A DNA stretch of 64,000 nt from NCBI GenBank assembly GCA_903822545.1, contig CAIJPN010000017.1, positions 124,001 to 188,000 on the forward strand, read 5' to 3'. Origin of the DNA: an uncultured Anaerolineae bacterium. GTDB lineage: Bacteria; Chloroflexota; Anaerolineae; Anaerolineales; Villigracilaceae. The notes beneath the pieces are model-generated. The model did not search any database. It was given only the letters and a program-made list of their open reading frames with translations, and was not told the origin of the DNA. The translations under genes were made by a program, and so were the position numbers. Of this stretch, positions 1 through 64,000 are shown in pieces. Position 1 is the first letter of the stretch. Each line of letters starts with the position of its first letter.

Positions 1-515
1 CCAGGTTCTGGGATTGGAGCGAACACGGAAAATATCCCATCGTTATCGATACCACCTCCTGCGCCCAAACACTGCGCACCTGTGTGGAATATTTGGATGC
101 TGACGACCTGGCTTTGTACCGCCAAATGAGCATTCTCGACAGCCTGGAGTTTATCCACGATACGCTGCTGCCGAAGCTGGAACTGCATCCCGTTGACGAG
201 GCTGTGGTGCTGCACCCCAACTGCTCTGCCCGCAGGCTGGGGCTAGATGGCAAAATGCTGGCCATTGCCCAAAAATGTGCCAAATCTGCCAGTGTGCCGC
301 TTAACCTGGGCTGCTGCGCCTTTGCCGGGGATCGCGGTTTGCTCTTCCCCGAGTTAACGGCATCGGCCACAGAGAAGGAAGCTGCTGAGCTAGCGGAAGG
401 CAGCTACGGGGGGTATTATTCCAGCAATATCACCTGCGAGATGGGCATGTCGGAAGCCACAGGCAGAAATTACATCGGCATTGTCTACCTGGTTGAAAAG
501 GCAAGCCGCCCATAA
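1..515 (+). CDS. FAD-linked oxidase / Fe-S protein, C-terminal part (D-lactate dehydrogenase-like)
   Basis: The reading frame is open from the window edge (frame 3) to a TAA at 513-515, so this is the 3' end of a larger gene; the GTG at 84 is internal. The visible piece has two cysteine-rich CCG-type half motifs: TTSCAQTLRT near the start, then HPNCSARRLG and LGCCAFAGDRG followed by SSNITCEMGMS. These are typical of the C-terminal heterodisulfide-reductase-like Fe-S domain of large FAD-binding/Fe-S oxidases of the Dld/YdiJ type, which oxidise D-2-hydroxyacids such as D-lactate at the membrane. The FAD domain is outside the window, so the substrate is unknown. A bidirectional terminator follows and the next gene is convergent. 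Confidence 0.8.
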   Translation, partial: RFWDWSEHGKYPIVIDTTSCAQTLRTCVEYLDADDLALYRQMSILDSLEFIHDTLLPKLELHPVDEAVVLHPNCSARRLGLDGKMLAIAQKCAKSASVPLNLGCCAFAGDRGLLFPELTASATEKEAAELAEGSYGGYYSSNITCEMGMSEATGRNYIGIVYLVEKASRP

Positions 516-533
516 TCTGAATCAGACAGGATA

Positions 534-567
534 AAAAATCCCCGCCAGTTTGCTGGTGGGGATTTTT
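534..567. terminator. bidirectional terminator
   Basis: Stem of about 14 pairs: an A-tract plus TCCCCGCCAG pairs with CTGGTGGGGA plus a T-tract around a 4-nt loop. It sits between two convergent genes and has T-runs on both strands. Confidence 0.85.
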
Positions 568-574
568 GCTATTT

Positions 575-2722
575 TCAGGGCGTTTTGGGCAGTGGACGCC
601 AGACCGGGTCAAAATCGTCACCGGGGTCAGTGGTCAGGCGCTGGCGGTTGGCTCCGGTGATGGTAGCGATGTAAATATCCTGGTTATAGGAGTCATCTGG
701 CCAGGATTCAAACACCAACCAGAAGCCATCTGATGAAAAACTGGCATCTTTAACTGGCGGCGGCTCGATGGGTACGCGTACGGCCTGTTTGGTGTTGCGG
801 TCTTCGTAGCGAATACGCATGAGCCAGGCCGGGGCGGAACCATCGCTATTGGTTTCGTTGAAGATCACATAGACACCATCTGGTGACCAGGTGGGCAGGT
901 AATCGGCCATTGAACTGCTGGGTTGTACCACCAACAGGTCATTTGGCTTGCTGACGTTGGTGCTTGCGTTGGTTGTTACCCAAAGCTGGGTGGTGGAACC
1001 GCGTTTGAATGTGTACGCTAGCTGGCGTCCAAACGGGTCCCAGGCTGGGTAGCGGGCATAAAAACCGGCGGAGATGGCGCGCGCATCGGTGATCTGGGTT
1101 ACCTGGTTGTTTTCCAGGTTAATAACGTAAATATCCATTGCGCCGTTGCGCAGGGATGTGAAGGCGATTTGTTTGCCGTCTGGGCTCCAGGCAGGGTCAA
1201 AATCGCCGCCGATGGCAACTGGCAGGGCTGTGCGGCCTGTTCCGTCTACGTTGATGATATACAGGCTGGAGTTTTCGTACACATCACCTTTGGTCTTTGC
1301 GCGGCAGGGCACGATGTAGACGAGTTTCATGCCATCTGGCGACCAATCAGGCTGGCAGGCGCCATCTTGTTCGTTGGTGATAGGCCGCAGGCCGGAACTG
1401 TCGGCATACATCAGGTAGATTTGTGGTATGCCTGTGCGTTCAGAAACGAATGCGATTTGCCCGGTACCGCCACCCATGGGGGTGGGTTCAGGGGATGGGG
1501 TTGGGGATGGGGCGATTGTCGCAGTGGGTGGGACAGGTGTGGTGGTGGCGGCTGGCTGGGTGGGTATTGCGGTCTGCTCTGGGGGGCGTGTAGCAGTTTG
1601 GGTCGGTTGTGGCAGGTAGGTTTGGGCGATGCTGGGGGGCAAGATGCTAGCCAGGGCGGTTGGGAGTGAGTTGTTTTGCCATAAAAGCCAGGCAATCAGC
1701 ACCAGCAGGGCTACGCCGATCCAGACGCCAAGTGGGGTGGATGATTGGCGCGAACGACGGCGCATTTTGCCTGTGACAGCAGTGAGAGAATCGGCGATTT
1801 CTTGCAGTGGGCTATTTTTGTTGTTTTTGGGTGGTTCTTTTGTGGCAAGTTCTTCATCGGTGGGCGGCGGGGAAACGCTTAGGCCAGGGTCGATGTTGAG
1901 CAGGCGCTGCGTTTTGGAGCTGGATGTGAGCAGGGAGCGCCGGAATTCTTCGGCGTTTTGGTAGCGGTCATCGGGGTAGGCTTCCATGGCTTTTTCGATG
2001 ACGCTGGCCAGTCGCCGCGAAACGTTGGTGTTATGTTTGCGCAGGGGGGTGAGTTGCAGGTTGTCCATCACGCGCGCCAGGCCGTCTTCGGGGATGGTGC
2101 CGGTCAGGGATGCGTACAGTGTTGCGCCAAGGGAGTAGATGTCTGAGCGAGGATCGGTTCGGGCTGTGCCATACTGCTCTGGCGGGGAATAGCCGGGGGT
2201 CATTGCCCGGGCACCGGTGGTTGTCGTCTGGCTGCCCTGGATCAGCTTGGCAAGGCCAAAATCCACCAGGTAGACGTGCCCATCAGGGGTGATTTTGACA
2301 TTGCCGGGTTTGATGTCGCGGTGCAGGACTGGGGGCTTGCGCGTGTGCAGGTAGTTGATGGCATCGCAGATGGAGGCGCCGATCAGGATGGCGTCTTCTT
2401 CGGAGATGGAACCCATGCGTTCCATGCGCTGGCGCAGGTCTTCACCTTCGATGTAATCCATGACCAGGTATTGGCCCTGGTCGGGGATTACGAAGTGATC
2501 AGTGACGCGCGGCAGGTTGGGGTGACGCAGGCTGGCCAGGATGACAGCTTCGAGCCTGAACTGGCGGGCATATTCATCGGTGGTGAAGAGATTCTCTTTA
2601 ACGGCAACTTCCATGCCCAGGTTTTCATCTGTGGCACGGTATACAGAGCCCATTCCGCCCTGTCCGAGGATATCTACGATGAGGTAGCGACCGTTAAGGA
2701 GAGTATTTGTTTCAAGTGTCAT
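575..2722 (-). CDS. membrane Ser/Thr protein kinase with TolB-like propeller
   Basis: A eukaryotic-type protein kinase of 715 residues. The kinase domain covers about residues 12-265, with the glycine loop GQGGMGSVY (20-28), the ATP lysine in VAVK (42), the catalytic loop HRDIKPGN (134-141) and DFG (154-156). All catalytic residues are present. One membrane helix lies near residues 330-347, followed by a Pro/Thr-rich linker. The remaining 300 residues form a TolB/WD40-like beta-propeller with repeated WSPDG motifs. The domain order implies a cytoplasmic kinase and an extracytoplasmic sensor or binding propeller. A TATAAT lies about 35 nt upstream of the ATG on the minus strand. The ligand and phosphorylation targets cannot be read from the sequence. 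Confidence 0.92.
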   Translation of the reverse strand: MTLETNTLLNGRYLIVDILGQGGMGSVYRATDENLGMEVAVKENLFTTDEYARQFRLEAVILASLRHPNLPRVTDHFVIPDQGQYLVMDYIEGEDLRQRMERMGSISEEDAILIGASICDAINYLHTRKPPVLHRDIKPGNVKITPDGHVYLVDFGLAKLIQGSQTTTTGARAMTPGYSPPEQYGTARTDPRSDIYSLGATLYASLTGTIPEDGLARVMDNLQLTPLRKHNTNVSRRLASVIEKAMEAYPDDRYQNAEEFRRSLLTSSSKTQRLLNIDPGLSVSPPPTDEELATKEPPKNNKNSPLQEIADSLTAVTGKMRRRSRQSSTPLGVWIGVALLVLIAWLLWQNNSLPTALASILPPSIAQTYLPQPTQTATRPPEQTAIPTQPAATTTPVPPTATIAPSPTPSPEPTPMGGGTGQIAFVSERTGIPQIYLMYADSSGLRPITNEQDGACQPDWSPDGMKLVYIVPCRAKTKGDVYENSSLYIINVDGTGRTALPVAIGGDFDPAWSPDGKQIAFTSLRNGAMDIYVINLENNQVTQITDARAISAGFYARYPAWDPFGRQLAYTFKRGSTTQLWVTTNASTNVSKPNDLLVVQPSSSMADYLPTWSPDGVYVIFNETNSDGSAPAWLMRIRYEDRNTKQAVRVPIEPPPVKDASFSSDGFWLVFESWPDDSYNQDIYIATITGANRQRLTTDPGDDFDPVWRPLPKTP

Positions 2723-2789
2723 GAGCGTATCGATGATTACACACAGTTTGTGCTGATTATATCAAACCTGTTTTCATCAGTGATGGGAC

Positions 2790-3776
2790 TTATTTAATGT
2801 CTTTTGAGCCCAATCGCATGCGGATAAACAGGGTGGGTGCCCCGGCGGCAACCCATAGCCCAAGGATGAAATAGCGGAGATAGCGCAGGATGTAGGGCAG
2901 CAGCGCTGCGCCGCGCGGGAAGATTGCGCCCAAACCATACCACAGAATGACTACGCCAACCAACCCGATCAGGTAACGGGCGACTCGTTGGCGGATTGGC
3001 CCATCGGCCCGGAAGCCGCCCTGGGTGCGCAGCCAGGCGTAACCGCTGAGCATGCCAAACAGCACCCCGGCGGATGTAAGGGAATTGTCGAGCGAGACCG
3101 GGTCTGGCAGTTCTGGCTCGGCGCTGGCCTGGACGTTTGCCAGCCAGGCGGTGGGAATTTCCCATCCTTGCAGGCTGCCAAAGGCCAGCACGCTTAAGCT
3201 CAGCAGGAGCAGTGATGCGCCAAAAGCCAGGCCAATTTGTTGGGGCAGGGAGCGCCCGGCGGCCCATTTGGATGCCGGTTCCCATAGGATGTTGAAGAGC
3301 CAGAGCGTGAGTGCGCCCAGCGTCCAGCCAAGCAACACATCATGGGGGAAGTGGACACCCAGGTACAGGCGCGAGATGCCGATCAGGGTGATGATGCTCA
3401 CTGCGGCGATCCAACCCCAGCGGCGGCGGATGCTCGTGGCCATGCTTCCCCAAACGCCTACGGCGATCTGGGCATGGCCTGAGGGTACACCAAAGGTGGC
3501 TTCGGATGCCATGGCTTTTATGGCCGGTGAATACCAGTAAGGGCGTGGCCCGCGCATCGCCAGTTTCAAGGCTGCATTGGTGATACTGCTGATGGACAGG
3601 ATCAGCCCCACCCGCAGGCCAATCCCGGTATCAATGCACCAGTAGAGCATCGGCAGGATTAGCAGGAAAAAGTTTTCAGAACCGAGAAATGAGAAGAATT
3701 TCATCGGCAGGGCAGGCCAGGTGGCTTGTTGCATCCATTGAATCAGGGAAACTCCAGCATCCCAAATGGGTACCAT
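2790..3776 (-). CDS. PAP2-family membrane phosphatase
   Basis: A polytopic membrane protein of 328 residues. The ATG at 3776 is chosen over an upstream in-frame ATG because AGAAGGAAGG lies 7 nt before it. The three PAP2 signature blocks are present: KLAMRGPRP (KX6RP), PSGHAQ, and SRLYLGVHFPHD (SRX5HX3D). The family includes phosphatidic acid, undecaprenyl-diphosphate and sphingosine phosphate phosphatases; the long hydrophobic C-terminal part resembles larger bacterial members. The precise lipid phosphate substrate is unknown. It is divergent from the transglutaminase gene, and the two promoters share the 3777-3834 region. Confidence 0.88.
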   Translation of the reverse strand: MVPIWDAGVSLIQWMQQATWPALPMKFFSFLGSENFFLLILPMLYWCIDTGIGLRVGLILSISSITNAALKLAMRGPRPYWYSPAIKAMASEATFGVPSGHAQIAVGVWGSMATSIRRRWGWIAAVSIITLIGISRLYLGVHFPHDVLLGWTLGALTLWLFNILWEPASKWAAGRSLPQQIGLAFGASLLLLSLSVLAFGSLQGWEIPTAWLANVQASAEPELPDPVSLDNSLTSAGVLFGMLSGYAWLRTQGGFRADGPIRQRVARYLIGLVGVVILWYGLGAIFPRGAALLPYILRYLRYFILGLWVAAGAPTLFIRMRLGSKDIK

Positions 3777-3798
3777 GCTTTTACCTTCCTTCTGAGAA

Positions 3799-3834
3799 TT
3801 GACGTAGATGATAGTATTATTGTACACTCACTAT
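3799..3834 (+). promoter_or_regulatory. leaderless promoter for the transglutaminase gene
   Basis: TTGACG (3799-3804), an 18-nt spacer, and TACACT (3823-3828) preceded by TG. The ATG begins 7 nt after the last -10 base, so the predicted transcription start is the A of the ATG. Confidence 0.6.
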
Positions 3835-6147
3835 ATGGAACCAAAACAAAAATACCTGGATTGGTATAGCGCATTTTTGCTGGTTGTAATGGTTTACCTG
3901 GCTGCGGCACGCTTGACCGCTACAGGCTGGATCAAAAACCTGAGCATTGTTGAGACGGTGGCCGTGATGGGCACCGTTTTAGGGTTGGCATTGGGGGCGA
4001 GCATCTTCCAAAAACGCGCCATCGCCTGGTGGATTGCTGGTTATTCGCTGCTGATCATCCCCCTGCAATTGACACGTCTGGTTGAAGGCGAAGAATACCT
4101 GGATGGGCGGCTGCTCAGCCTGGGAGGGCGCACTGCTGCCACATTTATGCAGCTTTTTAGGGGCGAGGATGTGGTTGACCCGGTTTTCTTCATCCTGTTA
4201 ATGTCCCTGCTATTTTGGGGGTTGGGCATCTTTAGCGGATTCCGGCTGGTGCGGCATATTTCTTTCCTGGCAGCAGTCATCCCGTCGACCATCCCATTGT
4301 TGGTGGTGCAGTATTATGATGGCGCAAACCTGCGCCGCCTGTGGTTGGTGGCTTTTTATTTTTTTGTACTCCTGTTGCTGCTAGGACGCATTACCCTGCA
4401 CAAAAATCGCCAGCGCTGGGTACGCGAACGCGTCTTTACCGGCATCGAACCGGCTTTTGACTTGAACTATGCCATTCTGGTGGGGGCGCTGGCCATTGTG
4501 CTAGTTTCGTGGACGCTGCCAGTGACGATCAACGCCCTGCCAGCGGCAGTGCGTTGGTGGCAGGATGTCACCCACCCCCTCGAGGAAACCCGCCAGCGTC
4601 TCGATGACATCTTTGCCTCGCTGCGCCGGGGGACAACCAGCGCCGGGCGTTTTAGCACCGTGCTGGGGCTTGGCAAAAATGCCGCCAAAGGCGAAAACGC
4701 CATTTTTCATGTGGATACGCCTTCCTTCACCCTGCCGCGCATGTACTGGCGTGTCATATCTTATGATAAATACTCGGGCGGCGCCTGGCGCACCTCCAGC
4801 GCCACAGCCCATAACTTCTCGCCAAACGACGAACCCTTATCGTTGGTGAATGTCAGCGGGCTACCAACCCAAGAATTCAGCTTCAGTTGGATGGGTTCAC
4901 CCGAAGCGTACCTGGCTACGCCCCAGGGCGCAGCCTGGGTCAGCCGCGCCGGGCCCTGGTACATCATCCATGCCGAAAATGATGCTTTCGACCTGGTCAC
5001 GCAAAATGCTGCCATTCCGCTCCAGCCGGGGGATCGATACACTGCCAGGGCAGTGGTTTCCAACCCTGCGGTGGTGGAGTTGAGAGCCGCGGGGGAGAAT
5101 TATCCAGACTGGGTGGAGAACCGTTTCCTGCAATTGCCGGAAGAAACCTCGCCGCAGATCAAAGCCCTGGCTGCCTCGCTGACCAACGGGCTGGATACAC
5201 CTTTCGACAAAGCCCAGGCCATTACAGATTACCTGCGAAACGAAATCGACTACTCTGACAGCGTTCCCGCGGCCCCGCCCGGCACCGACCCGGTGGCCTG
5301 GTTCTTGTTCTCGTGGAAGAGCGGTTTTTGCAACTATTACGCCACAGCCGAGGTGCTGTTACTGCGTTCAGCGGGCATCCCGGCGCGCATGGTGGTGGGA
5401 TTTGCTCAGGGCGCGCCCGCTTCTGGTGGTTTTACCGTGCGCGCGCGCGATACCCACGCCTGGCCCGAAGTTTACTTCCCGGGCTATGGCTGGGTGCCGT
5501 TCGAGCCGACCACCAATCAGATTGCGCTGGTGCGCCCATATCGGAATACAGCCCAAAATCCAGAAACGGAACAGCGCGAAGGCAGCAACCGCGAATTGTC
5601 GCTTCCGGTAGAAGATAACGGGCCAGATGTCCCCCCATCCCAACAAACCAATGCTGCGGCCGTTGCCAATCGCGCATTTCCTTATCTCCTCGTTGCCAGG
5701 TGGGTTATAATCGTTGCACTTTCCAGCGCTTTTTCTTACTGGTTATGGCGTCTCAACCTAAAATCCCCGTTGCATCACCGCATTCCGCGCGCTATTCGGG
5801 CTTTTTACCTGCAAAATCGCCAGACTCCACCTGCCTGGCTGGAGCGCTGGGTTTTGTGGATAGAACTGACCCCGATAGAGCGCTCATTTCATGCCATTAA
5901 CCAGTGTCTGGGTTGGTTGCAACAATCGCAAGCCGCCTCCGTGACCGCTGTGGAAAGAGCGGCTTTACTCAGTCATCTGGTTCCATCTGCTTCTGAAGAG
6001 ATCCAGGCCCTGGCCCGTGAGCATGAAAATACCCTGTTCAGCCCGTATCCTGGCAATGCTGTGCGCGCAACACGAGCCAGTTGGAAAATTCGCTATTTTA
6101 CGATCCAACATATCATTCGTTCTCGTTCGTCTGGAGTAATCTCATGA
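3835..6147 (+). CDS. transglutaminase-domain membrane protein (TgpA-like)
   Basis: A protein of 770 residues. About seven membrane helices in the first 230 residues are followed by an extracytoplasmic transglutaminase-like (papain-fold) domain, then another helix and a cytoplasmic tail of about 130 residues. The Cys-His-Asp triad is visible as KSGFCNYYA, DTHAWPEVYF and the Asp of that DTHAW block with VPFEPT. The layout matches the TgpA/DUF3488 family, membrane enzymes that may crosslink or cleave peptides at the cell surface. The start at 3835 is chosen because a promoter places transcription there and an upstream ATG has no ribosome site. The stop overlaps the next gene's start (ATGA), so the two are probably co-translated. 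Confidence 0.88.
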   Translation: MEPKQKYLDWYSAFLLVVMVYLAAARLTATGWIKNLSIVETVAVMGTVLGLALGASIFQKRAIAWWIAGYSLLIIPLQLTRLVEGEEYLDGRLLSLGGRTAATFMQLFRGEDVVDPVFFILLMSLLFWGLGIFSGFRLVRHISFLAAVIPSTIPLLVVQYYDGANLRRLWLVAFYFFVLLLLLGRITLHKNRQRWVRERVFTGIEPAFDLNYAILVGALAIVLVSWTLPVTINALPAAVRWWQDVTHPLEETRQRLDDIFASLRRGTTSAGRFSTVLGLGKNAAKGENAIFHVDTPSFTLPRMYWRVISYDKYSGGAWRTSSATAHNFSPNDEPLSLVNVSGLPTQEFSFSWMGSPEAYLATPQGAAWVSRAGPWYIIHAENDAFDLVTQNAAIPLQPGDRYTARAVVSNPAVVELRAAGENYPDWVENRFLQLPEETSPQIKALAASLTNGLDTPFDKAQAITDYLRNEIDYSDSVPAAPPGTDPVAWFLFSWKSGFCNYYATAEVLLLRSAGIPARMVVGFAQGAPASGGFTVRARDTHAWPEVYFPGYGWVPFEPTTNQIALVRPYRNTAQNPETEQREGSNRELSLPVEDNGPDVPPSQQTNAAAVANRAFPYLLVARWVIIVALSSAFSYWLWRLNLKSPLHHRIPRAIRAFYLQNRQTPPAWLERWVLWIELTPIERSFHAINQCLGWLQQSQAASVTAVERAALLSHLVPSASEEIQALAREHENTLFSPYPGNAVRATRASWKIRYFTIQHIIRSRSSGVIS

Positions 6148-7847
6148 CCGTTCCTCCCATTCCTGTTGAACAACAAGTGAAAAATCTCAGCCAGTTGGCC
6201 GGGCAGGTGCGTTCGTCGCTTTTGCCGTTGCGTGGCAGCCTGCCAGCCAATACCGTGGAGGAACTCTCCCAACTTGAGAGCCGCCTCTACCGGCTTTCAC
6301 AAGGGATGACGGCTTTTGCCGAAGAACGCAAAAACCTGCTCGCCCTGACGGAAATCAGCCAGGTAATCAACTCCACGTTGGAACTGGATGAAGTGCTCAG
6401 GATCGTGATGGACAACATCATCAAACTGACCGGCGCGGAACGCGGCTTTTTGATGCTGCGAGATGATACCGGTCAGATGGGTACGCGTGTGGCCCGCAAC
6501 TGGGAGCAGGAATCGCTCAACCAGAGCGAACACGCCGTCAGCCGCACCGTGATCCAGCGCGTTATCGAAAGCGGCGAAGCCATCCTGACCACCAACGCCC
6601 AAGAAGACCCGCGTTTTGGCGGGCAGGAAAGCATCATCGCTTTCAACCTGCGCTCCATTTTGTGCGTGCCGCTCAAAGTTAAAAACGACCTGATCGGCGT
6701 TATCTACACCGACAACCGCATCCGCTCTGGCATTTTTAGCGAAGCCGAAAAAGACCTGCTGGCCGCCTTCTCCAACCAGGCTGCCATCGCCATCGACAAT
6801 GCGCGCTTGTTTGCCTCGCTGCGCCGCACCCTGGCTGAAGTGACCGAGTTGAAGAACCTGATGTCGAACATCTTTGCATCCATCGCCAGCGGTGTGATCA
6901 CAGCCGATGTCGAAGACCAGATTACCCTGTGCAATCGCGCCGCCGAATTCATCATCGGCCAGACTGCCGCCGAAATCATCGGCCACAAGCTGGATGAAAT
7001 CCTGCCATCGATTGCCCACGAAATCCTGCCACAGGTGGAGGCCGTTCGCAACCAGGATGCCGCCATCACCGACCTGGAGATCAACCACAAAAGCCCACAG
7101 CGTGGCACGGTGGACTGGCGTCTCAACGTTTCCCCGCTTAAAGATGCCGATGAGACCACCCAGGGTGTCGCCATCGTGCTCGATGACCTGACCGAACGCA
7201 AACGACTGGAAGGGCAGCGCAAATTGTTTGAACGCATGGTTTCACCCGCAGTTATCCAGCAGCTCAACCCCGATAGCCTGGCCCTGGGCGGCAACCGCGT
7301 TGATATCACTTGCCTGTTCGCTGATATTCGCGGCTTCACCAGCTACAGCGAAACCCAATCGCCGGAACAACTGGTATCGGTGCTCAACCGCTACCTCGCT
7401 GCTGGGGCTGAAGCCGTGTTGGAAGAAGAAGGCACAGTTGATAAGTTCCTCGGCGATGCCGTCATGGCCTGGTTCAACGCCCCCATCCGCCAGTCAGATC
7501 ACACCATGCGCGCCGTCCGCACCGCCTTGCGGCTGCGTGACCGTGTTAAAGAAATCCACGGCACGCTGCCCCCCGAAGCGCATCTCGGTTTTGGCGTGGG
7601 CATCCACTATGGCGACGCAGTCTTGGGCCTGATCGGCACCGAAAAGCGCCTGGAATACACCGCCATCGGCGACAGCGTCAACACCACCAAACGCCTGCAA
7701 GAGAACGCGGGTCGCAACCAGATCGTCATCAGCCAGCCCGCTTACGAGCGCGTCAAAAGCAAGATCGTTGTCCGCGAAATGGAGCCGATGAGCGTCAAAG
7801 GCAAGCGTGAGCCGATCCAGGTTTACGAAGTACTTGGTTTACTATAA
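6144..7847 (+). CDS. GAF-PAS class III adenylate/guanylate cyclase
   Basis: A soluble signalling enzyme of 567 residues. An N-terminal helical stretch is followed by a GAF domain (about 70-220), a short coiled linker, a PAS domain (about 245-375) and a class III nucleotide cyclase domain (about 385-567). Cyclase motifs: FADIRGFTSY (metal Asp), DKFLGDAVMAWF (Lys and second metal Asp), EYTAIGDSVNTTKRL (substrate Thr and the N-x3-R transition-state pair). The Lys/Thr pair fits class IIIb adenylate cyclases, so cAMP is the more likely product. The ATG overlaps the stop of the transglutaminase gene by 4 nt, coupling a surface enzyme to a second-messenger source; the biological link is unknown. Confidence 0.9.
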   Translation: MTVPPIPVEQQVKNLSQLAGQVRSSLLPLRGSLPANTVEELSQLESRLYRLSQGMTAFAEERKNLLALTEISQVINSTLELDEVLRIVMDNIIKLTGAERGFLMLRDDTGQMGTRVARNWEQESLNQSEHAVSRTVIQRVIESGEAILTTNAQEDPRFGGQESIIAFNLRSILCVPLKVKNDLIGVIYTDNRIRSGIFSEAEKDLLAAFSNQAAIAIDNARLFASLRRTLAEVTELKNLMSNIFASIASGVITADVEDQITLCNRAAEFIIGQTAAEIIGHKLDEILPSIAHEILPQVEAVRNQDAAITDLEINHKSPQRGTVDWRLNVSPLKDADETTQGVAIVLDDLTERKRLEGQRKLFERMVSPAVIQQLNPDSLALGGNRVDITCLFADIRGFTSYSETQSPEQLVSVLNRYLAAGAEAVLEEEGTVDKFLGDAVMAWFNAPIRQSDHTMRAVRTALRLRDRVKEIHGTLPPEAHLGFGVGIHYGDAVLGLIGTEKRLEYTAIGDSVNTTKRLQENAGRNQIVISQPAYERVKSKIVVREMEPMSVKGKREPIQVYEVLGLL

Positions 7848-7916
7848 TTTGTAGCGCGGGATTTATCCCGCGTTATCACATCAAACAAACCTGCGGGATT
7901 GATCCCGCGCTACAAA
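7848..7916. repeat. GCGGGAT palindromic repeat pair
   Basis: Two hairpins (GCGGGAT-TT-ATCCCGC and GCGGGATTGATCCCGC) lie back to back, with the outer ends TTTGTAGCGC and GCGCTACAAA also complementary. The whole forms a large nested palindrome in the convergent spacer. It resembles dispersed REP-type elements. Confidence 0.7.
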
Positions 7917-7952
7917 AGACAAACGGCGGATTTTCCCGCCGGTTGTCTTTTT
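7914..7952. terminator. bidirectional terminator
   Basis: AAAAGACAAACGGCGG pairs with CCGCCGGTTGTCTTTT around a short AT-rich loop, with T-runs on both strands, between the convergent cyclase and ggt genes. Confidence 0.8.
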
Positions 7953-7958
7953 GCAGCG

Positions 7959-9590
7959 CTAGAGCATCATCGCGCACCCATCCGCGCGCGGATCGCTTCC
8001 GCCCTGGAGCGTGCCACCGTTATCACGGACAATCACCTGCCCCCGGCCAAACAGCGCCCGTCCCCAGCCACTCACTGGACGAACGGGGTGTCCCATTTCT
8101 GCCAGTTGCGCCATCACCTTGAGCGGAATCCCCTCCTCCAGCGCCACCGCATCTGACGGTTTGCCATCTTCAATACAAAACCGCGGCAAATCCAGCGCCG
8201 ATTGGGCATCCATTTGATCTAATAGCAGCCCCAATCCCACTTGCAAATGCCCCTGCGGCTGCATAAACCCGCCCATCACACCGTAAGCGGCAAAAAGGCT
8301 ATTCTTTCCTCTTTCTTCTTTCGTCACCATCGCCGGGATAATCGTGTGATACGGTCTCTTCCCAGGCGCAACCCGGTTTGGGTGCTGAGGGTCAAGGCTA
8401 AAGTTGTGTCCCCGGTTCTGGAGGGTGAAACCACGTCCTTTTGGTACGATCCCAGTGCCGAACCCCATGTAATTGCTGTTGATGAACGAACAGGCATTGC
8501 CCCATTGATCAACCACGCAAAAGTAAACAGTATCGGATGAGCTAAAGGGTTTTCCGTGCTGCTGGTTGAGCGTGGCGCGTTTGGGGTTGATCAGTTTGCG
8601 CCGCTCTGCGGCATATTCTTTAGAGAGCATCTCATTGATAGGGATATTTTCTATCGCCGGGTCGGTCACGTACCAGCGCGTGTCGGCAAAGGCCAGGCGC
8701 AGGGCTTCGATTTCCAGGTGCAGGCGCTCCGCCGATAGTGGATTCAGCCTGGACAGGTCGAAACCTTCCAGCAGGTTGAAAGCCATTAGCGCGGTGATGC
8801 CCTGGCCGTTTGGTGGGCACTCGTAGATGCGGTAATTGCCAAAAGTGACGCTGGCGGGCGTTTCCCAGGTGGATGTGTGCGCTGCCAGGTCGCCCAGAGA
8901 CAGGCAGCCCCCGGCTTTTTGGAGTGTCTCAACGATGGATTCGGCGATGGGGCCTTCGTAGTAGGCTTTTTTGCCGCCTTCGGCCACCAACCGGAAGGTT
9001 TGGGCCAGGCCGGGGTTACGGAAAATCTCACCGGGGTTGGGGCCGCGCCTGTCGATGGTCATTTCGTGGCCGTTGGGGGCGTTTTTGAGCTGGCGCTCGG
9101 CTCCGCTGCGCCAAAAATGCGATGCGACTGGGGCCACTGGGAAGCCTTCATCTGCCAGGCGGATGGCTGGGGCCAGGACACGCCGCAGGGGCAGTGTGCC
9201 ATGCTTTTCGAGCAGGTCGCACCAGCCAGCGCAGGCTCCTGGCACGGTGACGGTGTAGGGGTGGTAAGGCGGGAGTTCACCATCAGCCTGCATCGCACTG
9301 CGAGCTAGTTCCAGTGTCAGCGCGGCGGGGGCGCGGCCAGAACCATTCAGGGCCGAGACGGTCTGGGTAACGGAATCAAAATACAGGGCGAACATATCCC
9401 CGCCGATGCCGGTGGAGGTGGGTTCGGTCACGTTCAAAGCCGCGGCGACGGCCACAGCTGCATCTACTGCATTTCCACCAGCAGCCAGGATTTCCAGCCC
9501 GGCGGCGGTGGCGAGCGGCTGGGAACTGGCAATCATGCCGTTTTTTCCATAAATGGGTGAGCGGCGAGAGTTGAAATCAAGGGTTGTCAT
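7959..9590 (-). CDS. ggt: gamma-glutamyltransferase family protein
   Basis: An N-terminal nucleophile hydrolase of 543 residues. The N-terminal GMIASSQPLATAAG and the block TGIGGDMFALYF are typical of the family. The predicted autoprocessing site and catalytic threonine lie in SSSDTVYFCVVD, followed by a conserved NSNYMGFG block and RPYHTIIPAM. Family members remove or transfer gamma-glutamyl groups, for example from glutathione. No signal peptide is visible at the N-terminus, so this resembles the cytoplasmic or ungated YwrD-like branch rather than periplasmic E. coli Ggt. It stands alone: the next upstream gene (9615-10904) has a 24-nt gap and may be in the same transcript. Confidence 0.9.
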   Translation of the reverse strand: MTTLDFNSRRSPIYGKNGMIASSQPLATAAGLEILAAGGNAVDAAVAVAAALNVTEPTSTGIGGDMFALYFDSVTQTVSALNGSGRAPAALTLELARSAMQADGELPPYHPYTVTVPGACAGWCDLLEKHGTLPLRRVLAPAIRLADEGFPVAPVASHFWRSGAERQLKNAPNGHEMTIDRRGPNPGEIFRNPGLAQTFRLVAEGGKKAYYEGPIAESIVETLQKAGGCLSLGDLAAHTSTWETPASVTFGNYRIYECPPNGQGITALMAFNLLEGFDLSRLNPLSAERLHLEIEALRLAFADTRWYVTDPAIENIPINEMLSKEYAAERRKLINPKRATLNQQHGKPFSSSDTVYFCVVDQWGNACSFINSNYMGFGTGIVPKGRGFTLQNRGHNFSLDPQHPNRVAPGKRPYHTIIPAMVTKEERGKNSLFAAYGVMGGFMQPQGHLQVGLGLLLDQMDAQSALDLPRFCIEDGKPSDAVALEEGIPLKVMAQLAEMGHPVRPVSGWGRALFGRGQVIVRDNGGTLQGGSDPRADGCAMML

Positions 9591-9614
9591 TTTTGTGGAG
9601 GGTATTGAACAGGC

Positions 9615-10904
9615 TTAAGCCGGTACTACCGGTTTAAGTGAAACCATGACTTTATCCACCCGATTGCCGTCCATATCGACCACTTCAAAGCGCAGGCCGT
9701 TCCACTCGAAGAAATCGGCGGGGTCGGGGACACGGCCCAGGTGGTTCATGACGAATCCGCCCAGGGTTTCGTACTCGTCTTCATCGGGCAGGCGCCGGAT
9801 GTTGAAGATTTCTTTCAGGTCTTCGATGGGTAGCATTCCATCCAGCAGCCACGAGCCATCCTGGCGCTGGGTGGCCTGCGGGTTGCCATCTTCGATGTCG
9901 CCGACGATTTCTTCCAGGATGTCGTTGATGGTGAGCAGGCCCTGCACCGAGCCGAATTCGTCCACTACCAGCAGCATTTCGGCGGCACCCGATTTGAAGA
10001 TCTCGAGCACACGCGAGGCGTGGGCGGTTTCGGGCACATAGGTGACTTCTTGCAGGTTGTGTTTTAGCCGCAGTGGCTCACCGTGCAGGCTTTCCAGCAG
10101 CAGGTCGCGGGCTTTGATGATGCCCAGCACATTATCCAGGCTGTCTTCACAGACCGGGAATTGGGAGTAGGGGCTTTCAGCGATGGTTTGTTTGATTTCT
10201 TCGGGCGTGTCGTTGGCGTCCAGCCAGACGATTTCGGAGCGCGGGGTGATGAGGGAAAATACCCGCCTGTCATGCAGGCGGAAGACGCCCTCGACCATAT
10301 CTTGCTCGGCTTCCTCGAAAACGCCCGCCTGGGTGCCCTGGTCAAGCTGTACCAGGATCTCTTCTTCGGTCACGGGCGGATTTTCGTTGGGTTTAATGCC
10401 CATGATGCGCAGAACCAGGCTGGTTGCGCCGCTGAGCACCTTCACCGCCGGGGAAAAGACTTTGGACAGGAAAAGCATTGGTGTGGCGACAATCGCCGCG
10501 ATGCGTTCCGGGTTGTGCAGCGCCAGGCGTTTGGGAACCAGCTCGCCAAACAGCAGTGAAAGGAAGGTGATGATGACCACCACCGTTCCCAGCGCGATTG
10601 TCTCAGCGTATAGTGCCAGCGCGGGGATGGTGACCAGCCAGTCTGTCAGTTTTTCTGAAATGGTTGCCCCCGCGACTGCGCCTGTCAGCACCCCGATGAG
10701 TGTGATGCCAACCTGCACCGTTGACAGGAAATCGTTGGGATGTTCTGAAAGCTGCAAGGCGATCACTGCGTCGGTATCGCCCTCGTTGATGCGTTGTTGC
10801 AGCCGCGCTTTGCGCGAAGAGACAATCGCCATCTCAGAAAGCGAGAAGATGCTGTTTAAAATGATGAGGGATAAAATAATCAGTGTTTCGGTTCCAATGT
10901 TCAT
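9615..10904 (-). CDS. CNNM/CorC-type transporter-associated membrane protein
   Basis: A protein of 429 residues with the UPF0053 layout. A DUF21 membrane domain covers about residues 1-200. A CBS pair follows (about 205-335), including LITPRSEIVWLD and SQFPVCEDSLDNVLG. A CorC_HlyC domain ends the protein (about 345-425). Homologues are linked to Mg2+/Co2+ efflux or cation homeostasis, although old annotations call them hemolysins. The ATG overlaps the last codon of the upstream deaminase remnant by ATGA. A TAAAAT lies 7 nt before the ATG, so a leaderless transcript is also possible. Confidence 0.9.
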   Translation of the reverse strand: MNIGTETLIILSLIILNSIFSLSEMAIVSSRKARLQQRINEGDTDAVIALQLSEHPNDFLSTVQVGITLIGVLTGAVAGATISEKLTDWLVTIPALALYAETIALGTVVVIITFLSLLFGELVPKRLALHNPERIAAIVATPMLFLSKVFSPAVKVLSGATSLVLRIMGIKPNENPPVTEEEILVQLDQGTQAGVFEEAEQDMVEGVFRLHDRRVFSLITPRSEIVWLDANDTPEEIKQTIAESPYSQFPVCEDSLDNVLGIIKARDLLLESLHGEPLRLKHNLQEVTYVPETAHASRVLEIFKSGAAEMLLVVDEFGSVQGLLTINDILEEIVGDIEDGNPQATQRQDGSWLLDGMLPIEDLKEIFNIRRLPDEDEYETLGGFVMNHLGRVPDPADFFEWNGLRFEVVDMDGNRVDKVMVSLKPVVPA

Positions 10905-11292
10905 GTGAATGATTTTACTCTGTTATACAGGCTGTCCACCATCTCCGCCGTAGGAAGTTTGTTTTGGGACATCCCGGCCAGCGTGCCGCTTTCAAAAAGA
11001 TCTTTCCCGGCTGCCACAACCCCTGGTGTAACCCGCAGCCAGCACCGATAAAACATATCCGCTTCATCCAATCGTTTTCGTCTTCGGCCTGCGCCAGTTC
11101 TGCGCCGCGTTTGCTCCAAGCGCTCGCGCGTTTCTCGTAAATGCGGTTGCGGCCTTTCGTCAAGATGTTGCCATCTGCATCTGCTATGGTGGCCCCGATT
11201 GGGATGCAGCCATCGAGATAGGCTTCCCATGTCATCTCGACGGCCATCTGCCACGGTTTCGGCAGTTTTCCCCAAATACTATCTGGTGACAT
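10901..11292 (-). pseudogene. broken nucleoside deaminase gene
   Basis: Starting at the ATG at 11292, one frame reads like the N-terminus of a cytidine/tRNA-adenosine deaminase family protein (WEAYLDGCIPIGATIADADG, GRNRIYE). It then runs into non-homologous sequence, while a second frame carries a plausible C-terminus (RVTPGVVAAGKDLFESGTLAG to RVKSFT, stop 10901-10903). The zinc motifs expected in the middle (HAE and PCxxC) are absent from both frames. Only about 128 codons remain, against roughly 180-200 expected. I infer an internal deletion plus a frameshift. The start overlaps the end of selD by 14 nt. Confidence 0.6.
10905..10917 (-). promoter_or_regulatory. candidate leaderless -10 box for the CNNM/CorC gene
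   Basis: TAAAAT on the minus strand (10917-10912) is followed by 7 nt and the ATG at 10904. The -35 (TGGACA, 15 nt further up) is weak. Confidence 0.4.
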
Positions 11293-12343
11293 GGATGCCG
11301 CTGCCTTCGCTCACTTCGCCGATCACCCAGACCGGCTGCTCTCGCCCTGCCGCTTGCTCCTGGAACTTGGGCAAATCTGCGGCTGGAACAGAAAGCAGCA
11401 ACCCGCCGCTGGTTTGGGCATCGAACAACAGCATCTGCTCCATCTCGCTGATGGATTCATCAAAGTGAACGAACTGTCCATAGTGCAATCGATTGTCTGA
11501 ACTGCCACCGGGGAAGGCCCAGGCTTCGGCGTATTTACGGGCGCAAGAAATGAATGGGATGTGGTCAAATGCAAGGTGCAGGGCCACGCCCGAGGCTGCA
11601 GCCATTTCATGGCCGTGGCCGAGCAGGCTAAAGCCGGTGATGTCGGTGCCGCCGCGCAGGCCAAACTTGCGGGCCAGGATTCCACCCCCAGCGTTGAGCC
11701 GGCTCATCCAGCCGATGACTTCTTCCACATCTTTGGGGTCAGCCATCCCGCGCTTGAGCGCGGTGGTGGTTACGCCAAAACCGAGCGGTTTGGTCAGCAC
11801 CAGTTTATCGCCTGGTTTCGCGCCGCCTTTGGAGAGCATTTTTTGTGGGTGGACAAAACCGAGCACCACCAACCCGAACTTTGGCTCTTTATCCTGAACG
11901 GTGTGCCCGCCTGCCACAACCACCCCGGCCTCGCGGCATTTTTCCGCGCCGCCGCGCAAGATTTCGCTGCTGATTTCAGTTGGCAGGTCAGGCGGCAGGG
12001 CTGCGATGTTGAGTGCCAGGAAAGGCGTCCCGCCCATGGCATAAATATCTGAAAGGCTGTTGGCTGCGGCGATGGCACCGTATTCAAAGGGTGTATCTAC
12101 CACCGGGGTGAAAAAATCGGTGGTGGCCACCAGCGCGCGCTCCTCATCCAGCTTCCAAACGGCAGCATCATCTGGTTGGCCGAGCCCCACCAGCAGGTTG
12201 GGATAATCTTTTGGGTTAAACAGGTTTGAAACAGGGCGCAGCACCTGCGCCAGCGTTTCCGCATTGAGTTTTGATGCTCAGCCAGCGCAACTTGATAGAC
12301 TGGTGAGGCGGATTTGTTTGCCGGAAGGGGTAGGAGTGGTCAT
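11279..12343 (-). CDS. selD: selenide, water dikinase, itself a selenoprotein (Sec22)
   Basis: SelD makes selenophosphate from selenide and ATP for selenocysteine and selenouridine synthesis. Reading from the ATG at 12343 gives 354 residues, the usual length, with one in-frame TGA at 12280-12278 (codon 22). The context is SLSSCAG-U-ASKLNAETL, which matches the family's catalytic CAGCAAK-like motif where the reactive residue is Cys or Sec. Then follow NLLVGLGQPDDAAVW, ATTDFFTPVVD (metal Asp) and GGHTV. A hairpin starting 27 nt after the TGA fits a bacterial SECIS. Simple ORF calling would start at a GTG (12244) and lose 33 residues, including the active site. This gene implies that the host decodes UGA as selenocysteine. 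Confidence 0.93.
12235..12251 (-). promoter_or_regulatory. bacterial SECIS hairpin of selD
   Basis: On the minus strand GGCGCAG pairs perfectly with CTGCGCC around a GTG loop. The loop lies 34-36 nt after the TGA codon and begins with G. Both fit the known bacterial SECIS pattern (G early in a small apical loop, 16-37 nt from the UGA). Confidence 0.7.
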
Positions 12344-12364
12344 GGCGAACCTGGGTGGGTATTA

Positions 12365-12417
12365 GAAAGTAGAAAGTAGATGATGGTTATAAAACCCAAC
12401 ATCTACTTTCTACTTTC
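12365..12417. repeat. GAAAGTA tandem-unit palindrome
   Basis: An 18-bp perfect inverted repeat (12365-12382 with 12400-12417) made of tandem GAAAGTA units, with a 17-nt loop. It fills the spacer between selD and the SPFH gene and could also act as a terminator or attenuator. Confidence 0.75.
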
Positions 12418-12430
12418 AATTTTAAAAAAT

Positions 12431-13462
12431 TTACTGTGGTATCGTAATGCTGTTGTTTGAGCCAGGCAGCGGCAGGATGAAGGGGGCATCGCTTGGCAGG
12501 AACATCACCTGCACGTTGGGCGAAAGTTTGTTAATGTATTGATACTGCAACAGGTTCGGGTTCTTCGCCAGCACATCTGCGATCAGTTGCAGCGATTTGG
12601 CTTCGGCTTCTGCGGCAATCACACGCGCCTCGGCTTCACCTTTGGCCGCGATCACTGCCGCATCGGCAGCGCCCTGCGCCACCTGGCGGGCCTGTTCGGC
12701 CTCCTGCTTCTTTGATTCGACCACGAACTTGGCCTGCTGGGCCTGCTGTTCAGCGATCTGTTTCTGCTCGACCGCATTGGCATACTCATCACTGAAACGA
12801 ATGTCGCGCAAGATAAAATCCTGCAAGATCAGGTTATTCTCAGACAGGGTTTTTGCCAGCGCATCGGTGATGGTTTGCTCCATCTCGGCGCGTTTGGTAG
12901 AGACGATCTCTTCCACGCCCAACTGCGAAGCCGCATCACGGATAATCCCGCGCGAAGTTGGACGCACCAGTCCATCTTCATAAGCATTGCGCCAGGTTTT
13001 GTAGAGATCAACCGATTTGTTCGGATCGATTGAATAAATCACCGACGCGTCGATCAGCACCTGCTGCCCATCCTTGGTTCGCACCTGGATGGCATCATCG
13101 CCCTGAATCTGTCCCTCAGACGAAACAGATGACATGGTATAGGTTTGGCGCAGGATCGAATAACGCTCCACCCGTTCAAAAAACGGAATGACCCAGTGCA
13201 AACCAGGCGTCAGCGCCTCGTTGCGAATACCGCCACCGCCAACTGCTGTGATAACCACGCCCAGTTCATCTGGCTCCACAAACACCAACCCGGCGCCTAC
13301 TGTGCTCAACGCAATCGCGGCCACCAGCAAAACAACAACAACTGTGCTAACGCCTCGATTAGGCTGGTTGCGGCTGGCCCGCATCACCAGCAGCCCGAGC
13401 ATCAAAAAGAAACCCAGCCAGGCGAACCCGGCCATAACACCAAAAATATCAGCAATATTCAT
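12431..13462 (-). CDS. SPFH/prohibitin-like membrane protein
   Basis: A protein of 343 residues. Two hydrophobic segments near the N-terminus (about 8-30 and 38-62) precede a Band 7/SPFH domain (FVEPDELGVVITAVGGGGIRNE, then DAIQVRTKDGQQVLIDASVIY). A long Ala/Glu/Gln-rich coiled coil follows (about 220-290), then a hydrophobic C-terminus. The arrangement resembles bacterial prohibitin homologues that form membrane scaffolds. The promoter is divergent from the PyrK-like gene: minus-strand TATAAT and AAGGAG lie just before the ATG. Confidence 0.85.
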   Translation of the reverse strand: MNIADIFGVMAGFAWLGFFLMLGLLVMRASRNQPNRGVSTVVVVLLVAAIALSTVGAGLVFVEPDELGVVITAVGGGGIRNEALTPGLHWVIPFFERVERYSILRQTYTMSSVSSEGQIQGDDAIQVRTKDGQQVLIDASVIYSIDPNKSVDLYKTWRNAYEDGLVRPTSRGIIRDAASQLGVEEIVSTKRAEMEQTITDALAKTLSENNLILQDFILRDIRFSDEYANAVEQKQIAEQQAQQAKFVVESKKQEAEQARQVAQGAADAAVIAAKGEAEARVIAAEAEAKSLQLIADVLAKNPNLLQYQYINKLSPNVQVMFLPSDAPFILPLPGSNNSITIPQ

Positions 13463-13494
13463 ATTGAACTCCTTTTCTTTATCATTATACGTGA

Positions 13495-13506
13495 TACATT
13501 TAACGT
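13495..13506 (+). promoter_or_regulatory. leaderless -10 box for the PyrK-like gene
   Basis: TACATT (13495-13500) lies 6 nt before the ATG at 13507, and there is no ribosome site. The -35 is weak. It overlaps the divergent promoter of the SPFH gene. Confidence 0.45.
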
Positions 13507-14178
13507 ATGCATACTGGAAAAGGTCGCATTGATGAAATTCTAATAAGCGGAGAACGCGCAGCGCAGATTTCGTGCCATCCCGGGCTTATCCCTGCCCCCG
13601 GGCGTTACCTGCTGGCCCATGCGGAGGCCGATTCCTCCGCCCCATTGCCGCATCCCGTTTTCAATGCCGGGTACGCCCCGGATGGTTTCTATGCAGCCGC
13701 GCCAATCCCATCCACCTGGCTGCCGGGGCTAGAACTTAACCTGCAAGGCCCCTTCGGGCGTGGATTCAACGTTCCAACCTCTGCCCGCAAAATTGCCCTC
13801 GTTGCAGCATCAGGATCAGCATCCCGTTTACTTTCCCTGCTCGAACAACTCCTAGCCCAAAAAGCAGAAATCGTTATCCTGTCCATCGCCCCGCTCGAAA
13901 ATCTTCCCCGCGCCATCGAGATCTTGCCCCTTTCAGCCCTCCCCGAAACCGCTCCCTGGGCCGACTACCTGGCCCTTGATCTTCCCCGCCATCAACTGGA
14001 ATTCACCCTCGAAAAATATCGCCCCATCTTGCTCACTGCCGGAGTAGTAGAACTGCTTGTCGAAACCCCGCTCCCTTGTGGCGGTATAGCTGAATGCGGA
14101 GTTTGCGCCGTTCGCCAGCGTAAGGGCTATGCCCTGGCCTGCAAAGCAGGCCCTGTCTTTACGCTAACTGATTTCTAA
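13507..14178 (+). CDS. PyrK-like Fe-S electron-transfer protein
   Basis: A protein of 223 residues. The C-terminus carries four cysteines spaced C-x5-C-x2-C-x9-C (PCGGIAECGVCAVRQ to LACKAG), the [2Fe-2S] pattern of dihydroorotate dehydrogenase electron-transfer subunits (PyrK). The region before it is a reduced FAD/NAD-reductase-like fold with GPFGRGF. The normal FAD-binding RxYS motif and a clear NAD site are not obvious, and no pyrD is adjacent. It may therefore be a PyrK-like protein with another partner. Translation probably starts on a leaderless mRNA. Confidence 0.65.
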   Translation: MHTGKGRIDEILISGERAAQISCHPGLIPAPGRYLLAHAEADSSAPLPHPVFNAGYAPDGFYAAAPIPSTWLPGLELNLQGPFGRGFNVPTSARKIALVAASGSASRLLSLLEQLLAQKAEIVILSIAPLENLPRAIEILPLSALPETAPWADYLALDLPRHQLEFTLEKYRPILLTAGVVELLVETPLPCGGIAECGVCAVRQRKGYALACKAGPVFTLTDF

Positions 14179-14212
14179 AAGATTTACCGTTTACACGCGT
14201 TCAGCGAGAATC

Positions 14213-14240
14213 AAAAAACCGGGTTGCCCCGGTTTATGTT
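14213..14240 (+). terminator. terminator
   Basis: AAACCGGG-TTGC-CCCGGTTT followed by ATGTTTTTT, between convergent genes. Confidence 0.8.
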
Positions 14241-14242
14241 TT

Positions 14243-15205
14243 TTATCGCCAAACCCTGAAAGATGTCACTGTTTTCGCTTCCAGATCATTAAGAATAGCA
14301 CGAACATCCACAGTGACCAGACTGCCATATGGCTGGTCTTGCACCTTAATGGGTACGCTGGCCACCCCGTTTTCATTAGTCGGAAGCGAATAAACATCAT
14401 CCACCCGACCCTGCCAGTGAACTGTCACCACAACAGCAACATTGCGAACCGGTGTAAGGGTCTGGTCTTGCACCACCACGTAAATGGATTGTTCTTCGCT
14501 GGGGCGCACCACAGTTTTCCAGGCAAACGCTCGGGCCTGGATCAGCGTAGGAGATTCTGGCGGGAGGCCCGGCCCAATACTGATTGGCGGTACAATATCC
14601 AGCCATTTACGGTCTTCGGGTACAGAGTCAAAGTAATAACGGCCCAGTTCTGCCAGGACAACTTTTTGTCCCTCAGCCAATTCGGGGAACCATTCAAAAC
14701 GGGCGCGCTCAAAATATTGCACAATTCGCCCGTTATACACTTCAAAGCTGGAAATAGGTTGCCCAAAGATTGTCTCACCGCCATTCTTGTCAAAAAACTC
14801 CAGGAAGGCGTAACAAACTGCGAAGCCACTGTTAAATGATCGGCACCCTACCGGGGTGAAAATGTTTAGGGCGGTGCCCTTGGTATATAAATACTTGCCG
14901 AGGGGGGTTAGCGCAACGCGCTGGCCTTCTGGTTTTTCAGGATAAAGCTCAAAACGGGCGCGCGCAAAATACTGGATTCTGCGTCCAGATTTGAGATCCG
15001 TATATTCTTCGGTGATTGGAAAGCCAAAAACCAATGGCGCATTGGCATAGGACTGATAAAACTTCCAAAACTCCCCCTGGACATTGTGTTTCGTATCGTT
15101 GAAATACTTAAAATTGCTGCCAGTTTGTGCCTGGGCGCTCCAGGAGTTGCTTAGCAGCATTGGAAGCAATGATAAAGTGAAAATCAAGCGAAGTATTCTA
15201 CTCAC
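14243..15205 (-). CDS. secreted protein with two RARFE repeat modules
   Basis: A protein of 320 residues, read from the GTG at 15205 because TATAAT lies exactly 6 nt before it and the sequence then opens with a signal peptide (hydrophobic to about residue 27, ending SAQAQ). Two similar modules of about 60 residues follow. Each has FGxPI, a GRxxQYF segment, E/ARARFE and a hydrophobic LGKYLY or LGRYYF end. The C-terminal 90 residues look like a beta-sandwich (VRPSEEQSIYVVVQDQ). Such repeats are common in Chloroflexota exported proteins but have no assigned function. It lies downstream of the nucleotide-sugar dehydrogenase, with a terminator in between. Confidence 0.7.
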   Translation of the reverse strand: MSRILRLIFTLSLLPMLLSNSWSAQAQTGSNFKYFNDTKHNVQGEFWKFYQSYANAPLVFGFPITEEYTDLKSGRRIQYFARARFELYPEKPEGQRVALTPLGKYLYTKGTALNIFTPVGCRSFNSGFAVCYAFLEFFDKNGGETIFGQPISSFEVYNGRIVQYFERARFEWFPELAEGQKVVLAELGRYYFDSVPEDRKWLDIVPPISIGPGLPPESPTLIQARAFAWKTVVRPSEEQSIYVVVQDQTLTPVRNVAVVVTVHWQGRVDDVYSLPTNENGVASVPIKVQDQPYGSLVTVDVRAILNDLEAKTVTSFRVWR

Positions 15206-15217
15206 GCTTTCATTATA
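15206..15217 (-). promoter_or_regulatory. leaderless -10 box for the RARFE protein gene
   Basis: Perfect TATAAT on the minus strand (15217-15212), then GAAAGC and the GTG start. TTGCAG lies 19 nt further upstream. Confidence 0.6.
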
Positions 15218-15285
15218 CAACAATCGTGTAATGAATCTGCAATGTGTAATGTAACTTGTAAGGATTTGCATTCCTGAAAGTGCTG

Positions 15286-15325
15286 GTAAAAAAGGTGCGC
15301 CGTATAACGACGCACCTGGTGAAAA
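15286..15325 (-). terminator. terminator after the nucleotide-sugar dehydrogenase gene
   Basis: GGTGCG (15294-15299) pairs with CGCACC (15311-15316) and is flanked by A- and T-runs on both sides. On the minus strand the stem is followed by six T. Confidence 0.7.
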
Positions 15326-15328
15326 AAG

Positions 15329-16609
15329 CTATTTCTTGTTGACGCCCAGCGTGTGGATTTGGAATCCTGCCGATGCCCAGTCCTGGTCTGCCCAGGCATG
15401 AACGGTGTCTACCAACAGCCGGGCGGGTGTTTGGGATGCCAGTTGGCTCGGGGTAAAGGCCCGGAATTGGGTGTGGTTAACCAGCAGCAGCAGTAAGTCT
15501 GCTTCGGCCAGGGCTGATTCTAGGCTGGGAACAAGCGTCAGCCCTGGCAATGCCGCATCGGGCTTGAAAGGTTCGTAACACTTCACCAGCGCACCATTCG
15601 CCTGGAGCAGGTGGGCAACTTCCACTGCCGGGCTTTCCCGCAGGTCGTCGACATCTGGTTTGTAAGCCAACCCCAGTGCCGCGATTTTTTTGCCAGCGAT
15701 TGTGCCACCCAGGGCAGCTTTGACCAATGCGAGCACAAAATGTGGCTGCGAATCGTTGACTTTGCGCGCCGTCAGGATCAACGGGGTTAAGTCTGGTGCG
15801 GATTCAACCAGGAACCAGGGGTCAACGCTGATGCAGTGACCGCCCACACCTGGTCCCGGGCTGAGAATTTTGACGCGCGGGTGCAGGTTTGCTAATTGGA
15901 TGGCTTCCCAGGCATCGATGCCAAAACGGTCAGCCAGGCGCGCAAATTCGTTGGCTATCGCGATGTTGACATCGCGGTAGGTATTTTCCATCAGTTTGAC
16001 CATTTCGGCAGTGGTGGCCGTGGTCTTGATGATATCTCCTTTAACAAAGGTAGCGTACAGATCATGGCCGGCCTGGGCTGATTCTGGGGTGATACCGCCG
16101 ATAACGCGCGCATTTTCGATGAGTTCGCGTAGTATTTGACCCGGCAGTACGCGCTCTGGCGAGTAGGCTACGTGGAAGTCTGCACCGGCTTTTAATCCAG
16201 ATTTCTCGAGGATGGGTATGACCAGGTTGACGGTGGTAAGGGGTGGGGAAGTGGATTCTAGTACCACCAGGTTGCCTTTGCGCAGGTGCGGCAGAATGGC
16301 TTCAGTGGCTGATGTGACGGCGCGCATGTCGGCACGTTTATCATCATAGAAAGGCGTTGGAACAGCGATGATAAATGCGTCAGCAGGTTCTGGGACGGTA
16401 GAAACGGTAAGGTTGCCGCTTTCAACCGCTTTTTGCATGGCTTCGCCCAGTCCCGGCTCGTGGATGTGTAGTTTTCCAGAGCGCAGGGTTTCGATTACGT
16501 GTGGGTTGACATCTACGCCGACAACTTTGAGTCCGTGTGTGGCAAACATGCTGGCTGTGGGTAGGCCAATGTAGCCCAGCCCTAAGATGCAGATTTTATT
16601 GAATTTCAC
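15329..16609 (-). CDS. wecC: nucleotide-sugar dehydrogenase (UDP-ManNAc dehydrogenase type)
   Basis: A protein of 426 residues. It starts with a Rossmann NAD site (ILGLGYIGLPTASMFA). It contains the substrate-domain block STSPPLTTVN, the linker helix with ENTYRDVNIAIANEFA, and the catalytic cysteine in GVGGHCISVDPWF. The C-terminal UDP-binding domain has GLAYKPDVDDLRESPA. These features place it in the UDP-N-acetylmannosamine 6-dehydrogenase branch, which supplies uronic acids for surface polysaccharides. AAGGAGAG precedes the ATG. No other polysaccharide genes are next to it. The symbol is by family resemblance only. Confidence 0.88.
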   Translation of the reverse strand: MKFNKICILGLGYIGLPTASMFATHGLKVVGVDVNPHVIETLRSGKLHIHEPGLGEAMQKAVESGNLTVSTVPEPADAFIIAVPTPFYDDKRADMRAVTSATEAILPHLRKGNLVVLESTSPPLTTVNLVIPILEKSGLKAGADFHVAYSPERVLPGQILRELIENARVIGGITPESAQAGHDLYATFVKGDIIKTTATTAEMVKLMENTYRDVNIAIANEFARLADRFGIDAWEAIQLANLHPRVKILSPGPGVGGHCISVDPWFLVESAPDLTPLILTARKVNDSQPHFVLALVKAALGGTIAGKKIAALGLAYKPDVDDLRESPAVEVAHLLQANGALVKCYEPFKPDAALPGLTLVPSLESALAEADLLLLLVNHTQFRAFTPSQLASQTPARLLVDTVHAWADQDWASAGFQIHTLGVNKK

Positions 16610-16766
16610 AAACTCTCCTTTTTTTCACCTTTTGGGATGGTGTGGAAAACAGGGTGTATTATACAGCCAAGTTGATTGTGAAATAAGGCGCATACGGTTG
16701 CGTGCGCGGCCAGCAACAGTTCGGGCTTTGTTGCGTAAGGTTAAATATGCTGGTATCGAATCGTTG

Positions 16767-16793
16767 TATAATTAATTTGACAGTGAGGTCAAA
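16767..16793 (+). promoter_or_regulatory. promoter and ribosome site of nfeD
   Basis: TATAAT at 16767-16772 and GAGGT about 6 nt before the ATG. This is a conventional short leader, in contrast to the leaderless starts elsewhere. Confidence 0.5.
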
Positions 16794-17393
16794 ATGGAAA
16801 TTTTGCTGGACCCAAATGTCGCGTATTTGCTCCTGGTGAGTGGTTTTATGCTGGCGCTGCTGGCAATTGTCACACCGGGCACCGGGTTGGTAGAGATGGG
16901 GGCGTTATCTATACTGCTGTTGGCGGGATATCCTGCTTACAAACTCGGAGTTAATGCCTGGGCGTTGGTGGTGCTCCTGGTGGCGGCCATCCCCTTTATT
17001 TTTGCAATCCAGAAAAAAGTGTATCGCCCTGTGCTGTTGGGGGTGACGATTGTGCTGGTGATTGGCGGGTCATTGTTCTTGTTTACCCAGGAAAATGGCT
17101 GGCCTGCGGTTCATCCGCTGGTGGCGGTAGTGGTTTCGCTGGTTTGCGGTGGGTTTATCTGGCTGGGGGTTGACCGTACGCTGGCAGTGATGCAGGAACG
17201 CCCCACGCATGATCTGTCAGCTTTGCTGAATCGGGTGGGTGAAGCCCGGACTGAGATCCACGAAAGCGGGTCGGTGCAGGTGGCCGGGGAGTTGTGGACA
17301 GCTCGCAGCGAGCAGGTTATTCCCCAGGGTAGCGCTGTGCGCATCCTGGGCAGAGATGGCTTTGTTTTGATTGTGGAAAAATCCCAATCATAA
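16794..17393 (+). CDS. NfeD family membrane protein
   Basis: A protein of 199 residues with four hydrophobic segments (about 8-130), then a C-terminal OB-fold domain (about 140-199) with the typical NRVGEARTEIHESGSVQVAGE pattern. The serine protease domain of long NfeD proteins is absent, so this is the short form. NfeD proteins are encoded with stomatin/SPFH proteins across bacteria and are thought to organise membrane microdomains. The SPFH gene follows after 26 nt. Confidence 0.88.
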   Translation: MEILLDPNVAYLLLVSGFMLALLAIVTPGTGLVEMGALSILLLAGYPAYKLGVNAWALVVLLVAAIPFIFAIQKKVYRPVLLGVTIVLVIGGSLFLFTQENGWPAVHPLVAVVVSLVCGGFIWLGVDRTLAVMQERPTHDLSALLNRVGEARTEIHESGSVQVAGELWTARSEQVIPQGSAVRILGRDGFVLIVEKSQS

Positions 17394-17419
17394 ATTCCAA
17401 ACCAAAAGGAGAAAAAGTT

Positions 17420-18334
17420 ATGGATCCTGCAACGACTGGTGGCGCATTTCTTTCTGTGTTATGCCTGGTGGGGGTGATTGGACTGGTGTTGGTTACTTTC
17501 CTGGTCAACGCGGTGCGCATTGTCCCTGAATACCAGCGTCTGGTGGTCTTTCGCCTGGGCCGCGTGTTGGACAAGCCCAAAGGGCCGGGCATTGTCCTGC
17601 TGATCCCGTTCTTGGATAAGGCGGTGAAGGTTGACCTGCGCGAGCAGGTGCGCGAAGTGCCGCATCAAACTTCCATTACCAAAGATAATGCCCCAATCTC
17701 GATCGATTTCTTATGGTATTACAAGGTGCTTGACCCTGCTCAATCGGTTTTGCAGGTAGGCAACTTTGAAGCCGCCGCTGCCGGTATTGCTGCCACCACC
17801 TTGCGCGCTGTCATCGGTGGTATCCCGCTCGATGATGTGCTTTCAGAACGCGAGCATATCAATAACATGCTGCGCACCCGTCTCGATGAAGTGACTGAGC
17901 GCTGGGGTGTTAAAGTGACCAATGTTGAAATCCGCGAGATCATCCCGCCACGAGATGTCCAGGATGCCATGAACCGTCAAATGTCGGCAGAACGTATCCG
18001 CCGTGCCGTGGTGACCGAGTCTACCGGTACCAAGGAAGCCGCCATCAATGTGGCAGAAGGCGAAAAGCAGTCTGCCATCCTTAAGGCCGAAGGTGAAAAA
18101 CAATCGGCCATTCTCAAGGCGGAAGGCGAACGACAGTCACAACTGCTGCGCGCCGAAGGTTTTGCTTCTGCGTTGGAAAAAATCAACTCGGCGGCCGGTA
18201 CAGTTGACCAGAAAACCATGACCCTGCAATATTTTGAAACCCTCAAAACTGTAGGAATGAGCCCGTCTACCAAATACATCTTCCCGCTGGAATTTACCAG
18301 CATGATTGAAAACTTCGTCAAACCCAAAGAGTAA
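17420..18334 (+). CDS. slipin (SPFH-domain) protein
   Basis: A protein of 304 residues. One N-terminal membrane segment (about 8-30) leads into a Band 7 domain (VPEYQRLVVFRLGRVLD, KGPGIVLLIPFLDK, DVLSEREHINNMLRTRLDE). A repeated KAEGEKQSAIL segment near 210-235 forms the coiled part. It matches slipin/stomatin-like proteins. The gene has AAAGGAGAAAA before the ATG and is the second gene of the nfeD-slipin pair. Confidence 0.92.
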   Translation: MDPATTGGAFLSVLCLVGVIGLVLVTFLVNAVRIVPEYQRLVVFRLGRVLDKPKGPGIVLLIPFLDKAVKVDLREQVREVPHQTSITKDNAPISIDFLWYYKVLDPAQSVLQVGNFEAAAAGIAATTLRAVIGGIPLDDVLSEREHINNMLRTRLDEVTERWGVKVTNVEIREIIPPRDVQDAMNRQMSAERIRRAVVTESTGTKEAAINVAEGEKQSAILKAEGEKQSAILKAEGERQSQLLRAEGFASALEKINSAAGTVDQKTMTLQYFETLKTVGMSPSTKYIFPLEFTSMIENFVKPKE

Positions 18335-18352
18335 CCCATCGGCAAGAAGTGA

Positions 18353-18394
18353 AGTAAAATGAAGCCTCCCGGATACGGGAGGCTTCATTTTACT
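18353..18394. terminator. strong palindromic terminator
   Basis: An 18-bp perfect stem (18353-18370 with 18377-18394) and a 6-nt loop, ending the nfeD-slipin operon. Confidence 0.85.
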
Positions 18395-18499
18395 GGCGGT
18401 TAGCCAGTAAAAGAATGCATGGGGAACTGTTTTCGCCCCAAATAATCCCATTTAGCATGGCGAAATGTACCTTTGTGAACTGCCATCTTTGAAAAACAC

Positions 18500-18937
18500 A
18501 TGGAAATTGCCTCTGCCAATCTGCTTGACCTGAACGATCTACGCCACCTGGAGAAAACTTGCTTCCCGAAGGATGCCTGGCCGATTCTTGACCTGATCGC
18601 TGTCTTAACTATGCCGGGCGTCATTCGCCTGAAAGCTGTGGAAAATAACAAAATGGTGGGCTTCATTGCCGGAGATCCACGCCCGTCTGAAGGATTGGCC
18701 TGGGTTGCCACATTGGGTGTTCTGCCAGAAAATCGCCGCAAAGGCATTGGCCAGGCGCTGCTGAAGGCTTGCGAATCCCAGGTTTCCCAGAAAAAAATCC
18801 GATTGAGTGTGCGCATGGGCAACGAAGAAGCCATCCGTATGTACCAAAAAGTAGGGTACTATACTGTTGATCACTGGCTACGTTACTATAACGACGGCGA
18901 AGATGCGCTTATCATGGAAAAGTCCATTAGGATATAA
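18500..18937 (+). CDS. rimI: GNAT acetyltransferase, RimI-like
   Basis: A protein of 145 residues covering one GNAT domain. The acetyl-CoA loop is LPENRRKGIGQAL (R/Q-x2-G-x-G/A), preceded by the beta-strand WVATLGVLP and followed by LSVRMGNEEAIRMYQKVGY, the classic RimI pattern. RimI acetylates the N-terminus of ribosomal protein S18, but RimI-like GNATs have diverse targets. The promoter of the next gene lies inside the last codons. Confidence 0.75.
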   Translation: MEIASANLLDLNDLRHLEKTCFPKDAWPILDLIAVLTMPGVIRLKAVENNKMVGFIAGDPRPSEGLAWVATLGVLPENRRKGIGQALLKACESQVSQKKIRLSVRMGNEEAIRMYQKVGYYTVDHWLRYYNDGEDALIMEKSIRI

Positions 18938-18944
18938 TCACCTT
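18909..18944 (+). promoter_or_regulatory. leaderless promoter for the RNase D gene
   Basis: TTATCA (18909-18914), an 18-nt spacer, TATAAT (18933-18938), then 6 nt and the ATG at 18945. It overlaps the end of the rimI gene. Confidence 0.65.
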
Positions 18945-20084
18945 ATGAATTCCGTTATGCATCCCCCGCGTTGGGTTGATACAGCCACCGCCCTGCGCTC
19001 CATCCTGCCAGATTTGCGACGCCAGGCCCGCCTGGCCGTGGATACCGAAGCGAATTCCTTGCACGCCTACCGCGAGCGGGTCTGCCTCATCCAATTTTCC
19101 ACCCCAAACAACGATTACCTGATTGATCCGCTCAAACTGCACGACCTGACCGAGTTGGGTGACATTTTCTCCAACCCCCAAATTGAAAAAGTCTTTCATG
19201 CAGTTGAATACGACCTGGTGGGCTTACAGCGCGATTTCGGGTTTACCTTTGTCAACCTGTTCGATACCATGCAGGCAGCCCGCACCCTTGGATACAAAAG
19301 TCAGGGCCTTGGCAGCCTGCTGGCTGAAAAATTCAACATCATCATCGATAAAAAATATCAAAAGGCTGATTGGGGACAGCGCCCCCTACCCGAACCTTTG
19401 ATCGATTACGCCAGGTTGGATACACACTACCTGCTAATGTTGCGCGATGCCCTGGAATTGGAGTTGCGCGAAAAAGGCCGTTGGGAACTCGCCGCTGAAG
19501 ATTTTAACCGCTGCTGCCATGTTGCCAACAACCACACTGATTTGCGTGAACGTTGGGAACGAATCAATGGACAACAAGATCTGACCCCGCGCCAGCGTAC
19601 CATCCTGCACGAACTGTGCCTGGCCCGCGAGCGTATTGCTGATAAACTTGACCGTCCGCTTTTTAAAGTGATTGACGACCGCTTGTTGCTGTCGATTGCC
19701 AAAACGATCCCGCACAACTTTGAAGAACTCAAATTGGCGCACCTGACCGATCGCCAGATCGACCGGTTTGGGCGCGCCCTGCTCGATGCTGTTCGGGTGG
19801 GCAGTGAAGCGCCGTTGGTAAAAAGCTCCAACATCGAGCGCCCGCACGATGCTGTTCTTAACCGGTTGAATCGCATCAAACAATGGCGCAAGGCTGCCGC
19901 AGAGAAGCTGGCAGTGGATTCGGATGTGATCCTTTCGCGCGCGCACATGCAGATTATCGCGGATAAAGGCCCCAGGTCGCTGGAAGAATTGTCAGGGATT
20001 ATGAAAGATTGCCCATGGCGGTTGGAACATTACGGGGCAGAAATCTTGCATGTGTTGGATGTCAGACCGATGCTCGAATCCTGA
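18945..20084 (+). CDS. rnd: ribonuclease D
   Basis: A 3'-5' exoribonuclease of 379 residues. DEDDy active-site blocks are visible: AVDTEANSLHAY (Exo I), FHAVEYDLVGLQRDFG (Exo II) and YARLDTHYLLMLRD (Exo III, with Y and D). An HRDC domain follows at about 215-300 (LTPRQRTILHELCLARERIAD), and a second, weaker helical HRDC-like region ends the protein. RNase D trims tRNA and other RNA 3' ends. The start at 18945 is set by a leaderless promoter; an upstream ATG would read through the rimI end. Confidence 0.9.
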   Translation: MNSVMHPPRWVDTATALRSILPDLRRQARLAVDTEANSLHAYRERVCLIQFSTPNNDYLIDPLKLHDLTELGDIFSNPQIEKVFHAVEYDLVGLQRDFGFTFVNLFDTMQAARTLGYKSQGLGSLLAEKFNIIIDKKYQKADWGQRPLPEPLIDYARLDTHYLLMLRDALELELREKGRWELAAEDFNRCCHVANNHTDLRERWERINGQQDLTPRQRTILHELCLARERIADKLDRPLFKVIDDRLLLSIAKTIPHNFEELKLAHLTDRQIDRFGRALLDAVRVGSEAPLVKSSNIERPHDAVLNRLNRIKQWRKAAAEKLAVDSDVILSRAHMQIIADKGPRSLEELSGIMKDCPWRLEHYGAEILHVLDVRPMLES

Positions 20085-20107
20085 AAAAACAGATTGGCAA
20101 ACTATCC

Positions 20108-20145
20108 ACAAAAGGCGTAAAGCGCCAATGCTTTACGCCTTTTGT
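20108..20145. terminator. palindromic terminator
   Basis: ACAAAAGGCGTAAAGC pairs perfectly with GCTTTACGCCTTTTGT around a 6-nt loop. Confidence 0.85.
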
Positions 20146-20192
20146 GCTATATTAATATTAGAGAGAGGGGATGCACTTCTTCTGAACAATGA

Positions 20193-20205
20193 TTACACGG
20201 TGTAA
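20193..20205. promoter_or_regulatory. small palindrome before the beta-CASP gene
   Basis: TTACAC-G-GTGTAA directly upstream of GGAGG and the ATG at 20218. It is a possible operator; no regulator can be assigned. Confidence 0.25.
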
Positions 20206-20217
20206 CACGGAGGCATT

Positions 20218-21609
20218 ATGCGTATCAACTTCTACGGAGCAGCGCAAACCGTAACCGGGTCGATGCACTTGTTGGAAATCAATGGCAAGAACCTGCTGCT
20301 GGAATGTGGGCTGTTCCAGGGGCCGCGCCAGGATAGCTTTGAGAAAAATCGCAATTTCCCCTTCGATGCTCGCAAAATTGATGCTGTTGTACTCTCGCAT
20401 GCGCACATTGATCACAGCGGCAACCTGCCCAACCTGGTCAAACAGGGCTACGATGGGCCGATCTATGCCACCCCGGCTACCTGCCATCTGGCCGATATTA
20501 TGCTGCGTGATTCTGGGCATATCCACGAAAAACAGGCTGAAAGCACGAGCTGGCACCGTGCCAAACGCGGAGAGCCGCCGGTAGATCCGCTCTATACCGA
20601 GGAAGATGCCAAAAAGGTGGTGCCGCTGCTCAATCCGCAGAATTATGATGAGCCGTTTGAAGTAATTCCGGGTGTCGTGGCCGAGTTCAATGATGCCGGG
20701 CACATCCTCGGGTCTGCTTCGATTGCCCTGAACGTGGAAGAGCACTTCAAAAAGACCCGCATCTGGTTTTCCGGTGACATTGGGCGGCGCGAACTGCCCA
20801 TTTTACGCGACCCAATCCTGCCGGACGAGGCCGACATCTTGATCATGGAATCAACCTATGGGGATAAACCGCATCGTGATCCAGACGATGCTTACATCGA
20901 AATGCGAGATGTTATCAAGAAAACGCTGGATCGTGGCGGGAAGGTGATCGTGCCATCTTTTGCTGTGGGCCGTACCCAGGAGTTGGTTTACAACCTGAGC
21001 CGCATGTATGATGAGAAAGAACTGCCGCGTGTGCCGATTTATGTGGATAGCCCCCTGGCAGTCAACGCCTCCAAGATTTTCCGCGAGCACCCGGAATGTT
21101 ACGATGAAAACATGCGTCACCTGATCGAAACCGGTCACCCGGCCTTGGATTTCAAACTCTTGACCTACATCAACAGCCTCGATGATTCAAAGGCTCTCAA
21201 CCAGCGTACTGATCCGATGATTATTCTCTCGGCTGCGGGCATGGCCGAAACCGGGCGAATTGTGTACCACATCCGCTGGAACATTGAAAACCCGCTCAAT
21301 ACCATTATGATCGTCTCCTGGCAGGCTCCTGGTACCATGGGTCGCCGCCTGGCTGACCGTGAACCGTATGTAAAGATTTTCGGTGACACCTACAAAGTCA
21401 AAGCTGAAATCGCCACCATCGGCGGCCTGTCAGCGCACGCCGGGCAGGATTTCTTGATGGAGTACGCGCTGCGACTTAAAGGCATTGCCAAGCAGGTACA
21501 CCTGGTGCACGGCGAAGAGAAGTCGGCGCTGAGCCTGATGAAGCAGTTACACAAAAAAGGCATGGATCGTGTTTTTTACCCCCAACCGCGTGAATTTGCT
21601 GAAATGTAG
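20218..21609 (+). CDS. metallo-beta-lactamase/beta-CASP ribonuclease
   Basis: A protein of 463 residues. The zinc motif SHAHIDHSGNLP is followed by AGHILGSASI, SGDIGRR and ESTYGDKPH, the MBL core of CPSF73/Int11-type nucleases. A beta-CASP insertion contains SFAVGRTQELVY and SAAGMAETGRI. A C-terminal RMMBL segment contains GGLSAHAGQDFL. Bacterial members are RNA-processing exo- or endonucleases related to archaeal aCPSF and distinct from RNase J. GGAGG lies 7 nt before the ATG. Confidence 0.92.
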   Translation: MRINFYGAAQTVTGSMHLLEINGKNLLLECGLFQGPRQDSFEKNRNFPFDARKIDAVVLSHAHIDHSGNLPNLVKQGYDGPIYATPATCHLADIMLRDSGHIHEKQAESTSWHRAKRGEPPVDPLYTEEDAKKVVPLLNPQNYDEPFEVIPGVVAEFNDAGHILGSASIALNVEEHFKKTRIWFSGDIGRRELPILRDPILPDEADILIMESTYGDKPHRDPDDAYIEMRDVIKKTLDRGGKVIVPSFAVGRTQELVYNLSRMYDEKELPRVPIYVDSPLAVNASKIFREHPECYDENMRHLIETGHPALDFKLLTYINSLDDSKALNQRTDPMIILSAAGMAETGRIVYHIRWNIENPLNTIMIVSWQAPGTMGRRLADREPYVKIFGDTYKVKAEIATIGGLSAHAGQDFLMEYALRLKGIAKQVHLVHGEEKSALSLMKQLHKKGMDRVFYPQPREFAEM

Positions 21610-21792
21610 CCTCACCACCTGCAGCTTGGATTAAAAATCCGAACTACGTCAAACCGATTTATGAAACCCTGGCACCCTGGCCAGGGTTTTTTATTCCGAG
21701 CTCTAGCAAACGAGCTGTCAGGAAATCATCCAAACCTGGCACTTTGTAAAACAAAGTCAAAACCTTTATGCGATTTGTGCAAATTGGCAAAA

Positions 21793-21825
21793 TTGGCGTT
21801 TTTATGATGATGGTAGAATACTCAG
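21793..21825 (+). promoter_or_regulatory. leaderless promoter for the GH13 gene
   Basis: TTGGCG (21793-21798), a 15-nt spacer, TAGAAT (21814-21819), then 6 nt and the ATG at 21826. Confidence 0.5.
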
Positions 21826-23733
21826 ATGTTGAAAATCCTGAATAGTGACCTGAAATCGATACACCATGATGGTTCTGCGCGCTATGTGCGCCCCACTTGC
21901 AGTGCCGACCCATCTATTGGGGATGAAGTTGCCCTGCGCCTGCGCTCTGGCCTGGATGTTGCAATCGAGCGTATTTTCCTGCGCACCTGCCCGGATGGTG
22001 AACAGGCTTTTGTTGAGATGCTTCCTGAAGAACCCCAGCCTGAAGCTGCCCGCGGGGTCTGTAAGTGGTGGCGAGCCAGCCTGCGCCTGGGGATGCCAAT
22101 CACAAGCTATCGTTTTTTGATTTTCCTGCAAGATGGGTCCGCATGGTGGCACAACGCTGCTGGAACTTCCCAGCACATCCCCACAGATGCCCAGGATTTT
22201 CGGCTGCTGGCCGGGTATACGCCCCCCGCCTGGGTGCGTTCCAGCGTTTTTTACCAGATTTTCCCCGACCGGTTTGCTGATGGCGACCCTGCCAGCAATG
22301 TTCGCAGTGGGGAGTACAGGTATCATGGGTTGGATGCCATCAGCCGCAGGTGGGGAGAATCTCAAAACCCGTGGCCACAAGCCATGGTGGAATTTTATGG
22401 AGGCGACCTGCCAGGTGTGGAATCTCACCTGGGTTACCTGGCCGACCTGGGGGTGAATGCCATCTACCTGAATCCGGTGTTCTCAGCCCTCAGTAATCAT
22501 CGCTATGATGTAACCGATTATTACAACGTGGATGTTCACCTGGGTGGGAATGCCGCGCTCCAATCTTTGCGCTGCGCCACAGATGAGCGTGATATGCGCC
22601 TGATCCTGGATATTGTTCCCAATCACTGTGGGGTGATGCACCCCTGGTTCCAGCGTGCATTGGAGAACCTGCAGGCCCCTTATGCTGAATATTTTACTTT
22701 TCATGCCCACCCTGATGATTATGAGTGCTGGTTGGGAGTAAAAAGCCTGCCAAAGCTCAATTATCGCAGCCCAAAACTGCGTCAGGAGATGTACGCTGGG
22801 CCGCAATCGATCTTCCGTCACTGGCTCAGGCCGCCCTATCGTGTGGATGGCTGGCGTGTGGATGTGGCGAATATGCTTGCCCGTCATGGCGCAGACCAGT
22901 TGGAGCATCAGGTTTGGGATGGTATTCGCCAGGCAGTGAAGGAGGAAAATCCGCAGGCCTACTTGCTGGGCGAGAACTTCTTCGATGCCAGCGCGCAGCT
23001 GCAGGGTGATCAACTGGATGCCTGTATGAATTACGCCGGATTCAGCCAGCCGCTCTGGTATTGGCTGGATCATTATGCATTTCATCAGCACAACGAGCCT
23101 CGCCAGGTAGATGCATTCCAGCCCTGGCCAACTTCTTCCCTGGTGGATACCTGGCAGGCTTACCGTGCCGCTATCCCGTGGACGATTGCGCGCCAGCAAT
23201 TCAACCTGCTTGGTTCTCACGATACTTCTCGAATTTTATCGGTGGTCAGGGATGACCCAACGCGCAACCGGCTGGCAGTAGCCCTGCTGATGACTTATCC
23301 TGGCGTCCCATGCGTTTATTACGGCGATGAGATTGGGATGCGCGCCAGCGACTCACTTTCAGCCCGCGATTGTATGCAGTGGGAGCAAACAGCCTGGGAT
23401 GTGGATTTGCGCGCCTTTTACCAGCATCTGATCCGGCTGCGGCGCGAATCCGCTGCCCTGGTGGATGGCGGTTTCCAGGTACTGGCCGCGGCAGAGAACC
23501 TGTTGGTTTACCAGCGTGATACAGACCAGGAGATCTTTGTTGTAATAGGCAATCGCAGCTCATCAAACATCCCAATGGACGGGCTGGCTGTGGCACACGG
23601 CGGCATACCCGACGGAACCATCTTCCATGAAATATTTACGGGTCAGCGGTTGATTGTTACCCATGGGCATATCCCGCTGGCATCTGCGCCGCCGGGAGCG
23701 CAAATCTGGCACTGCAAGCTGGAGCAAAACTGA
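21826..23733 (+). CDS. GH13 alpha-glycosidase (neopullulanase-like)
   Basis: A protein of 635 residues. An N-terminal CBM34-like beta domain (about 1-130) is followed by SVFYQIFPDRFADGDP and a (beta/alpha)8 GH13 domain. The conserved regions are DIVPNHCGVMH (I), DGWRVDVANM with the nucleophile Asp (II), YLLGENF with the acid/base Glu (III) and LLGSHDTSRI with the transition-state Asp (IV). A C-terminal all-beta domain completes it. No signal peptide is present, so it probably acts on imported malto- or cyclodextrins in the cytoplasm. The sugar transporter gene follows. Confidence 0.92.
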   Translation: MLKILNSDLKSIHHDGSARYVRPTCSADPSIGDEVALRLRSGLDVAIERIFLRTCPDGEQAFVEMLPEEPQPEAARGVCKWWRASLRLGMPITSYRFLIFLQDGSAWWHNAAGTSQHIPTDAQDFRLLAGYTPPAWVRSSVFYQIFPDRFADGDPASNVRSGEYRYHGLDAISRRWGESQNPWPQAMVEFYGGDLPGVESHLGYLADLGVNAIYLNPVFSALSNHRYDVTDYYNVDVHLGGNAALQSLRCATDERDMRLILDIVPNHCGVMHPWFQRALENLQAPYAEYFTFHAHPDDYECWLGVKSLPKLNYRSPKLRQEMYAGPQSIFRHWLRPPYRVDGWRVDVANMLARHGADQLEHQVWDGIRQAVKEENPQAYLLGENFFDASAQLQGDQLDACMNYAGFSQPLWYWLDHYAFHQHNEPRQVDAFQPWPTSSLVDTWQAYRAAIPWTIARQQFNLLGSHDTSRILSVVRDDPTRNRLAVALLMTYPGVPCVYYGDEIGMRASDSLSARDCMQWEQTAWDVDLRAFYQHLIRLRRESAALVDGGFQVLAAAENLLVYQRDTDQEIFVVIGNRSSSNIPMDGLAVAHGGIPDGTIFHEIFTGQRLIVTHGHIPLASAPPGAQIWHCKLEQN

Positions 23734-23773
23734 GATTTTTGGCGATTGGGTAGAAATCCCTTTGCGGATTTTG

Positions 23774-23792
23774 TGAGGCGGATTAGCAATCC
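23774..23792. repeat. GCGGATT palindrome
   Basis: GGCGGATTAGCAATCCGCC, a 19-nt hairpin-forming repeat after the GH13 gene. A related CGGATTTTTAATCCG-type variant (minus strand) is near 21629-21645. Confidence 0.55.
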
Positions 23793-23832
23793 GCCCGCTG
23801 TATTTTGGGAACACTGGTTGCTTTTGCCCTGT

Positions 23833-23860
23833 ACTTGACGATATGAGATAATCGTCAAGT
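23833..23860. promoter_or_regulatory. inverted repeat upstream of the sugar transporter gene
   Basis: ACTTGACGAT and ATCGTCAAGT form a 10-bp perfect inverted repeat with an 8-nt loop, 78 nt before the MFS gene. It could be an operator, since its arm contains a TTGACG-like -35, or the end of the upstream transcript. Confidence 0.35.
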
Positions 23861-23937
23861 GTTACGAACACTATCGGTTAATAATTGGCGAAAGTTTTGT
23901 CTTAAAAACATACCTGTTTGGCAAGTGGAGGCATATC

Positions 23938-25221
23938 ATGGAAAAAAGCAAGCCCCAATCGCACCTCACACCTACAGCGTGGGCTATCATGATTGCCCTG
24001 GCATTGACTGGCCAGATTGCATGGGCTGTTGAAAACTCATGGTTTGGAACGTTTGTCTATGACACCATCACCCCCGACCCGCGCCCGGTAGCGTGGATGG
24101 TGGGCGCAAGTGCTGTCACCGCTACGCTGACCACCCTGTTGATGGGCACGCTCAGTGATCGCACCCGCTCACGCTGGGGCCGCCGGCGCCCGTTTATCCT
24201 GGCTGGCTACATCCTTTGGGGGCTTTCCACCATCCTGTTTCCCACGGCAGCTTATATCAAAGAAACCAGCCTGGCTGTCATCGTGGTTGTCCTGGCGGAT
24301 AGTGTGATGACTTTCTTTGGCTCCACTGCTAATGATGCCGCCTTCAGTGCCTGGACGGCCGATGTTGCCACCAGTGACACACGCGGGCGTGTGGAAGGGG
24401 TGCTCAACCTGTGCATCTTCCTCGCGCAAATCGTGGCGATGGTGGCTGCTGGGATTTTGATCGATTCTGTGGGATATTTCACCTTTTTCTACTCTCTCGG
24501 CGGGATCGTGATGGTTATCGGGCTGATCGCTGGCAGCCAGTTAAAAGACATTCCCATCCCGATGGATCCCCCCACTCGCAGCTTCCTGGCCGAATTTGGG
24601 GAATTATTCTCCACTGAAACGCTGCGCCAGAACCGCCCGCTCTTCATCCTGCTCATCAACATCATGCTGACTGCCATCGGGATGCAGGTTTCGTTCCCGT
24701 ACCTGATCATTTACCTGAACAACTATGTAGGTGTGACCAAGACCGAGTTCAGCATCATCGGCGGGGCGGTGATGGTGGGCAGCGCAATCATGTCCATCCC
24801 ATTTGGCATCCTGGCCGATAAGTGGGATAAACGTCCGCTGATCGCTTTTGCAACCGTTGTCAGCAGCCTGGGCGGCGTGATGCTTTCGTTGTTTAGTTCC
24901 ATTCCCCTGCTAGCCTTGAGCGGCTTCCTGTGGCAGGCTTTTTCGATGTGCGCCAGCATCGCAGCGGTGGCCTGGCTCAAGGATATGCTGCCCGAAGACA
25001 AACGTGGCAAATTCCTGGGCATCCGCATGATCTTCTGGGTCGCCATCCCAATGGTGCTCGGCTCACAGATTGGTGCAATGCTCATCCAGGGCTTTGGCAC
25101 GCCGACGGTCTTCAACGGTCAGGCCGGGTTTGTTCCACATCCGATCATTTTCCAGGTCGGGTCGGCCATTTCGCTGCTGGCGCTGATCCCGTTGTATTTC
25201 ATTCGCAGTTCAAAGGCGTAA
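23938..25221 (+). CDS. MFS sugar transporter (SLC45/GPH-like)
   Basis: An MFS protein of 427 residues with about 12 membrane helices. The loop between helices 2 and 3 has GTLSDRTRSRWGRRRPF, the signature of the SLC45/GPH group that moves disaccharides such as sucrose or maltose with a cation. It lies between a GH13 and a GH2 gene, so an oligosaccharide substrate is likely. GGAGG precedes the ATG. The exact sugar is not readable. Confidence 0.88.
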   Translation: MEKSKPQSHLTPTAWAIMIALALTGQIAWAVENSWFGTFVYDTITPDPRPVAWMVGASAVTATLTTLLMGTLSDRTRSRWGRRRPFILAGYILWGLSTILFPTAAYIKETSLAVIVVVLADSVMTFFGSTANDAAFSAWTADVATSDTRGRVEGVLNLCIFLAQIVAMVAAGILIDSVGYFTFFYSLGGIVMVIGLIAGSQLKDIPIPMDPPTRSFLAEFGELFSTETLRQNRPLFILLINIMLTAIGMQVSFPYLIIYLNNYVGVTKTEFSIIGGAVMVGSAIMSIPFGILADKWDKRPLIAFATVVSSLGGVMLSLFSSIPLLALSGFLWQAFSMCASIAAVAWLKDMLPEDKRGKFLGIRMIFWVAIPMVLGSQIGAMLIQGFGTPTVFNGQAGFVPHPIIFQVGSAISLLALIPLYFIRSSKA

Positions 25222-25250
25222 CGTGATATTCATATCGCGTTACAAAGAAT

Positions 25251-27044
25251 ATGAAAACTCCCTTCGCCCCCGCCTTTCCCAGCCCACTTCCCGAATATCC
25301 CCGCCCGCAGATGACCCGCCCCGCGTGGCAGAATCTCAATGGTTGGTGGGAATATGCCATCGTCTCGAAAGAACAAAACCGCGTAGAGCAATTCGACGGC
25401 CAGATTTTGGTGCCGTTTGCCGTGGAATCGGAGCTTTCGGGGGTTAAGAAGGCGCTTTTGCCATCACAAAGATTGTGGTATCGGCGGAAATTCCCTCACC
25501 CCCAGCCCCTCCCCCAAGGGGGGAGGGGAGAGAATCCCCCTCTCCCACCGGGAGAGGGGTTAGGGGTGAGGGCGCTCTTGCATTTCGGCGCAGTGGATTT
25601 TCAGTGCGAGGTTTTTGTCAACGGGAAAAAAGTTGGGGCGCATACTGGCGGATATTGCCCGTTTACGTTTGATATCACCAATGCGCTGAAAGATGGCGAA
25701 AATGAGCTGGTGGTGGCGGTCTGGGACCCATCTGATGCGGGCGGGCAGGAGCGCGGTAAGCAGGTGCTTAAGCCCAATTCCATCTGGTATACGCCCGTTT
25801 CGGGGATCTGGCAAACTGTCTGGTTGGAGCAGGTGCCCGGGACGAGTATCGAGTCGTTGAAACTGACTCCGAATCTCGACGCGGGGACGCTTTCGGTGGA
25901 AGTAAGAGTGCGGGGCGCGGTGGAAGGTGTTCGCGTGGCGGCGGAGGCTTTTTTCGGGGATGAAAAGGTGGCTTATAGCGAGGGGCCAGCCACAGGGCGG
26001 ATCAATCTCGCGCTGGAAAATGTGCGGGCGTGGAGTCCGGTTCATCCGCACCTGTATGAGCTGAAGGTCAGACTCATCCAAAATTCCCAAACCATCGATG
26101 AAGTCGGCAGTTATTTTGCCATGCGCAAGTTTGGGATTAAAGATGGCCGGTTCACCATTAATGATGAGCCATTATTTTTATATGGCCCGCTCGACCAGGG
26201 ATATTTCCCCGATGGCCTGTATACGCCGCCTTCGGAAGATGCGATGCTGTTTGACATCGAGTATGCCCAAAAAATTGGCTGTAACTTCATTCGCAAGCAT
26301 GTCAAGGTGGAACCGGCGCGCTGGTATGCGGCCTGTGACCGGCTGGGGATGATCGTCTGGCAGGATATGCCGCACGGCGGCGCGAACGGCACGGACTGGA
26401 TGCCACACCTGGCGATTGGGCTGGGAATTACGACCCGTGACGATGTCTGGATGAGTCGGTTTGGGCGCGGCGAGGCCGCCAACCGGGCGCAATATCGCGC
26501 CGAGTTGGCTGAGATGGTGGCTGCGCTGTATCATTTTCCGAGTATCGCGGTTTGGGTGCCGTTTAACGAGGGCTGGGGGCAATTTGAGTCGCGCAAAGTG
26601 GCAGAGTGGCTCAAGAAGACTGACCCTACCCGGTTGGTGGATGCTGCTTCGGGCTGGTTTGACCGGGGCGCGGGAGATTTCCAGAGTAAGCATGTTTATG
26701 CCATTAAACTGCGGCGCGGGCGGCCTGACCAGCGCGCTTTTGGACTGACTGAGTTTGGCGGGTATAGCTTGAAAATCTCTGGGCATGTTTGGGATGAGAA
26801 CCAGCGTTTTGGCTATAAGTTCTTCGAAACTCCCGAAGCGCTGACCGAAGCTTATGTGCGGCTGATCGACGAGCAGTTGATTCCGCTCATCTCGCAGGGG
26901 CTTGCTGCGGCGATTTACACCCAGACCACCGATGTCGAAATTGAAATTAACGGCTACCTGACCTACGATCGCATGGTGGAGAAGATGGATGCATCTGTTC
27001 TGCGTGCGGTGCATGCGCGGGTGTATGGGGCTTTTATCGTTTGA
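25251..27044 (+). CDS. GH2 beta-galactosidase/glucuronidase-like enzyme with an inserted repeat
   Basis: A GH2 hydrolase of 597 residues: an N-terminal jelly-roll sugar-binding domain (about 1-165), an immunoglobulin-like domain (about 175-270) and a TIM barrel. The catalytic acid/base Glu is in VPFNEGWGQF and the nucleophile Glu in FGLTEFGGYS. The jelly-roll is interrupted in frame by a translated palindromic repeat (25493-25572), giving a Pro/Gly-rich segment (PHPQPLPQGGRG, PPLPPGEGLGVR) where relatives have a short loop before LLHFG. No signal peptide is present. Specificity (galactoside, glucuronide or mannoside) is unclear. Confidence 0.88.
   Translation: MKTPFAPAFPSPLPEYPRPQMTRPAWQNLNGWWEYAIVSKEQNRVEQFDGQILVPFAVESELSGVKKALLPSQRLWYRRKFPHPQPLPQGGRGENPPLPPGEGLGVRALLHFGAVDFQCEVFVNGKKVGAHTGGYCPFTFDITNALKDGENELVVAVWDPSDAGGQERGKQVLKPNSIWYTPVSGIWQTVWLEQVPGTSIESLKLTPNLDAGTLSVEVRVRGAVEGVRVAAEAFFGDEKVAYSEGPATGRINLALENVRAWSPVHPHLYELKVRLIQNSQTIDEVGSYFAMRKFGIKDGRFTINDEPLFLYGPLDQGYFPDGLYTPPSEDAMLFDIEYAQKIGCNFIRKHVKVEPARWYAACDRLGMIVWQDMPHGGANGTDWMPHLAIGLGITTRDDVWMSRFGRGEAANRAQYRAELAEMVAALYHFPSIAVWVPFNEGWGQFESRKVAEWLKKTDPTRLVDAASGWFDRGAGDFQSKHVYAIKLRRGRPDQRAFGLTEFGGYSLKISGHVWDENQRFGYKFFETPEALTEAYVRLIDEQLIPLISQGLAAAIYTQTTDVEIEINGYLTYDRMVEKMDASVLRAVHARVYGAFIV
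25493..25572. repeat. CCCTCACCCC palindromic repeat inside the GH2 gene
   Basis: An 80-nt element with terminal inverted repeats CCCTCACCCC and GGGGTGAGGG and two internal hairpins (CCCCTCCCCC/GGGGGGAGGGG and CCCCTCTCCC/GGGAGAGGGG). It keeps the frame open. A shorter relative is at 31463-31498. Confidence 0.85.
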
Positions 27045-27077
27045 ATCTTTTATGGCAGGTAGTTTTATAATTTTGGT
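27041..27077 (+). promoter_or_regulatory. leaderless promoter for the alcohol dehydrogenase gene
   Basis: TTGAAT (27041-27046), a 19-nt spacer, TATAAT (27066-27071), then 6 nt and the ATG at 27078. Confidence 0.6.
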
Positions 27078-28079
27078 ATGAAGGCTTACCGTATCTTTTC
27101 TCCTGCACCGATAGAGACAAACCCCATTTTTCGGGCTGACCTGCCCATCCCTGAGCCTGGCCCAGGCCAGGTGCGGATTCGTGTGCGAGCCTGCGGGGTT
27201 TGTCATACCGATTTACACATTGCTGAAGGTGAAATCCACCCGCCTGTGTTTCCGGTGACACTGGGGCATCAGGTGGTGGGGGTGGTTGATACCATCGGGC
27301 CCGGTAGTGGTGCCCGTGTCGGCGTTCCCTGGCTGCACTGGGCTTGTGGAATTTGTGAGTTTTGCCGGCGCGGCGAGGAGAACCTGTGCCCAGATGCCAG
27401 GTTTACCGGTTTTAGCGTGGATGGTGGTTATGCTGAGTACATGCTTGCCGATGTGCGCTATCTTTTGCCTATCCCGGGTGGGATCAGTGATGAACAGGCT
27501 GCGCCGCTGTTGTGTGCGGGCATTGTCGGTTACCGAGCGCTTAAGAAGGCGGAGATTAGGCCTGGGGAGCGGGTGGGGTTGCTTGGGTTTGGTGCCAGCG
27601 CTCATTTGTGTTTGCAAATCCTGCGTGGGTGGGGTTGTGAAGTTTTGGTGTTCACCCGCTCGAAGCTGCACCAGGATCATGCCCGGGAGTTGGGGGCGGT
27701 TTGGGCCGGTTCAGTGTCAGATGGTCAGGGGATAGGCGGCAGGGCGGGAAAATTCCTGGATAAGGCTGTGATTTTTGCTCCGGCGGGGGAGCTTATCCCC
27801 TTTGCATTGGAAAAAATCCGGCCGGGTGGGATCGTTTCCGTCAATGCCATCCATATGAGCAATATCCCGGCATTTCCGTATGCCAGTCTGTGGGGCGAGC
27901 GCACTCTTCGCTCCGTGGCGAATGCTACAAATGCCGACGGCCTGGAGTTCCTGTCATTAGCGGCGCAGATGGGGCTGTATTCTACCGTCCAGTCGTATCC
28001 CCTGGCGGAAGCCAATCGCGCGCTAGATGACCTGAAGCACAGCCGTTTCAACGGTGAAGCGGTATTGAGCGTATCTTGA
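27078..28079 (+). CDS. zinc-dependent alcohol dehydrogenase
   Basis: A medium-chain dehydrogenase of 333 residues. Catalytic zinc ligands are in GVCHTDLH (Cys) and TLGHQVVG (His). Four structural-zinc cysteines lie in WACGICEFCRRGEENLC. The Rossmann motif is reduced to GLLGFGASAHLC. The family oxidises alcohols or reduces aldehydes with NAD(P). The YADVRYLLPIPGG-type linker and short length match the zinc-dependent alcohol dehydrogenase family related to AdhP. The substrate is unknown. Confidence 0.9.
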   Translation: MKAYRIFSPAPIETNPIFRADLPIPEPGPGQVRIRVRACGVCHTDLHIAEGEIHPPVFPVTLGHQVVGVVDTIGPGSGARVGVPWLHWACGICEFCRRGEENLCPDARFTGFSVDGGYAEYMLADVRYLLPIPGGISDEQAAPLLCAGIVGYRALKKAEIRPGERVGLLGFGASAHLCLQILRGWGCEVLVFTRSKLHQDHARELGAVWAGSVSDGQGIGGRAGKFLDKAVIFAPAGELIPFALEKIRPGGIVSVNAIHMSNIPAFPYASLWGERTLRSVANATNADGLEFLSLAAQMGLYSTVQSYPLAEANRALDDLKHSRFNGEAVLSVS

Positions 28080-28248
28080 TAGCGTTTGTTGGTGGGATGA
28101 TGGGAAAAGCACAACATTGTGCCAGCCTGTACTTACGAAAATAGTATAATAATCGACTGGGTGAGGCGAAGGGTTATTTTAAGAATAAACGTTTAGAGAT
28201 GATGGAGCACAGTTGGCGCCTGGCTGGCGCTAGTTTTACGAGGCAGAC

Positions 28249-31200
28249 ATGCTTTTATACCATTTTGACCAGTTCTCCATTGGCACAATCGTTCAAGTTC
28301 TTTTGCTGGCCTGTGTTACAGGTTATTTTTTGAGTCTGAAAAACAAATCGCGGTCAACCTGGCTGATTACGCTCTTTTTTGCCAGCTTGACCGTGGCTTT
28401 TACATCGCTGGCACTGGTTTATACGATTGTGACATCTTATTGGCTGCTGTTGAGCGATGTGATGTGGATTTTCCTGATGGTGGCTTTTGTGGTCATCTTG
28501 CAGCTGCCATATAACTACCCGCGACCTTACCGGAAAAACGAGGCGCGCCTGGTGCTGGGGGTTGCGATCACGCTGACACTGGCTTTTGCATCTACGACGG
28601 TTTATTTGGTAAGGCACCCGGAAGAATTTACCGATACACATAACCTGTTTGCGATTGCCATTCTCGGGGCGGATATTGCCTGGTTCGTTTTTGCAATGCT
28701 GCGCCGGGCGGTGGAATGCGAAAGGGATGTTTCCCAAGAGTCTGCATCTATAGTGGAGCCGGCGCGCGGGTGGATGCGTTATCTCATCCACCCCAAAGGG
28801 CGTGAGGCCAGTATGCTGCGGGGCTTTGCCCTGACCATGTTCATGCCAATTGTGATTTTGTTGGCCCAGGCGATCCAGGCTGGCGGCTGGCTCTCACAGG
28901 AATTTGCAACTTACGTTTACCAGATTGTTATGATGATTTTTTTGCTGACGCTGGTGTTTGTGTATGTGAACCATGCGCCAGAGCCGACCACGTTCCTGGT
29001 GAAAATCGTTGGGATGGCTTTTGTGTTTATGATGACGGTGGTAACGGCGTTGCTTACCATTGCGCTGCCAGCTTATGATCAAAATTATAACCAGGTGCGC
29101 CGGTTGGAGCTTCAACTGATTGAGGCGCGCCTTTCTAATGGTGAACTGCTCCAAATGCCGCCGGATGTGCGCTATGTGCTTGTCATGCCTGCGCCTGCCG
29201 ATTTTAAAAATCCGCAATATCGGCTGTTGTATAAAAGTGATCCATTGTTTACGTTTGAAAGCCCCTGGTTTGGCCCCGATTCCCTGGTTAAAGCCAATTC
29301 GACCCAATTCGCCAGCAGGTTCAGGACGCTGACTTTTGGGCAGCGCTATAACCGCACCATCGACCAGACAGAAGCAACCACGCGCTATACTGTATATTTT
29401 TTTGAATATGGCAACCAGGTGTATGAAGTTGGCTATGATTTTGCGGATTTTGTTCAAGCTACCCAGCCCGATGGGGCACGGATTTTGCTTTTAATTTTCG
29501 GTGCGACGATTTTCCTGGTGTTTGGCTTTCGCATTTCGCTGCACCCCAGCCTGATTGCCCCGCTGGATATTTTGGTGGAAGGCATGCGGCGGGTCAATGC
29601 GAATGATTTGAAGGTGGAGATTCCGATCCAGGCGGCGGATGAAATTGGGTTTTTAACCGGTTCATTCAATGAGATGGTTCGTTCGCTGCGCGCTGCCGAG
29701 GCTTTTAAAGAATCTTATCATCGCGAGTTGGAAGCTGAAGTGGTTGAACGCACTCGTGAGTTGGAAGATGCCCGGGATGCGGCACACGCTGCCAGTCGCG
29801 CCAAAAGCTCTTTCCTGGCAAGTATGAGCCATGAAATCCGCACGCCGATGAATGCGGTCATGGGGATGAGCAGCCTGCTATTGGATACCCAATTGAGCGA
29901 AGAACAGCGCGAATTTGCTGAAACCATCCGCACCAGCAGCGATTCGCTCTTGACCATTATTAATGATATTTTGGATTTTTCCAAAATCGAGTCGGGCAAG
30001 CTGGACCTGGAACAACAAGCCTTTGATTTGCGTGATTGCATGGAATCAGCGGTGGACCTGCTGGCGCTGAAAGCTACTGAAAAGGGCCTGGAGTTGAGCT
30101 GCATCATCGAGCCGGGGGCGCCAGATGCCATCCTGGGCGATGTAACCCGGCTGCGGCAGATCCTGGTAAACCTGCTGGGCAACGCTGTCAAGTTTACCCA
30201 TACCGGCGAAATTGTTTTGAGTGTAAATGTTTTGGGGCAGCAATCTCAGCCCGACGCGGGAAAGGCCAGGCTGCATTTTTCCATCCATGATACGGGCATT
30301 GGTATTCCAACTGACCGAATTGGGCAAATTTTTCAATCGTTTACCCAGGTGGATACATCCACCACGCGCAAATATGGCGGCACGGGCCTGGGACTGGTTA
30401 TTAGCAAGCGCCTGAGTGAGCTGATGGGTGGCGAAATGTGGGTTGAAAGTGTGGAAGGGGTTGGCTCCACCTTCCACTTTACCATCCAGGCGCAGCCAGT
30501 GACCCTGGAACAAACCAACAAGTTGACTGCAGGCCAGCGTTTGAAAGGTAAGCGTGTGCTGGTTGTGGATGATAACGAAACTAACTGCCGCATCCTGACT
30601 TTGCAAACCCAGGCCTGGGGCATGGATCCGCTGGTTTTCTCAAACCCGCTTTCCGCGCTGGCTGCGATCAAGCAGGGTGAAGTGTGTGATGTCGCCATCC
30701 TGGATATGCACATGCCGGAAATGGACGGTTTGGCCCTGGCCCGGGAGATCCGCCAGAGCGGTAGCCAGCTTCCGTTGATTATGCTGACTTCTCTGGGCTG
30801 GCGCGATCCGGAACAGGCTGCCAATTTTTCTGCATTCCTGACAAAACCGGTCAAGCAATCTAGCCTGTACAACGCTGTGGTGAACGCATTGGCCTTGCAA
30901 AGTGAATTTGCCAAAAATACCGCGCCTATCGAGGGCGCCTTTGATGCCGATTTTGCTGTGCGTCACCCGATGAAGATTTTGCTGGCCGAAGACAATGTAG
31001 TCAACCAAAAATTAGCCATCCGTATCCTGGATCGAATGGGATACCGCGTAGATGTGGCTGCTAACGGGCTGGAAGTGCTGGACGCGCTGGAGCGCCAGCG
31101 CTATGAGTTGATTTTGATGGATGTGCAAATGCCGGAGATGGATGGTTTAGAAGCAACCCGCCTGATCCGCCAAAAATTCCCGCTAAATGCGCAGCCGCGC

Positions 31201-31350
31201 ATTGTTGCCATGACCGCCAATGCCATGCAGGGAGACCGCGAGATGTGCCTGAATGCGGGTATGGATGATTATGTCAGCAAACCGATCCAGCTAAAAGATC
31301 TCCAGGCTGCCCTGGAACGCGCCGGAGAGGTTGGACAAGGAGAAACATAA
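28249..31350 (+). CDS. hybrid sensor histidine kinase with two receiver domains
   Basis: A protein of 1033 residues. About eight N-terminal membrane helices (about 5-265) are followed by an extracytoplasmic segment (about 280-400), another helix, a HAMP domain (about 425-480) and a coiled coil. The kinase has the His box [18 protein letters not shown], then [15 protein letters not shown] and [10 protein letters not shown] (ATPase). Receiver 1 has [11 protein letters not shown] and the phospho-Asp in [10 protein letters not shown]; receiver 2 has [10 protein letters not shown] and [11 protein letters not shown]. No HPt domain is present, so phosphotransfer must use a separate protein. The sensed signal is unknown. 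TATAAT at 28145-28150 may be part of its promoter, giving a leader of about 90 nt. Confidence 0.92.
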
Positions 31351-31462
31351 TTGGGTTGCTTGTAATGACTTTTAGCAAACCCGGCTGATTTACATAAAGA
31401 TTCTTGCCTAAATAACCGAAGTTGCTGCCTTGATGCATCGAACTGTCTTTTTGCAAGGAAAT

Positions 31463-31498
31463 CCCTCACCCCGGCCGGGGAAGGCCAGGGATGAGGGC
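31463..31498. repeat. short CCCTCACCCC-type repeat
   Basis: CCCTCACCCCGG...GATGAGGG with an internal GGCCGGGG/CC hairpin. Its ends are like those of the element inside the GH2 gene. It lies in the convergent spacer, where nothing else is recognisable apart from the next hairpin. Confidence 0.6.
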
Positions 31499-31581
31499 GA
31501 TTGCGCCAAAGATAGCAACTTGCGTTAAATAAGAAGTAACCCGGATTTTTAAACAAAATCTGTAAGGCTTTCTAAAAAGGA

Positions 31582-31604
31582 GGGGCGGAGCATTGCTCCG
31601 CCCC
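31582..31604. terminator. GGGGCGGAGC palindrome, terminator-like
   Basis: A 10-bp perfect stem with an ATT loop followed by TTAGTTTTTT. It separates the convergent kinase and formate dehydrogenase genes. A related GGCGCAGC-ATT-GCTGCGCC copy is at 43516-43534. Confidence 0.7.
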
Positions 31605-31632
31605 GTTAGTTTTTTGAACGACCCCTACGGGT

Positions 31633-33849
31633 TTAATATCGTCCGCGCTGCGTTACAGCTTCCGGTTTTTGCAAATCATGCTCGCGGGCCGGGAAAACCT
31701 GCACGGCGCAAGCTTTGAATTCGGGGATTTTGGCTTGCGGGTCTAAAGCATCGGTGGTGAGCAGGTTGGCGGCAGCTTCGTGGAAGTGAAAGGGGATGAA
31801 GATCACGCCAACGGTGGTTTTTTCGGTAACCGAGGCTCTTAACACCACCTCGCCGCGCCGCGAACTGACCTTGACCGGGTCGCCGTTATGGATGCCGTGA
31901 ATTTCGGCGTCGGCGGGGTGGATTTCGATCAGCGCTTCGGGGTAGAGAGCATCCAGGTCTGAGTGGCGGGTCATCGAGCCGGTGTGCCAGTGCTCCAGCA
32001 CGCGCCCGGTGGTCAGGATGAACGGATATTCATCGTCTGGGAGTTCCACGGAAGGGACATAATCGAGCGGGGTGAATTTTCCGCGCCCGCGGGGGAAATC
32101 GTCGATGAATAAATCTGGTGTGCCGGGGTGGTTTTCATCGGGGACGGGGTAGATTAAGCCCACTTTTTCGAGGCGCTCGTAGGTCACGCCCGCGTAATCG
32201 GGGTTGACGGATGCCATTTCGCGCAAAATCTCTGACGGGTGGGCGTAATCCCATTTGGCGGTGGGACGCTCCAGCCGCGATTCGAGGCGCAATGCCAGGG
32301 CGGAGATAATGTCACTATCGCGGCGAGACAGGTTACGGGGCGGATGAGCCGCGCGCACCCGCTGGATGCGGCGATCCGTATTCGTAAATGTCCCATCCTT
32401 TTCAGCAAAAGGAGTCGCCGGGAGGAAGACATCTGCAAAAGCCGCGCTTTCGGTGATGAACAGATCCTGCGCGACGATAAATTCAAGCTGTTCCATGTGG
32501 CGGCGGGTTGCGTTGAGGTTCGGCTCGGACATCATCGGGTTTTCGCCCATGATGTAGAGCGCGCGGATGCCGCCGGGGTGGGCGTGGCTGAGAATTTCGG
32601 TGGTGGTCAGCCCGAGTTTGCGGCTGAGGCCGCCAGGTTCGACGTTCCAGGCTTTTTCCCATTTTTCGGCGTTGCCGGGGGCATCGACGCGCATGTAGCC
32701 GGGGAAGTGAAAGGGCATCGCGCCCATGTCGGAGGCGCCCTGGACGTTGTTTTGGCCGCGCAGGGGGTTCAGCCCGGTACCGGGACGCCCGATATGCCCG
32801 GTGAGGAAGGCGAGGTGGATGAGGGCGAGGGCGCTGGCGGTGCCATGCGAAAGCTGCGAGATGCCCATGCCCCAGTAGATGGCGGCATTTTGGGCGCTGG
32901 CGTACAGGCGGGCGGCGCGGCGGATCAGGTCGGCAGGGACGCCTGAGATGGATTCGGCATACTCGGGGGTGAACTTGTCGAGGGAGGCGATAAATTCATC
33001 CACGCCTTCGGTGCGGCGGTTGACAAAATCCCAGTTGACCAGGTTTTCCCTGACGATGACCTGCGCCATCGCTGAAAAAACCGGGACGTTGGTGCCGGGT
33101 TTGAGCGGGAGCCAGAGTTCGGCAAAATCGACCAGTTCGATGCGGCGCGGATCGATGACGATCATCTTTGCGCCGTGCTTTTTGACCGCTTCCTTCATCT
33201 GGAGCGCGATGATGGGGTGATTCTCGGTGGTATTCGAGCCGGTGACGATGAAAACATCGTTCTGGATGACTTCGGCGGCGGTGTTGGACATGGCCGATGA
33301 GCCAACCGCCTGCTGGAGGGCGACAACGCTCCCGGCATGGCACAGGCGGGTGCAGTGATCGACGTTGTTGGTGCGGAAGATGGCGCGGAACATCTTTTGC
33401 AGCAGGTAATTGTCCTCGTTGGTGGCTTTGGCGCAGCAGTAGACGGCCATGGCGTCGGAACCATCGCGTTTGTAGATTTCCACCAGTTTATCGGCGGTGA
33501 TGTCGAGGGCGGTGTCCCAGTCAACTTCAACCCAATCCCAGGGGGAATTGTTATTCGATAATTCGTTACTCGGTATTCGGAGAGCGCCATCGGGGTTTGC
33601 CGAATCTCGAATATCGAAGATCGACTTCCCTTCAAGCAAGTAACGCCGCACTAGCGGGGTGGTAATACGCCTGGAGTGATAGATAAAGTCATAACCAAAC
33701 CGTCCCTTGACGCACAGGTTGCCGTGATTGACGGGCGAGTCGAAGGGCGAGGTGACTTTGTAGATAAACTCGTCCCTGACGTGGAGTTGGAGCGTGCAGC
33801 CGACTCCGCAGTAGGGGCAGGTGGTGGTGGTAATTTTTTCAGGTTTCAT
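31633..33849 (-). CDS. fdhA: formate dehydrogenase-like molybdopterin oxidoreductase (Cys type)
   Basis: A protein of 738 residues; the ATG at 33849 has GGAG 8 nt before it. The N-terminal [4Fe-4S] site is CPYCGVGC plus NLCVKGRFG. The molybdenum/tungsten ligand position reads HCTRLCHAGSV, with Cys170 where other formate dehydrogenases carry selenocysteine. MGMGISQ-like, LRGQNNVQGASD and VKVSSRRGEV blocks mark the bis-MGD domains. Only the catalytic subunit is here; no beta, gamma or NADH-binding subunit is adjacent, so the electron partner is unknown. Residues of about 73-101 are encoded by an inserted simple repeat. Confidence 0.88.
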   Translation of the reverse strand: MKPEKITTTTCPYCGVGCTLQLHVRDEFIYKVTSPFDSPVNHGNLCVKGRFGYDFIYHSRRITTPLVRRYLLEGKSIFDIRDSANPDGALRIPSNELSNNNSPWDWVEVDWDTALDITADKLVEIYKRDGSDAMAVYCCAKATNEDNYLLQKMFRAIFRTNNVDHCTRLCHAGSVVALQQAVGSSAMSNTAAEVIQNDVFIVTGSNTTENHPIIALQMKEAVKKHGAKMIVIDPRRIELVDFAELWLPLKPGTNVPVFSAMAQVIVRENLVNWDFVNRRTEGVDEFIASLDKFTPEYAESISGVPADLIRRAARLYASAQNAAIYWGMGISQLSHGTASALALIHLAFLTGHIGRPGTGLNPLRGQNNVQGASDMGAMPFHFPGYMRVDAPGNAEKWEKAWNVEPGGLSRKLGLTTTEILSHAHPGGIRALYIMGENPMMSEPNLNATRRHMEQLEFIVAQDLFITESAAFADVFLPATPFAEKDGTFTNTDRRIQRVRAAHPPRNLSRRDSDIISALALRLESRLERPTAKWDYAHPSEILREMASVNPDYAGVTYERLEKVGLIYPVPDENHPGTPDLFIDDFPRGRGKFTPLDYVPSVELPDDEYPFILTTGRVLEHWHTGSMTRHSDLDALYPEALIEIHPADAEIHGIHNGDPVKVSSRRGEVVLRASVTEKTTVGVIFIPFHFHEAAANLLTTDALDPQAKIPEFKACAVQVFPAREHDLQKPEAVTQRGRY
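33546..33632. repeat. TCGAATA-type repeat inside the formate dehydrogenase gene
   Basis: AT-rich tracts of TTATTCGATAATTCG and CGAATCTCGAATATCGA type lie as imperfect inverted copies and are translated in frame as IFDIRDS...RIPSNELSNNN. Relatives have a short linker here. Confidence 0.6.
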
Positions 33850-34009
33850 GTCTACTCCGCTAAGTTGAGTGCCGATCATCAAACGGTAAAGTGAATTTTC
33901 TGAAGAACACGTGCCGGGGAAAAAGCCGTGGCTTGAACCCAGGAGAGATTATACAAGACATCTTAGGGAGCGCATCTTTGTTCCCATCACTTTCGTTATC
34001 GTGCCGAAT

Positions 34010-35848
34010 TCAATCGGCTTGGGATGCTGAAAGTGCGTAATCTACGGGAAGCTCCAGAATGCAGCGCGTTCCATTTCCCCGCTCGACCCGAAACTGCCCG
34101 TTAAGTTGGTCTGATAGGCCAGCCACCATAAGCATTCCCATAGACTGGCTTTTCGTCAAATCAAGACCTTCTGGCAGGCCCACACCATCATCTTCTACCG
34201 AGAGAATGATATTTGTGGCAGTTTTCTTCAGGGTGATGGTGACTGTTCCTACCATGTCGCCGGGAAAAGCATGCTTGATACAGTTTGTGATCAATTCGTT
34301 GACGATCAACCCTAACGGCGCTGCATTTTTGGCCGAAACAGTGATCGGCTCACTCTCACCCATAAAGCGGATATTGGGCGATACCGCCAGCGAACGTACA
34401 ATCATGTCAATGTATTCGTTCAAGCGGACTTCGATAACCTGGGTGCTTTTATAAAGGATGTCATACAACGCGCCCATCGCACCAATACGCAGGCGGATAT
34501 CTGCAAGCGTGGAAATGGTTTCTTTCGACTGGTTGGAAGATTCCATCATCGAAATCATACTGATAATCAGTGCAAAGCTGTTTTTAACGCGATGCTGCAA
34601 TTCCCTGAGGAGAGCCTGCTTTTCCTGGAAGGCTTTTTCCAGGGCATATTCAACTCGTTTGCGCGCTGTAATATCGCGCGAGATGCCCACAATTTCTACA
34701 TGGCCCTGCTCGTTCAGTAGATAGGTGGTAGTCACTTCCGTATTGATAATCGACCCATCCCGGTGAGGTTGATCCACTTCATCAATAAAAGAGACCGGGT
34801 TGCCAGGATTTTCCAAGAATTGGGGCAGACGCGCCCCCAGCAGTTCGCCCACTTTTTGCAATGATTCGGGGGTAAGTGAGTCGCTCATGGGCTGCGCCAT
34901 AACCTCCTCGGGCGTATAACCGCGCAAGGTTTTGACGGATGGACTGACATACTTATACTGCTGTTTTTCCACATCCATAACCCAGATAATATCTGCTGTA
35001 TTTTCTGTGATCAGCCGATAGCGGATTTCATTTTTCCTGAGGGATTCTTCCGCTTGTACGCGATCTGTGATGTCATGAAGGCCTCCATACAGGCGGATTT
35101 TTCCAGCTGTTCCCGCGCCGCCGACACATTCTGCCCTTGAGTTGATCCAGCGAATGCTGCCATTTTTGTGGCGAATGCGCAGTTCGCACTCACCTTTATC
35201 GCCTGGCGTAAGCCCCGAAACGGATTTTGTGAAACGTGGGAAATCTTCTTCCAAAACCAGGTTGCCCCAGCAACGCATGGAGATTAATTCAGCCGGGGTG
35301 TATCCGGTGATTTGTTCAACTGCGCCAGACAGCCAATCAATTGAATAATCGCCTGTTGCTTGTGTGGCGCAAGAGTAGGCGATATCTGAAATGCTGGATG
35401 AAACATGACGATAGCGTTCTTCACTTTCACGCAGGGCAGCTTCCTTGATTTTTTCCTGGCGCCTGGCATCAAAGAGCTTGAAAGCCATCTTGACCGCTGC
35501 GATGATAACCGTTTCGCCAGAGTTTTTAACGATATACCCGTAAGATGTAATTCCCTCTGTTTTATCAACGATCTCGCGCTGGGTGTGGGAAGACAAAAAG
35601 ATCAGGGGCAAATCGTGTTTTTGGAGAATAAGCTCGGCAACCTGTGTGCCATCCATACTGCTGCCCAGGTTGATATCCATCAAAATTAGATCGATCTCTG
35701 GATATTGTTCAACAAGCACCAGCGCCTTTTCCCCGCTCAGGGCGGTGATTACTTTGAATCCGTATCGTTGAAGCATTTTTGCTTCTGTTGCGGAAATTAG
35801 GATTTCGTCTTCGACCAATAAGATGGTCTTCGACTCTTCGTTGCTCAT
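34010..35848 (-). CDS. receiver-PAS-PAS-HWE/HisKA_2 sensor kinase
   Basis: A soluble signalling protein of 612 residues. Receiver domain at about 9-125 (VEDEILIS, phospho-Asp in LMDINLGSSMDG). Two PAS domains with PAC motifs at about 145-265 and 272-395. HisKA_2 dimerisation segment with the phospho-His in LLRELQHRVKNSFAL (about 410). HATPase domain ending with SVEDDGVGLPEG and LNGQFRVERGNGTRC. An N-terminal receiver on a kinase suggests it is itself controlled by another kinase, possibly the hybrid kinase upstream. The output regulator is not encoded nearby. AGGAG precedes the ATG. Confidence 0.9.
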   Translation of the reverse strand: MSNEESKTILLVEDEILISATEAKMLQRYGFKVITALSGEKALVLVEQYPEIDLILMDINLGSSMDGTQVAELILQKHDLPLIFLSSHTQREIVDKTEGITSYGYIVKNSGETVIIAAVKMAFKLFDARRQEKIKEAALRESEERYRHVSSSISDIAYSCATQATGDYSIDWLSGAVEQITGYTPAELISMRCWGNLVLEEDFPRFTKSVSGLTPGDKGECELRIRHKNGSIRWINSRAECVGGAGTAGKIRLYGGLHDITDRVQAEESLRKNEIRYRLITENTADIIWVMDVEKQQYKYVSPSVKTLRGYTPEEVMAQPMSDSLTPESLQKVGELLGARLPQFLENPGNPVSFIDEVDQPHRDGSIINTEVTTTYLLNEQGHVEIVGISRDITARKRVEYALEKAFQEKQALLRELQHRVKNSFALIISMISMMESSNQSKETISTLADIRLRIGAMGALYDILYKSTQVIEVRLNEYIDMIVRSLAVSPNIRFMGESEPITVSAKNAAPLGLIVNELITNCIKHAFPGDMVGTVTITLKKTATNIILSVEDDGVGLPEGLDLTKSQSMGMLMVAGLSDQLNGQFRVERGNGTRCILELPVDYALSASQAD

Positions 35849-36226
35849 TCTATAACTCCTGAACAGCGTTAATCATACCCCCAATGTATTTGTTGTGTTA
35901 AGGGCATCAGGTACAAGTTAAGGGTGTTTTATGAAAGCCAGAGCCGTTTTTACCCAAAAACTGGCATTCATGCCCGGTTTGGCACAGGCTAGAAGTCCAG
36001 CCCCAGAGCCGAGTTGTCGGAAAAACCAGATTTGTGCAGCCGGGGGATGTTTTTATATTTCAGCCTGTTGGCACTGCTGTGAAAATATTCTCCTGACAGG
36101 TAAAAAAAAGTAAAATGTGACGATTGTCGTCCGCTTTGGTGACATTATGAGCTAATAGAAAACGGAGAGTTTGGGTATCATCTATACCGAAACCCCCAAC
36201 GTTAATGTTATGTAGGAGGATCCCCC
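35849..36226. other. 378-nt divergent spacer, no gene seen
   Basis: Between the minus-strand kinase and the plus-strand gltD-like gene. It holds short imperfect palindromes (GACGATTGTCGTC near 36119, AACGTTAATGTT near 36199) and a clear AGGAGG before 36227, but no convincing coding frame or RNA gene. Confidence 0.5.
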
Positions 36227-37666
36227 ATGCAGGCAGTCCCAAGTGAATTTTTGGCAATAGATCGCAAAGAACGCGCCAATATGCCGTTCCATGACCTGTC
36301 ACTGCGTCCGGCAGAAGAGCGTGTATGCGATTTTGATGATGTTGTTATCGAGTTTGACGAAGAACGTGCCCGAGTAGAAGCCTCCCGCTGCATCCATTGT
36401 CCCGATCCGGCACCCTGCATGTTGGCCTGCCCGACCAGCAACGATATCCCCTCAGCCATGTGGCTGATTGAACACGGAAAATTCAAAGAAGCTGCCGAGA
36501 TTTACCATAAAACTTCCTCGCTGCCTGAATTGTGTGGACGTGTTTGCCCGCACGAGGCACTCTGCCAGGGCTCCTGTGTGCTGAATAAGCATCACCAGCC
36601 TGTGCTGACCGGCCAACTGGAAGTTTTTGCACTCGACTGGGAACGCAGCCACGATCCATTTGTGATTAAAAAAGCCCCCGCCACCGGCAAAAAAGTAGCC
36701 GTGATCGGTGCTGGCCCCGCCGGGTTGGCCTGTGCCCACCTGCTGGTGGAAAAAGGCCACGATGTAACCATTTTCGAGTCCAAGCCCGCCCCAGGTGGGC
36801 TGCTGGTATATGGCATCCCTAACTTCAAACTGCCCAAAGAAGGCGTAATGGCCAAGTGGGAAGATTTGGAAAAAGCGGGCGTTAAACTGGTACCCAATAC
36901 TTATATCGGCAAAGATAAAACTATCGACCAGTTGTTTGAAGAAGGCTTCCACGCCGTTTTCCTGGGCGTAGGCGTTGGCATCGATGCCAAGATGGAAGTC
37001 CCCGGTGAGGATCTGCCTGGCGTGTACGAAGCCACCGATTTCCTCATCCGCGCCAATGTTGCGCCCGATTACCTGCCTGCCGATAAATCCCAACGCCCGT
37101 ACCTCGGAAAACGTGTGGCCGTCATCGGTGGTGGAGACACGGCTTCTGACTGTTTGCGCGCAGCCCTGCGACTGGGGGCAGAAGAAGTTACCTGCCTGTA
37201 TCGTCGTACTGAAAACGAAATGCCCGGTGGCAAAAAAGACCGCAAAATGGCAAAAGACGAAGGTGCGCAGTACCGCTTCCTGACCCAGCCGGTACAGTTT
37301 ATCGCCGGGCCAGATGGCCGCCTGGCCGCCGTGGAATGCATCGAAATGAAACTTGGTGAGCCGGATGCCAAAGGCCGCCGCAAACCCGTTCCGGTGGAAG
37401 GCTCCAACTTCTCTATCGCGCTCGATACAGCCATTAAAGCCCTGGGCTATTGGCCCGACCCGATCGTTGGCACCACCACCCCCGGCCTGGAAACCGATAA
37501 ATGGGGCCAGATCAACATCAAGAGCAAGCAAACCGGGCAAACCTCCCGTCCCGGCGTTTTCGCAGGTGGTGACTGTGTTACCGGGCCAGACCTGGTTGTG
37601 ACAGCCATGGTGGCCGGACGCAAAGCAGCCAATGCCATCCACAAATACCTGGACGAACTCAAGTAA
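36227..37666 (+). CDS. gltD: GltD-like NAD(P)H oxidoreductase (glutamate synthase small-subunit family)
   Basis: A protein of 479 residues. Two N-terminal cysteine clusters for [4Fe-4S] centres are present: CIHCPDPAPCMLACP and CGRVCPHEALCQGSC. An FAD site VAVIGAGPAGLACAHLL, an NAD(P) site VAVIGGGDTASDC and a C-terminal FAGGDCVTGPDLVVTAM block complete the fold. The family passes electrons from NAD(P)H to partners such as the GltB glutamate synthase subunit, or acts as NfnB-type bifurcating subunits. No gltB or nfnA is adjacent, so the role is uncertain. AGGAGG lies 7 nt before the ATG. Confidence 0.85.
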   Translation: MQAVPSEFLAIDRKERANMPFHDLSLRPAEERVCDFDDVVIEFDEERARVEASRCIHCPDPAPCMLACPTSNDIPSAMWLIEHGKFKEAAEIYHKTSSLPELCGRVCPHEALCQGSCVLNKHHQPVLTGQLEVFALDWERSHDPFVIKKAPATGKKVAVIGAGPAGLACAHLLVEKGHDVTIFESKPAPGGLLVYGIPNFKLPKEGVMAKWEDLEKAGVKLVPNTYIGKDKTIDQLFEEGFHAVFLGVGVGIDAKMEVPGEDLPGVYEATDFLIRANVAPDYLPADKSQRPYLGKRVAVIGGGDTASDCLRAALRLGAEEVTCLYRRTENEMPGGKKDRKMAKDEGAQYRFLTQPVQFIAGPDGRLAAVECIEMKLGEPDAKGRRKPVPVEGSNFSIALDTAIKALGYWPDPIVGTTTPGLETDKWGQINIKSKQTGQTSRPGVFAGGDCVTGPDLVVTAMVAGRKAANAIHKYLDELK

Positions 37667-37680
37667 ACATTTCAGACACC

Positions 37681-37715
37681 AAAACACCCCGAACAGAAAA
37701 GGTTCGGGGTGTTTT
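37681..37715 (+). terminator. terminator after the gltD-like gene
   Basis: AAAACACCCCGAAC pairs with GTTCGGGGTGTTTT (14 bp) around a 7-nt loop. The next promoter starts immediately after it. Confidence 0.85.
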
Positions 37716-37750
37716 TTGTCATACCCGCCCGATTGGGTATAATCAACCCC
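37716..37750 (+). promoter_or_regulatory. leaderless promoter of the envelope operon
   Basis: TTGTCA (37716-37721), a 16-nt spacer, TATAAT (37738-37743), then 7 nt and the ATG at 37751. Confidence 0.7.
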
Positions 37751-39016
37751 ATGCGCTGGATGGAAAGATTCTTTAACTACCTGATAATCCTGGTCTTGAT
37801 TCTCATCCTCCCGGCCAGTGTGCCCCGCCTGGAAGATATCAACGAAAAACTTAACATCACCGCCGCCGATTATTCGTTTGACAGCGCCGGTTGGGTAACA
37901 AATGCCATTTTGGTCAAAATCCAGCAGGCTTCCATTGGCGGCGCCCGCTACATCGGCGAAGCGCGCCAGGTGGGGTTGGTAAAGGATTATTTCAAGCTGG
38001 TAAGGGTGGTGGAAAAGCTTGAAAACGAGATCAACCAGGTTTTTTCCAACCCAAAAATCAAAGATCCATATACCCAAACCGCCTCCATGCGCTACCAGCT
38101 CGGGCTTTTACATAAAGAGCTGAACCAGATTGCCCCTCTCGCCGAATCTATCCTCGAAGCGCAACTTACTGTTATTCTCAAAGAGCAGGGCCTGACCCTG
38201 TTTGGGCAGCCTGGCCCGGCGGTCAGCTACCATGTCACCCCGCTGCCGCAAATGTTGGTCATCTCGCCGCGTGACAAGATCGAGGAAATCGCCACACACC
38301 TAATCGACCCCAACATCAGCGTGGAACAGACCGAGGCGCTCGAGAGTCGCGTTTCCAGCGAAAACAATGTCTCATCGCTGGTGGTTGAAATCGGTGGGTT
38401 GGCGGTATACCCCACCATGGTCATGCGTACCACTGCACATGATTGGGTAGTTGAGACCATTGCCCACGAATGGATACACACCTACATGATGAGCCATCCG
38501 CTGGGTATCAATTACGAAACATCGCCTGAACTGCGCACCATGAACGAAACCACCGCCTCGATTGCGGGCACTGAATTGGGGCGGATGGTGCTGGAACGCT
38601 ACTACCCCGAACTGATCGCCCGCGAACCGACCGCCCTGAAGCTGGCTTCGCTGAACCCCGGGCTTTTCCTCCCCGCATCAGACCCGCCGCCCTTTGACTT
38701 TCGCGCCGCCATGCACGAGACGCGCATCAACGCGGATGCTTTGCTCGCCGCCGGGAAAATCGACGAGGCCGAAAAATATATGGAATCGCGCCGGCTGGTA
38801 TTCTGGCAGAATGGCTACGCCATCCGCAAGATTAACCAGGCCTACTTTGCTTTTTATGGGGCGTATGCCGATGTGCCCGGTGGCGCCGCTGGCGAAGACC
38901 CGGTGGGGCCGGCAGTGCGCAAACTGCGCGAACAAAGCGCCAGCCTGAAAGAATTTCTCGATAAGATTGCCTGGATGGATTCGTTCGAGAAGTTGCAGCA
39001 GGCCATTGGCAAATAG
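37751..39016 (+). CDS. membrane-anchored HExxH protein, putative gluzincin-like peptidase
   Basis: A protein of 421 residues that I cannot assign to a named family. One N-terminal membrane helix (about 8-24) acts as an anchor or signal. A helical region follows (about 40-160). Zinc-protease-like elements are then seen: HEWIH at 239-243, followed about 24 residues later by TMNETTASIAG, which resembles the gluzincin third-ligand motif (NExxA). The C-terminal 100 residues are helical. It is the first gene of an operon with a DsbA-cyclophilin lipoprotein, PrsW and DedA, so it probably acts outside the membrane. Peptidase activity is inferred from the motif only. Confidence 0.7.
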   Translation: MRWMERFFNYLIILVLILILPASVPRLEDINEKLNITAADYSFDSAGWVTNAILVKIQQASIGGARYIGEARQVGLVKDYFKLVRVVEKLENEINQVFSNPKIKDPYTQTASMRYQLGLLHKELNQIAPLAESILEAQLTVILKEQGLTLFGQPGPAVSYHVTPLPQMLVISPRDKIEEIATHLIDPNISVEQTEALESRVSSENNVSSLVVEIGGLAVYPTMVMRTTAHDWVVETIAHEWIHTYMMSHPLGINYETSPELRTMNETTASIAGTELGRMVLERYYPELIAREPTALKLASLNPGLFLPASDPPPFDFRAAMHETRINADALLAAGKIDEAEKYMESRRLVFWQNGYAIRKINQAYFAFYGAYADVPGGAAGEDPVGPAVRKLREQSASLKEFLDKIAWMDSFEKLQQAIGK

Positions 39017-39033
39017 ATATTACAAGGAAAATA

Positions 39034-40269
39034 ATGCGTCGAATTGTCATCTTTATCGTTTTTATATCACTCCTGGCCGCCTGCACACCCTCAGCGGGGA
39101 TGAATGCTGCGGTAACGGCAACCACAGCCAGGACGGCCACGCCGCGCGGGCCACAGGTGAAGGTGGGTGAATGCTCAAACGTGGTGGTCAAGCCCACGCC
39201 AGATGAAAATGTCCAATCCATCTTCCCCAAGGTGAATGAGCAAGATCACGTGGATGGCCCGGCAGATGCTGCCATGACGGTGATCGTTTATAATGATTTC
39301 CAGTGCCCCAACTGCCCGCCGCTCCAGGCGGTGATGAAGGATTTGAAGGCCAAATATGGTGATCAACTGCGGCTGGTGTTCCGGCATTTCCCGTTGATGA
39401 CGGTGGAAGATAAAACCGGGCTGGCCTCGCAAGCCGCCGAAGCTGCGCACCTGCAAGGTAAATTCTGGCAGATGCACGATGTTTTGTTTGAAAAACAGGC
39501 TGAGTGGAAAGACCTGGCCCCGGAAGTTTTTAGTGAGTGGCTGGATACCCAGGCCGCCGGGCTGGGGCTCGACCCATCTCAGTTCCAGGCCGATTTGAAT
39601 AAGGCTGAAACGAAGGCGATTGTGGATAAGGCCTGGCAGGATGGGCAAAAGATGGGCCTGCCTGGTGCACCGCTGATGCTGATCAACGGGCAGATTTACA
39701 GCGGCCCGCGCGATCGCGCCAGCCTGGATTATATTTTGGGCATTATTGCGCTGGGCAAGCGCCAGTTTGCCACCTGCCCGCAGGTGGTGATCAACCCTTT
39801 ACACCAATATACGGCCACTTTGAAAACCGAGAAGGGGAATATTGTTATCCGGCTCTATGCCGATCTTGCGCCGAATGCGGTCAATAATTTTGTTTTCCTG
39901 GCGCAAAACGGCTGGTATAACGATATTACTTTTCACCGGGTGATTGCAGGTTTTGTGGCCCAGACCGGCGACCCCAGCGGCACAGGCTCTGGCAACCCTG
40001 GTTATTTTATTGATAGTGAAACCAGCCCATCGCTGTCTTTTGATCGCCCCGGCCTGGTGGGAATGGCAAATACGGGCAAGGATACCAATGGCAGCCAGTT
40101 TTTTATCACCCTGGCTGCTGCTCCGCACCTGGATGGCGCTTACACCATTTTTGGCGAGGTTATCAGCGGGCTGGATGTGGTTGCAAAACTGACGCCACGT
40201 GACCCACAGCCGGGTGTCTCGCTGCCGGATGGTGATAAGTTGTTGATGGTCATAATCGAGGAAAAATGA
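39034..40269 (+). CDS. DsbA-like/cyclophilin fusion lipoprotein
   Basis: A lipoprotein of 411 residues with a signal peptide and lipobox (SLLAAC, Cys at about 16). Residues of about 70-250 form a DsbA/thioredoxin-like domain with the redox motif CPNC at 91-94. Residues of about 262-411 form a cyclophilin peptidyl-prolyl isomerase (ITFHRVIAGFVAQTGDP, NTGKDTNGSQFFIT). One exported protein would thus combine disulfide chemistry with proline isomerisation. The gene lies 17 nt after the HExxH gene and overlaps prsW by ATGA. The usual ribosome-site AAGGAAAA precedes the ATG. Confidence 0.9.
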   Translation: MRRIVIFIVFISLLAACTPSAGMNAAVTATTARTATPRGPQVKVGECSNVVVKPTPDENVQSIFPKVNEQDHVDGPADAAMTVIVYNDFQCPNCPPLQAVMKDLKAKYGDQLRLVFRHFPLMTVEDKTGLASQAAEAAHLQGKFWQMHDVLFEKQAEWKDLAPEVFSEWLDTQAAGLGLDPSQFQADLNKAETKAIVDKAWQDGQKMGLPGAPLMLINGQIYSGPRDRASLDYILGIIALGKRQFATCPQVVINPLHQYTATLKTEKGNIVIRLYADLAPNAVNNFVFLAQNGWYNDITFHRVIAGFVAQTGDPSGTGSGNPGYFIDSETSPSLSFDRPGLVGMANTGKDTNGSQFFITLAAAPHLDGAYTIFGEVISGLDVVAKLTPRDPQPGVSLPDGDKLLMVIIEEK

Positions 40270-41558
40270 ACTCACAATCTGGCCAAAACCGCCCGTTCCA
40301 ATGGAAACTCTTTTTTATGGGGAGTTTTCATGCTATCAACCTGGCCGGGGCAGTTCTTTCTGCCTTAATGGCAGCTTTTGTGGCTGTGATAAGCTATTTC
40401 GAGAAGGATACGGAATATGTGCTGGTGATGCTGATCGCCGCGGCAGGTTTAACGTGTGGGGCCGTTTTGCTGGCTTTTGCGTTTTACCAGAATATCCGCG
40501 CCTTTTCAGGGCTCGGAGAACAACGGTTTTTCTCGCGGCTGGATATTCGCATTGGGCTGCCGCTGTTGTCGTTGACCTGGCCGGTGTTGATCTTTGCCGG
40601 GAGCGCGCTATCCCAGCAGGATTCGCTTCCACTCCAGCTGATTTTCCTGCCTGGCCTGACCGTTTTGGGGATCATGATCCCGATTGTTGGGGTGACGTGG
40701 CTGGCGATTCACAACCTGCCCAAGGATTCCGCGCGCCGTGTGTGGGATATGCTTGCACTGGGAATGACTCTCGGCCCGATGGTGATTGTGGTTTTTGAGA
40801 TTTTCTCTCTTCTCCTTCTCTTTGTGGTTGTGGCGCTTGTTATGAGCGCCAATCCACAATGGATGGCAGCGCTTCAATCAATGCCTGATTCAGTGCAAAA
40901 TTTGAGTACATCAGAGGCCCAGGCGCTCTTGCAAGACATATTTTCGAGCCCCTGGACGGTGCTGGTGGGCATATCCTGGCTGTCATTCCTTGTTCCGGTT
41001 GTTGAAGAGCCGCTCAAGGTGATTGGGATATGGTTGCTGGGCGGCCGCATCCGCACCCCGGGCGAAGGCTTCCTGTTGGGCGTGCTCAGCGGAGCCGGTT
41101 TTGCTGTTTTCGAGAGCCTCGGCGCTTCGGCGAGTGGCGCCAGTCAGTGGCTGGGAACTGTCGGCGGGCGGGCTGGTACCAGCCTGCTGCATACGCTCAA
41201 CAGCGGAATCATGGGTTGGGCCTTGGTTTCAGCCTGGCAGCAGCGCAAATATACCCGCCTGGGGCTGGCATTCCTCTTGACCATTTTCATCCATGGCCTG
41301 TGGAATGCCGCGGTTGTTGGATATGGCCTTTCCCTGGCTTTTTACGAATTCCCGGTACGCCTGCCCAATTACTTTAGCGACCCTCAACCCTATTTGATGA
41401 TATTGGCCGCCCTGATTGGCTTCATGCTCATGCTGGCAATGGGTTTTAACCGGGCATTGCAACCCATCCCAACTGCGCCGGTCGAGTATAATCAACCCTT
41501 GCTTAATCCTGACTCTGGAGAAAATCAAACCGATGGAAATCCTGACCAACCTGATTGA
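40266..41558 (+). CDS. PrsW-family intramembrane metalloprotease
   Basis: A protein of 430 residues with about ten membrane helices. PrsW signature blocks are visible: [11 protein letters not shown] (EExxK), [30 protein letters not shown] and FIHGLWNA, supplying the Glu and His residues expected to bind metal. In Bacillus, PrsW cleaves an anti-sigma factor; no anti-sigma gene is next to this one. The family also has CPBP-like members of unknown substrate. Start and stop overlap neighbours on both sides, so it is translated within the operon. Confidence 0.85.
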
Positions 41559-42180
41559 TATTTTTTTGCACATGGATGAGTACCTGGCGCAGATCATTGC
41601 GCAATATGGCACGCTGACATATTTAATCCTGTTCCTGGTCATCTTTGCTGAGACCGGACTGGTCGTTACGCCCTTCCTACCCGGCGATTCGCTCATTTTC
41701 GCGGCTGGAGCCCTGGCTGCCAGCACCGATCTTGATCCATTGATCCTGTTTTTCCTGTTGGGTATTGCCGCCGTGCTGGGCGATGCCGTCAACTACACCA
41801 TCGGCCACAAAATTGGCGCGCGGGCCTTTGATGGCAGCATAAAATTCCTCAAAAAAGAATATCTCGACAAAACCCATGCGTTTTACGAAAAACACGGCAA
41901 CAAAACCATCTTCCTGGCCCGTTTCGTGCCGATTGTGCGCACTTTTGCGCCATTTGTCGCTGGCGTTGGTAAAATGACCTATTCTCATTTCGCCACCTAC
42001 AACGTGGTCGGCGCGATCGTATGGGTCGGCCTGTTCACCGCTGCCGGGTATTTCTTCGGCGAAATCCCCTTCATCAAAGAAAACTTCGAGTTTGTGGTCA
42101 TCGCCATCATCCTGATTTCCGTGCTGCCCGCCATCTACGAATGGTGGAAAGCCCGAAACGAGAAACATACCCCCGCCTAG
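41533..42180 (+). CDS. DedA family membrane protein
   Basis: A protein of 215 residues. The DedA/SNARE-associated pattern is clear: [65 protein letters not shown] and a C-terminal helix pair. DedA proteins are lipid scramblases or flippases, for example of undecaprenyl phosphate or phosphatidylethanolamine. The start at 41533 has CTGGAG upstream and lies 26 nt inside the prsW gene. It is the last gene of the operon. Confidence 0.9.
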
Positions 42181-42195
42181 ATTCCTCCCTTACCC

Positions 42196-42221
42196 AAAGC
42201 CAGCCGCCAGCGGTTGGCTTT
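42196..42221 (+). terminator. terminator after the DedA gene
   Basis: AAAGCCAGCCG-CCAG-CGGTTGGCTTT followed by TTCTTTTCT. Confidence 0.75.
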
Positions 42222-42238
42222 TTCTTTTCTAAAAACCT

Positions 42239-43087
42239 ATGCCATCCCCCTCCTTCATCATTTTTGAAATCATTATCTACATCCAATTTGCCATCTGCCT
42301 GCGCCACGCCTGGCAAACTGGTTTGGCCAACATCCTGCGCCTGCTGGCTGGCGCCACCTTCGGAGTCTTGCTCGAACTTGCCACTATCCGCCAGTTGAAC
42401 GCCTATCAATACGGCCAATTCATCATCATGGTATGGGATGTCCCGCTCTGCATCGGGGTTGCCTGGGGAGCGATCATCTACTCTGCTATGGAATTTTCCA
42501 ACGGAACCAGCCTGCCCTGGCAGCTTCGTCCCGTTATGGATGCACTCCTGGCCCTGAACATCGACCTTGCCATGGATGCCCTTGCCATCCGCCTGGGCAT
42601 GTGGGATTGGGGCGGGGGGCTGGAAATCCAGTATTTTGGCGTGCCTTATGGCAACTTTTGGGCCTGGTTCTGGGTGGTTTTCTCCTTCTCGCTCGGATAC
42701 CGCCTCCTGGCAAATCGCCCTGGCTGGGTAGGAACCTGGCTTTCCGCTTTCCTGGCCCTGGCGCTTGGGCTGGCTGGCGTGCTCGGCACCAACGCCCTGA
42801 TCGTGTTTGGCGTTCCCGCAGAAATTCGCACCCCGGTTATTTTCGCCGTTTTACTGGCTGCCCTGGCCCTTGTGTTCTACCTGCGCCCCAAATTTTTCCA
42901 AAAGCCCGTACCATCCCTGACCTTTTGGGTTCCATTTATTTCCCACAGCTACTTCCTCATTGCCGGGCTGGTTTCAGGCGTTATCTTTAAGCCGTCATTC
43001 CTGCTATTTGCCAGCCTGCTCATGTTCGCCATAGCTCTCTGGCTGCACTGGCCTTCTGCAAAGAAAATTATTCCTGCCCATCACTAA
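42239..43087 (+). CDS. DUF422/CruF-like membrane protein
   Basis: A protein of 282 residues with about eight membrane helices. The pattern Glu in VLLELATI, WDVPLCIGVAWGAIIY, MDALLALNIDLAMDALAIRLGMWDW and GVPYGNFWAWFWVVF resembles the carotenoid biosynthesis protein family (COG2324, CruF-type 1',2'-hydratases). No carotenoid genes are nearby, so the role is a family guess. The ATG is 18 nt after the terminator and lacks a clear ribosome site, so a different start is possible. Confidence 0.6.
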   Translation: MPSPSFIIFEIIIYIQFAICLRHAWQTGLANILRLLAGATFGVLLELATIRQLNAYQYGQFIIMVWDVPLCIGVAWGAIIYSAMEFSNGTSLPWQLRPVMDALLALNIDLAMDALAIRLGMWDWGGGLEIQYFGVPYGNFWAWFWVVFSFSLGYRLLANRPGWVGTWLSAFLALALGLAGVLGTNALIVFGVPAEIRTPVIFAVLLAALALVFYLRPKFFQKPVPSLTFWVPFISHSYFLIAGLVSGVIFKPSFLLFASLLMFAIALWLHWPSAKKIIPAHH

Positions 43088-43101
43088 ACCATCCATAAAA
43101 T

Positions 43102-43143
43102 AAAAACAGGTGGCGCATCGTTTCCGGTGCGCCACCTGTTTTT
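43102..43143. terminator. bidirectional terminator
   Basis: A 16-bp stem AAAAACAGGTGGCGCA/TGCGCCACCTGTTTTT with a 10-nt loop, between convergent genes. Confidence 0.85.
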
Positions 43144-43159
43144 AATACGGATTACAACC

Positions 43160-43489
43160 CTACGCCCGCATTTTGAAGAATTGCGTCATCTTCATCGCCA
43201 GGTTCAGGTCGCCGGTCAGCTTGAGCTTGCCAGCCATGAAAGCCTGCATCGGATCGAGCTTGCCGGTGAACAGGTTGATGTAATCTTCCGAATCGGCCAT
43301 CAGCGTCATCTTCGGGGCAGGATGGACACCCTTCTGGACATCGACTTTGCCGTCTTTGATGGATGCGTACCATTCGCCGGGCTCCGCGCCGCTGAATTTG
43401 AACTGGAGGGTCACATCCAGCCCTGCCGCTTTTTCAGGGACGAACGCGCCAGGCATTTTGGTCATGAGGTCTGCAATTGTGAGGGGCAT
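43160..43489 (-). CDS. SCP2 sterol-carrier domain protein
   Basis: A protein of 109 residues covering one SCP2 domain: an amphipathic start, then DVTLQFKFSGAEPGEWYASIKDGKVDVQKG, DYINLFTGKLDPMQAFMAGKLKLTGDL. SCP2 proteins bind acyl chains and commonly accompany beta-oxidation genes. AAGGAG before the ATG at 43489 sets the start. It is the last gene of the fatty-acid operon. Confidence 0.88.
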   Translation of the reverse strand: MPLTIADLMTKMPGAFVPEKAAGLDVTLQFKFSGAEPGEWYASIKDGKVDVQKGVHPAPKMTLMADSEDYINLFTGKLDPMQAFMAGKLKLTGDLNLAMKMTQFFKMRA

Positions 43490-43515
43490 AACTTTTCTCC
43501 TTGTTGGTAGGTAAG

Positions 43516-43534
43516 GGCGCAGCATTGCTGCGCC
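43516..43534. repeat. GGCGCAGC-ATT-GCTGCGCC palindrome
   Basis: An 8-bp stem with an ATT loop in the SCP2-thiolase spacer. Same design as the hairpin at 31582-31604. Confidence 0.55.
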
Positions 43535-43545
43535 TTTACAATATT

Positions 43546-44733
43546 TTATTGTAAATTTTCAAAAATACACGCCGCGCCCATACCGCCGCCGATGCACATG
43601 GTGACCATGCCATACTTCGACTTGCGCCGCGCCATTTCGTAGATGAGTTGGGTGGTCAGCTTGGAACCGGTGCAGCCGAGTGGGTGCCCAAGCGCCATCG
43701 CGCCACCGTTGACATTGACCTTTTCCGGGTCGATGCCAAGCGTTTTAACCACGGCCAGTCCCTGGGCTGCGAAGGCTTCGTTCAACTCGAACAGGTCGAT
43801 GTCTTCGAGTTTTAGCCCGGCCTTTTCCAGCGCCTTGGGGATGGCCACCACCGGGCCGATGCCCATGTAATCGGGTTCGACACCGCCCACGGCGAAGGAG
43901 ACGAACCGCGCCAGGGGTTTTAGTCCCAGCTTTTCGGCTTTTTCCGCTGACATGACGATCACGCCTGCCGCCCCATCCGACATCTGGGAGGAATTGCCAG
44001 CGGTGATGGTGCCGCCTTCTTTGAAGGCCGGTTTCAGTTTGGCAAGTCCTTCCAGGGTGGAATCTCCGCGAGGGCCTTCATCCCGCTTCAGGGTGAACTT
44101 CTTGGTGACGGGCTTTTCATCTGCATCCAGTTCGACCAATTCTACATCAACGGGAACCAGCTCCGGGTCGAACAGGCCAGATTCCACCGCTTTGGCGGCC
44201 AGCAGGTTCGAGCGCAGGGCAAAGGCATCCATATCGGCGCGGCTGATTTCGTAGCGCTCCGCCACGTTTTCAGCGGTCAGGCCCATATTGGTGTAGTAGT
44301 GCGGCAAATCCTGGGCAAAATGCGGGTTGGGCGAGAATTTGTAGCCCATCATCGGCACCATCGACATCGATTCGGTGCCGCCAGCGATAGCCACATCGAT
44401 GTCGCCCGATTTGATGGCGTAGGCAACGTGCGCAATGCTCTGCACACCAGATGAGCAGTAGCGGTTGATGGTTTCGCCCGGCACTTCGATGGGCAGCCCG
44501 GCCCGCAGGGCGATCATGCGCGCCATGTTGAGGCCTTGCTCGCCTTCGGGGAAGGCGCAGCCAATAACAACATCATCGATTTCGGCGGGGTTCAGCCCAG
44601 GCGCGCGCTTGAGCAAATCCTGGATGACCAGCGCCATCAAATCATCTGGCCGGACGGTGGCCAGGGAGCCTTTCTTGGCCTTCCCCACCGGCGTCCGCGC
44701 CGCAGCAACGATAACAGCATCTCGATTATTCAT
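43546..44733 (-). CDS. fadA: acetyl-CoA acyltransferase (thiolase)
   Basis: A thiolase of 395 residues. The acyl-accepting cysteine is in [14 protein letters not shown]. The second active-site parts are [16 protein letters not shown] and [13 protein letters not shown], and NEAFAAQG is also present. It cleaves 3-ketoacyl-CoA with CoA to release acetyl-CoA, the last step of beta-oxidation. AAGGAG precedes the ATG. Upstream in the operon is the GxxExxY insertion, then the fused hydratase/dehydrogenase gene. Confidence 0.93.
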
Positions 44734-44760
44734 GCTGAATTCTCCTTAATTTACAAACTT

Positions 44761-44800
44761 TTGTACACGGATTACGCGGATTTCATGGATTTACACGGAT
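44761..44800. repeat. CACGGATT half-element downstream of the GxxExxY gene
   Basis: Tandem CACGGATTA/CGCGGATTT-like units starting TTGTACACGG. It is inverted relative to the copy at 45282-45322, so the two bracket the GxxExxY gene. Confidence 0.75.
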
Positions 44801-44808
44801 AAGGCTTT

Positions 44809-45252
44809 TTACTTTTTTATCCAGTTCAGGGAGCCTTTGCGCTCGTTGTCGAGCACTTTGCGTTTGAACGTGGCGGATTTTCCAAAATTTAGCACGTAAC
44901 CGACTTCAAGTTCGGTTGCTTTGAGATAGTTGAGTAGCTGCGCCTCATGTTCTTCAATGATGCCGTCTTTGACTACCTTGAGTTCAAGCAAAATCACATC
45001 GTTGACAATCATATCGGCCAAGTATTCGCCAATCACGATGCCGTGATAGTACACCTTGATTGGAATTTGTTCGAGAACCTTGAAGCCCATCTCACGCAAG
45101 ACAAGGGCAAACGCTTTTTCGTACACTTTTTCGGTGAAACCAAATCCGAGTTCGTTATGCACTTTGTAGAAGGCGTCAATGATTTTGCTGCTCAATTCTG
45201 CATGTTTGCCTTCAAACATTGGCTTGCCAGGCGTCATTTTGGGGTACATCAA
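44809..45252 (-). CDS. GxxExxY protein (PD-(D/E)XK-like nuclease fold)
   Basis: A protein of 147 residues. The family signature is GFGFTEKVYEKAF. The block GEYLADMIVNDVILLELKVV carries a putative D...ExK catalytic core of the PD-(D/E)XK superfamily. A downstream helix with HEAQLLNYLKAT is typical of these small proteins. Family members have no proven function. It sits inside a beta-oxidation operon, where it does not belong metabolically, and is bracketed by inverted CACGGATT repeats. Two nearby ATG codons are possible starts; AAGGAG favours the one at 45252. Confidence 0.85.
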   Translation of the reverse strand: MMYPKMTPGKPMFEGKHAELSSKIIDAFYKVHNELGFGFTEKVYEKAFALVLREMGFKVLEQIPIKVYYHGIVIGEYLADMIVNDVILLELKVVKDGIIEEHEAQLLNYLKATELEVGYVLNFGKSATFKRKVLDNERKGSLNWIKK

Positions 45253-45281
45253 CTAACTCCTTACGCCAGTAAAACCTAAAA

Positions 45282-45322
45282 AAATCCATGCCAAACCGTG
45301 TAATCCGTGAAATCCGTGTCCA
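45282..45322. repeat. CACGGATT half-element upstream of the GxxExxY gene
   Basis: Units AACCGTGTAATCCGTGAAATCCGTG ending near TCCAA, the reverse complement of the downstream half in kind. Confidence 0.75.
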
Positions 45323-45327
45323 ATAAA

Positions 45328-47712
45328 CTAATTGCGCAACGGTTTACCCGTCTGCAACAGGCTCCACATTCGGGCTTGCGTTTTCTCTTCACCGCACAGG
45401 CTCAAGAACGCCTCGCGCTCCAAATCCAGAATGTACTGCTCACTCACCCAGGCCGGTTTGCTGATGTTGCCACCCGCCAGCACGTTGGCCAGCTTGTTGG
45501 CGATATGGTTATCATACTCGCTGATATACCCACCCGCCTTAAACATGAATGCGCCGACTTCCACCGCGCCTAGCATGTCACGGCCAGGGGCATAAATCTT
45601 CTCTGGTGCGGGTGGGGTATAGCCCGTGTTGACCATGTGCAACACTTCCTTCTTGGCTTCGGTCAGGACATGCTCACGGTGCATCACCACGCGGTCAGCC
45701 GGGCCAAGGATGCCCATCTGGCGGGCTTCTTCGGCGCTTGTGGCAACCTTCGCCTGCCCGATCTGGATAAAAGCGCGCTGCAAATACGGGAAAATCTCGC
45801 CATATTCGGTTTTCATCGGCGGGTTCATCACGCGACGCATGATTTCCTTTGTGCCGCCGCCCGCCGGGATGACGCCCGCGCCCATCTCCACCAGGCCGAT
45901 GTACAACTCACCAGCCGCCACCACACGCGAGGCGTGCATGGTCACTTCACAGCCGCCGCCCAGCGCCAGCCCGGCAGGGGCCACCACCACCGGCTTCGGC
46001 GAGTAGCGCATCCGCATATTCAGCCCTTGCAGCTTGCGGATCGCCCCATCGAGCGTCTCCCACATCCCCTGCTGCGCCGCGACCACCACCATAAACAGGT
46101 TCGCGCCCGCGCTGAAATTATCCGCTTCCGAACCAATCACCAGCCCATCGAAATCGGTTTCGGTGCGGTTCAGGGCTTCATTGACGATCTCAAAAATATC
46201 ATCGTCGAGCGCGTTCATCTTGGTATGGAATTCCACACAGCCCACGCCATCCCCGATGTCGTAGAGCGTCGCGCCCGCATTTTGCGTGACGATGGTTTGC
46301 TTTTTGAGCATTACCAGGCTGGATGTGCTGGTGAATGGGATATACGCCCGTTTGGTGACATCGTACACGCCTGTTTTTTGGTCGCCGTTATATTGGTAGA
46401 AGGATTCGCATCCGCCCTGGAGCATGTCTTCCACCCATTGGGCCGGAGTATACCCTTCAGTTTTCATCTGCGCGACGGTTTCGCGGACGCCGAGCAGATC
46501 CCACATCTCGAAGTAGCCTGCCTCGTGGCCGAAACCCCAGCGCATGGCATCATCCAGCGGTTTGGCGGTATCTGCCACTTCGGGGACAATACTGGCAGCG
46601 TACTGGAAAGCCTGGAGCGTAAGCGCGCGCACCAGTTTCGCGCCTTTGTCATCCGCCTTCAGAAACACCTTTAGACGGTCACCCAGCCCCTCGACATCTT
46701 TCGCCGCTTTGACGGAATCAAATCTCGGCTTGGTGGGGGCTTCATGTTCCAGCGTGGCGAGATTCAGCGACCAGAATTCCTTCTTCCCATCCGCACCGCG
46801 CACTTCCTTGTAAAACCCGACTTTGGCTTTGTTGCCCAGCCAGCCGCGCTCAACCATGGTGTGGATGAGCGTGTTGGGCCTCTCGGCGGCCAGGTATTTT
46901 TGCCCGAGCGTGTCATACGGGATGAGCGGGGCGAGGTTCTTGCCAACGTGCTCCCAGACATCCACGCCGACCAGGTCGATCAGGCGGAACATGGCGGTTC
47001 GGGGACGACCAGCCAGCGGGCCCATCAGCGCATCAACTTCATCCACGGTGTAGCCATTTTCGAGGATGAAATCCATGGCAAACGCGCCTGTGCCAAAGGC
47101 CAGCCGGTTGCCGATGAAGTTGGGCGTATCTTTGCACAGCACGATACCTTTTCCGAGCCGGTACTCGCCAAAGTGGCTGATGAACTCGGTTACGGCGGGC
47201 AGGGTATCAGCGGTGGGGATGATTTCGAGCAGTTTCAGGTAACGGGGCGGGTTGAAAAAGTGCGTGCCCAGGAAATGCTGTTTGAAATCATCGCTGCGCC
47301 CCTCGGCGATGTCTTTCAGCGGAATCCCGGATGTGTTCGATGAGACGATGCTGCCCGGTTTGCGGACTTTGTCGATGCGCTCGACCAGGTTTTGCTTGAT
47401 TTTCAGGTTTTCGATGATGACTTCAATGATCCAATCCGCCTTGCTGATGGCGGACTCGAAATCATCTTCGAGATTGCCTGTTTTGACCAGCGAATGCTGG
47501 TCGGACGAGAAAAACGATGCCGGGCGCGACTTTTTGGCTGCATCCAGCCCGGCGTTGACGATTTTGTTGCGGGCGGCTTTATCTTCGCCCGCGCCTTTGG
47601 GCACGATATCGAGCAGCGTCACCGGCACACCAGCGTTGGCCAGGTGCGCCGCAATCGCCGCGCCCATTACGCCCGAACCGATGACAACTGCATTGTGGAT
47701 TTTATATTTCAT
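45328..47712 (-). CDS. fadB: 3-hydroxyacyl-CoA dehydrogenase / enoyl-CoA hydratase
   Basis: A bifunctional enzyme of 794 residues. The dehydrogenase is first: NAD site VVIGSGVMGAAIAAHLA, then SNTSGIPLKDIAEG, HFLGTHFFNPPRYLKLLEI. Its C-terminal domains have FIGNRLAFG and GPLAGRP. A crotonase domain ends the protein (about 480-794) with EADNFSAGANLF and ALGGGCEVTMHASRVV plus EMGAGVIPAGGGTKE. The order is the reverse of E. coli FadB (hydratase first), as in the long mycobacterial and bacillar FadN-type fusions. The start at 47712 is set by AGAAAGGAAA. It catalyses the middle two steps of beta-oxidation. Confidence 0.92.
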   Translation of the reverse strand: MKYKIHNAVVIGSGVMGAAIAAHLANAGVPVTLLDIVPKGAGEDKAARNKIVNAGLDAAKKSRPASFFSSDQHSLVKTGNLEDDFESAISKADWIIEVIIENLKIKQNLVERIDKVRKPGSIVSSNTSGIPLKDIAEGRSDDFKQHFLGTHFFNPPRYLKLLEIIPTADTLPAVTEFISHFGEYRLGKGIVLCKDTPNFIGNRLAFGTGAFAMDFILENGYTVDEVDALMGPLAGRPRTAMFRLIDLVGVDVWEHVGKNLAPLIPYDTLGQKYLAAERPNTLIHTMVERGWLGNKAKVGFYKEVRGADGKKEFWSLNLATLEHEAPTKPRFDSVKAAKDVEGLGDRLKVFLKADDKGAKLVRALTLQAFQYAASIVPEVADTAKPLDDAMRWGFGHEAGYFEMWDLLGVRETVAQMKTEGYTPAQWVEDMLQGGCESFYQYNGDQKTGVYDVTKRAYIPFTSTSSLVMLKKQTIVTQNAGATLYDIGDGVGCVEFHTKMNALDDDIFEIVNEALNRTETDFDGLVIGSEADNFSAGANLFMVVVAAQQGMWETLDGAIRKLQGLNMRMRYSPKPVVVAPAGLALGGGCEVTMHASRVVAAGELYIGLVEMGAGVIPAGGGTKEIMRRVMNPPMKTEYGEIFPYLQRAFIQIGQAKVATSAEEARQMGILGPADRVVMHREHVLTEAKKEVLHMVNTGYTPPAPEKIYAPGRDMLGAVEVGAFMFKAGGYISEYDNHIANKLANVLAGGNISKPAWVSEQYILDLEREAFLSLCGEEKTQARMWSLLQTGKPLRN

Positions 47713-47726
47713 GGTTTTTTCCTTTC

Positions 47727-47824
47727 TGTACACGGATTTGACGGGTTTCACAGACGTACACGGTTTTTTTTTATTTTTAAGCTCTATCCGTGTTTATCCG
47801 CGTCATCCGTTTAATCCGTGTACA
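47727..47824. repeat. complete CACGGATT palindrome
   Basis: Left arm 47727-47763 and right arm 47787-47824 are inverted imperfect copies, with outer ends TGTACACGG and CCGTGTACA and an AT-rich loop. It is the gene-free version of the arms around the GxxExxY gene. Confidence 0.8.
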
Positions 47825-47829
47825 AAGAT

Positions 47830-49101
47830 TTAGCGTAATTCGGAGCCGCTGTAGCCCAAAACCTGCCGTGCCACCACGAGCCGGTTAATCTGGCCGGTTC
47901 CCTCGTAAATATCTGTGATCTTGGCATCGCGGAACCACTTTTCGAGCAGGTATTCACGACTGTAGCCGAGCGGCCCCATGATTTCGACCGCTTTCTGTGT
48001 GATTTTGGTGACGATGTCGCCCGATTTGACCTTGCTCATCGACGATTCGAGAGCGTTCGGCTGTTTATTGTCCGCCATCCAGACCGCTTTTAAGACCAAC
48101 AGCCAGGCGCTTTTGAGCATGATTTCCATGTCAATCACATCGCGCTCGATAGATGAGAGCTTCTGGCGCGGCAGCCCGTAGCGGATTTCTACGCCCTGTT
48201 CGGCCAGCATCTTCTTGACTTCTTCAAAAGCCGCGCGCGCCACACCGATGCCGGTCGCCGCCACCAGCGGGCGGGTTGCATCGAAGGTCGCCATCGCGCC
48301 CTTGAAGCCGGTCGTCGATTTTTCGACAGTTGGGCTGCCGAGGATGTTCTCGAACGGTACACGCACCGCATCCAGTGTGATCGAGGCGGTATCGCTGACG
48401 CGGATGCCCATCTTGTGCTCGAGCTTGGTCACTTTCACGCCAGGAGTCCCGGCTTCGACCACAAACGAACGCATCCCGGCCCGGCCCGCCGTCGGGTCAA
48501 TGGAGGCCCACACCACGATAAAGCCTTTGCCAAATTCGGGGTGCTCGTTGAACGATTTATCGCCAGCGGTGACAAAAATCTTCTCGCCCGTGATGACCCA
48601 CTCGCGGGTGGCTTCATCCAAAACGGCGCGCGTGCGGATGGCAGATGTATCCGAGCCTGCGCCGGCTTCGGTCATGCACATCGCCGCGAAAGTCGGTTTT
48701 TCACCGTTGAAACGGGCCAGGAACTTCTCGCGCTGTTCGGCATTGCCCGCAGCCTGAACCGCCGCGGCACCCAATCCGCCGCCGGGCGTAATCAGGTACA
48801 TGCCGACATCGCCCCACGAGAGCATCTCAAGCTGGTTGGCCAGCACCTGGTATGCAACGGATGGCCGCTTGGGCTTGTTCGGATCCGCCGATTTTTTCTC
48901 TTCAGCCGGGGCCAGCGATCCCGCCGACCCGCCGCCCATGGCTTTCATGGCGGTGTGCATGAATTCAACATAGCCATACGGGATTTCGTGTTCATTTTCA
49001 TCCATCTCACGTGAGACGGGACGCATCATATTATCCGCCACGGTTTGCAGCAGGAATCGGGCGTTTTCAACTGGTTTGGGGGTTTCAAATTCGATGGTCA
49101 T
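47830..49101 (-). CDS. acyl-CoA dehydrogenase
   Basis: A flavoprotein of 423 residues. FAD and substrate blocks are FAAMCMTEAGAGSDTSAIRT, WVITGEKIFVTAG and MGIRVSDTASI. The catalytic base Glu is in DIYEGTGQINRLVVARQVLG. It introduces the trans-2 double bond in acyl-CoA and passes electrons to ETF. A linker of about 40 residues with Lys/Pro (AEEKKSADPNKPKRPS) is unusual near the N-terminus. AAAGGAG precedes the ATG at 49101. It is probably the partner of the adjacent Glu-less homologue. Confidence 0.92.
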   Translation of the reverse strand: MTIEFETPKPVENARFLLQTVADNMMRPVSREMDENEHEIPYGYVEFMHTAMKAMGGGSAGSLAPAEEKKSADPNKPKRPSVAYQVLANQLEMLSWGDVGMYLITPGGGLGAAAVQAAGNAEQREKFLARFNGEKPTFAAMCMTEAGAGSDTSAIRTRAVLDEATREWVITGEKIFVTAGDKSFNEHPEFGKGFIVVWASIDPTAGRAGMRSFVVEAGTPGVKVTKLEHKMGIRVSDTASITLDAVRVPFENILGSPTVEKSTTGFKGAMATFDATRPLVAATGIGVARAAFEEVKKMLAEQGVEIRYGLPRQKLSSIERDVIDMEIMLKSAWLLVLKAVWMADNKQPNALESSMSKVKSGDIVTKITQKAVEIMGPLGYSREYLLEKWFRDAKITDIYEGTGQINRLVVARQVLGYSGSELR

Positions 49102-49120
49102 GATTTTCTCCTTTGGAGCA

Positions 49121-49193
49121 GTGAGAAGATGAGAAGGTAAAGGATAACGAGAGTGAAACAACTCATTATCTTTTTATCTCATCATCTCATCCC
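49121..49193. repeat. ATGAGATA palindrome
   Basis: GATGAGAAGG...GATAACGAG and CTCATTATC...CATCATCTCATC are imperfect inverted arms in the spacer between the two acyl-CoA dehydrogenase genes. Confidence 0.6.
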
Positions 49194-50272
49194 TAAACAA
49201 TAGCCAACCCGGTAAAACTGGCAAACCCGCGCCCTTCGCGCATAAACTTCTCCACCGGATGGTCGCGAATGTAGCCGTGCCCGCCCAGGATTTGCACACC
49301 CCGGTCAGTCACCATCATTACCATATCGGCAGCGCCGGTGGCAGCCAGGTAGGCTTCGATGGCGGCATCTTGCGCGCCAGTATCGAGCTTCCAGGCGGCT
49401 TCCCAGGTCAGCAGGCGCATCGATTCAATTTCCATCGCCATTTCGGCCATCATGAAAGCAATCGCTTGCTTTTGGGCGACTTTCACGCCGAAAACCTCGC
49501 GTTCCTTGGCATAATCGCGCGCATATTCGAGCGAGGCTTTGGCCACGCCCACTGCCAGCGCGGCATTTGCCACGCGCATTGCAGCCAGCGCAGGCGCAAA
49601 ATCGCCTTCCAGCAGGTTGGAAGCGGGGACTTTTACACCCTCGAATTTAACATCGAACAATGGGAGCGCATTCAAGCCCATCAGCTTAATCCGCTCGGAT
49701 ACAACCGCCCCGGAGCCTGCTTCCACGATAAAAGCTTTGGTCACCCCGTCAAGGGATGCGTACACTACCATCGCTTTGGCCGAATCAGCGTAAGGCACAT
49801 AGGTTTTGGCCCCGTTCAGGATGTAGGAATCGCCCTCTTTAACGGCAGTCGTTTTCAGGGCGGACGGATCAAAATCGAAAGATTTTTCGACCAGCGCAGC
49901 AGTGTAGGGTGTCCAATCTCCCTCAATAACGGGCGGAATCCACTGCCCTTTTTGCTCTTCGCTGCCCATCAACAAAACCGGCGTGACGAACAATGACGGC
50001 ACCATAACTGCCAGCGCGCCCGCCAGGTCGCCAAAAGCCAGTTCTTCGGCAGCCAGCACGCCCGTCACAGCGCTGCGCTCGCCAAAGCCACCATACGCTT
50101 CGGGGATGGACGCTTGCAGCACGCCTACTTCCCAGCCTTTGCTCACCAGCTTTTGCGGGAGAGCCTTCCCCTCTTCCGCATCGTGACCGGCAGCGCGCAA
50201 ATCGTTCTTTGCGTAGCGCACTACCGTATCAATGAGCATTTTTTGTTCATCTGTTGGTGTAAAACCGTACAT
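49193..50272 (-). CDS. acyl-CoA dehydrogenase-like protein without the usual catalytic Glu
   Basis: An acyl-CoA dehydrogenase fold protein of 359 residues. It has an N-terminal helical domain, a beta domain with GDSYILNGAKTYVPYADSA and a C-terminal helical domain with VQILGGHGYIRDHPVEKFMREGRGF. At the position of the catalytic Glu (IYEGT in the neighbour) it reads SFTGLAIV and ends, so the base and the following helix are missing. Paired ACADs where only one subunit keeps the base are known from actinobacterial heterotetramers (ChsE, FadE26-27). This could be such a subunit. AAAGGAGG precedes the ATG. Confidence 0.85.
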   Translation of the reverse strand: MYGFTPTDEQKMLIDTVVRYAKNDLRAAGHDAEEGKALPQKLVSKGWEVGVLQASIPEAYGGFGERSAVTGVLAAEELAFGDLAGALAVMVPSLFVTPVLLMGSEEQKGQWIPPVIEGDWTPYTAALVEKSFDFDPSALKTTAVKEGDSYILNGAKTYVPYADSAKAMVVYASLDGVTKAFIVEAGSGAVVSERIKLMGLNALPLFDVKFEGVKVPASNLLEGDFAPALAAMRVANAALAVGVAKASLEYARDYAKEREVFGVKVAQKQAIAFMMAEMAMEIESMRLLTWEAAWKLDTGAQDAAIEAYLAATGAADMVMMVTDRGVQILGGHGYIRDHPVEKFMREGRGFASFTGLAIV

Positions 50273-50294
50273 CGTGCCTCCTTTGTTTTTGGAT

Positions 50295-50321
50295 GTGACA
50301 GGTGCTAAAGTTCCCTGTCAC
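50295..50321. repeat. GTGACAGG palindrome at the tetR end
   Basis: GTGACAGG...CCTGTCAC, an 8-bp inverted repeat. The last codons and stop of the TetR gene lie inside it. A relative is at 62990-63024. Confidence 0.6.
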
Positions 50322-50877
50322 CTTTAAGTCCGACGAGAAATAAATCCGCCAGATAATCCGAAATCTGCTCGATGGACATTGGCCCATCGGGACGATACCA
50401 GGTGATGCTCCAGTTGAGCGAGCCCATCAGCCCGCGCACTGTCATGGGGATATTTTCGCAGTGGAAAACGCCTGCATCGACACCCTGTTTAATCAAATCA
50501 CGCCACATCTGCTCAAACCGGTCGCGGTTTGGGATGTGGCGAGCATGAAGTTCGGGGTCGAGCGAGCGATATTCAAGCAGCAGCACAGAAACAACATCGC
50601 CCTGCTCGTTAAGAGTCTGGAGGTAGGTGCGCACCGCCAGCCGGAATTTTTCTTCCAACAGGATGTTTTGCTCCATCACGTTGGACATGCCATCCTTAAC
50701 CATTTCCAGCGCCCGATCAAGCAGCGCAAGCAGGATTTCCTGTTTGCTGGGGAAGTGGTGGTACAGGCTGGCTTTTTGCAGGCTGACAGATTCGGCGATG
50801 TCAGCCATCGAAGCGCCATGAAAACCCTTCTGGCGAAACACAGTTGCAGCAGATTCGAGAATAGCTTCTTTGCTCAT
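50305..50877 (-). CDS. TetR-family regulator of the fatty-acid operon
   Basis: A repressor-type protein of 190 residues. The N-terminal helix-turn-helix is FHGASMADIAESVSLQKASLYHHF, a standard TetR DNA-binding domain. The ligand domain resembles FadR-type TetR proteins that bind acyl-CoA (inferred from context). It is the first gene of the beta-oxidation operon, 32 nt before the acyl-CoA dehydrogenase gene, and has a strong palindrome just upstream, so autoregulation of the whole operon is likely. Confidence 0.9.
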   Translation of the reverse strand: MSKEAILESAATVFRQKGFHGASMADIAESVSLQKASLYHHFPSKQEILLALLDRALEMVKDGMSNVMEQNILLEEKFRLAVRTYLQTLNEQGDVVSVLLLEYRSLDPELHARHIPNRDRFEQMWRDLIKQGVDAGVFHCENIPMTVRGLMGSLNWSITWYRPDGPMSIEQISDYLADLFLVGLKGDREL

Positions 50878-50884
50878 TGCGTCT

Positions 50885-50906
50885 CCCTACCGAACGGTCG
50901 GTAGGG
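50885..50906. promoter_or_regulatory. TetR operator of the fatty-acid operon
   Basis: CCCTACCGA-ACGG-TCGGTAGGG: a 9-bp perfect inverted repeat with a 4-nt centre. It contains the ACCGA/TCGGT half sites typical of TetR/FadR-like regulators. A TATCAT -10 box lies directly upstream on the minus strand, so binding would block transcription. Confidence 0.8.
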
Positions 50907-50969
50907 ATATGATAGCAGAATTGGCGACCGGAGTCAAGTGGGACTTTTCGCACAACAGGAGTATTTGGA

Positions 50970-51587
50970 ATGGGAAAACAGCAAACATCTCGTTTCGTGC
51001 CCCCGCATGTAGCGATTTTTCTTGTTGGGGCAGGTGGATTTGCCAGCAGCCTGGTTGCGGTTTTTGATGAGGGATTCCCGGCGGTGCTGGTCAGGATGTC
51101 TGTTTTCCAGGCCTGTTTCTGGCTGATGGTAATGGCTGCCAGCCTTTGTTTTCTCGCCGTTATGCAAAACAGATTTCTTTCTGGCAGTTGATGGGGTCAT
51201 GGCCTTGCCACAGCTCTGGCACTTGCTGGCTCTGCCCGCAGCTTTAACCGGTCACTGCGAAACTTTCCACCCGCTGATGCTCTTCCCGCTGCTGGCAATT
51301 TCCTGGCTTTTCTGGCAACCATATCAGCCCTGAAAACGGAATCCGGCCTGGGATGGCTATCTGTTATTTGGGTGGCAGCCATCAGCGGGTTGCTTCCGTT
51401 CCTGGTCAACACCATCTTTGCCGGGGTAGTTGTCTCCACCCTGGGCCTGATGCCACCCCGGGATGTGTATATCCTCTGCCAGCCTCCCACGCCCTGAATC
51501 AGCTTATCCGCTAGCCTGATTTTGCTTGCCAGCCTGTTATTTTCTGGGTTTCTGAAAATTTTTCTTGCGTTATCATTAGCATCCTGA
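50970..51587 (+). pseudogene. decayed membrane protein gene with two in-frame TGA codons
   Basis: A single reading frame looks coding over its whole length but contains TGA at 51189-51191 and 51495-51497 before a final TGA at 51585-51587. The pieces carry several hydrophobic helices (PPHVAIFLVGAGGFASSLV, then GLGWLSVIWVAAISGLLPFL, then ASLILLASLLFSGFL). Both internal stops are single-base changes from Trp (TGG). GGAG precedes the ATG. I do not recognise the family. A nonsense-mutated pseudogene is most likely; see findings for the selenocysteine alternative. Confidence 0.5.
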
Positions 51588-51816
51588 TATTATTTTCCAA
51601 CTCGTCATGAGCTGAATGTTGGGCGATTTTATAAAAATGGGCTCTCCCGTTTTCAATGTGATGAAGGGTCGCCCCTACGAGTTTTCAAACCAAAAACGGT
51701 AGAACTTAAAGATGTAGTTCCAGGAACCCTCATGTGCAGAAATTGGTTTTGCCAGATTTACAGCGGTGTTCGCGAGCCTTTTGTCATTTGCCCAAACATC
51801 AGACCAGGTTGTCTAG
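51588..51816. other. 229-nt spacer, nothing coding
   Basis: AT-rich. It contains a REP-like GGGTCGCCCCTACGAG stretch near 51666 and no clear promoter for the following gene. Confidence 0.4.
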
Positions 51817-53415
51817 ATGAAGAATAAGGTTAATTACTTCCTGATTCTGTTATTTTTGGTAATCTTGGCCCTGGCGGTCTTAGATCAAGCAAACCCAATA
51901 AAAACACCCCTGGGTATTGATAGTGGTTCATATGCTTACATTGGCGAACAATTACTAAATGGCGCCCGGCTGTATGTTGATGTTTGGGATCATAAAGGGC
52001 CAGGGGTTTTTTATACCAATGCGTTCGGTTTATGGCTGGGGCAGGGCTCCAGGTGGGGGATTTGGTTTGTTGAGTTTCTTTCCCTGGTTTTATATGCTAT
52101 TTTGATGTTTTTTATCATTTTGAAAAAATGGGGAATTCTCCCGGCTATTGCCGGGTTGTTAACTGGCCTGGGGTCTTTAAACCTGGCATTGTCAGGTGGC
52201 AATTTCACAGAAGAATACTCAATCAGCCTGAATGTTGTGGCTTTGATGGCATTTGTTATGATGATCCGCTTCAAAAAGCCCTGGTTTTCTTTTGTAATTG
52301 GTGTTTTTATGGTGGTAAGCGGATTGTTTCGGGCAAATAATATTGGGCTGTCCATTGCGATATGTTTGATGATTTTGATCACGGGCATTTGGAAACAAGA
52401 ATGGCGTGATATCACTGCGAAACTTCTTTGGGGAATGGCAGGATGCCTGTTGGCAGTAGGTACTGTCTGTTTGTATTTTATTTATCATGGTTCATTTCAG
52501 GAATTTCTCATTGCCAACTTTTCATATAACTATTTCTACGCTCAAAATCGGGCTAATGATCAGCCGTGGGAGTTTTTGCAAACATTCCTGAAAGGCTTCT
52601 CGGTTTTTCGGGTTTATGCGTGGTTTGCTGTTTTGGGTTACGTTTTTAGCGTGTATGAAACAGTCACCAGGGTAATTTTCAAACGACATATTCCATATTT
52701 TCATGCTTTGATTGTTTGTCTTTGGCCGGTCGAAATTTACCTGAGCAGTCTCTCGGGCCGGGGGGTAACTCACTATTTTGTTTCCTGGACACCTGCCATG
52801 ACCTTGATGGGCGCAGCACTCATGCGTGGCATTCTTTCCTATTTGCCTGTTTCCAAAAAACCATTATTCAGGAAAATTGCCAGGAATTCAACGGTTGGCC
52901 TGCTTGCGGCCATAATTGTTTTGTTTGTTGCTTTATATCCACAGATGTTTGGGTATTTTGAAGCTGCAAACTACCGGTTTTCCGGCAATTTTCAGAAGCT
53001 GGAAGTAAGCAGCCCGGTCGTTGAATATATTACCGCCAACTCTAAGGCAGATGATTCTGTTTTGGTTTGGACCGGGCATGGCAGCATTTACTTCATGTTG
53101 CACCGCACTGCCCCCACCCCTTATTTTTATTATCCCTGGATGGTTGATTCTCCGTATACATCGGATATTGGGAAAGCCTATTATCAGAGTATGCTTGATC
53201 ACCCCCCTGTATTATTGGTGGATACATTTTTACGCAACCCTGATCAGTTGTTGGCTATTGACCCCACAACCCGCAAGCTGCAACTAAAAAAGGATAAGAA
53301 TTATTTCCGCCCGGCGTTTATCAATGATGTTTTAAAGTATTTTGAAGCAAATTATCATTTTGAGACCGAGGTCGATGGTTTTCGAATTTATAGGAAGGAT
53401 CAAATCACCCCGTAA
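51817..53415 (+). CDS. membrane glycosyltransferase-like protein (PMT/ArnT type)
   Basis: A protein of 532 residues with about 11 membrane helices. After the first helix, an extracytoplasmic loop has IDSGSYAYIGEQLLNG and YVDVWDHKGPGVF, the acidic pattern of GT-C enzymes related to dolichyl-phosphate mannosyltransferases and ArnT. A soluble C-terminal domain of about 130 residues follows. The family transfers sugars from polyprenyl phosphates on the outer face of the membrane. Codon use is richer in A and T than in the neighbours, suggesting acquisition. The donor and acceptor are unknown. Confidence 0.75.
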   Translation: MKNKVNYFLILLFLVILALAVLDQANPIKTPLGIDSGSYAYIGEQLLNGARLYVDVWDHKGPGVFYTNAFGLWLGQGSRWGIWFVEFLSLVLYAILMFFIILKKWGILPAIAGLLTGLGSLNLALSGGNFTEEYSISLNVVALMAFVMMIRFKKPWFSFVIGVFMVVSGLFRANNIGLSIAICLMILITGIWKQEWRDITAKLLWGMAGCLLAVGTVCLYFIYHGSFQEFLIANFSYNYFYAQNRANDQPWEFLQTFLKGFSVFRVYAWFAVLGYVFSVYETVTRVIFKRHIPYFHALIVCLWPVEIYLSSLSGRGVTHYFVSWTPAMTLMGAALMRGILSYLPVSKKPLFRKIARNSTVGLLAAIIVLFVALYPQMFGYFEAANYRFSGNFQKLEVSSPVVEYITANSKADDSVLVWTGHGSIYFMLHRTAPTPYFYYPWMVDSPYTSDIGKAYYQSMLDHPPVLLVDTFLRNPDQLLAIDPTTRKLQLKKDKNYFRPAFINDVLKYFEANYHFETEVDGFRIYRKDQITP

Positions 53416-53502
53416 AATGGTTTTGAGGCTTATCCCGCAGAAGGTTTTTTCCTGCCGGACGGCTCTCCCCCTGTCCATCATCACCGTTATTTGATCTGGA
53501 TA

Positions 53503-55503
53503 ATGCGAGTTGAAAATGGTTTCCATATGCCCCTAATTTTACAAAAAATAATAAAATTTATCTCATCTCACCTGCTTTTTTCTCTTATTCTTGTTGGATT
53601 TCTTCATAGCATGGTGTATGTCATCATGATTCCACCCTGGTGGAATCATGACGAAGCTGGGCATTTTGAGTATGTCTGGTTGGTTGCTCACAATTCTACC
53701 TGGCCGGATGTTGGAACCTTTGACCCATCCCTTCGTTCCCAAATTCGTGAATCTGCCCAGAAATCGGGTGAATTTGATGCCTTCGTGTATGGATTTCAAA
53801 GTCGCGCAGACAACCCAATGTTTATTGGGATTCCGCAAGTTGGCGAACTACCGCTGTATTATTTATTGGCATCCATTCCACTAAGGCTGGTGAGCGGAAG
53901 CGATGTTCTTGTCCAAATGTATGTTGTGCGTATTTTTTCAGCATTGCTGACAGCCTTGACATTATATTTTGCATGGCAAGGCGTTTCAGAAATATCCCCA
54001 CCAAAAGCCTGGATCGTCACCCTGTTTTTGGCATTGTTGCCGGGCTTTATCAACGCTATGGCATCGATTAATAGTGATGTAATCACCGGTTTAAGCGCAT
54101 CGATTTTTCTTTGGATGAGTATTCGGATTATGCGACGGGGGTTTTCTGGCGTAAATCTTTTTGTTTGGGCTATTTCCATCGTGTTGTGTTTTTATTCCAG
54201 GGAGATAACTCGAATCATCCTCCTTTTCGTTCCGATAATAATTTGGGGGCGTATCGCGAGCCTTCGGACGTTTGTGGTATCAATCAGCCTGGGAATGACC
54301 GCCATAGGGATTGCTGCGATCTTTTCCCTGACCACCACCGATGCTCAATATTGGTTTGTGTCACCCGCATCGAATACCCCGGTGCGGGTTGCCGATCCCC
54401 GTTCTCCATTTGGCAAAATGGCTTTGGCTTCTATGCCTGTAGAAAGCAATTTTGGGCAGGCTTTGCCCACCACATCCGTAAAACCACTTCGAAACAATAA
54501 GGTCACGTTTGGGTTTTGGATGTGGGCCGATAAACCGACAAATGCAAAAACCCCAATCCTCGAGAGCATAAACCGGACATCCGTCAGAAGGTTGTTCCAG
54601 AAAGTTAGCATTAGCACTACCCCGCAGTTTTATTCAGTACAGTTTATTGTTCCAGAAAATGTTGAGTATCTCGAAGTGCGTATTCCTTTTAACACAGAAA
54701 CAGTGGTGTACTATGATGGTTTTATCCTGACCAAGGGCCACTTTTCTGAAAATCCTCCCGCTTTTGATGATTCGACATTGTCTGGTGGCACCTGGGATGG
54801 CGTTGCTTTTACCAATATTATCCGAAATCCATCCGCAGAACAAAGCTGGCTCAATGTAAAACAGTCGGTGGAGAAATTCACCAGGCCCATACCCCTTTTG
54901 CGAAATCGGGTTTCCCTCTTACTTGCTACTTTTCAAGATTGGGATGCCTTTGGATATTATTATCCCCGTACGGCCAGCTGGCTTTTCCAAACTTTTTGGG
55001 GCCGCCCGGCAGCCGCGCAAATTCATCTTCCCGGGGAATTTACATATACCATTTTGCAACTTATAACCTTCGCATCTTTTATAGGAATGGGGATTATGCT
55101 GCCGAAGGTTTTAAGCTACCCGGCCAAAGAATTAATATTTTTGGGCCTATTCTGTATCCTGGTTTGGGGTGTTGTGGTTTTGCGAGGGGCGTGTGATTTA
55201 TTAAATGCAAGACTCATTCCCTGGGCGCGTTATGGGCTGCCTGCTTTTATCCCAACCGCCCTTTTCCTGTGCGTTGGCTGGCAGCGAATATTCAAGATTT
55301 TCCAGGTTCGGCTCCGCGCTCCAGATTTGGGGGCAAACCTGTTCAGCTCATTTATGATAACCCTTGCCCTGTTTGCTATTGGCGGAATTTGGGCGTTTTT
55401 TCATCCAACAGGCGACGGTTTGCAACAAGGATTATTATTATTTGCGCTAATTTTGATTGGCTATCAGATAATTTCCAGAATCAAAACATCTTTTGCGGAA
55501 TAA
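53503..55503 (+). CDS. DUF2142-like multi-pass membrane protein
   Basis: A protein of about 666 residues with some 11-12 membrane helices. The first external loop has IPPWWNHDEAGHFEYVWLV, matching the PPxxxxDExxHFxY pattern of DUF2142 and related GT-C glycosyltransferases. A beta-rich domain (about 280-480) is inserted between membrane halves. The start is ambiguous: ATG at 53503 or 53527, neither with a good ribosome site. Like the preceding gene it is AT-rich. The pair may build a surface glycan. Confidence 0.7.
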   Translation: MRVENGFHMPLILQKIIKFISSHLLFSLILVGFLHSMVYVIMIPPWWNHDEAGHFEYVWLVAHNSTWPDVGTFDPSLRSQIRESAQKSGEFDAFVYGFQSRADNPMFIGIPQVGELPLYYLLASIPLRLVSGSDVLVQMYVVRIFSALLTALTLYFAWQGVSEISPPKAWIVTLFLALLPGFINAMASINSDVITGLSASIFLWMSIRIMRRGFSGVNLFVWAISIVLCFYSREITRIILLFVPIIIWGRIASLRTFVVSISLGMTAIGIAAIFSLTTTDAQYWFVSPASNTPVRVADPRSPFGKMALASMPVESNFGQALPTTSVKPLRNNKVTFGFWMWADKPTNAKTPILESINRTSVRRLFQKVSISTTPQFYSVQFIVPENVEYLEVRIPFNTETVVYYDGFILTKGHFSENPPAFDDSTLSGGTWDGVAFTNIIRNPSAEQSWLNVKQSVEKFTRPIPLLRNRVSLLLATFQDWDAFGYYYPRTASWLFQTFWGRPAAAQIHLPGEFTYTILQLITFASFIGMGIMLPKVLSYPAKELIFLGLFCILVWGVVVLRGACDLLNARLIPWARYGLPAFIPTALFLCVGWQRIFKIFQVRLRAPDLGANLFSSFMITLALFAIGGIWAFFHPTGDGLQQGLLLFALILIGYQIISRIKTSFAE

Positions 55504-55509
55504 ACAAAC

Positions 55510-57012
55510 ATGACAGAACTCTCTCTTTTGGAATTACGCGACAGGCTGGATTCTGGCGAATGGACTTCGCGCCGCGCTGTGGAGTTTTACCTGGCCCGTA
55601 TCGAAAAACACGACCCGCAGCTGCGTTCCGTTATCGAAACCAACTCTGACGCCCTGGCAATCGCTGACGCTCTGGATTTGGAACGCGCCAACGGGCAGAT
55701 TCGCGGCCCGCTGCATGGGATTCCCATCCTGCTGAAAGAAAATATCGACACTGGCGACAAAATGCAGACTACTGCTGGTTCGCTCGCGCTAGAAGGTCAC
55801 ATTGCCCGGCGCGATGCCTTCCTGGTGGAGCAGCTGCGCAAGGCTGGGGCGGTGATTTTGGGCAAGACCAACCTTTCAGAGTGGGCAAACTTCCGCTCGC
55901 CCAGGTCAACTTCGGGATGGTCGAGCCGGGGCGGGCAGTGCCGCAACCCTTATGCGCTGGATCGTTCGCCGTGTGGCTCGTCGTCTGGGTCTGGGGCGGC
56001 GGTGGCGGCTAATTTCGCGGCGGCTGCTGTTGGCACGGAAACGGATGGGTCGGTAGTCTGCCCGTCGCAAACGAACGGGATTGTCGGGTTGAAACCCACC
56101 CTGGGGTTGGTATCACGCTCTGGGATTATCCCGATCGCTCACAGCCAGGATACTGCCGGGCCGATGACTCGTACCGTGATGGATGCGGCTATCCTGCTTG
56201 GGGCGATGACTGGCTTCGATGAACGGGATGCGGCCACAGGGCGGTTAAAAGAAACCGTCGAAACGGATTACACCCGTTTTCTCGATAAAAACGGCTTAAA
56301 CGGTGCCAGGATTGGGGTTTCCAGAAACTTTATTGGCCCCGATGAAAGAGTTAAGCGTGTCTTTGAGCAGGCGATTGAAGTTATCAAAGGCCTTGGCGCG
56401 GAGATTATTGACCCGGCCAATGTGGATAACGAGGAAAAATATAGCAAAAGCGAGCTTGAAGTGCTGCTGTATGAGTTCCAGGCGGATGTGGATGCGTATC
56501 TGGCGGAGCACCTGAACATCAAGCTACGCTCGATGAAGGAGATTGTTGCGTATAACAAGCAAGAGCGGGCGCGCGTGATGCCGTTTTTTGGGCAGGAGTA
56601 TATGGAGCAGGCCATTAAGAAAGGCCCGCTGACGCAGAAAAAGTATCTGGCGGCGCTGGAGAAGGATGTTCGGCTCTCGCGCAAGGGCATTGATGATGTG
56701 CTGGCTGCGCACAAGCTGGATGCGCTGATTGCGCCGACCGGCGGCCCGGCCTGGACGATTGATCTGGTGAATGGGGATCATCACGTTGCGGGCGGGTTTT
56801 CCACGGCTGCGGCGGTGGCGGGGTATCCGCACATCACCGTGCCGATGGGGTATGTGTTTGGGCTGCCGGTGGGGCTGTCGTTTTTCGGCCCGGCCTGGTC
56901 GGATGGGCGGATGCTGAAGTTTGCCTATGCCTTCGAGCAGGCTACGCTGGTGCGCAAGCCACCGCAATTCTTGCCAACGGTGGATTTGTCGGCACCAGAG
57001 ACAAGCTGGTAG
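55510..57012 (+). CDS. amidase (amidase-signature family)
   Basis: An enzyme of 500 residues. Catalytic Lys in GIPILLKENIDTG, cis-Ser and nucleophile Ser in CGSSSGSGAAVAANF plus GTETDGSVVCPS. This Ser-cisSer-Lys triad defines the amidase-signature family (amidases, GatA, 6-aminohexanoate hydrolases). The long helical middle (VLLYEFQADVDAYLAEHL) matches standalone amidases rather than GatA. No signal peptide. It begins 6 nt after the DUF2142-like gene but has clearly higher GC. The substrate is unknown. Confidence 0.9.
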   Translation: MTELSLLELRDRLDSGEWTSRRAVEFYLARIEKHDPQLRSVIETNSDALAIADALDLERANGQIRGPLHGIPILLKENIDTGDKMQTTAGSLALEGHIARRDAFLVEQLRKAGAVILGKTNLSEWANFRSPRSTSGWSSRGGQCRNPYALDRSPCGSSSGSGAAVAANFAAAAVGTETDGSVVCPSQTNGIVGLKPTLGLVSRSGIIPIAHSQDTAGPMTRTVMDAAILLGAMTGFDERDAATGRLKETVETDYTRFLDKNGLNGARIGVSRNFIGPDERVKRVFEQAIEVIKGLGAEIIDPANVDNEEKYSKSELEVLLYEFQADVDAYLAEHLNIKLRSMKEIVAYNKQERARVMPFFGQEYMEQAIKKGPLTQKKYLAALEKDVRLSRKGIDDVLAAHKLDALIAPTGGPAWTIDLVNGDHHVAGGFSTAAAVAGYPHITVPMGYVFGLPVGLSFFGPAWSDGRMLKFAYAFEQATLVRKPPQFLPTVDLSAPETSW

Positions 57013-57298
57013 TGGATTTTGCCACAGTGACGCGGAGCGCGGAGTTTTTTGTTTTCCCTGTGGCGGTTTTTCCTCCTGGTGGGATTTTTCACAAAATCAC
57101 AATATTCTGACCTTTTTGGTTACATTTCTCATTACTTTTGTCACTCATTTTTACTTGGGGATTTGAATAACATTAAGGGAGATTTTCATCAGGAACCCGC
57201 CGAACCGCGAAGGGCGCGAAGAATGCCAAGATTTTTAAGGTTTTCCTTTGCGTTCTTCGTAAACCTGGCGGTTGGATAAAAGGCTTTGAGAAACCAGT
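57013..57298. repeat. two dispersed-repeat elements in the amidase-hypA spacer
   Basis: First, GCCACAGTGACGCGGAG...CCCTGTGGC (about 57019-57067). Second, AACCGCGAAGGGCGCGAAGAA with inverted partner CTTTGCGTTCTTCG...GGCGGTT (about 57200-57276). Both belong to the CACAGAGACGCAAAG type of dispersed palindromes. No gene is seen here. Confidence 0.6.
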
Positions 57299-57640
57299 AT
57301 GCACGAACTTGCCGTTGCCGAAAGCATCCTTGAAATCGCCGTTCGCCACGCCAAAGGCCAGAACGCCCAAAAAATCACGGATTTATATATCGTGATGGGT
57401 GCCTGGTCGAGCGTGGTGGATGATTCGCTCCAGTTTCACTGGGATTTGCTCAGCGATGGCACCATCGCCAAAGGCGCGATCCTGCACTTCAAGCGTATCC
57501 CGGTCGAACTGCTCTGCCTCGACTGTGGACAATCCTACGCTCCCTCCAGCCGCGATTTGCTTTGCCCGAAGTGCGAAAGCGTGAAAATCAAAGTCAAGAC
57601 AGGCGAGGAGTTTTTCCTCGAAGCGATTGAAGTGGAATGA
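57299..57640 (+). CDS. hypA: HypA nickel-insertion protein
   Basis: A protein of 113 residues. MHELAVAESIL provides the N-terminal nickel-binding Met-His-Glu. The zinc ribbon is CLDCGQSYAPSS...LLCPKC (two CxxC). HypA delivers nickel to the large subunit of [NiFe] hydrogenase with HypB. It begins the maturation cluster. No structural hydrogenase gene is in the window. Confidence 0.93.
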   Translation: MHELAVAESILEIAVRHAKGQNAQKITDLYIVMGAWSSVVDDSLQFHWDLLSDGTIAKGAILHFKRIPVELLCLDCGQSYAPSSRDLLCPKCESVKIKVKTGEEFFLEAIEVE

Positions 57641-57650
57641 AAACAAAACC

Positions 57651-57740
57651 AGTACACAGATGAAACAGATTTCACGGATTTACACGGATAGAGCATTAAA
57701 AAATCCGTGTTTTTCCGCGTCATCCGTCTAATCCGTGCCC
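57651..57740. repeat. complete CACGGATT palindrome
   Basis: Left arm 57651-57690 (GTACACAGATG...TTACACGGATA) and right arm 57704-57740 (TCCGTGTTTTTCCGCG...ATCCGTGCCC). Confidence 0.75.
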
Positions 57741-57752
57741 AAAAGGTTTTTT

Positions 57753-57911
57753 ATGCCCACCCTCCGCCTCCGCCACCCCCAAACCCCCCGCCCGACGCGC
57801 AAACGTGCCCCGCTCCGCAAACCGCGCCTCGAATCCCTCCCTATCCCCGAAAAACGCCCGGCAAACTTCCTTCTTTTCTCATTCATCTTGACCCCAATTT
57901 CCAAAAACTGA
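57753..57911 (+). CDS. possible small basic protein between hypA and hypB
   Basis: A 52-codon frame (MPTLRLRHPQTPRPTRKRAP to LTPISKN), rich in Arg and Pro, with an AAAAGG 6 nt before the ATG. No family recognised. It starts with the same ATGCCCA context as hypB and lies between two palindromic repeats, so it may be a chance frame. Confidence 0.25.
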   Translation: MPTLRLRHPQTPRPTRKRAPLRKPRLESLPIPEKRPANFLLFSFILTPISKN

Positions 57912-57929
57912 CCCATGAAAACCCATAAA

Positions 57930-58047
57930 ACCACGGAGACACCGAGTACACGGAGAAAAAGCCTTACAAACTCCGTGCTCTCCGTGTCTCCGTGGTGAAA
58001 ATCTTAAATCTTTACCCGTGTTCATCTGCGTAATCCGTGTTTTCCGT
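57930..58047. repeat. CACGGAG palindrome plus CCGTG tail
   Basis: ACCACGGAGACACCGAG...(57930-57955) pairs with CTCCGTGTCTCCGTGGT (57971-57996). A tail with GTGTTCATCTGCGTAATCCGTGTTTTCCG follows (58018-58047). Confidence 0.7.
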
Positions 58048-58067
58048 ATCCCAAAGGTTTTGAACCT

Positions 58068-58715
58068 ATGCCCAACCGTATCCCCGTCGTAGAAAAAATC
58101 CTCTCCGCCAACGACCGCCTGGCCGCCGAAAACCGCGCCCGCTTCGATGCCGCCGGAGTCTTCGCCATCAACATCATGGCCTCGCCCGGCGCGGGCAAGA
58201 CCTCCCTCATCGAAAAGACCGTCGCTGCGCTCAAAGACCGCCTGCGCATCGGCATGATCAACGGCGACATCGCCACCAGCTTCGACGCCGACCGAGCCGC
58301 CGCCGCGGGAGCCGCTGCCGTCCAGATCAACACCGGCGGCGACTGCCACCTCGACGCCGTCATGCTCCAATCCGCCCTGCCGCAGCTCGACCTCTCGGCC
58401 CTCGACCTGGTCATCGTCGAAAACGTCGGCAACCTGGTCTGCCCCGCCGAATTCGCCCTCGGCACCCACAAAAGCATCCTGGTTGCCTCCATCCCCGAAG
58501 GCGACGACAAACCCTACAAATACCCCGGCATGTATCGCGGCGTCGACGCCGTTGTCATCAACAAAATCGACCTGCTCCCATACGTCCCCTTCCGCCTCGA
58601 CTTCTTCAAAAAAGGCATCGAAGCCCTCAACCCCGGCGTCACGCAATTCGAACTTTCCTGCCGCACCGGCGAAGGCCTCGAACCCTGGCTCAACTGGCTC
58701 CTCGCGCAGGCATGA
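58068..58715 (+). CDS. hypB: HypB GTPase for nickel insertion
   Basis: A protein of 215 residues. P-loop MASPGAGKTSLIEKT, then NGDIATSFDADRA, GGDCHLDAVM (metal Cys-His), ENVGNLVCPAEF (third metal Cys) and NKIDLLPYV (guanine site). The N-terminal CxxCGC high-affinity nickel site and His-rich stretch of other HypB proteins are absent. It provides GTP-driven nickel transfer with HypA. Its stop overlaps the hypF start (ATGA). Confidence 0.94.
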   Translation: MPNRIPVVEKILSANDRLAAENRARFDAAGVFAINIMASPGAGKTSLIEKTVAALKDRLRIGMINGDIATSFDADRAAAAGAAAVQINTGGDCHLDAVMLQSALPQLDLSALDLVIVENVGNLVCPAEFALGTHKSILVASIPEGDDKPYKYPGMYRGVDAVVINKIDLLPYVPFRLDFFKKGIEALNPGVTQFELSCRTGEGLEPWLNWLLAQA

Positions 58716-61036
58716 ACGGTCTCTCCATCCACATCACCGGCATTGTCCAGGGTGTCGGCTTCCGCCCCTTTATCTACAACCTCGCCATGCGGCATCACCT
58801 CACCGGCTGGGTCAAAAATACCTCGGCGGGGGTTGATATTTTGGTGGATGGGGATGACTCAGACCTCTACGACTTTCTCCAGGCCATCGAGCGGGATGCC
58901 CCTCCCCTGGCTCGCATCAACCGGATCGAATCCGCCCCTCAGCTTGCTACCGGCTTCAAACTTTTCACCATCCTCGAATCGGAATCCATCCCCTCCGCCT
59001 TCCAGCCCATCTCCCCCGACATCGCCACCTGCCCCGACTGCCTGCGCGAACTCAACGACCCCGCCGACAGGCGCTACCGCTACCCGTTCATCAACTGCAC
59101 CAACTGCGGCCCGCGCTTCACCATCATCCAGGACATCCCCTACGACCGCCCGCTGACCACCATGTCCGGCTTCAAAATGTGCCCCGACTGCGAAGCCGAA
59201 TACACCGACCCGACCAATCGCCGTTTCCACGCCCAGCCAATCGCCTGTCCCCAATGCGGCCCAAAACTCTGGCTGGAGGAGTTCCCCGCCAACAAAACCG
59301 GCCGTTCGGTGCTGATTACAGTCGGCGAAGATGGTCTCCAGCGCGCCCGCAAACTGCTCGCGGAGGGGAAAATCGTCGCCATCAAAGGCCTGGGCGGCTT
59401 CCACCTGGCCTGTGATGCCTCCAACCCCGAAGCTGTTGCCGAACTTCGTAGCCGCAAACTGCGCGTGGATAAACCTTTCGCCCTGATGATGCCCGACCTC
59501 GAAACGGTCAAACGCCACTGCGAAGTTTCTCCCGCCGAAGCCGAACTGCTCCAATCCCCGGCCCGCCCGATTGTCCTCCTCCATCGCCGCCCCGAAGCAA
59601 AAATCTCTGCCGAAGTCGCTCCCGGCCAAAACACCCTCGGTGTCATGCTGCCTTACACCCCGCTTCATCATCTCCTTTTCTCTTCATCGCTTCAATCTTT
59701 CGAACTTCCAACCCTCGTCTTAACAAGTGGCAACCTCTCCGACGAACCCATCTGCACCGATAACATCGACGCCCGCACCCGTCTGGCCCCCCTCGCCGAT
59801 GCCTTCCTCATGCATGACCGCGATATCCACATTCGCACCGATGACTCGGTTGTCCGCATCATCCCCAATTACCAATCTCCAATTACCATTTACCCAATCC
59901 GCCGCTCGCGTGGCTATTCTCCCTTCCCCGTCCACCTCCCCTGGGATGTGGCCCCCGTCCTCGCCACCGGGGCCGAACTCAAAAACACCTTCTGCATCAC
60001 CAACGGCAACTACGCTTTTCTCAGCCACCACATCGGCGACCTGGAAAACTACGAAACGCTCCAATCCTTCGAGCAGGGCGTGGCGCACTTCGAAAAACTC
60101 TTCCGTGTCCAGCCCGTTGCTATCGCCTGTGATATGCACCCTAATTATTTAGCAACTCGTTACGCTCAGGAACGCGCCCAATCCACCAATTACCAATTAC
60201 CAATTACCCAAATCCAGCACCACCACGCCCACATCGCCGCCTTGATGGCCGAACACGGCCTGGATGGTTCGCATCCCGTCATCGGCGTGGCATTTGACGG
60301 AACCGGCTACGGGACAGATTCTGCCATTTGGGGTGGGGAATTCCTCGTGGCGGATTATTCCAGCTTCGAGCGCGCCGCCCACCTGGAATATTTCCCCCTC
60401 CCCGGCGGGGATGCTGCCACCCGCCGCCCCTCCCGCACCGCCCTGGGATTGCTCCACACCCTCGGCATTGACTGGGACGACGCCCTCCCCACCCACGCTG
60501 ACCTGTGCTACGAAGACCGAACCGCCCTGCGCGCCCAACTGGAACATAAAATCAACACCCCGCTCACCTCCAGCATGGGCCGCCTGTTCGACGCCGCTGC
60601 CGCGTTGGCGGGTGTCCGCCAACAGGTCAATTACGAAGCCCAGGCGGCGATTGAGTTCGAGGTACTGGCGGATCCTGACGAACGAGGTCTCTATGAGTTC
60701 AGTCATCAATCATCAGTAATCAGTCCGCAGGCTGCGGTGGAATCTCTTATTGCTGATGTTCTCGCTGGCGTTCCCCTCCCCAAAATCTCCGCCCGCTTCC
60801 ACAACGGACTGGCCCAAATGGTGCTGGATACCTGTCTTCGCCTGGGAGAAAAATACGATCTGTCAGAAGTGGCGCTTTCGGGCGGCGTGTGGCAGAATAT
60901 GACTTTGCTGACCAAAACCCTGAAATTGCTCGAAAAAAGCGCTTTTACGGTGTATATTCATCATCAAGTCCCCGCAAACGATGGCGGATTGGCTTTAGGT
61001 CAGGCAGCAATAGCTGGTTATCGGTTGAAAGGTTAG
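58712..61036 (+). CDS. hypF: HypF carbamoyltransferase with repeat insertions
   Basis: A protein of 774 residues. Acylphosphatase domain (1-90, GIVQGVGFRPFIYNLA). Two zinc fingers (CPDCLRE...CTNCGPRF and CPDCEAEY...CPQCGPKL). YrdC-like domain (about 205-390). Kae1-like domain with QHHHAHIAALMAEH, VAFDGTGYG and ALSGGVWQNM. HypF makes carbamoyl-AMP and passes it to HypE for the cyanide ligands of the active-site iron. Three short in-frame segments are encoded by dispersed simple repeats (59865-59898, 60186-60210, 60699-60724), and the stop lies in a fourth (61029-61087). All domain motifs remain present, so it may still be functional. Confidence 0.92.
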   Translation: MNGLSIHITGIVQGVGFRPFIYNLAMRHHLTGWVKNTSAGVDILVDGDDSDLYDFLQAIERDAPPLARINRIESAPQLATGFKLFTILESESIPSAFQPISPDIATCPDCLRELNDPADRRYRYPFINCTNCGPRFTIIQDIPYDRPLTTMSGFKMCPDCEAEYTDPTNRRFHAQPIACPQCGPKLWLEEFPANKTGRSVLITVGEDGLQRARKLLAEGKIVAIKGLGGFHLACDASNPEAVAELRSRKLRVDKPFALMMPDLETVKRHCEVSPAEAELLQSPARPIVLLHRRPEAKISAEVAPGQNTLGVMLPYTPLHHLLFSSSLQSFELPTLVLTSGNLSDEPICTDNIDARTRLAPLADAFLMHDRDIHIRTDDSVVRIIPNYQSPITIYPIRRSRGYSPFPVHLPWDVAPVLATGAELKNTFCITNGNYAFLSHHIGDLENYETLQSFEQGVAHFEKLFRVQPVAIACDMHPNYLATRYAQERAQSTNYQLPITQIQHHHAHIAALMAEHGLDGSHPVIGVAFDGTGYGTDSAIWGGEFLVADYSSFERAAHLEYFPLPGGDAATRRPSRTALGLLHTLGIDWDDALPTHADLCYEDRTALRAQLEHKINTPLTSSMGRLFDAAAALAGVRQQVNYEAQAAIEFEVLADPDERGLYEFSHQSSVISPQAAVESLIADVLAGVPLPKISARFHNGLAQMVLDTCLRLGEKYDLSEVALSGGVWQNMTLLTKTLKLLEKSAFTVYIHHQVPANDGGLALGQAAIAGYRLKG
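59865..59898. repeat. CCAATTA-type repeat inside hypF, copy 1
   Basis: CCAATTACCAATCTCCAATTACC..., translated as NYQSPITIYP before the conserved RRSRGYSPFPV. Confidence 0.65.
60186..60210. repeat. CCAATTA tandem repeat inside hypF, copy 2
   Basis: Three CCAATTA units in a row, translated as TNYQLPIT just before QHHHAHIA. Confidence 0.7.
60699..60724. repeat. ATCAGTA-type repeat inside hypF, copy 3
   Basis: TCAGTCATCAATCATCAGTA... translated as FSHQSSVISPQ, in the linker before the last Kae1 helices. Confidence 0.6.
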
Positions 61037-61087
61037 ATGGTTGGAAAGTAAACATACTAACTAACCATCCCACCTTTCAACCATCAA
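61029..61087. repeat. GGTTAGATGG palindrome at the hypF end
   Basis: GGTTAGATGGTTGGAAAG with inverted partners ACTAACCATC and CTTTCAACCATC. The hypF stop codon TAG lies in the left arm. Confidence 0.6.
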
Positions 61088-61103
61088 ACTATCGGAGGTT
61101 CCC

Positions 61104-61376
61104 ATGTGCTTAGGCGTACCCGGAAAAATTGTTGACATTTACGACTCTAACAGCCTGAAAATGGCCAAAGTGGATTTCGGCGGCGGCGTGCTGCGCGAAA
61201 CCTGCCTTGAATACGTTCCCGAAGCTAAAGTGGGTGATTACACCGTCATCCACGTTGGCTTTGCGCTGAATCTCCTCAGCGAGCAGGAAGCCATGGACAC
61301 GCTGGAACTGCTGCGCCAGGTGGCGAACATCGAGGAAGAGATTGGGCCGGGGGCAGATAATGAGATAATGAGATAA
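61104..61376 (+). CDS. hypC: HypC/HupF maturation chaperone
   Basis: A protein of 90 residues. [12 protein letters not shown] gives the essential Cys2. [20 protein letters not shown] is typical of the family. HypC carries the iron centre with HypD and hands it to the large subunit. The last residues (DNEIMR) and stop are encoded by a GATAATGA tandem repeat. GGAGG lies before the ATG. Confidence 0.95.
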
Positions 61377-61420
61377 TGAGAATTTCTCATTTCCCTTTCT
61401 CTTCTCACTTCTTATCCCCT
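61355..61420. repeat. GATAATGA tandem repeat at the hypC end
   Basis: Three GATAATGA units (61356-61379) with a pyrimidine-rich inverted partner (TTCTCATTTCCC...CTTATCCC) up to about 61418. Confidence 0.65.
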
Positions 61421-61434
61421 CTCTTTCAACTCCT

Positions 61435-62517
61435 ATGGAATTCACCACCCCCTTCCGCGATGCCGACCTTGTCCGTGGCGTCCTCGCCGAAATCCGCCGC
61501 ACGGTTACCCGCCCCTGGGTGCTGATGGAAATCTGCGGCGGGCAGACGCACTCGATCGTGCGCCACGGCCTCGACCAGCTCCTGCCCCCGGAGATTGAAC
61601 TCGTCCACGGGCCGGGCTGCCCCGTGTGCGTCACCCCGCTCGAGCAGATTGACCGCGCCCTGGCAATTGCCGCCCGCCCCGAGGTGATTTTCACCTCCTA
61701 CGGCGATATGCTGCGTGTCCCCGGCTCGGATCGCGACCTGTTCTCCATCCGCGCCTCGGGCGGGGATGTGCGCGTGGTTTACTCGCCGTTGGATGCCGTT
61801 AAAATCGCGCAGGAAAACCCATCCAAACAGGTGGTTTTCTTCGCCATCGGCTTCGAGACCACCGCCCCGCCCAACGTGATGGCCGTTTTGCAGGCCAAAG
61901 CCCTCGGGCTGGAAAATTTCTCGGTACTGGTCTCGCATGTCCGCGTGCCGCCCGCCATCCATGCCATTTTGGGGTCACCATCCAACCGTGTGCAGGGATT
62001 TTTGCTGGCTGGGCACGTCTGTTCGATTATGGGCTACTGGGAATACCCCGAACTGGCCGAAAAATACCGCGTCCCGATGGTGGTGACCGGTTTCGAGCCG
62101 CTCGACCTCGTAAACGGGATCCTGGCTACAGTTCGGTTGCTCGAAGCGGGAAAAGTCGAAGTGGCGAATGGGTATACGCGGCTGGTCACGTTCGAGGGCA
62201 ACAAATCCGCCCAGAAAATCATCAACCAGGTTTTTATGGAATGCGACCGCCCCTGGCGCGGTATCGGCGTTATCCCGATGAGCGGCTGGAGCCTGCGCCC
62301 CGAGTTTGACGCTTTCAATGCCGAAAAACGCTTCGACGTGGCTGACATCGCTCCCAAAGAGTCGCTGCTGTGTATCGCCGGGCAAATCATGCAGGGACAG
62401 AAAAAACCGCATGACTGCCCCGCCTTTGGCCGTGAATGCACCCCCGAGCACCCCCTCGGCGCGACGATGGTTTCATCCGAAGGGGCTTGCGCGGCGTATT
62501 ACAAGTACGGACGGTAG
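61435..62517 (+). CDS. hypD: HypD Fe(CN)2CO assembly protein
   Basis: A protein of 360 residues. Cys motifs [27 protein letters not shown] and the C-terminal [4Fe-4S]/thiol region [12 protein letters not shown]...[11 protein letters not shown], with SFET-type [10 protein letters not shown]. HypD is the scaffold where the iron receives its cyanide and CO ligands together with HypC. It follows hypC after 58 nt. Confidence 0.95.
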
Positions 62518-62559
62518 CGCAAATCTACAGACTTGCGCCACTCCAAAAGTGAGCCTCCT

Positions 62560-62985
62560 GTGAAAAAACTTATCATTTTCGCCCTTATCGCTCTCCTCCT
62601 CACCTCCTGCGCCGCTGAAACCCCAGCCGCCACCCCCGATCCATCCGGCGCACTCAGCCAGCAGTACAAGCTTGGCCATGATTATGCCAGCCTGGTGGCG
62701 CTGTTGCCATACCTGCATCGCCCCATGTCTCGCGCAGATGTCGAAGCCCTGTTGGGCAAAGCCTATTGCAAAACTCCCACCACCTGCTTTTACCCCACAG
62801 ATAAAGTAATGCTCTACTGCCCCGATGCTTACACCCTCGAAAACGGCATTTGCAAAACCGCCAACGAAGAACTCAAAGCCTTCGAACTGACCTGGGAACT
62901 GATCGTCTATTTCTCCGCCAATGATGCCGGACTGGCCTCGCCCGATGACACGCTGATTGGCGTGGAATTCATGCCAATGCAATAA
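62560..62985 (+). CDS. small lipoprotein of unknown function between hypD and hypE
   Basis: A protein of 141 residues read from the GTG at 62560, since this gives a clean lipoprotein signal (KKLIIFALIALLLTSC, Cys at about 17). The mature part has ARPM-like helix YLHRPMSRADVEALLGKAYC, two further Cys (TTCFYP, LYCPDA) and a C-terminal beta strand. I do not recognise a family. The fold could be SmpA/BamE-like: a short lipoprotein with a DVEALLG-type motif. That is a weak resemblance. It splits the hyp cluster. Confidence 0.6.
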   Translation: MKKLIIFALIALLLTSCAAETPAATPDPSGALSQQYKLGHDYASLVALLPYLHRPMSRADVEALLGKAYCKTPTTCFYPTDKVMLYCPDAYTLENGICKTANEELKAFELTWELIVYFSANDAGLASPDDTLIGVEFMPMQ

Positions 62986-62989
62986 AACC

Positions 62990-63024
62990 AAGCTGACAGG
63001 TACTATAAAAGTGCCTGTCAGCTT
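62990..63024. terminator. AAGCTGACAGG palindrome
   Basis: An 11-bp perfect inverted repeat AAGCTGACAGG/CCTGTCAGCTT with a 13-nt loop, just before hypE. It shares the GACAGG core with the palindrome at the tetR end, so it may be a dispersed repeat rather than a true terminator. Confidence 0.6.
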
Positions 63025-63039
63025 GGACAAGGACCCCCT

Positions 63040-64000
63040 ATGGCTGAAACTCTCGATATAACTGGCGCTGTCTGCCCTGTCCCGCTTGTTCACAATCAAC
63101 AAATTGTGCTGGGGCATGGCTCCGGCGGCAAAATGGCGGCGGACCTTATCGCCAAGACCTTCCTGCCAGCCTTCGACAACCCGGCCCTGCGCGCGGGCGA
63201 CGATGGGGCGGTGGTGGATATCTCCACCGGGCGGATCGTGCTCAGCACCGATTCGCACGTCGTCGCGCCGCTTTTCTTTCCGGGTGGGGATATCGGCCAC
63301 CTGGCTGTTTGCGGGACTGTCAATGATGTGGCGGTGATGGGCGCGACGCCGCTCTACCTGACCGTGGGCTTTATCCTCGAAGAAGGGCTGGAACTTTCTG
63401 CCCTGGAGCGTGTCACCGCTTCGATGAAGGCCTCCGCCGCTGAGGCCGGGGTGCAGATTGTGACGGGTGATACCAAAGTCGTGCAGCGCGGCAAAGCTGA
63501 CGGGTTGTACATCTCCACTACCGGGGTTGGAATCCTGCCTGATGGCCGGAAAATTGGTGGGGCCCAGGCCAAGCCCGGGGATGTTGTCCTCCTGAGCGGC
63601 ACAATGGGTGATCATGGCATTGCTGTGCTGGCTGCGCGCGGTGAACTGGGTTTCGAGACGGATGTGCGCTCTGATTGTGCCCCGCTCAATGGCCTGATCG
63701 CTGACCTGCTGGCCGCTTGCCCGGATGTTCATGTGCTGCGCGACCCGACCCGTGGCGGGGTGGCGACCACGCTGAATGAGATTGCCAAACAATCGGGGGT
63801 GTGCATCACGCTGGAGGAGAAGTCGCTGCCCGTGAAACCGGCGGTAGCTTCGGTGTGTGAGATGCTCGGGTTTGATCCGCTTTACGTGGCGAATGAAGGC
63901 AAAGTCCTGGTGATTTTGCCCGCCGAAAGCGCCGAAAAAGCCCTCGAAACGCTGAAAAAATCCAAGTACGGCGCAGATTCTATCAAAATTGGCACAGTGA
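63040..64000 (+). CDS. hypE: HypE, 5' part (window end)
   Basis: The frame is open from the ATG at 63040 to the window end (320 codons). It has IVLGHGSGGKMAADLI, DDGAVVDISTGRIVLSTDSHVV, GDIGHLAVCGTVNDVAVMGA, GDTKVV and DPTRGGVATTLNEIA: the PurM/AIR-synthase fold of HypE. HypE converts the carbamoyl group from HypF to a thiocyanate on its C-terminal Cys. That terminal PRIC motif lies outside the window. It is 54 nt after the lipoprotein gene. Confidence 0.95.
   Translation, partial: MAETLDITGAVCPVPLVHNQQIVLGHGSGGKMAADLIAKTFLPAFDNPALRAGDDGAVVDISTGRIVLSTDSHVVAPLFFPGGDIGHLAVCGTVNDVAVMGATPLYLTVGFILEEGLELSALERVTASMKASAAEAGVQIVTGDTKVVQRGKADGLYISTTGVGILPDGRKIGGAQAKPGDVVLLSGTMGDHGIAVLAARGELGFETDVRSDCAPLNGLIADLLAACPDVHVLRDPTRGGVATTLNEIAKQSGVCITLEEKSLPVKPAVASVCEMLGFDPLYVANEGKVLVILPAESAEKALETLKKSKYGADSIKIGTV

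Follow-up and report, generated by a model that had tools for sequence, protein, structure and literature searches.

What is a small nuclease-like gene doing inside a β-oxidation operon, between two inverted copies of a short dispersed repeat? The question arises from a 64,000-nucleotide stretch of an uncultured Anaerolineae genome (hereafter the window), in which a GxxExxY gene lies on the minus strand between fadB and fadA. A first-pass annotation had described this gene as nuclease-like, with half-elements on both sides that are inverted relative to each other, and had pointed to the same halves joined without a gene at two other places. These descriptions stand: the two arms face the gene, and both joined versions are real (Table 1). 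In profile searches, the protein belongs to TIGR04256 (118 bits against a curated cut-off of 35) and PF13366 (124 bits against 22). Its open frame starts at a TTG codon, with ATG as the next codon.

Table 1. The cassette, its neighbors and the gene-free palindromes in the window.
Feature	Coordinates	Strand	Evidence or remark
fadA (thiolase), downstream neighbor of the cassette	43546..44733	-	Site compared in 28 genomes
Arm 3' of the gene: CACGGATT, CGCGGATT, CATGGATT, CACGGAT; gene-facing	44766..44800	+	Sequence inspection
GxxExxY / PDDEXK_3 gene, 147 aa	44809..45252	-	TIGR04256 2e-34, PF13366 4e-36
Arm 5' of the gene: CACGGATT, CACGGATT, CACGGTTT, CATGGATT (minus-strand reading); gene-facing	about 45281..45320	-	Limits by eye
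fadB-like gene, upstream neighbor of the cassette	45328..47751	-	Served to locate orthologous spacers
Gene-free palindrome, CACGGATT-type words, upstream of fadB	47730..47822	.	Limits by eye
Gene-free palindrome, CACGGATT-type words	57653..57739	.	Limits by eye
Gene-free palindrome, 3+3 words, mostly CACGGAG	57932..57994	.	Absent from the first-pass list

The flanking elements had been taken for halves of one palindrome. The inverted repeats are real, but each half is an array of 7–9 nt words spaced 8–10 nt apart and not a simple octamer half. In the arm on the 5' side, for example, two words are clean and two are degenerate. The window contains 11 occurrences of CACGGATT where 2.5 would be expected, and 0 of 100 shuffles reached a count of 11. 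Words match C-R-C-N-R-A-K and commonly stand three to a side, a grammar that is fixed in large part by the regular expression itself, which also permits T as the third letter and any letter as the seventh. Spacings between words (n = 553) are 9 nt in 336 cases, 8 nt in 119 and 10 nt in 89. Families of other words, such as CATGATT around L003, L043 and L065, were left unlabeled. CACGGAG, which predominates in the third gene-free palindrome, also predominates around a different GxxExxY copy in this genome (L002). By inspection, the window palindromes have TACACGGATT-like ends and those of Nostoc end in GAACCGC. A scan of the window against Rfam at the gathering score gave 0 matches, and PADLOC models of anti-phage defence, compared with two GxxExxY proteins, matched 0 families.

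The AF2 model of the window protein (pLDDT 89, 63 rows) has a PD-(D/E)XK-like fold. D80, E90 and K92 are invariant in 17 rows and are followed by Q105-x3-Y109, which gives the pattern D...ExK plus Q-x3-Y; across the 63 rows D80 and E90 are invariant, K92 is at least 90% conserved and Q105 is mostly conserved. Residue 21, which becomes important below, falls in the first helix of the model (residues 18–35). The best Foldseek match is 4ic1 (SSO0001), which we take to be a Cas4, with an E-value of 4.6e-4 (VIA Z 9.3, rmsd 3.8, 105 residues aligned), and other nucleases follow at scores in a middling range, among them the Hjc structure 1gef, which aligns with Z 6.6 and rmsd 3.4 over 86 residues. 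The likeness to Cas4/RecB-like nucleases and Hjc resolvases lies in the predicted fold and in D...ExK with Q-x3-Y, but a sequence search of the PDB with the window protein found no match at E 1. By profile and predicted fold, we predict that the GxxExxY protein is a small PD-(D/E)XK nuclease of the Cas4/RecB-like type.

In the open-licence PMC literature, a scope that leaves preprints outside, we found no description or biochemistry of a function for the TIGR04256/PF13366 family. The titles of that literature on REP/RAYT, dispersed and word repeats, STRR and IVP held no link between the family and repeats, and a search of it for six repeat strings found no mention. A GxxExxY gene adjoining a reverse transcriptase has been described, in the accessible part of that paper without mention of repeats (PMC8934634).

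The arrangement around the window gene recurs widely in the family. The window's own genome holds six PF13366 genes, and on inspection every one of them lies between inverted word arrays, with a word that differs from copy to copy; four of the other copies share only 28–36% with the window protein. Bracketing was measured by aligning the 350 nt before a gene locally with the inverted 350 nt after it and taking the best score, which is 17.5 for the two window arms (L005). The first-pass annotation had proposed that such repeats should be more common at GxxExxY genes than elsewhere, and they are far more common. A score of at least 13 is reached by 69 of 76 genes in the window's genome and its near relatives, compared to 20 of 722 same-size control intervals from the same loci; 78 genes had been found and two dropped at contig ends, one gene is counted twice (L023 is one gene of L048), and the set, which includes 40 extra stretches out of roughly 145 places, covers part of the copies. 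Among named genomes from many phyla, the same score is reached at 63 of 75 genes and 22 of 1375 controls, and a score of at least 18 at 51 of 75 genes and 0 of 1375 controls. These 75 remain from 79 loci after four were dropped at contig ends; they were picked by two peptide patterns and are therefore not a random sample of the family, 32 of them are cyanobacterial, many from one orthologous site, and L088 also appears in the near-relative set, as L018. Counted by hand, 30 of the 32 cyanobacterial and 33 of the 43 other loci score at least 13, the latter including two (L157, L161) whose inverted sequence is not of the word type. A clear inverted repeat is missing at 7 of the 76 near-relative genes and 12 of the 75 in named genomes.

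A palindrome scoring at least 12 lies inside at least one flank of 28 of the 76 near-relative cassettes and inside both flanks of 11; the remaining cassettes either have an array on each side whose pairing partner lies only beyond the gene, or lack a clear array. Genes also occur in clusters, with three in L048 (G018), a locus that also has repeated blocks of word arrays, and two in L049 (G006). In six genomes (G002, G004, G007, G016, G018, G024), a GxxExxY domain lies inside long open frames of about 546–571 aa.

Presence of the gene also goes with the number of arrays in a genome. Counts of exact three-word arrays (spacing 9, 9) were compared across 41 genomes: the 34 gene-bearing ones have 0–125, the seven others 0, 0, 1, 1, 2, 4 and 12 (Mann-Whitney p 0.002, Spearman 0.60). 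The exceptions are G021, with 12 arrays and no gene, and four gene-bearing genomes with zero exact arrays. Out of sample, the bracketing result was weak: 3 of 7 plasmid records, all below 60% identity, score at least 13, against 5 of 69 controls. In one of these loci (L359, Sphingomonas parapaucimobilis), fabD and fabG flank the GxxExxY gene, and a CGCGAAG half-array is visible on just one of its sides. One scan of viral contigs found no GxxExxY relative.

The first-pass annotation had also proposed a comparison of the fadB-fadA spacer among relatives, and the site does vary. Among 28 genomes with a fadB gene, the window's own included and representing related species and genera rather than strains, the spacer holds a GxxExxY cassette in three. 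In one (G014, L301), a 91-nt spacer holds a joined, gene-free palindrome of the same word type, the second arm of which is a single word. Eleven spacers measure 13–38 nt and ten measure 58–170 nt, several of these with other palindromes; a few of the lengths include the first codons of fadA. The other three spacers contain a different gene, encoding a PF05635/TIGR02436 four-helix-bundle (23S rRNA IVP) protein, one of the three barely above the cut-off. This gene, too, is flanked by inverted words of another kind, clearly in L314 and L321 and on one side in L305.

The PF05635 genes were scored in the same way. Of 30 loci (L325–L354), six were dropped at contig ends, and 16 of the remaining 24 score at least 13, compared to 4 of 144 controls. 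Judged by eye, their words are mostly about 7 nt long (CAGTNAT, GTTGGTA and others). The likeness extends to inverted short-word arrays around a gene and to the very spacer that three of these genes occupy, but the protein is unrelated and the words are different. Since PF05635 genes are bracketed likewise, the arrangement is not unique to the nuclease family, and nuclease activity may not be the shared cause of bracketing.

What the first-pass annotation had not foreseen is that different genes carry different words and that protein and word change together. We compared each protein column with each word letter in 88 thinned loci, eight of them gapped at residue 21. Threonine occupies this position in 27 of 34 loci with G at letter 5 and in 0 of 54 with A, so that all 27 Thr-21 loci have G. 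The information z-score for this pair is 24.2, and the next column reaches 8.7. Unthinned, among 117 loci, 32 of 33 Thr loci have G and one has A, and Thr is missing in 17 of 49 G loci. By eye, the plasmid loci fit in 5 of 7 cases, which are all those where both positions can be read: Thr goes with G in L355, L356, L358 and L361 (L358 and L361 having only one word per side) and Ala with A in L359.

A second association links residue 124 to letter 7, with Gly in 25 of 27 loci with T and Asn in 49 of 59 with G (z 19.8, next column 14.9). It follows a deep split of the protein tree, which was built from 154 rows and is poorly resolved. Letter 7 changes 5 times on this tree, against at least 25 times in 300 shuffles, and after thinning to below 60% identity (36 loci) it changes 3 times against at least 7. 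By the same change-count measure, letters 2 and 5 show no clear tracking of the tree after thinning to below 60% identity. Contrasts independent of the tree were underpowered, with about 2.2 agreeing and 0.1 opposing among 5 supported pairs. All columns nevertheless share one tree, and kinship alone leaves the outlying residue-21 column unexplained. The simplest reading of the coupling, and one that is well supported at this level, is that each GxxExxY protein would specifically recognize its own word.

The genus Nostoc offers a view of such changes at a single site. We queried 53 Nostoc genomes with one cassette and its flanks and read 31 cassettes, most of them with a whole-query identity to the reference of 85–94%. 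Each falls into one of four classes, CGCCAAG, CGCAGAG, CGCAAAG or CGCGAAG, and as far as they can be read both arms belong to one class; the calls were made partly by eye (chiefly L169, L185, L171, L175, L176 and L215), and some arms mix related words. Threonine stands at the residue-21 position in 10 of 10 CGCAGAG alleles and 0 of 21 others. The clearest pair is L193 and L190, which agree at 325 of 330 nt in the gene body and 385 of 401 columns in the upstream flank. Agreement falls, however, to 44 of 78 columns across the 5' arrays and first codons, and the two alleles also differ in the 3' array and in residue 21. With both ends changed and the middle unchanged, this difference is not explicable by a single exchange.

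Nostoc species also differ in whether they have the cassette at this site, again a comparison between species and not strains. In nine loci (L197–L205), it is absent, and the same flanks enclose a different gene, about 1.7 kb in all; in six more (L206–L210, L216), only one flank falls within the fetched stretch. None of these 15 loci is a simple empty site. Nor did we see by eye a target-site duplication at the Nostoc site or at the window spacer, where flanks are diverged or rearranged.

How might two arms come to share a word? In five loci, an insert that breaks the array is mirrored in both arms, which are nearly identical: 76/77 in L096, 84/94 in L116, 61/66 in L130, 52/54 in L169 and 61/65 in L185. 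The inserts of L130, L169 and L185 resemble one another, so a small, target-preferring element might have entered the arms separately; yet within each locus both arms hold the same variant. We also followed two solo half-arrays that occupy fixed sites, each read in 30 of 53 Nostoc genomes (the best matches; at the second site, 12 further genomes with a match split at the array were left unread). An array, sometimes degenerate, is present in all 60 cases. Its words range from three CGCAGAG through mixed states to three CGCCAAG in matches that are 86–95% identical as a whole, and at the second site the spacer letter mostly changes along with the word. Together, the mirrored inserts and these in-place word differences suggest that array DNA is copied; it seems to pass from array to array. 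Copying between the arms of one locus could be ordinary host correction of quasi-palindromes, for which the GxxExxY protein would not be needed. An extra half-array in L173/L174, considered as a candidate solo insertion, lies in a region that aligns poorly, so no insertion is proven there.

The relation between solo words and cassettes is uneven. Where the genome has a CGCCAAG cassette, full triplets of this word occupy 4 of 6 genome-sites, compared to 0 of the remaining 54 (Fisher 3e-5, with genome-sites that are not independent and with genomes of unread cassette among the 54). Among Nostoc genomes with a read cassette, only 9 of 18 and 8 of 17 show agreement between this cassette's word and the majority word of the solo arrays, each genome being represented by one cassette and not by every GxxExxY copy. 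Agreement by word is 5/6 for CGCCAAG, 12/14 for CGCAGAG, 0/10 for CGCAAAG and 0/5 for CGCGAAG, and CGCAGAG is the commonest solo word whatever cassette is present. Genome-wide counts of exact CGCCAAG arrays are 14, 25, 5, 22, 61 and 12 for the six Nostoc genomes whose cassette has this word, compared to 0–4 in the other 47. The former are G043, G102, G052, G053, G094 (judged from a fragment) and G097 (with inserts), all classed by the cassette at the queried site. CGCGAAG shows no such amplification: three cassette genomes have 2, 2 and 5 copies (2 in each being the cassette's own arms) against 0–4 elsewhere, and a fourth, whose arms have inserts, has 0 exact arrays. Some Nostoc half-arrays (L217, L219, L229–L233, L235 and L236) lie, by eye, inside an apparent MITE with TATAGCAGTCCTAAATGAGT-like ends, and part of their dispersal in this genus may come from that TATAGCAGTCCTAAATGAGT-ended MITE.

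The first-pass annotation had likened the gene-bearing and gene-free elements to full and empty versions of one element, with the logic of REP/RAYT pairs. RAYT enzymes are Y1/HUH transposases. The GxxExxY proteins match only PF13366 and TIGR04256 and show no match to a Y1/HUH tyrosine transposase. In REP/RAYT systems, a small gene lies near or between inverted copies of its paired dispersed repeat, the inverted doublets are predicted to form hairpins, and RAYT is named as a tyrosine transposase (PMC3116915). The GxxExxY gene is likewise flanked by inverted copies of its paired repeat. REPs, however, carry an end tag, GTAG or CGTC (PMC3733652), which on inspection the GxxExxY repeats do not have; CGTC is present within two solo palindromes of the window, between words and never at an end. 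The degenerate grammar of about three words per arm and the in-place word change are further differences. Full and empty versions and the REP/RAYT-like logic both fit, but the data favor rewriting and copying of arrays already present over plain insertion. We propose that the GxxExxY system may be RAYT/REP-like in logic and unrelated in enzyme.

A likeness in the repeats themselves comes from Geobacter metallireducens, in which putative global regulator sites of classes 1–4 are opposite-strand paired arrays of tandem 7–8 nt words, at variable distance in class 1 (PMC2700814). Paired inverted word arrays are thus already described. The Geobacter words are GTTGCTYN and MTYCTGA, IHF/HU-type regulators are proposed for them, and the accessible part of the paper names no gene inside the pairs (PMC2700814).

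The computation supports the association of gene and arrays, the coupling of protein and word, the in-place change of solo arrays, the mirrored inserts and the presence or absence of cassettes at orthologous sites. We suggest, as a reading that could well be right but falls somewhat short of probable, that the gene and its two arms form one cassette of a protein-repeat system in which the protein reads the words, cuts them, and leaves repair to copy the arrays. The GxxExxY protein would recognize a short word repeated about three times per arm, with residue 21 of its N-terminal helix as the reader of letter 5 and perhaps residue 124 as that of letter 7. Similar words also stand elsewhere in the genome, in gene-free palindromes and half-arrays. 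It would then nick or cut the word arrays, or the cruciform that the two arms could form, and repair would copy one array onto another. Such copying would keep the arms identical, could turn further arrays into cognate ones, and might occasionally carry the gene between sites. We infer cleavage as the start of copying from the fold, which is that of a nuclease, and from CGCCAAG, the one word that is amplified with its cognate cassette, the rest of the tested words lacking such amplification; DNA binding, and the protein as the cause of copying or drive, would go with it. The repeat-mobilizing role and the hairpin cutting considered in the first-pass annotation would be putative activities of the same protein.

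Could the protein instead be a sequence-specific regulator, or a nucleoid-type protein, whose binding sites are the arrays, whose arms autoregulate and whose arrays are copied by host recombination? Such a protein would account for both the protein-word coupling and the matched arms, it would explain without any drive the solo words that differ from the cassette's word, and the Geobacter arrays of paired inverted 7–8 nt words were themselves put forward as global regulator sites (PMC2700814). The conservation of the nuclease residues D80, E90 and, for the most part, K92 and Q105 speaks against this, since a pure regulator would have no need of them. A word such as CGCGAAG, which is found in few places outside the cassette's arms, would also make a poor regulon, and the mirrored inserts indicate copying and not selection on sites. 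We consider a regulator rather unlikely. Transposition makes a different use of the same parts: the arms would be terminal inverted repeats, the PD-(D/E)XK protein a transposase, as TnsA is the PD-(D/E)XK component of Tn7, and the gene-free palindromes newly inserted MITEs. Inverted ends around one gene, gene-free derivatives, and presence or absence at orthologous sites with breaks at or near array ends are what such an element would leave. What makes it unlikely, to a greater degree, is that no target-site duplication was seen, that the copies in the window's genome are as divergent as noted above, with four sharing only 28–36% with the window protein, and that the 60 Nostoc solo loci (best matches) all hold arrays that differ in word, which is rewriting and not insertion.

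PD-(D/E)XK homing endonucleases are known, and a gene of this kind might invade gene-free palindromes by cutting them, each cassette being immune once the gene splits its palindrome. The joined palindrome of G014, set beside three genomes with the gene between arms of similar words in the window spacer, could represent a target and its invaded form, though the change may have run either way. It is, however, a single pair, one candidate among 28 genomes, and the one-word second arm of the palindrome may mean that it arose by deletion. Many of the Nostoc solos that were read are half-arrays that form no palindrome, and cassettes with a palindrome in at least one flank (28/76) or both (11/76) would not be immune. 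Homing therefore strikes us as improbable. Still less credible is that the palindromes are moved by another enzyme, perhaps a RAYT or a recombinase of the host, with the GxxExxY genes riding along. The unrelated PF05635 family, also carried in palindromic arrays, would suit a passenger role, but a passenger would not explain why one residue predicts a word letter across phyla, or why word and residue differ jointly where the gene body is almost the same.

We return to a cassette whose protein would read, cut and so prompt the copying of its arrays. Taken more broadly, and with some added reserve about whether it is true, our proposal is that unrecognized, self-propagating repeat systems span phyla, in which a PD-(D/E)XK protein with a residue-to-base code may rewrite arrays into its own word, protein and repeats would co-evolve, and PF05635 four-helix-bundle IVP proteins may have taken up the same arrangement with other words. 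A large family of so far undescribed function would thereby gain a concrete role as a reader of specific DNA words, and widespread palindromic word repeats would gain a candidate protein partner. Specificity becomes predictable from sequence under the residue-21/letter-5 rule. Should the protein drive array conversion, these cassettes would constitute a selfish repeat system independent of known transposases, one that could help explain how dispersed repeats change sequence together.
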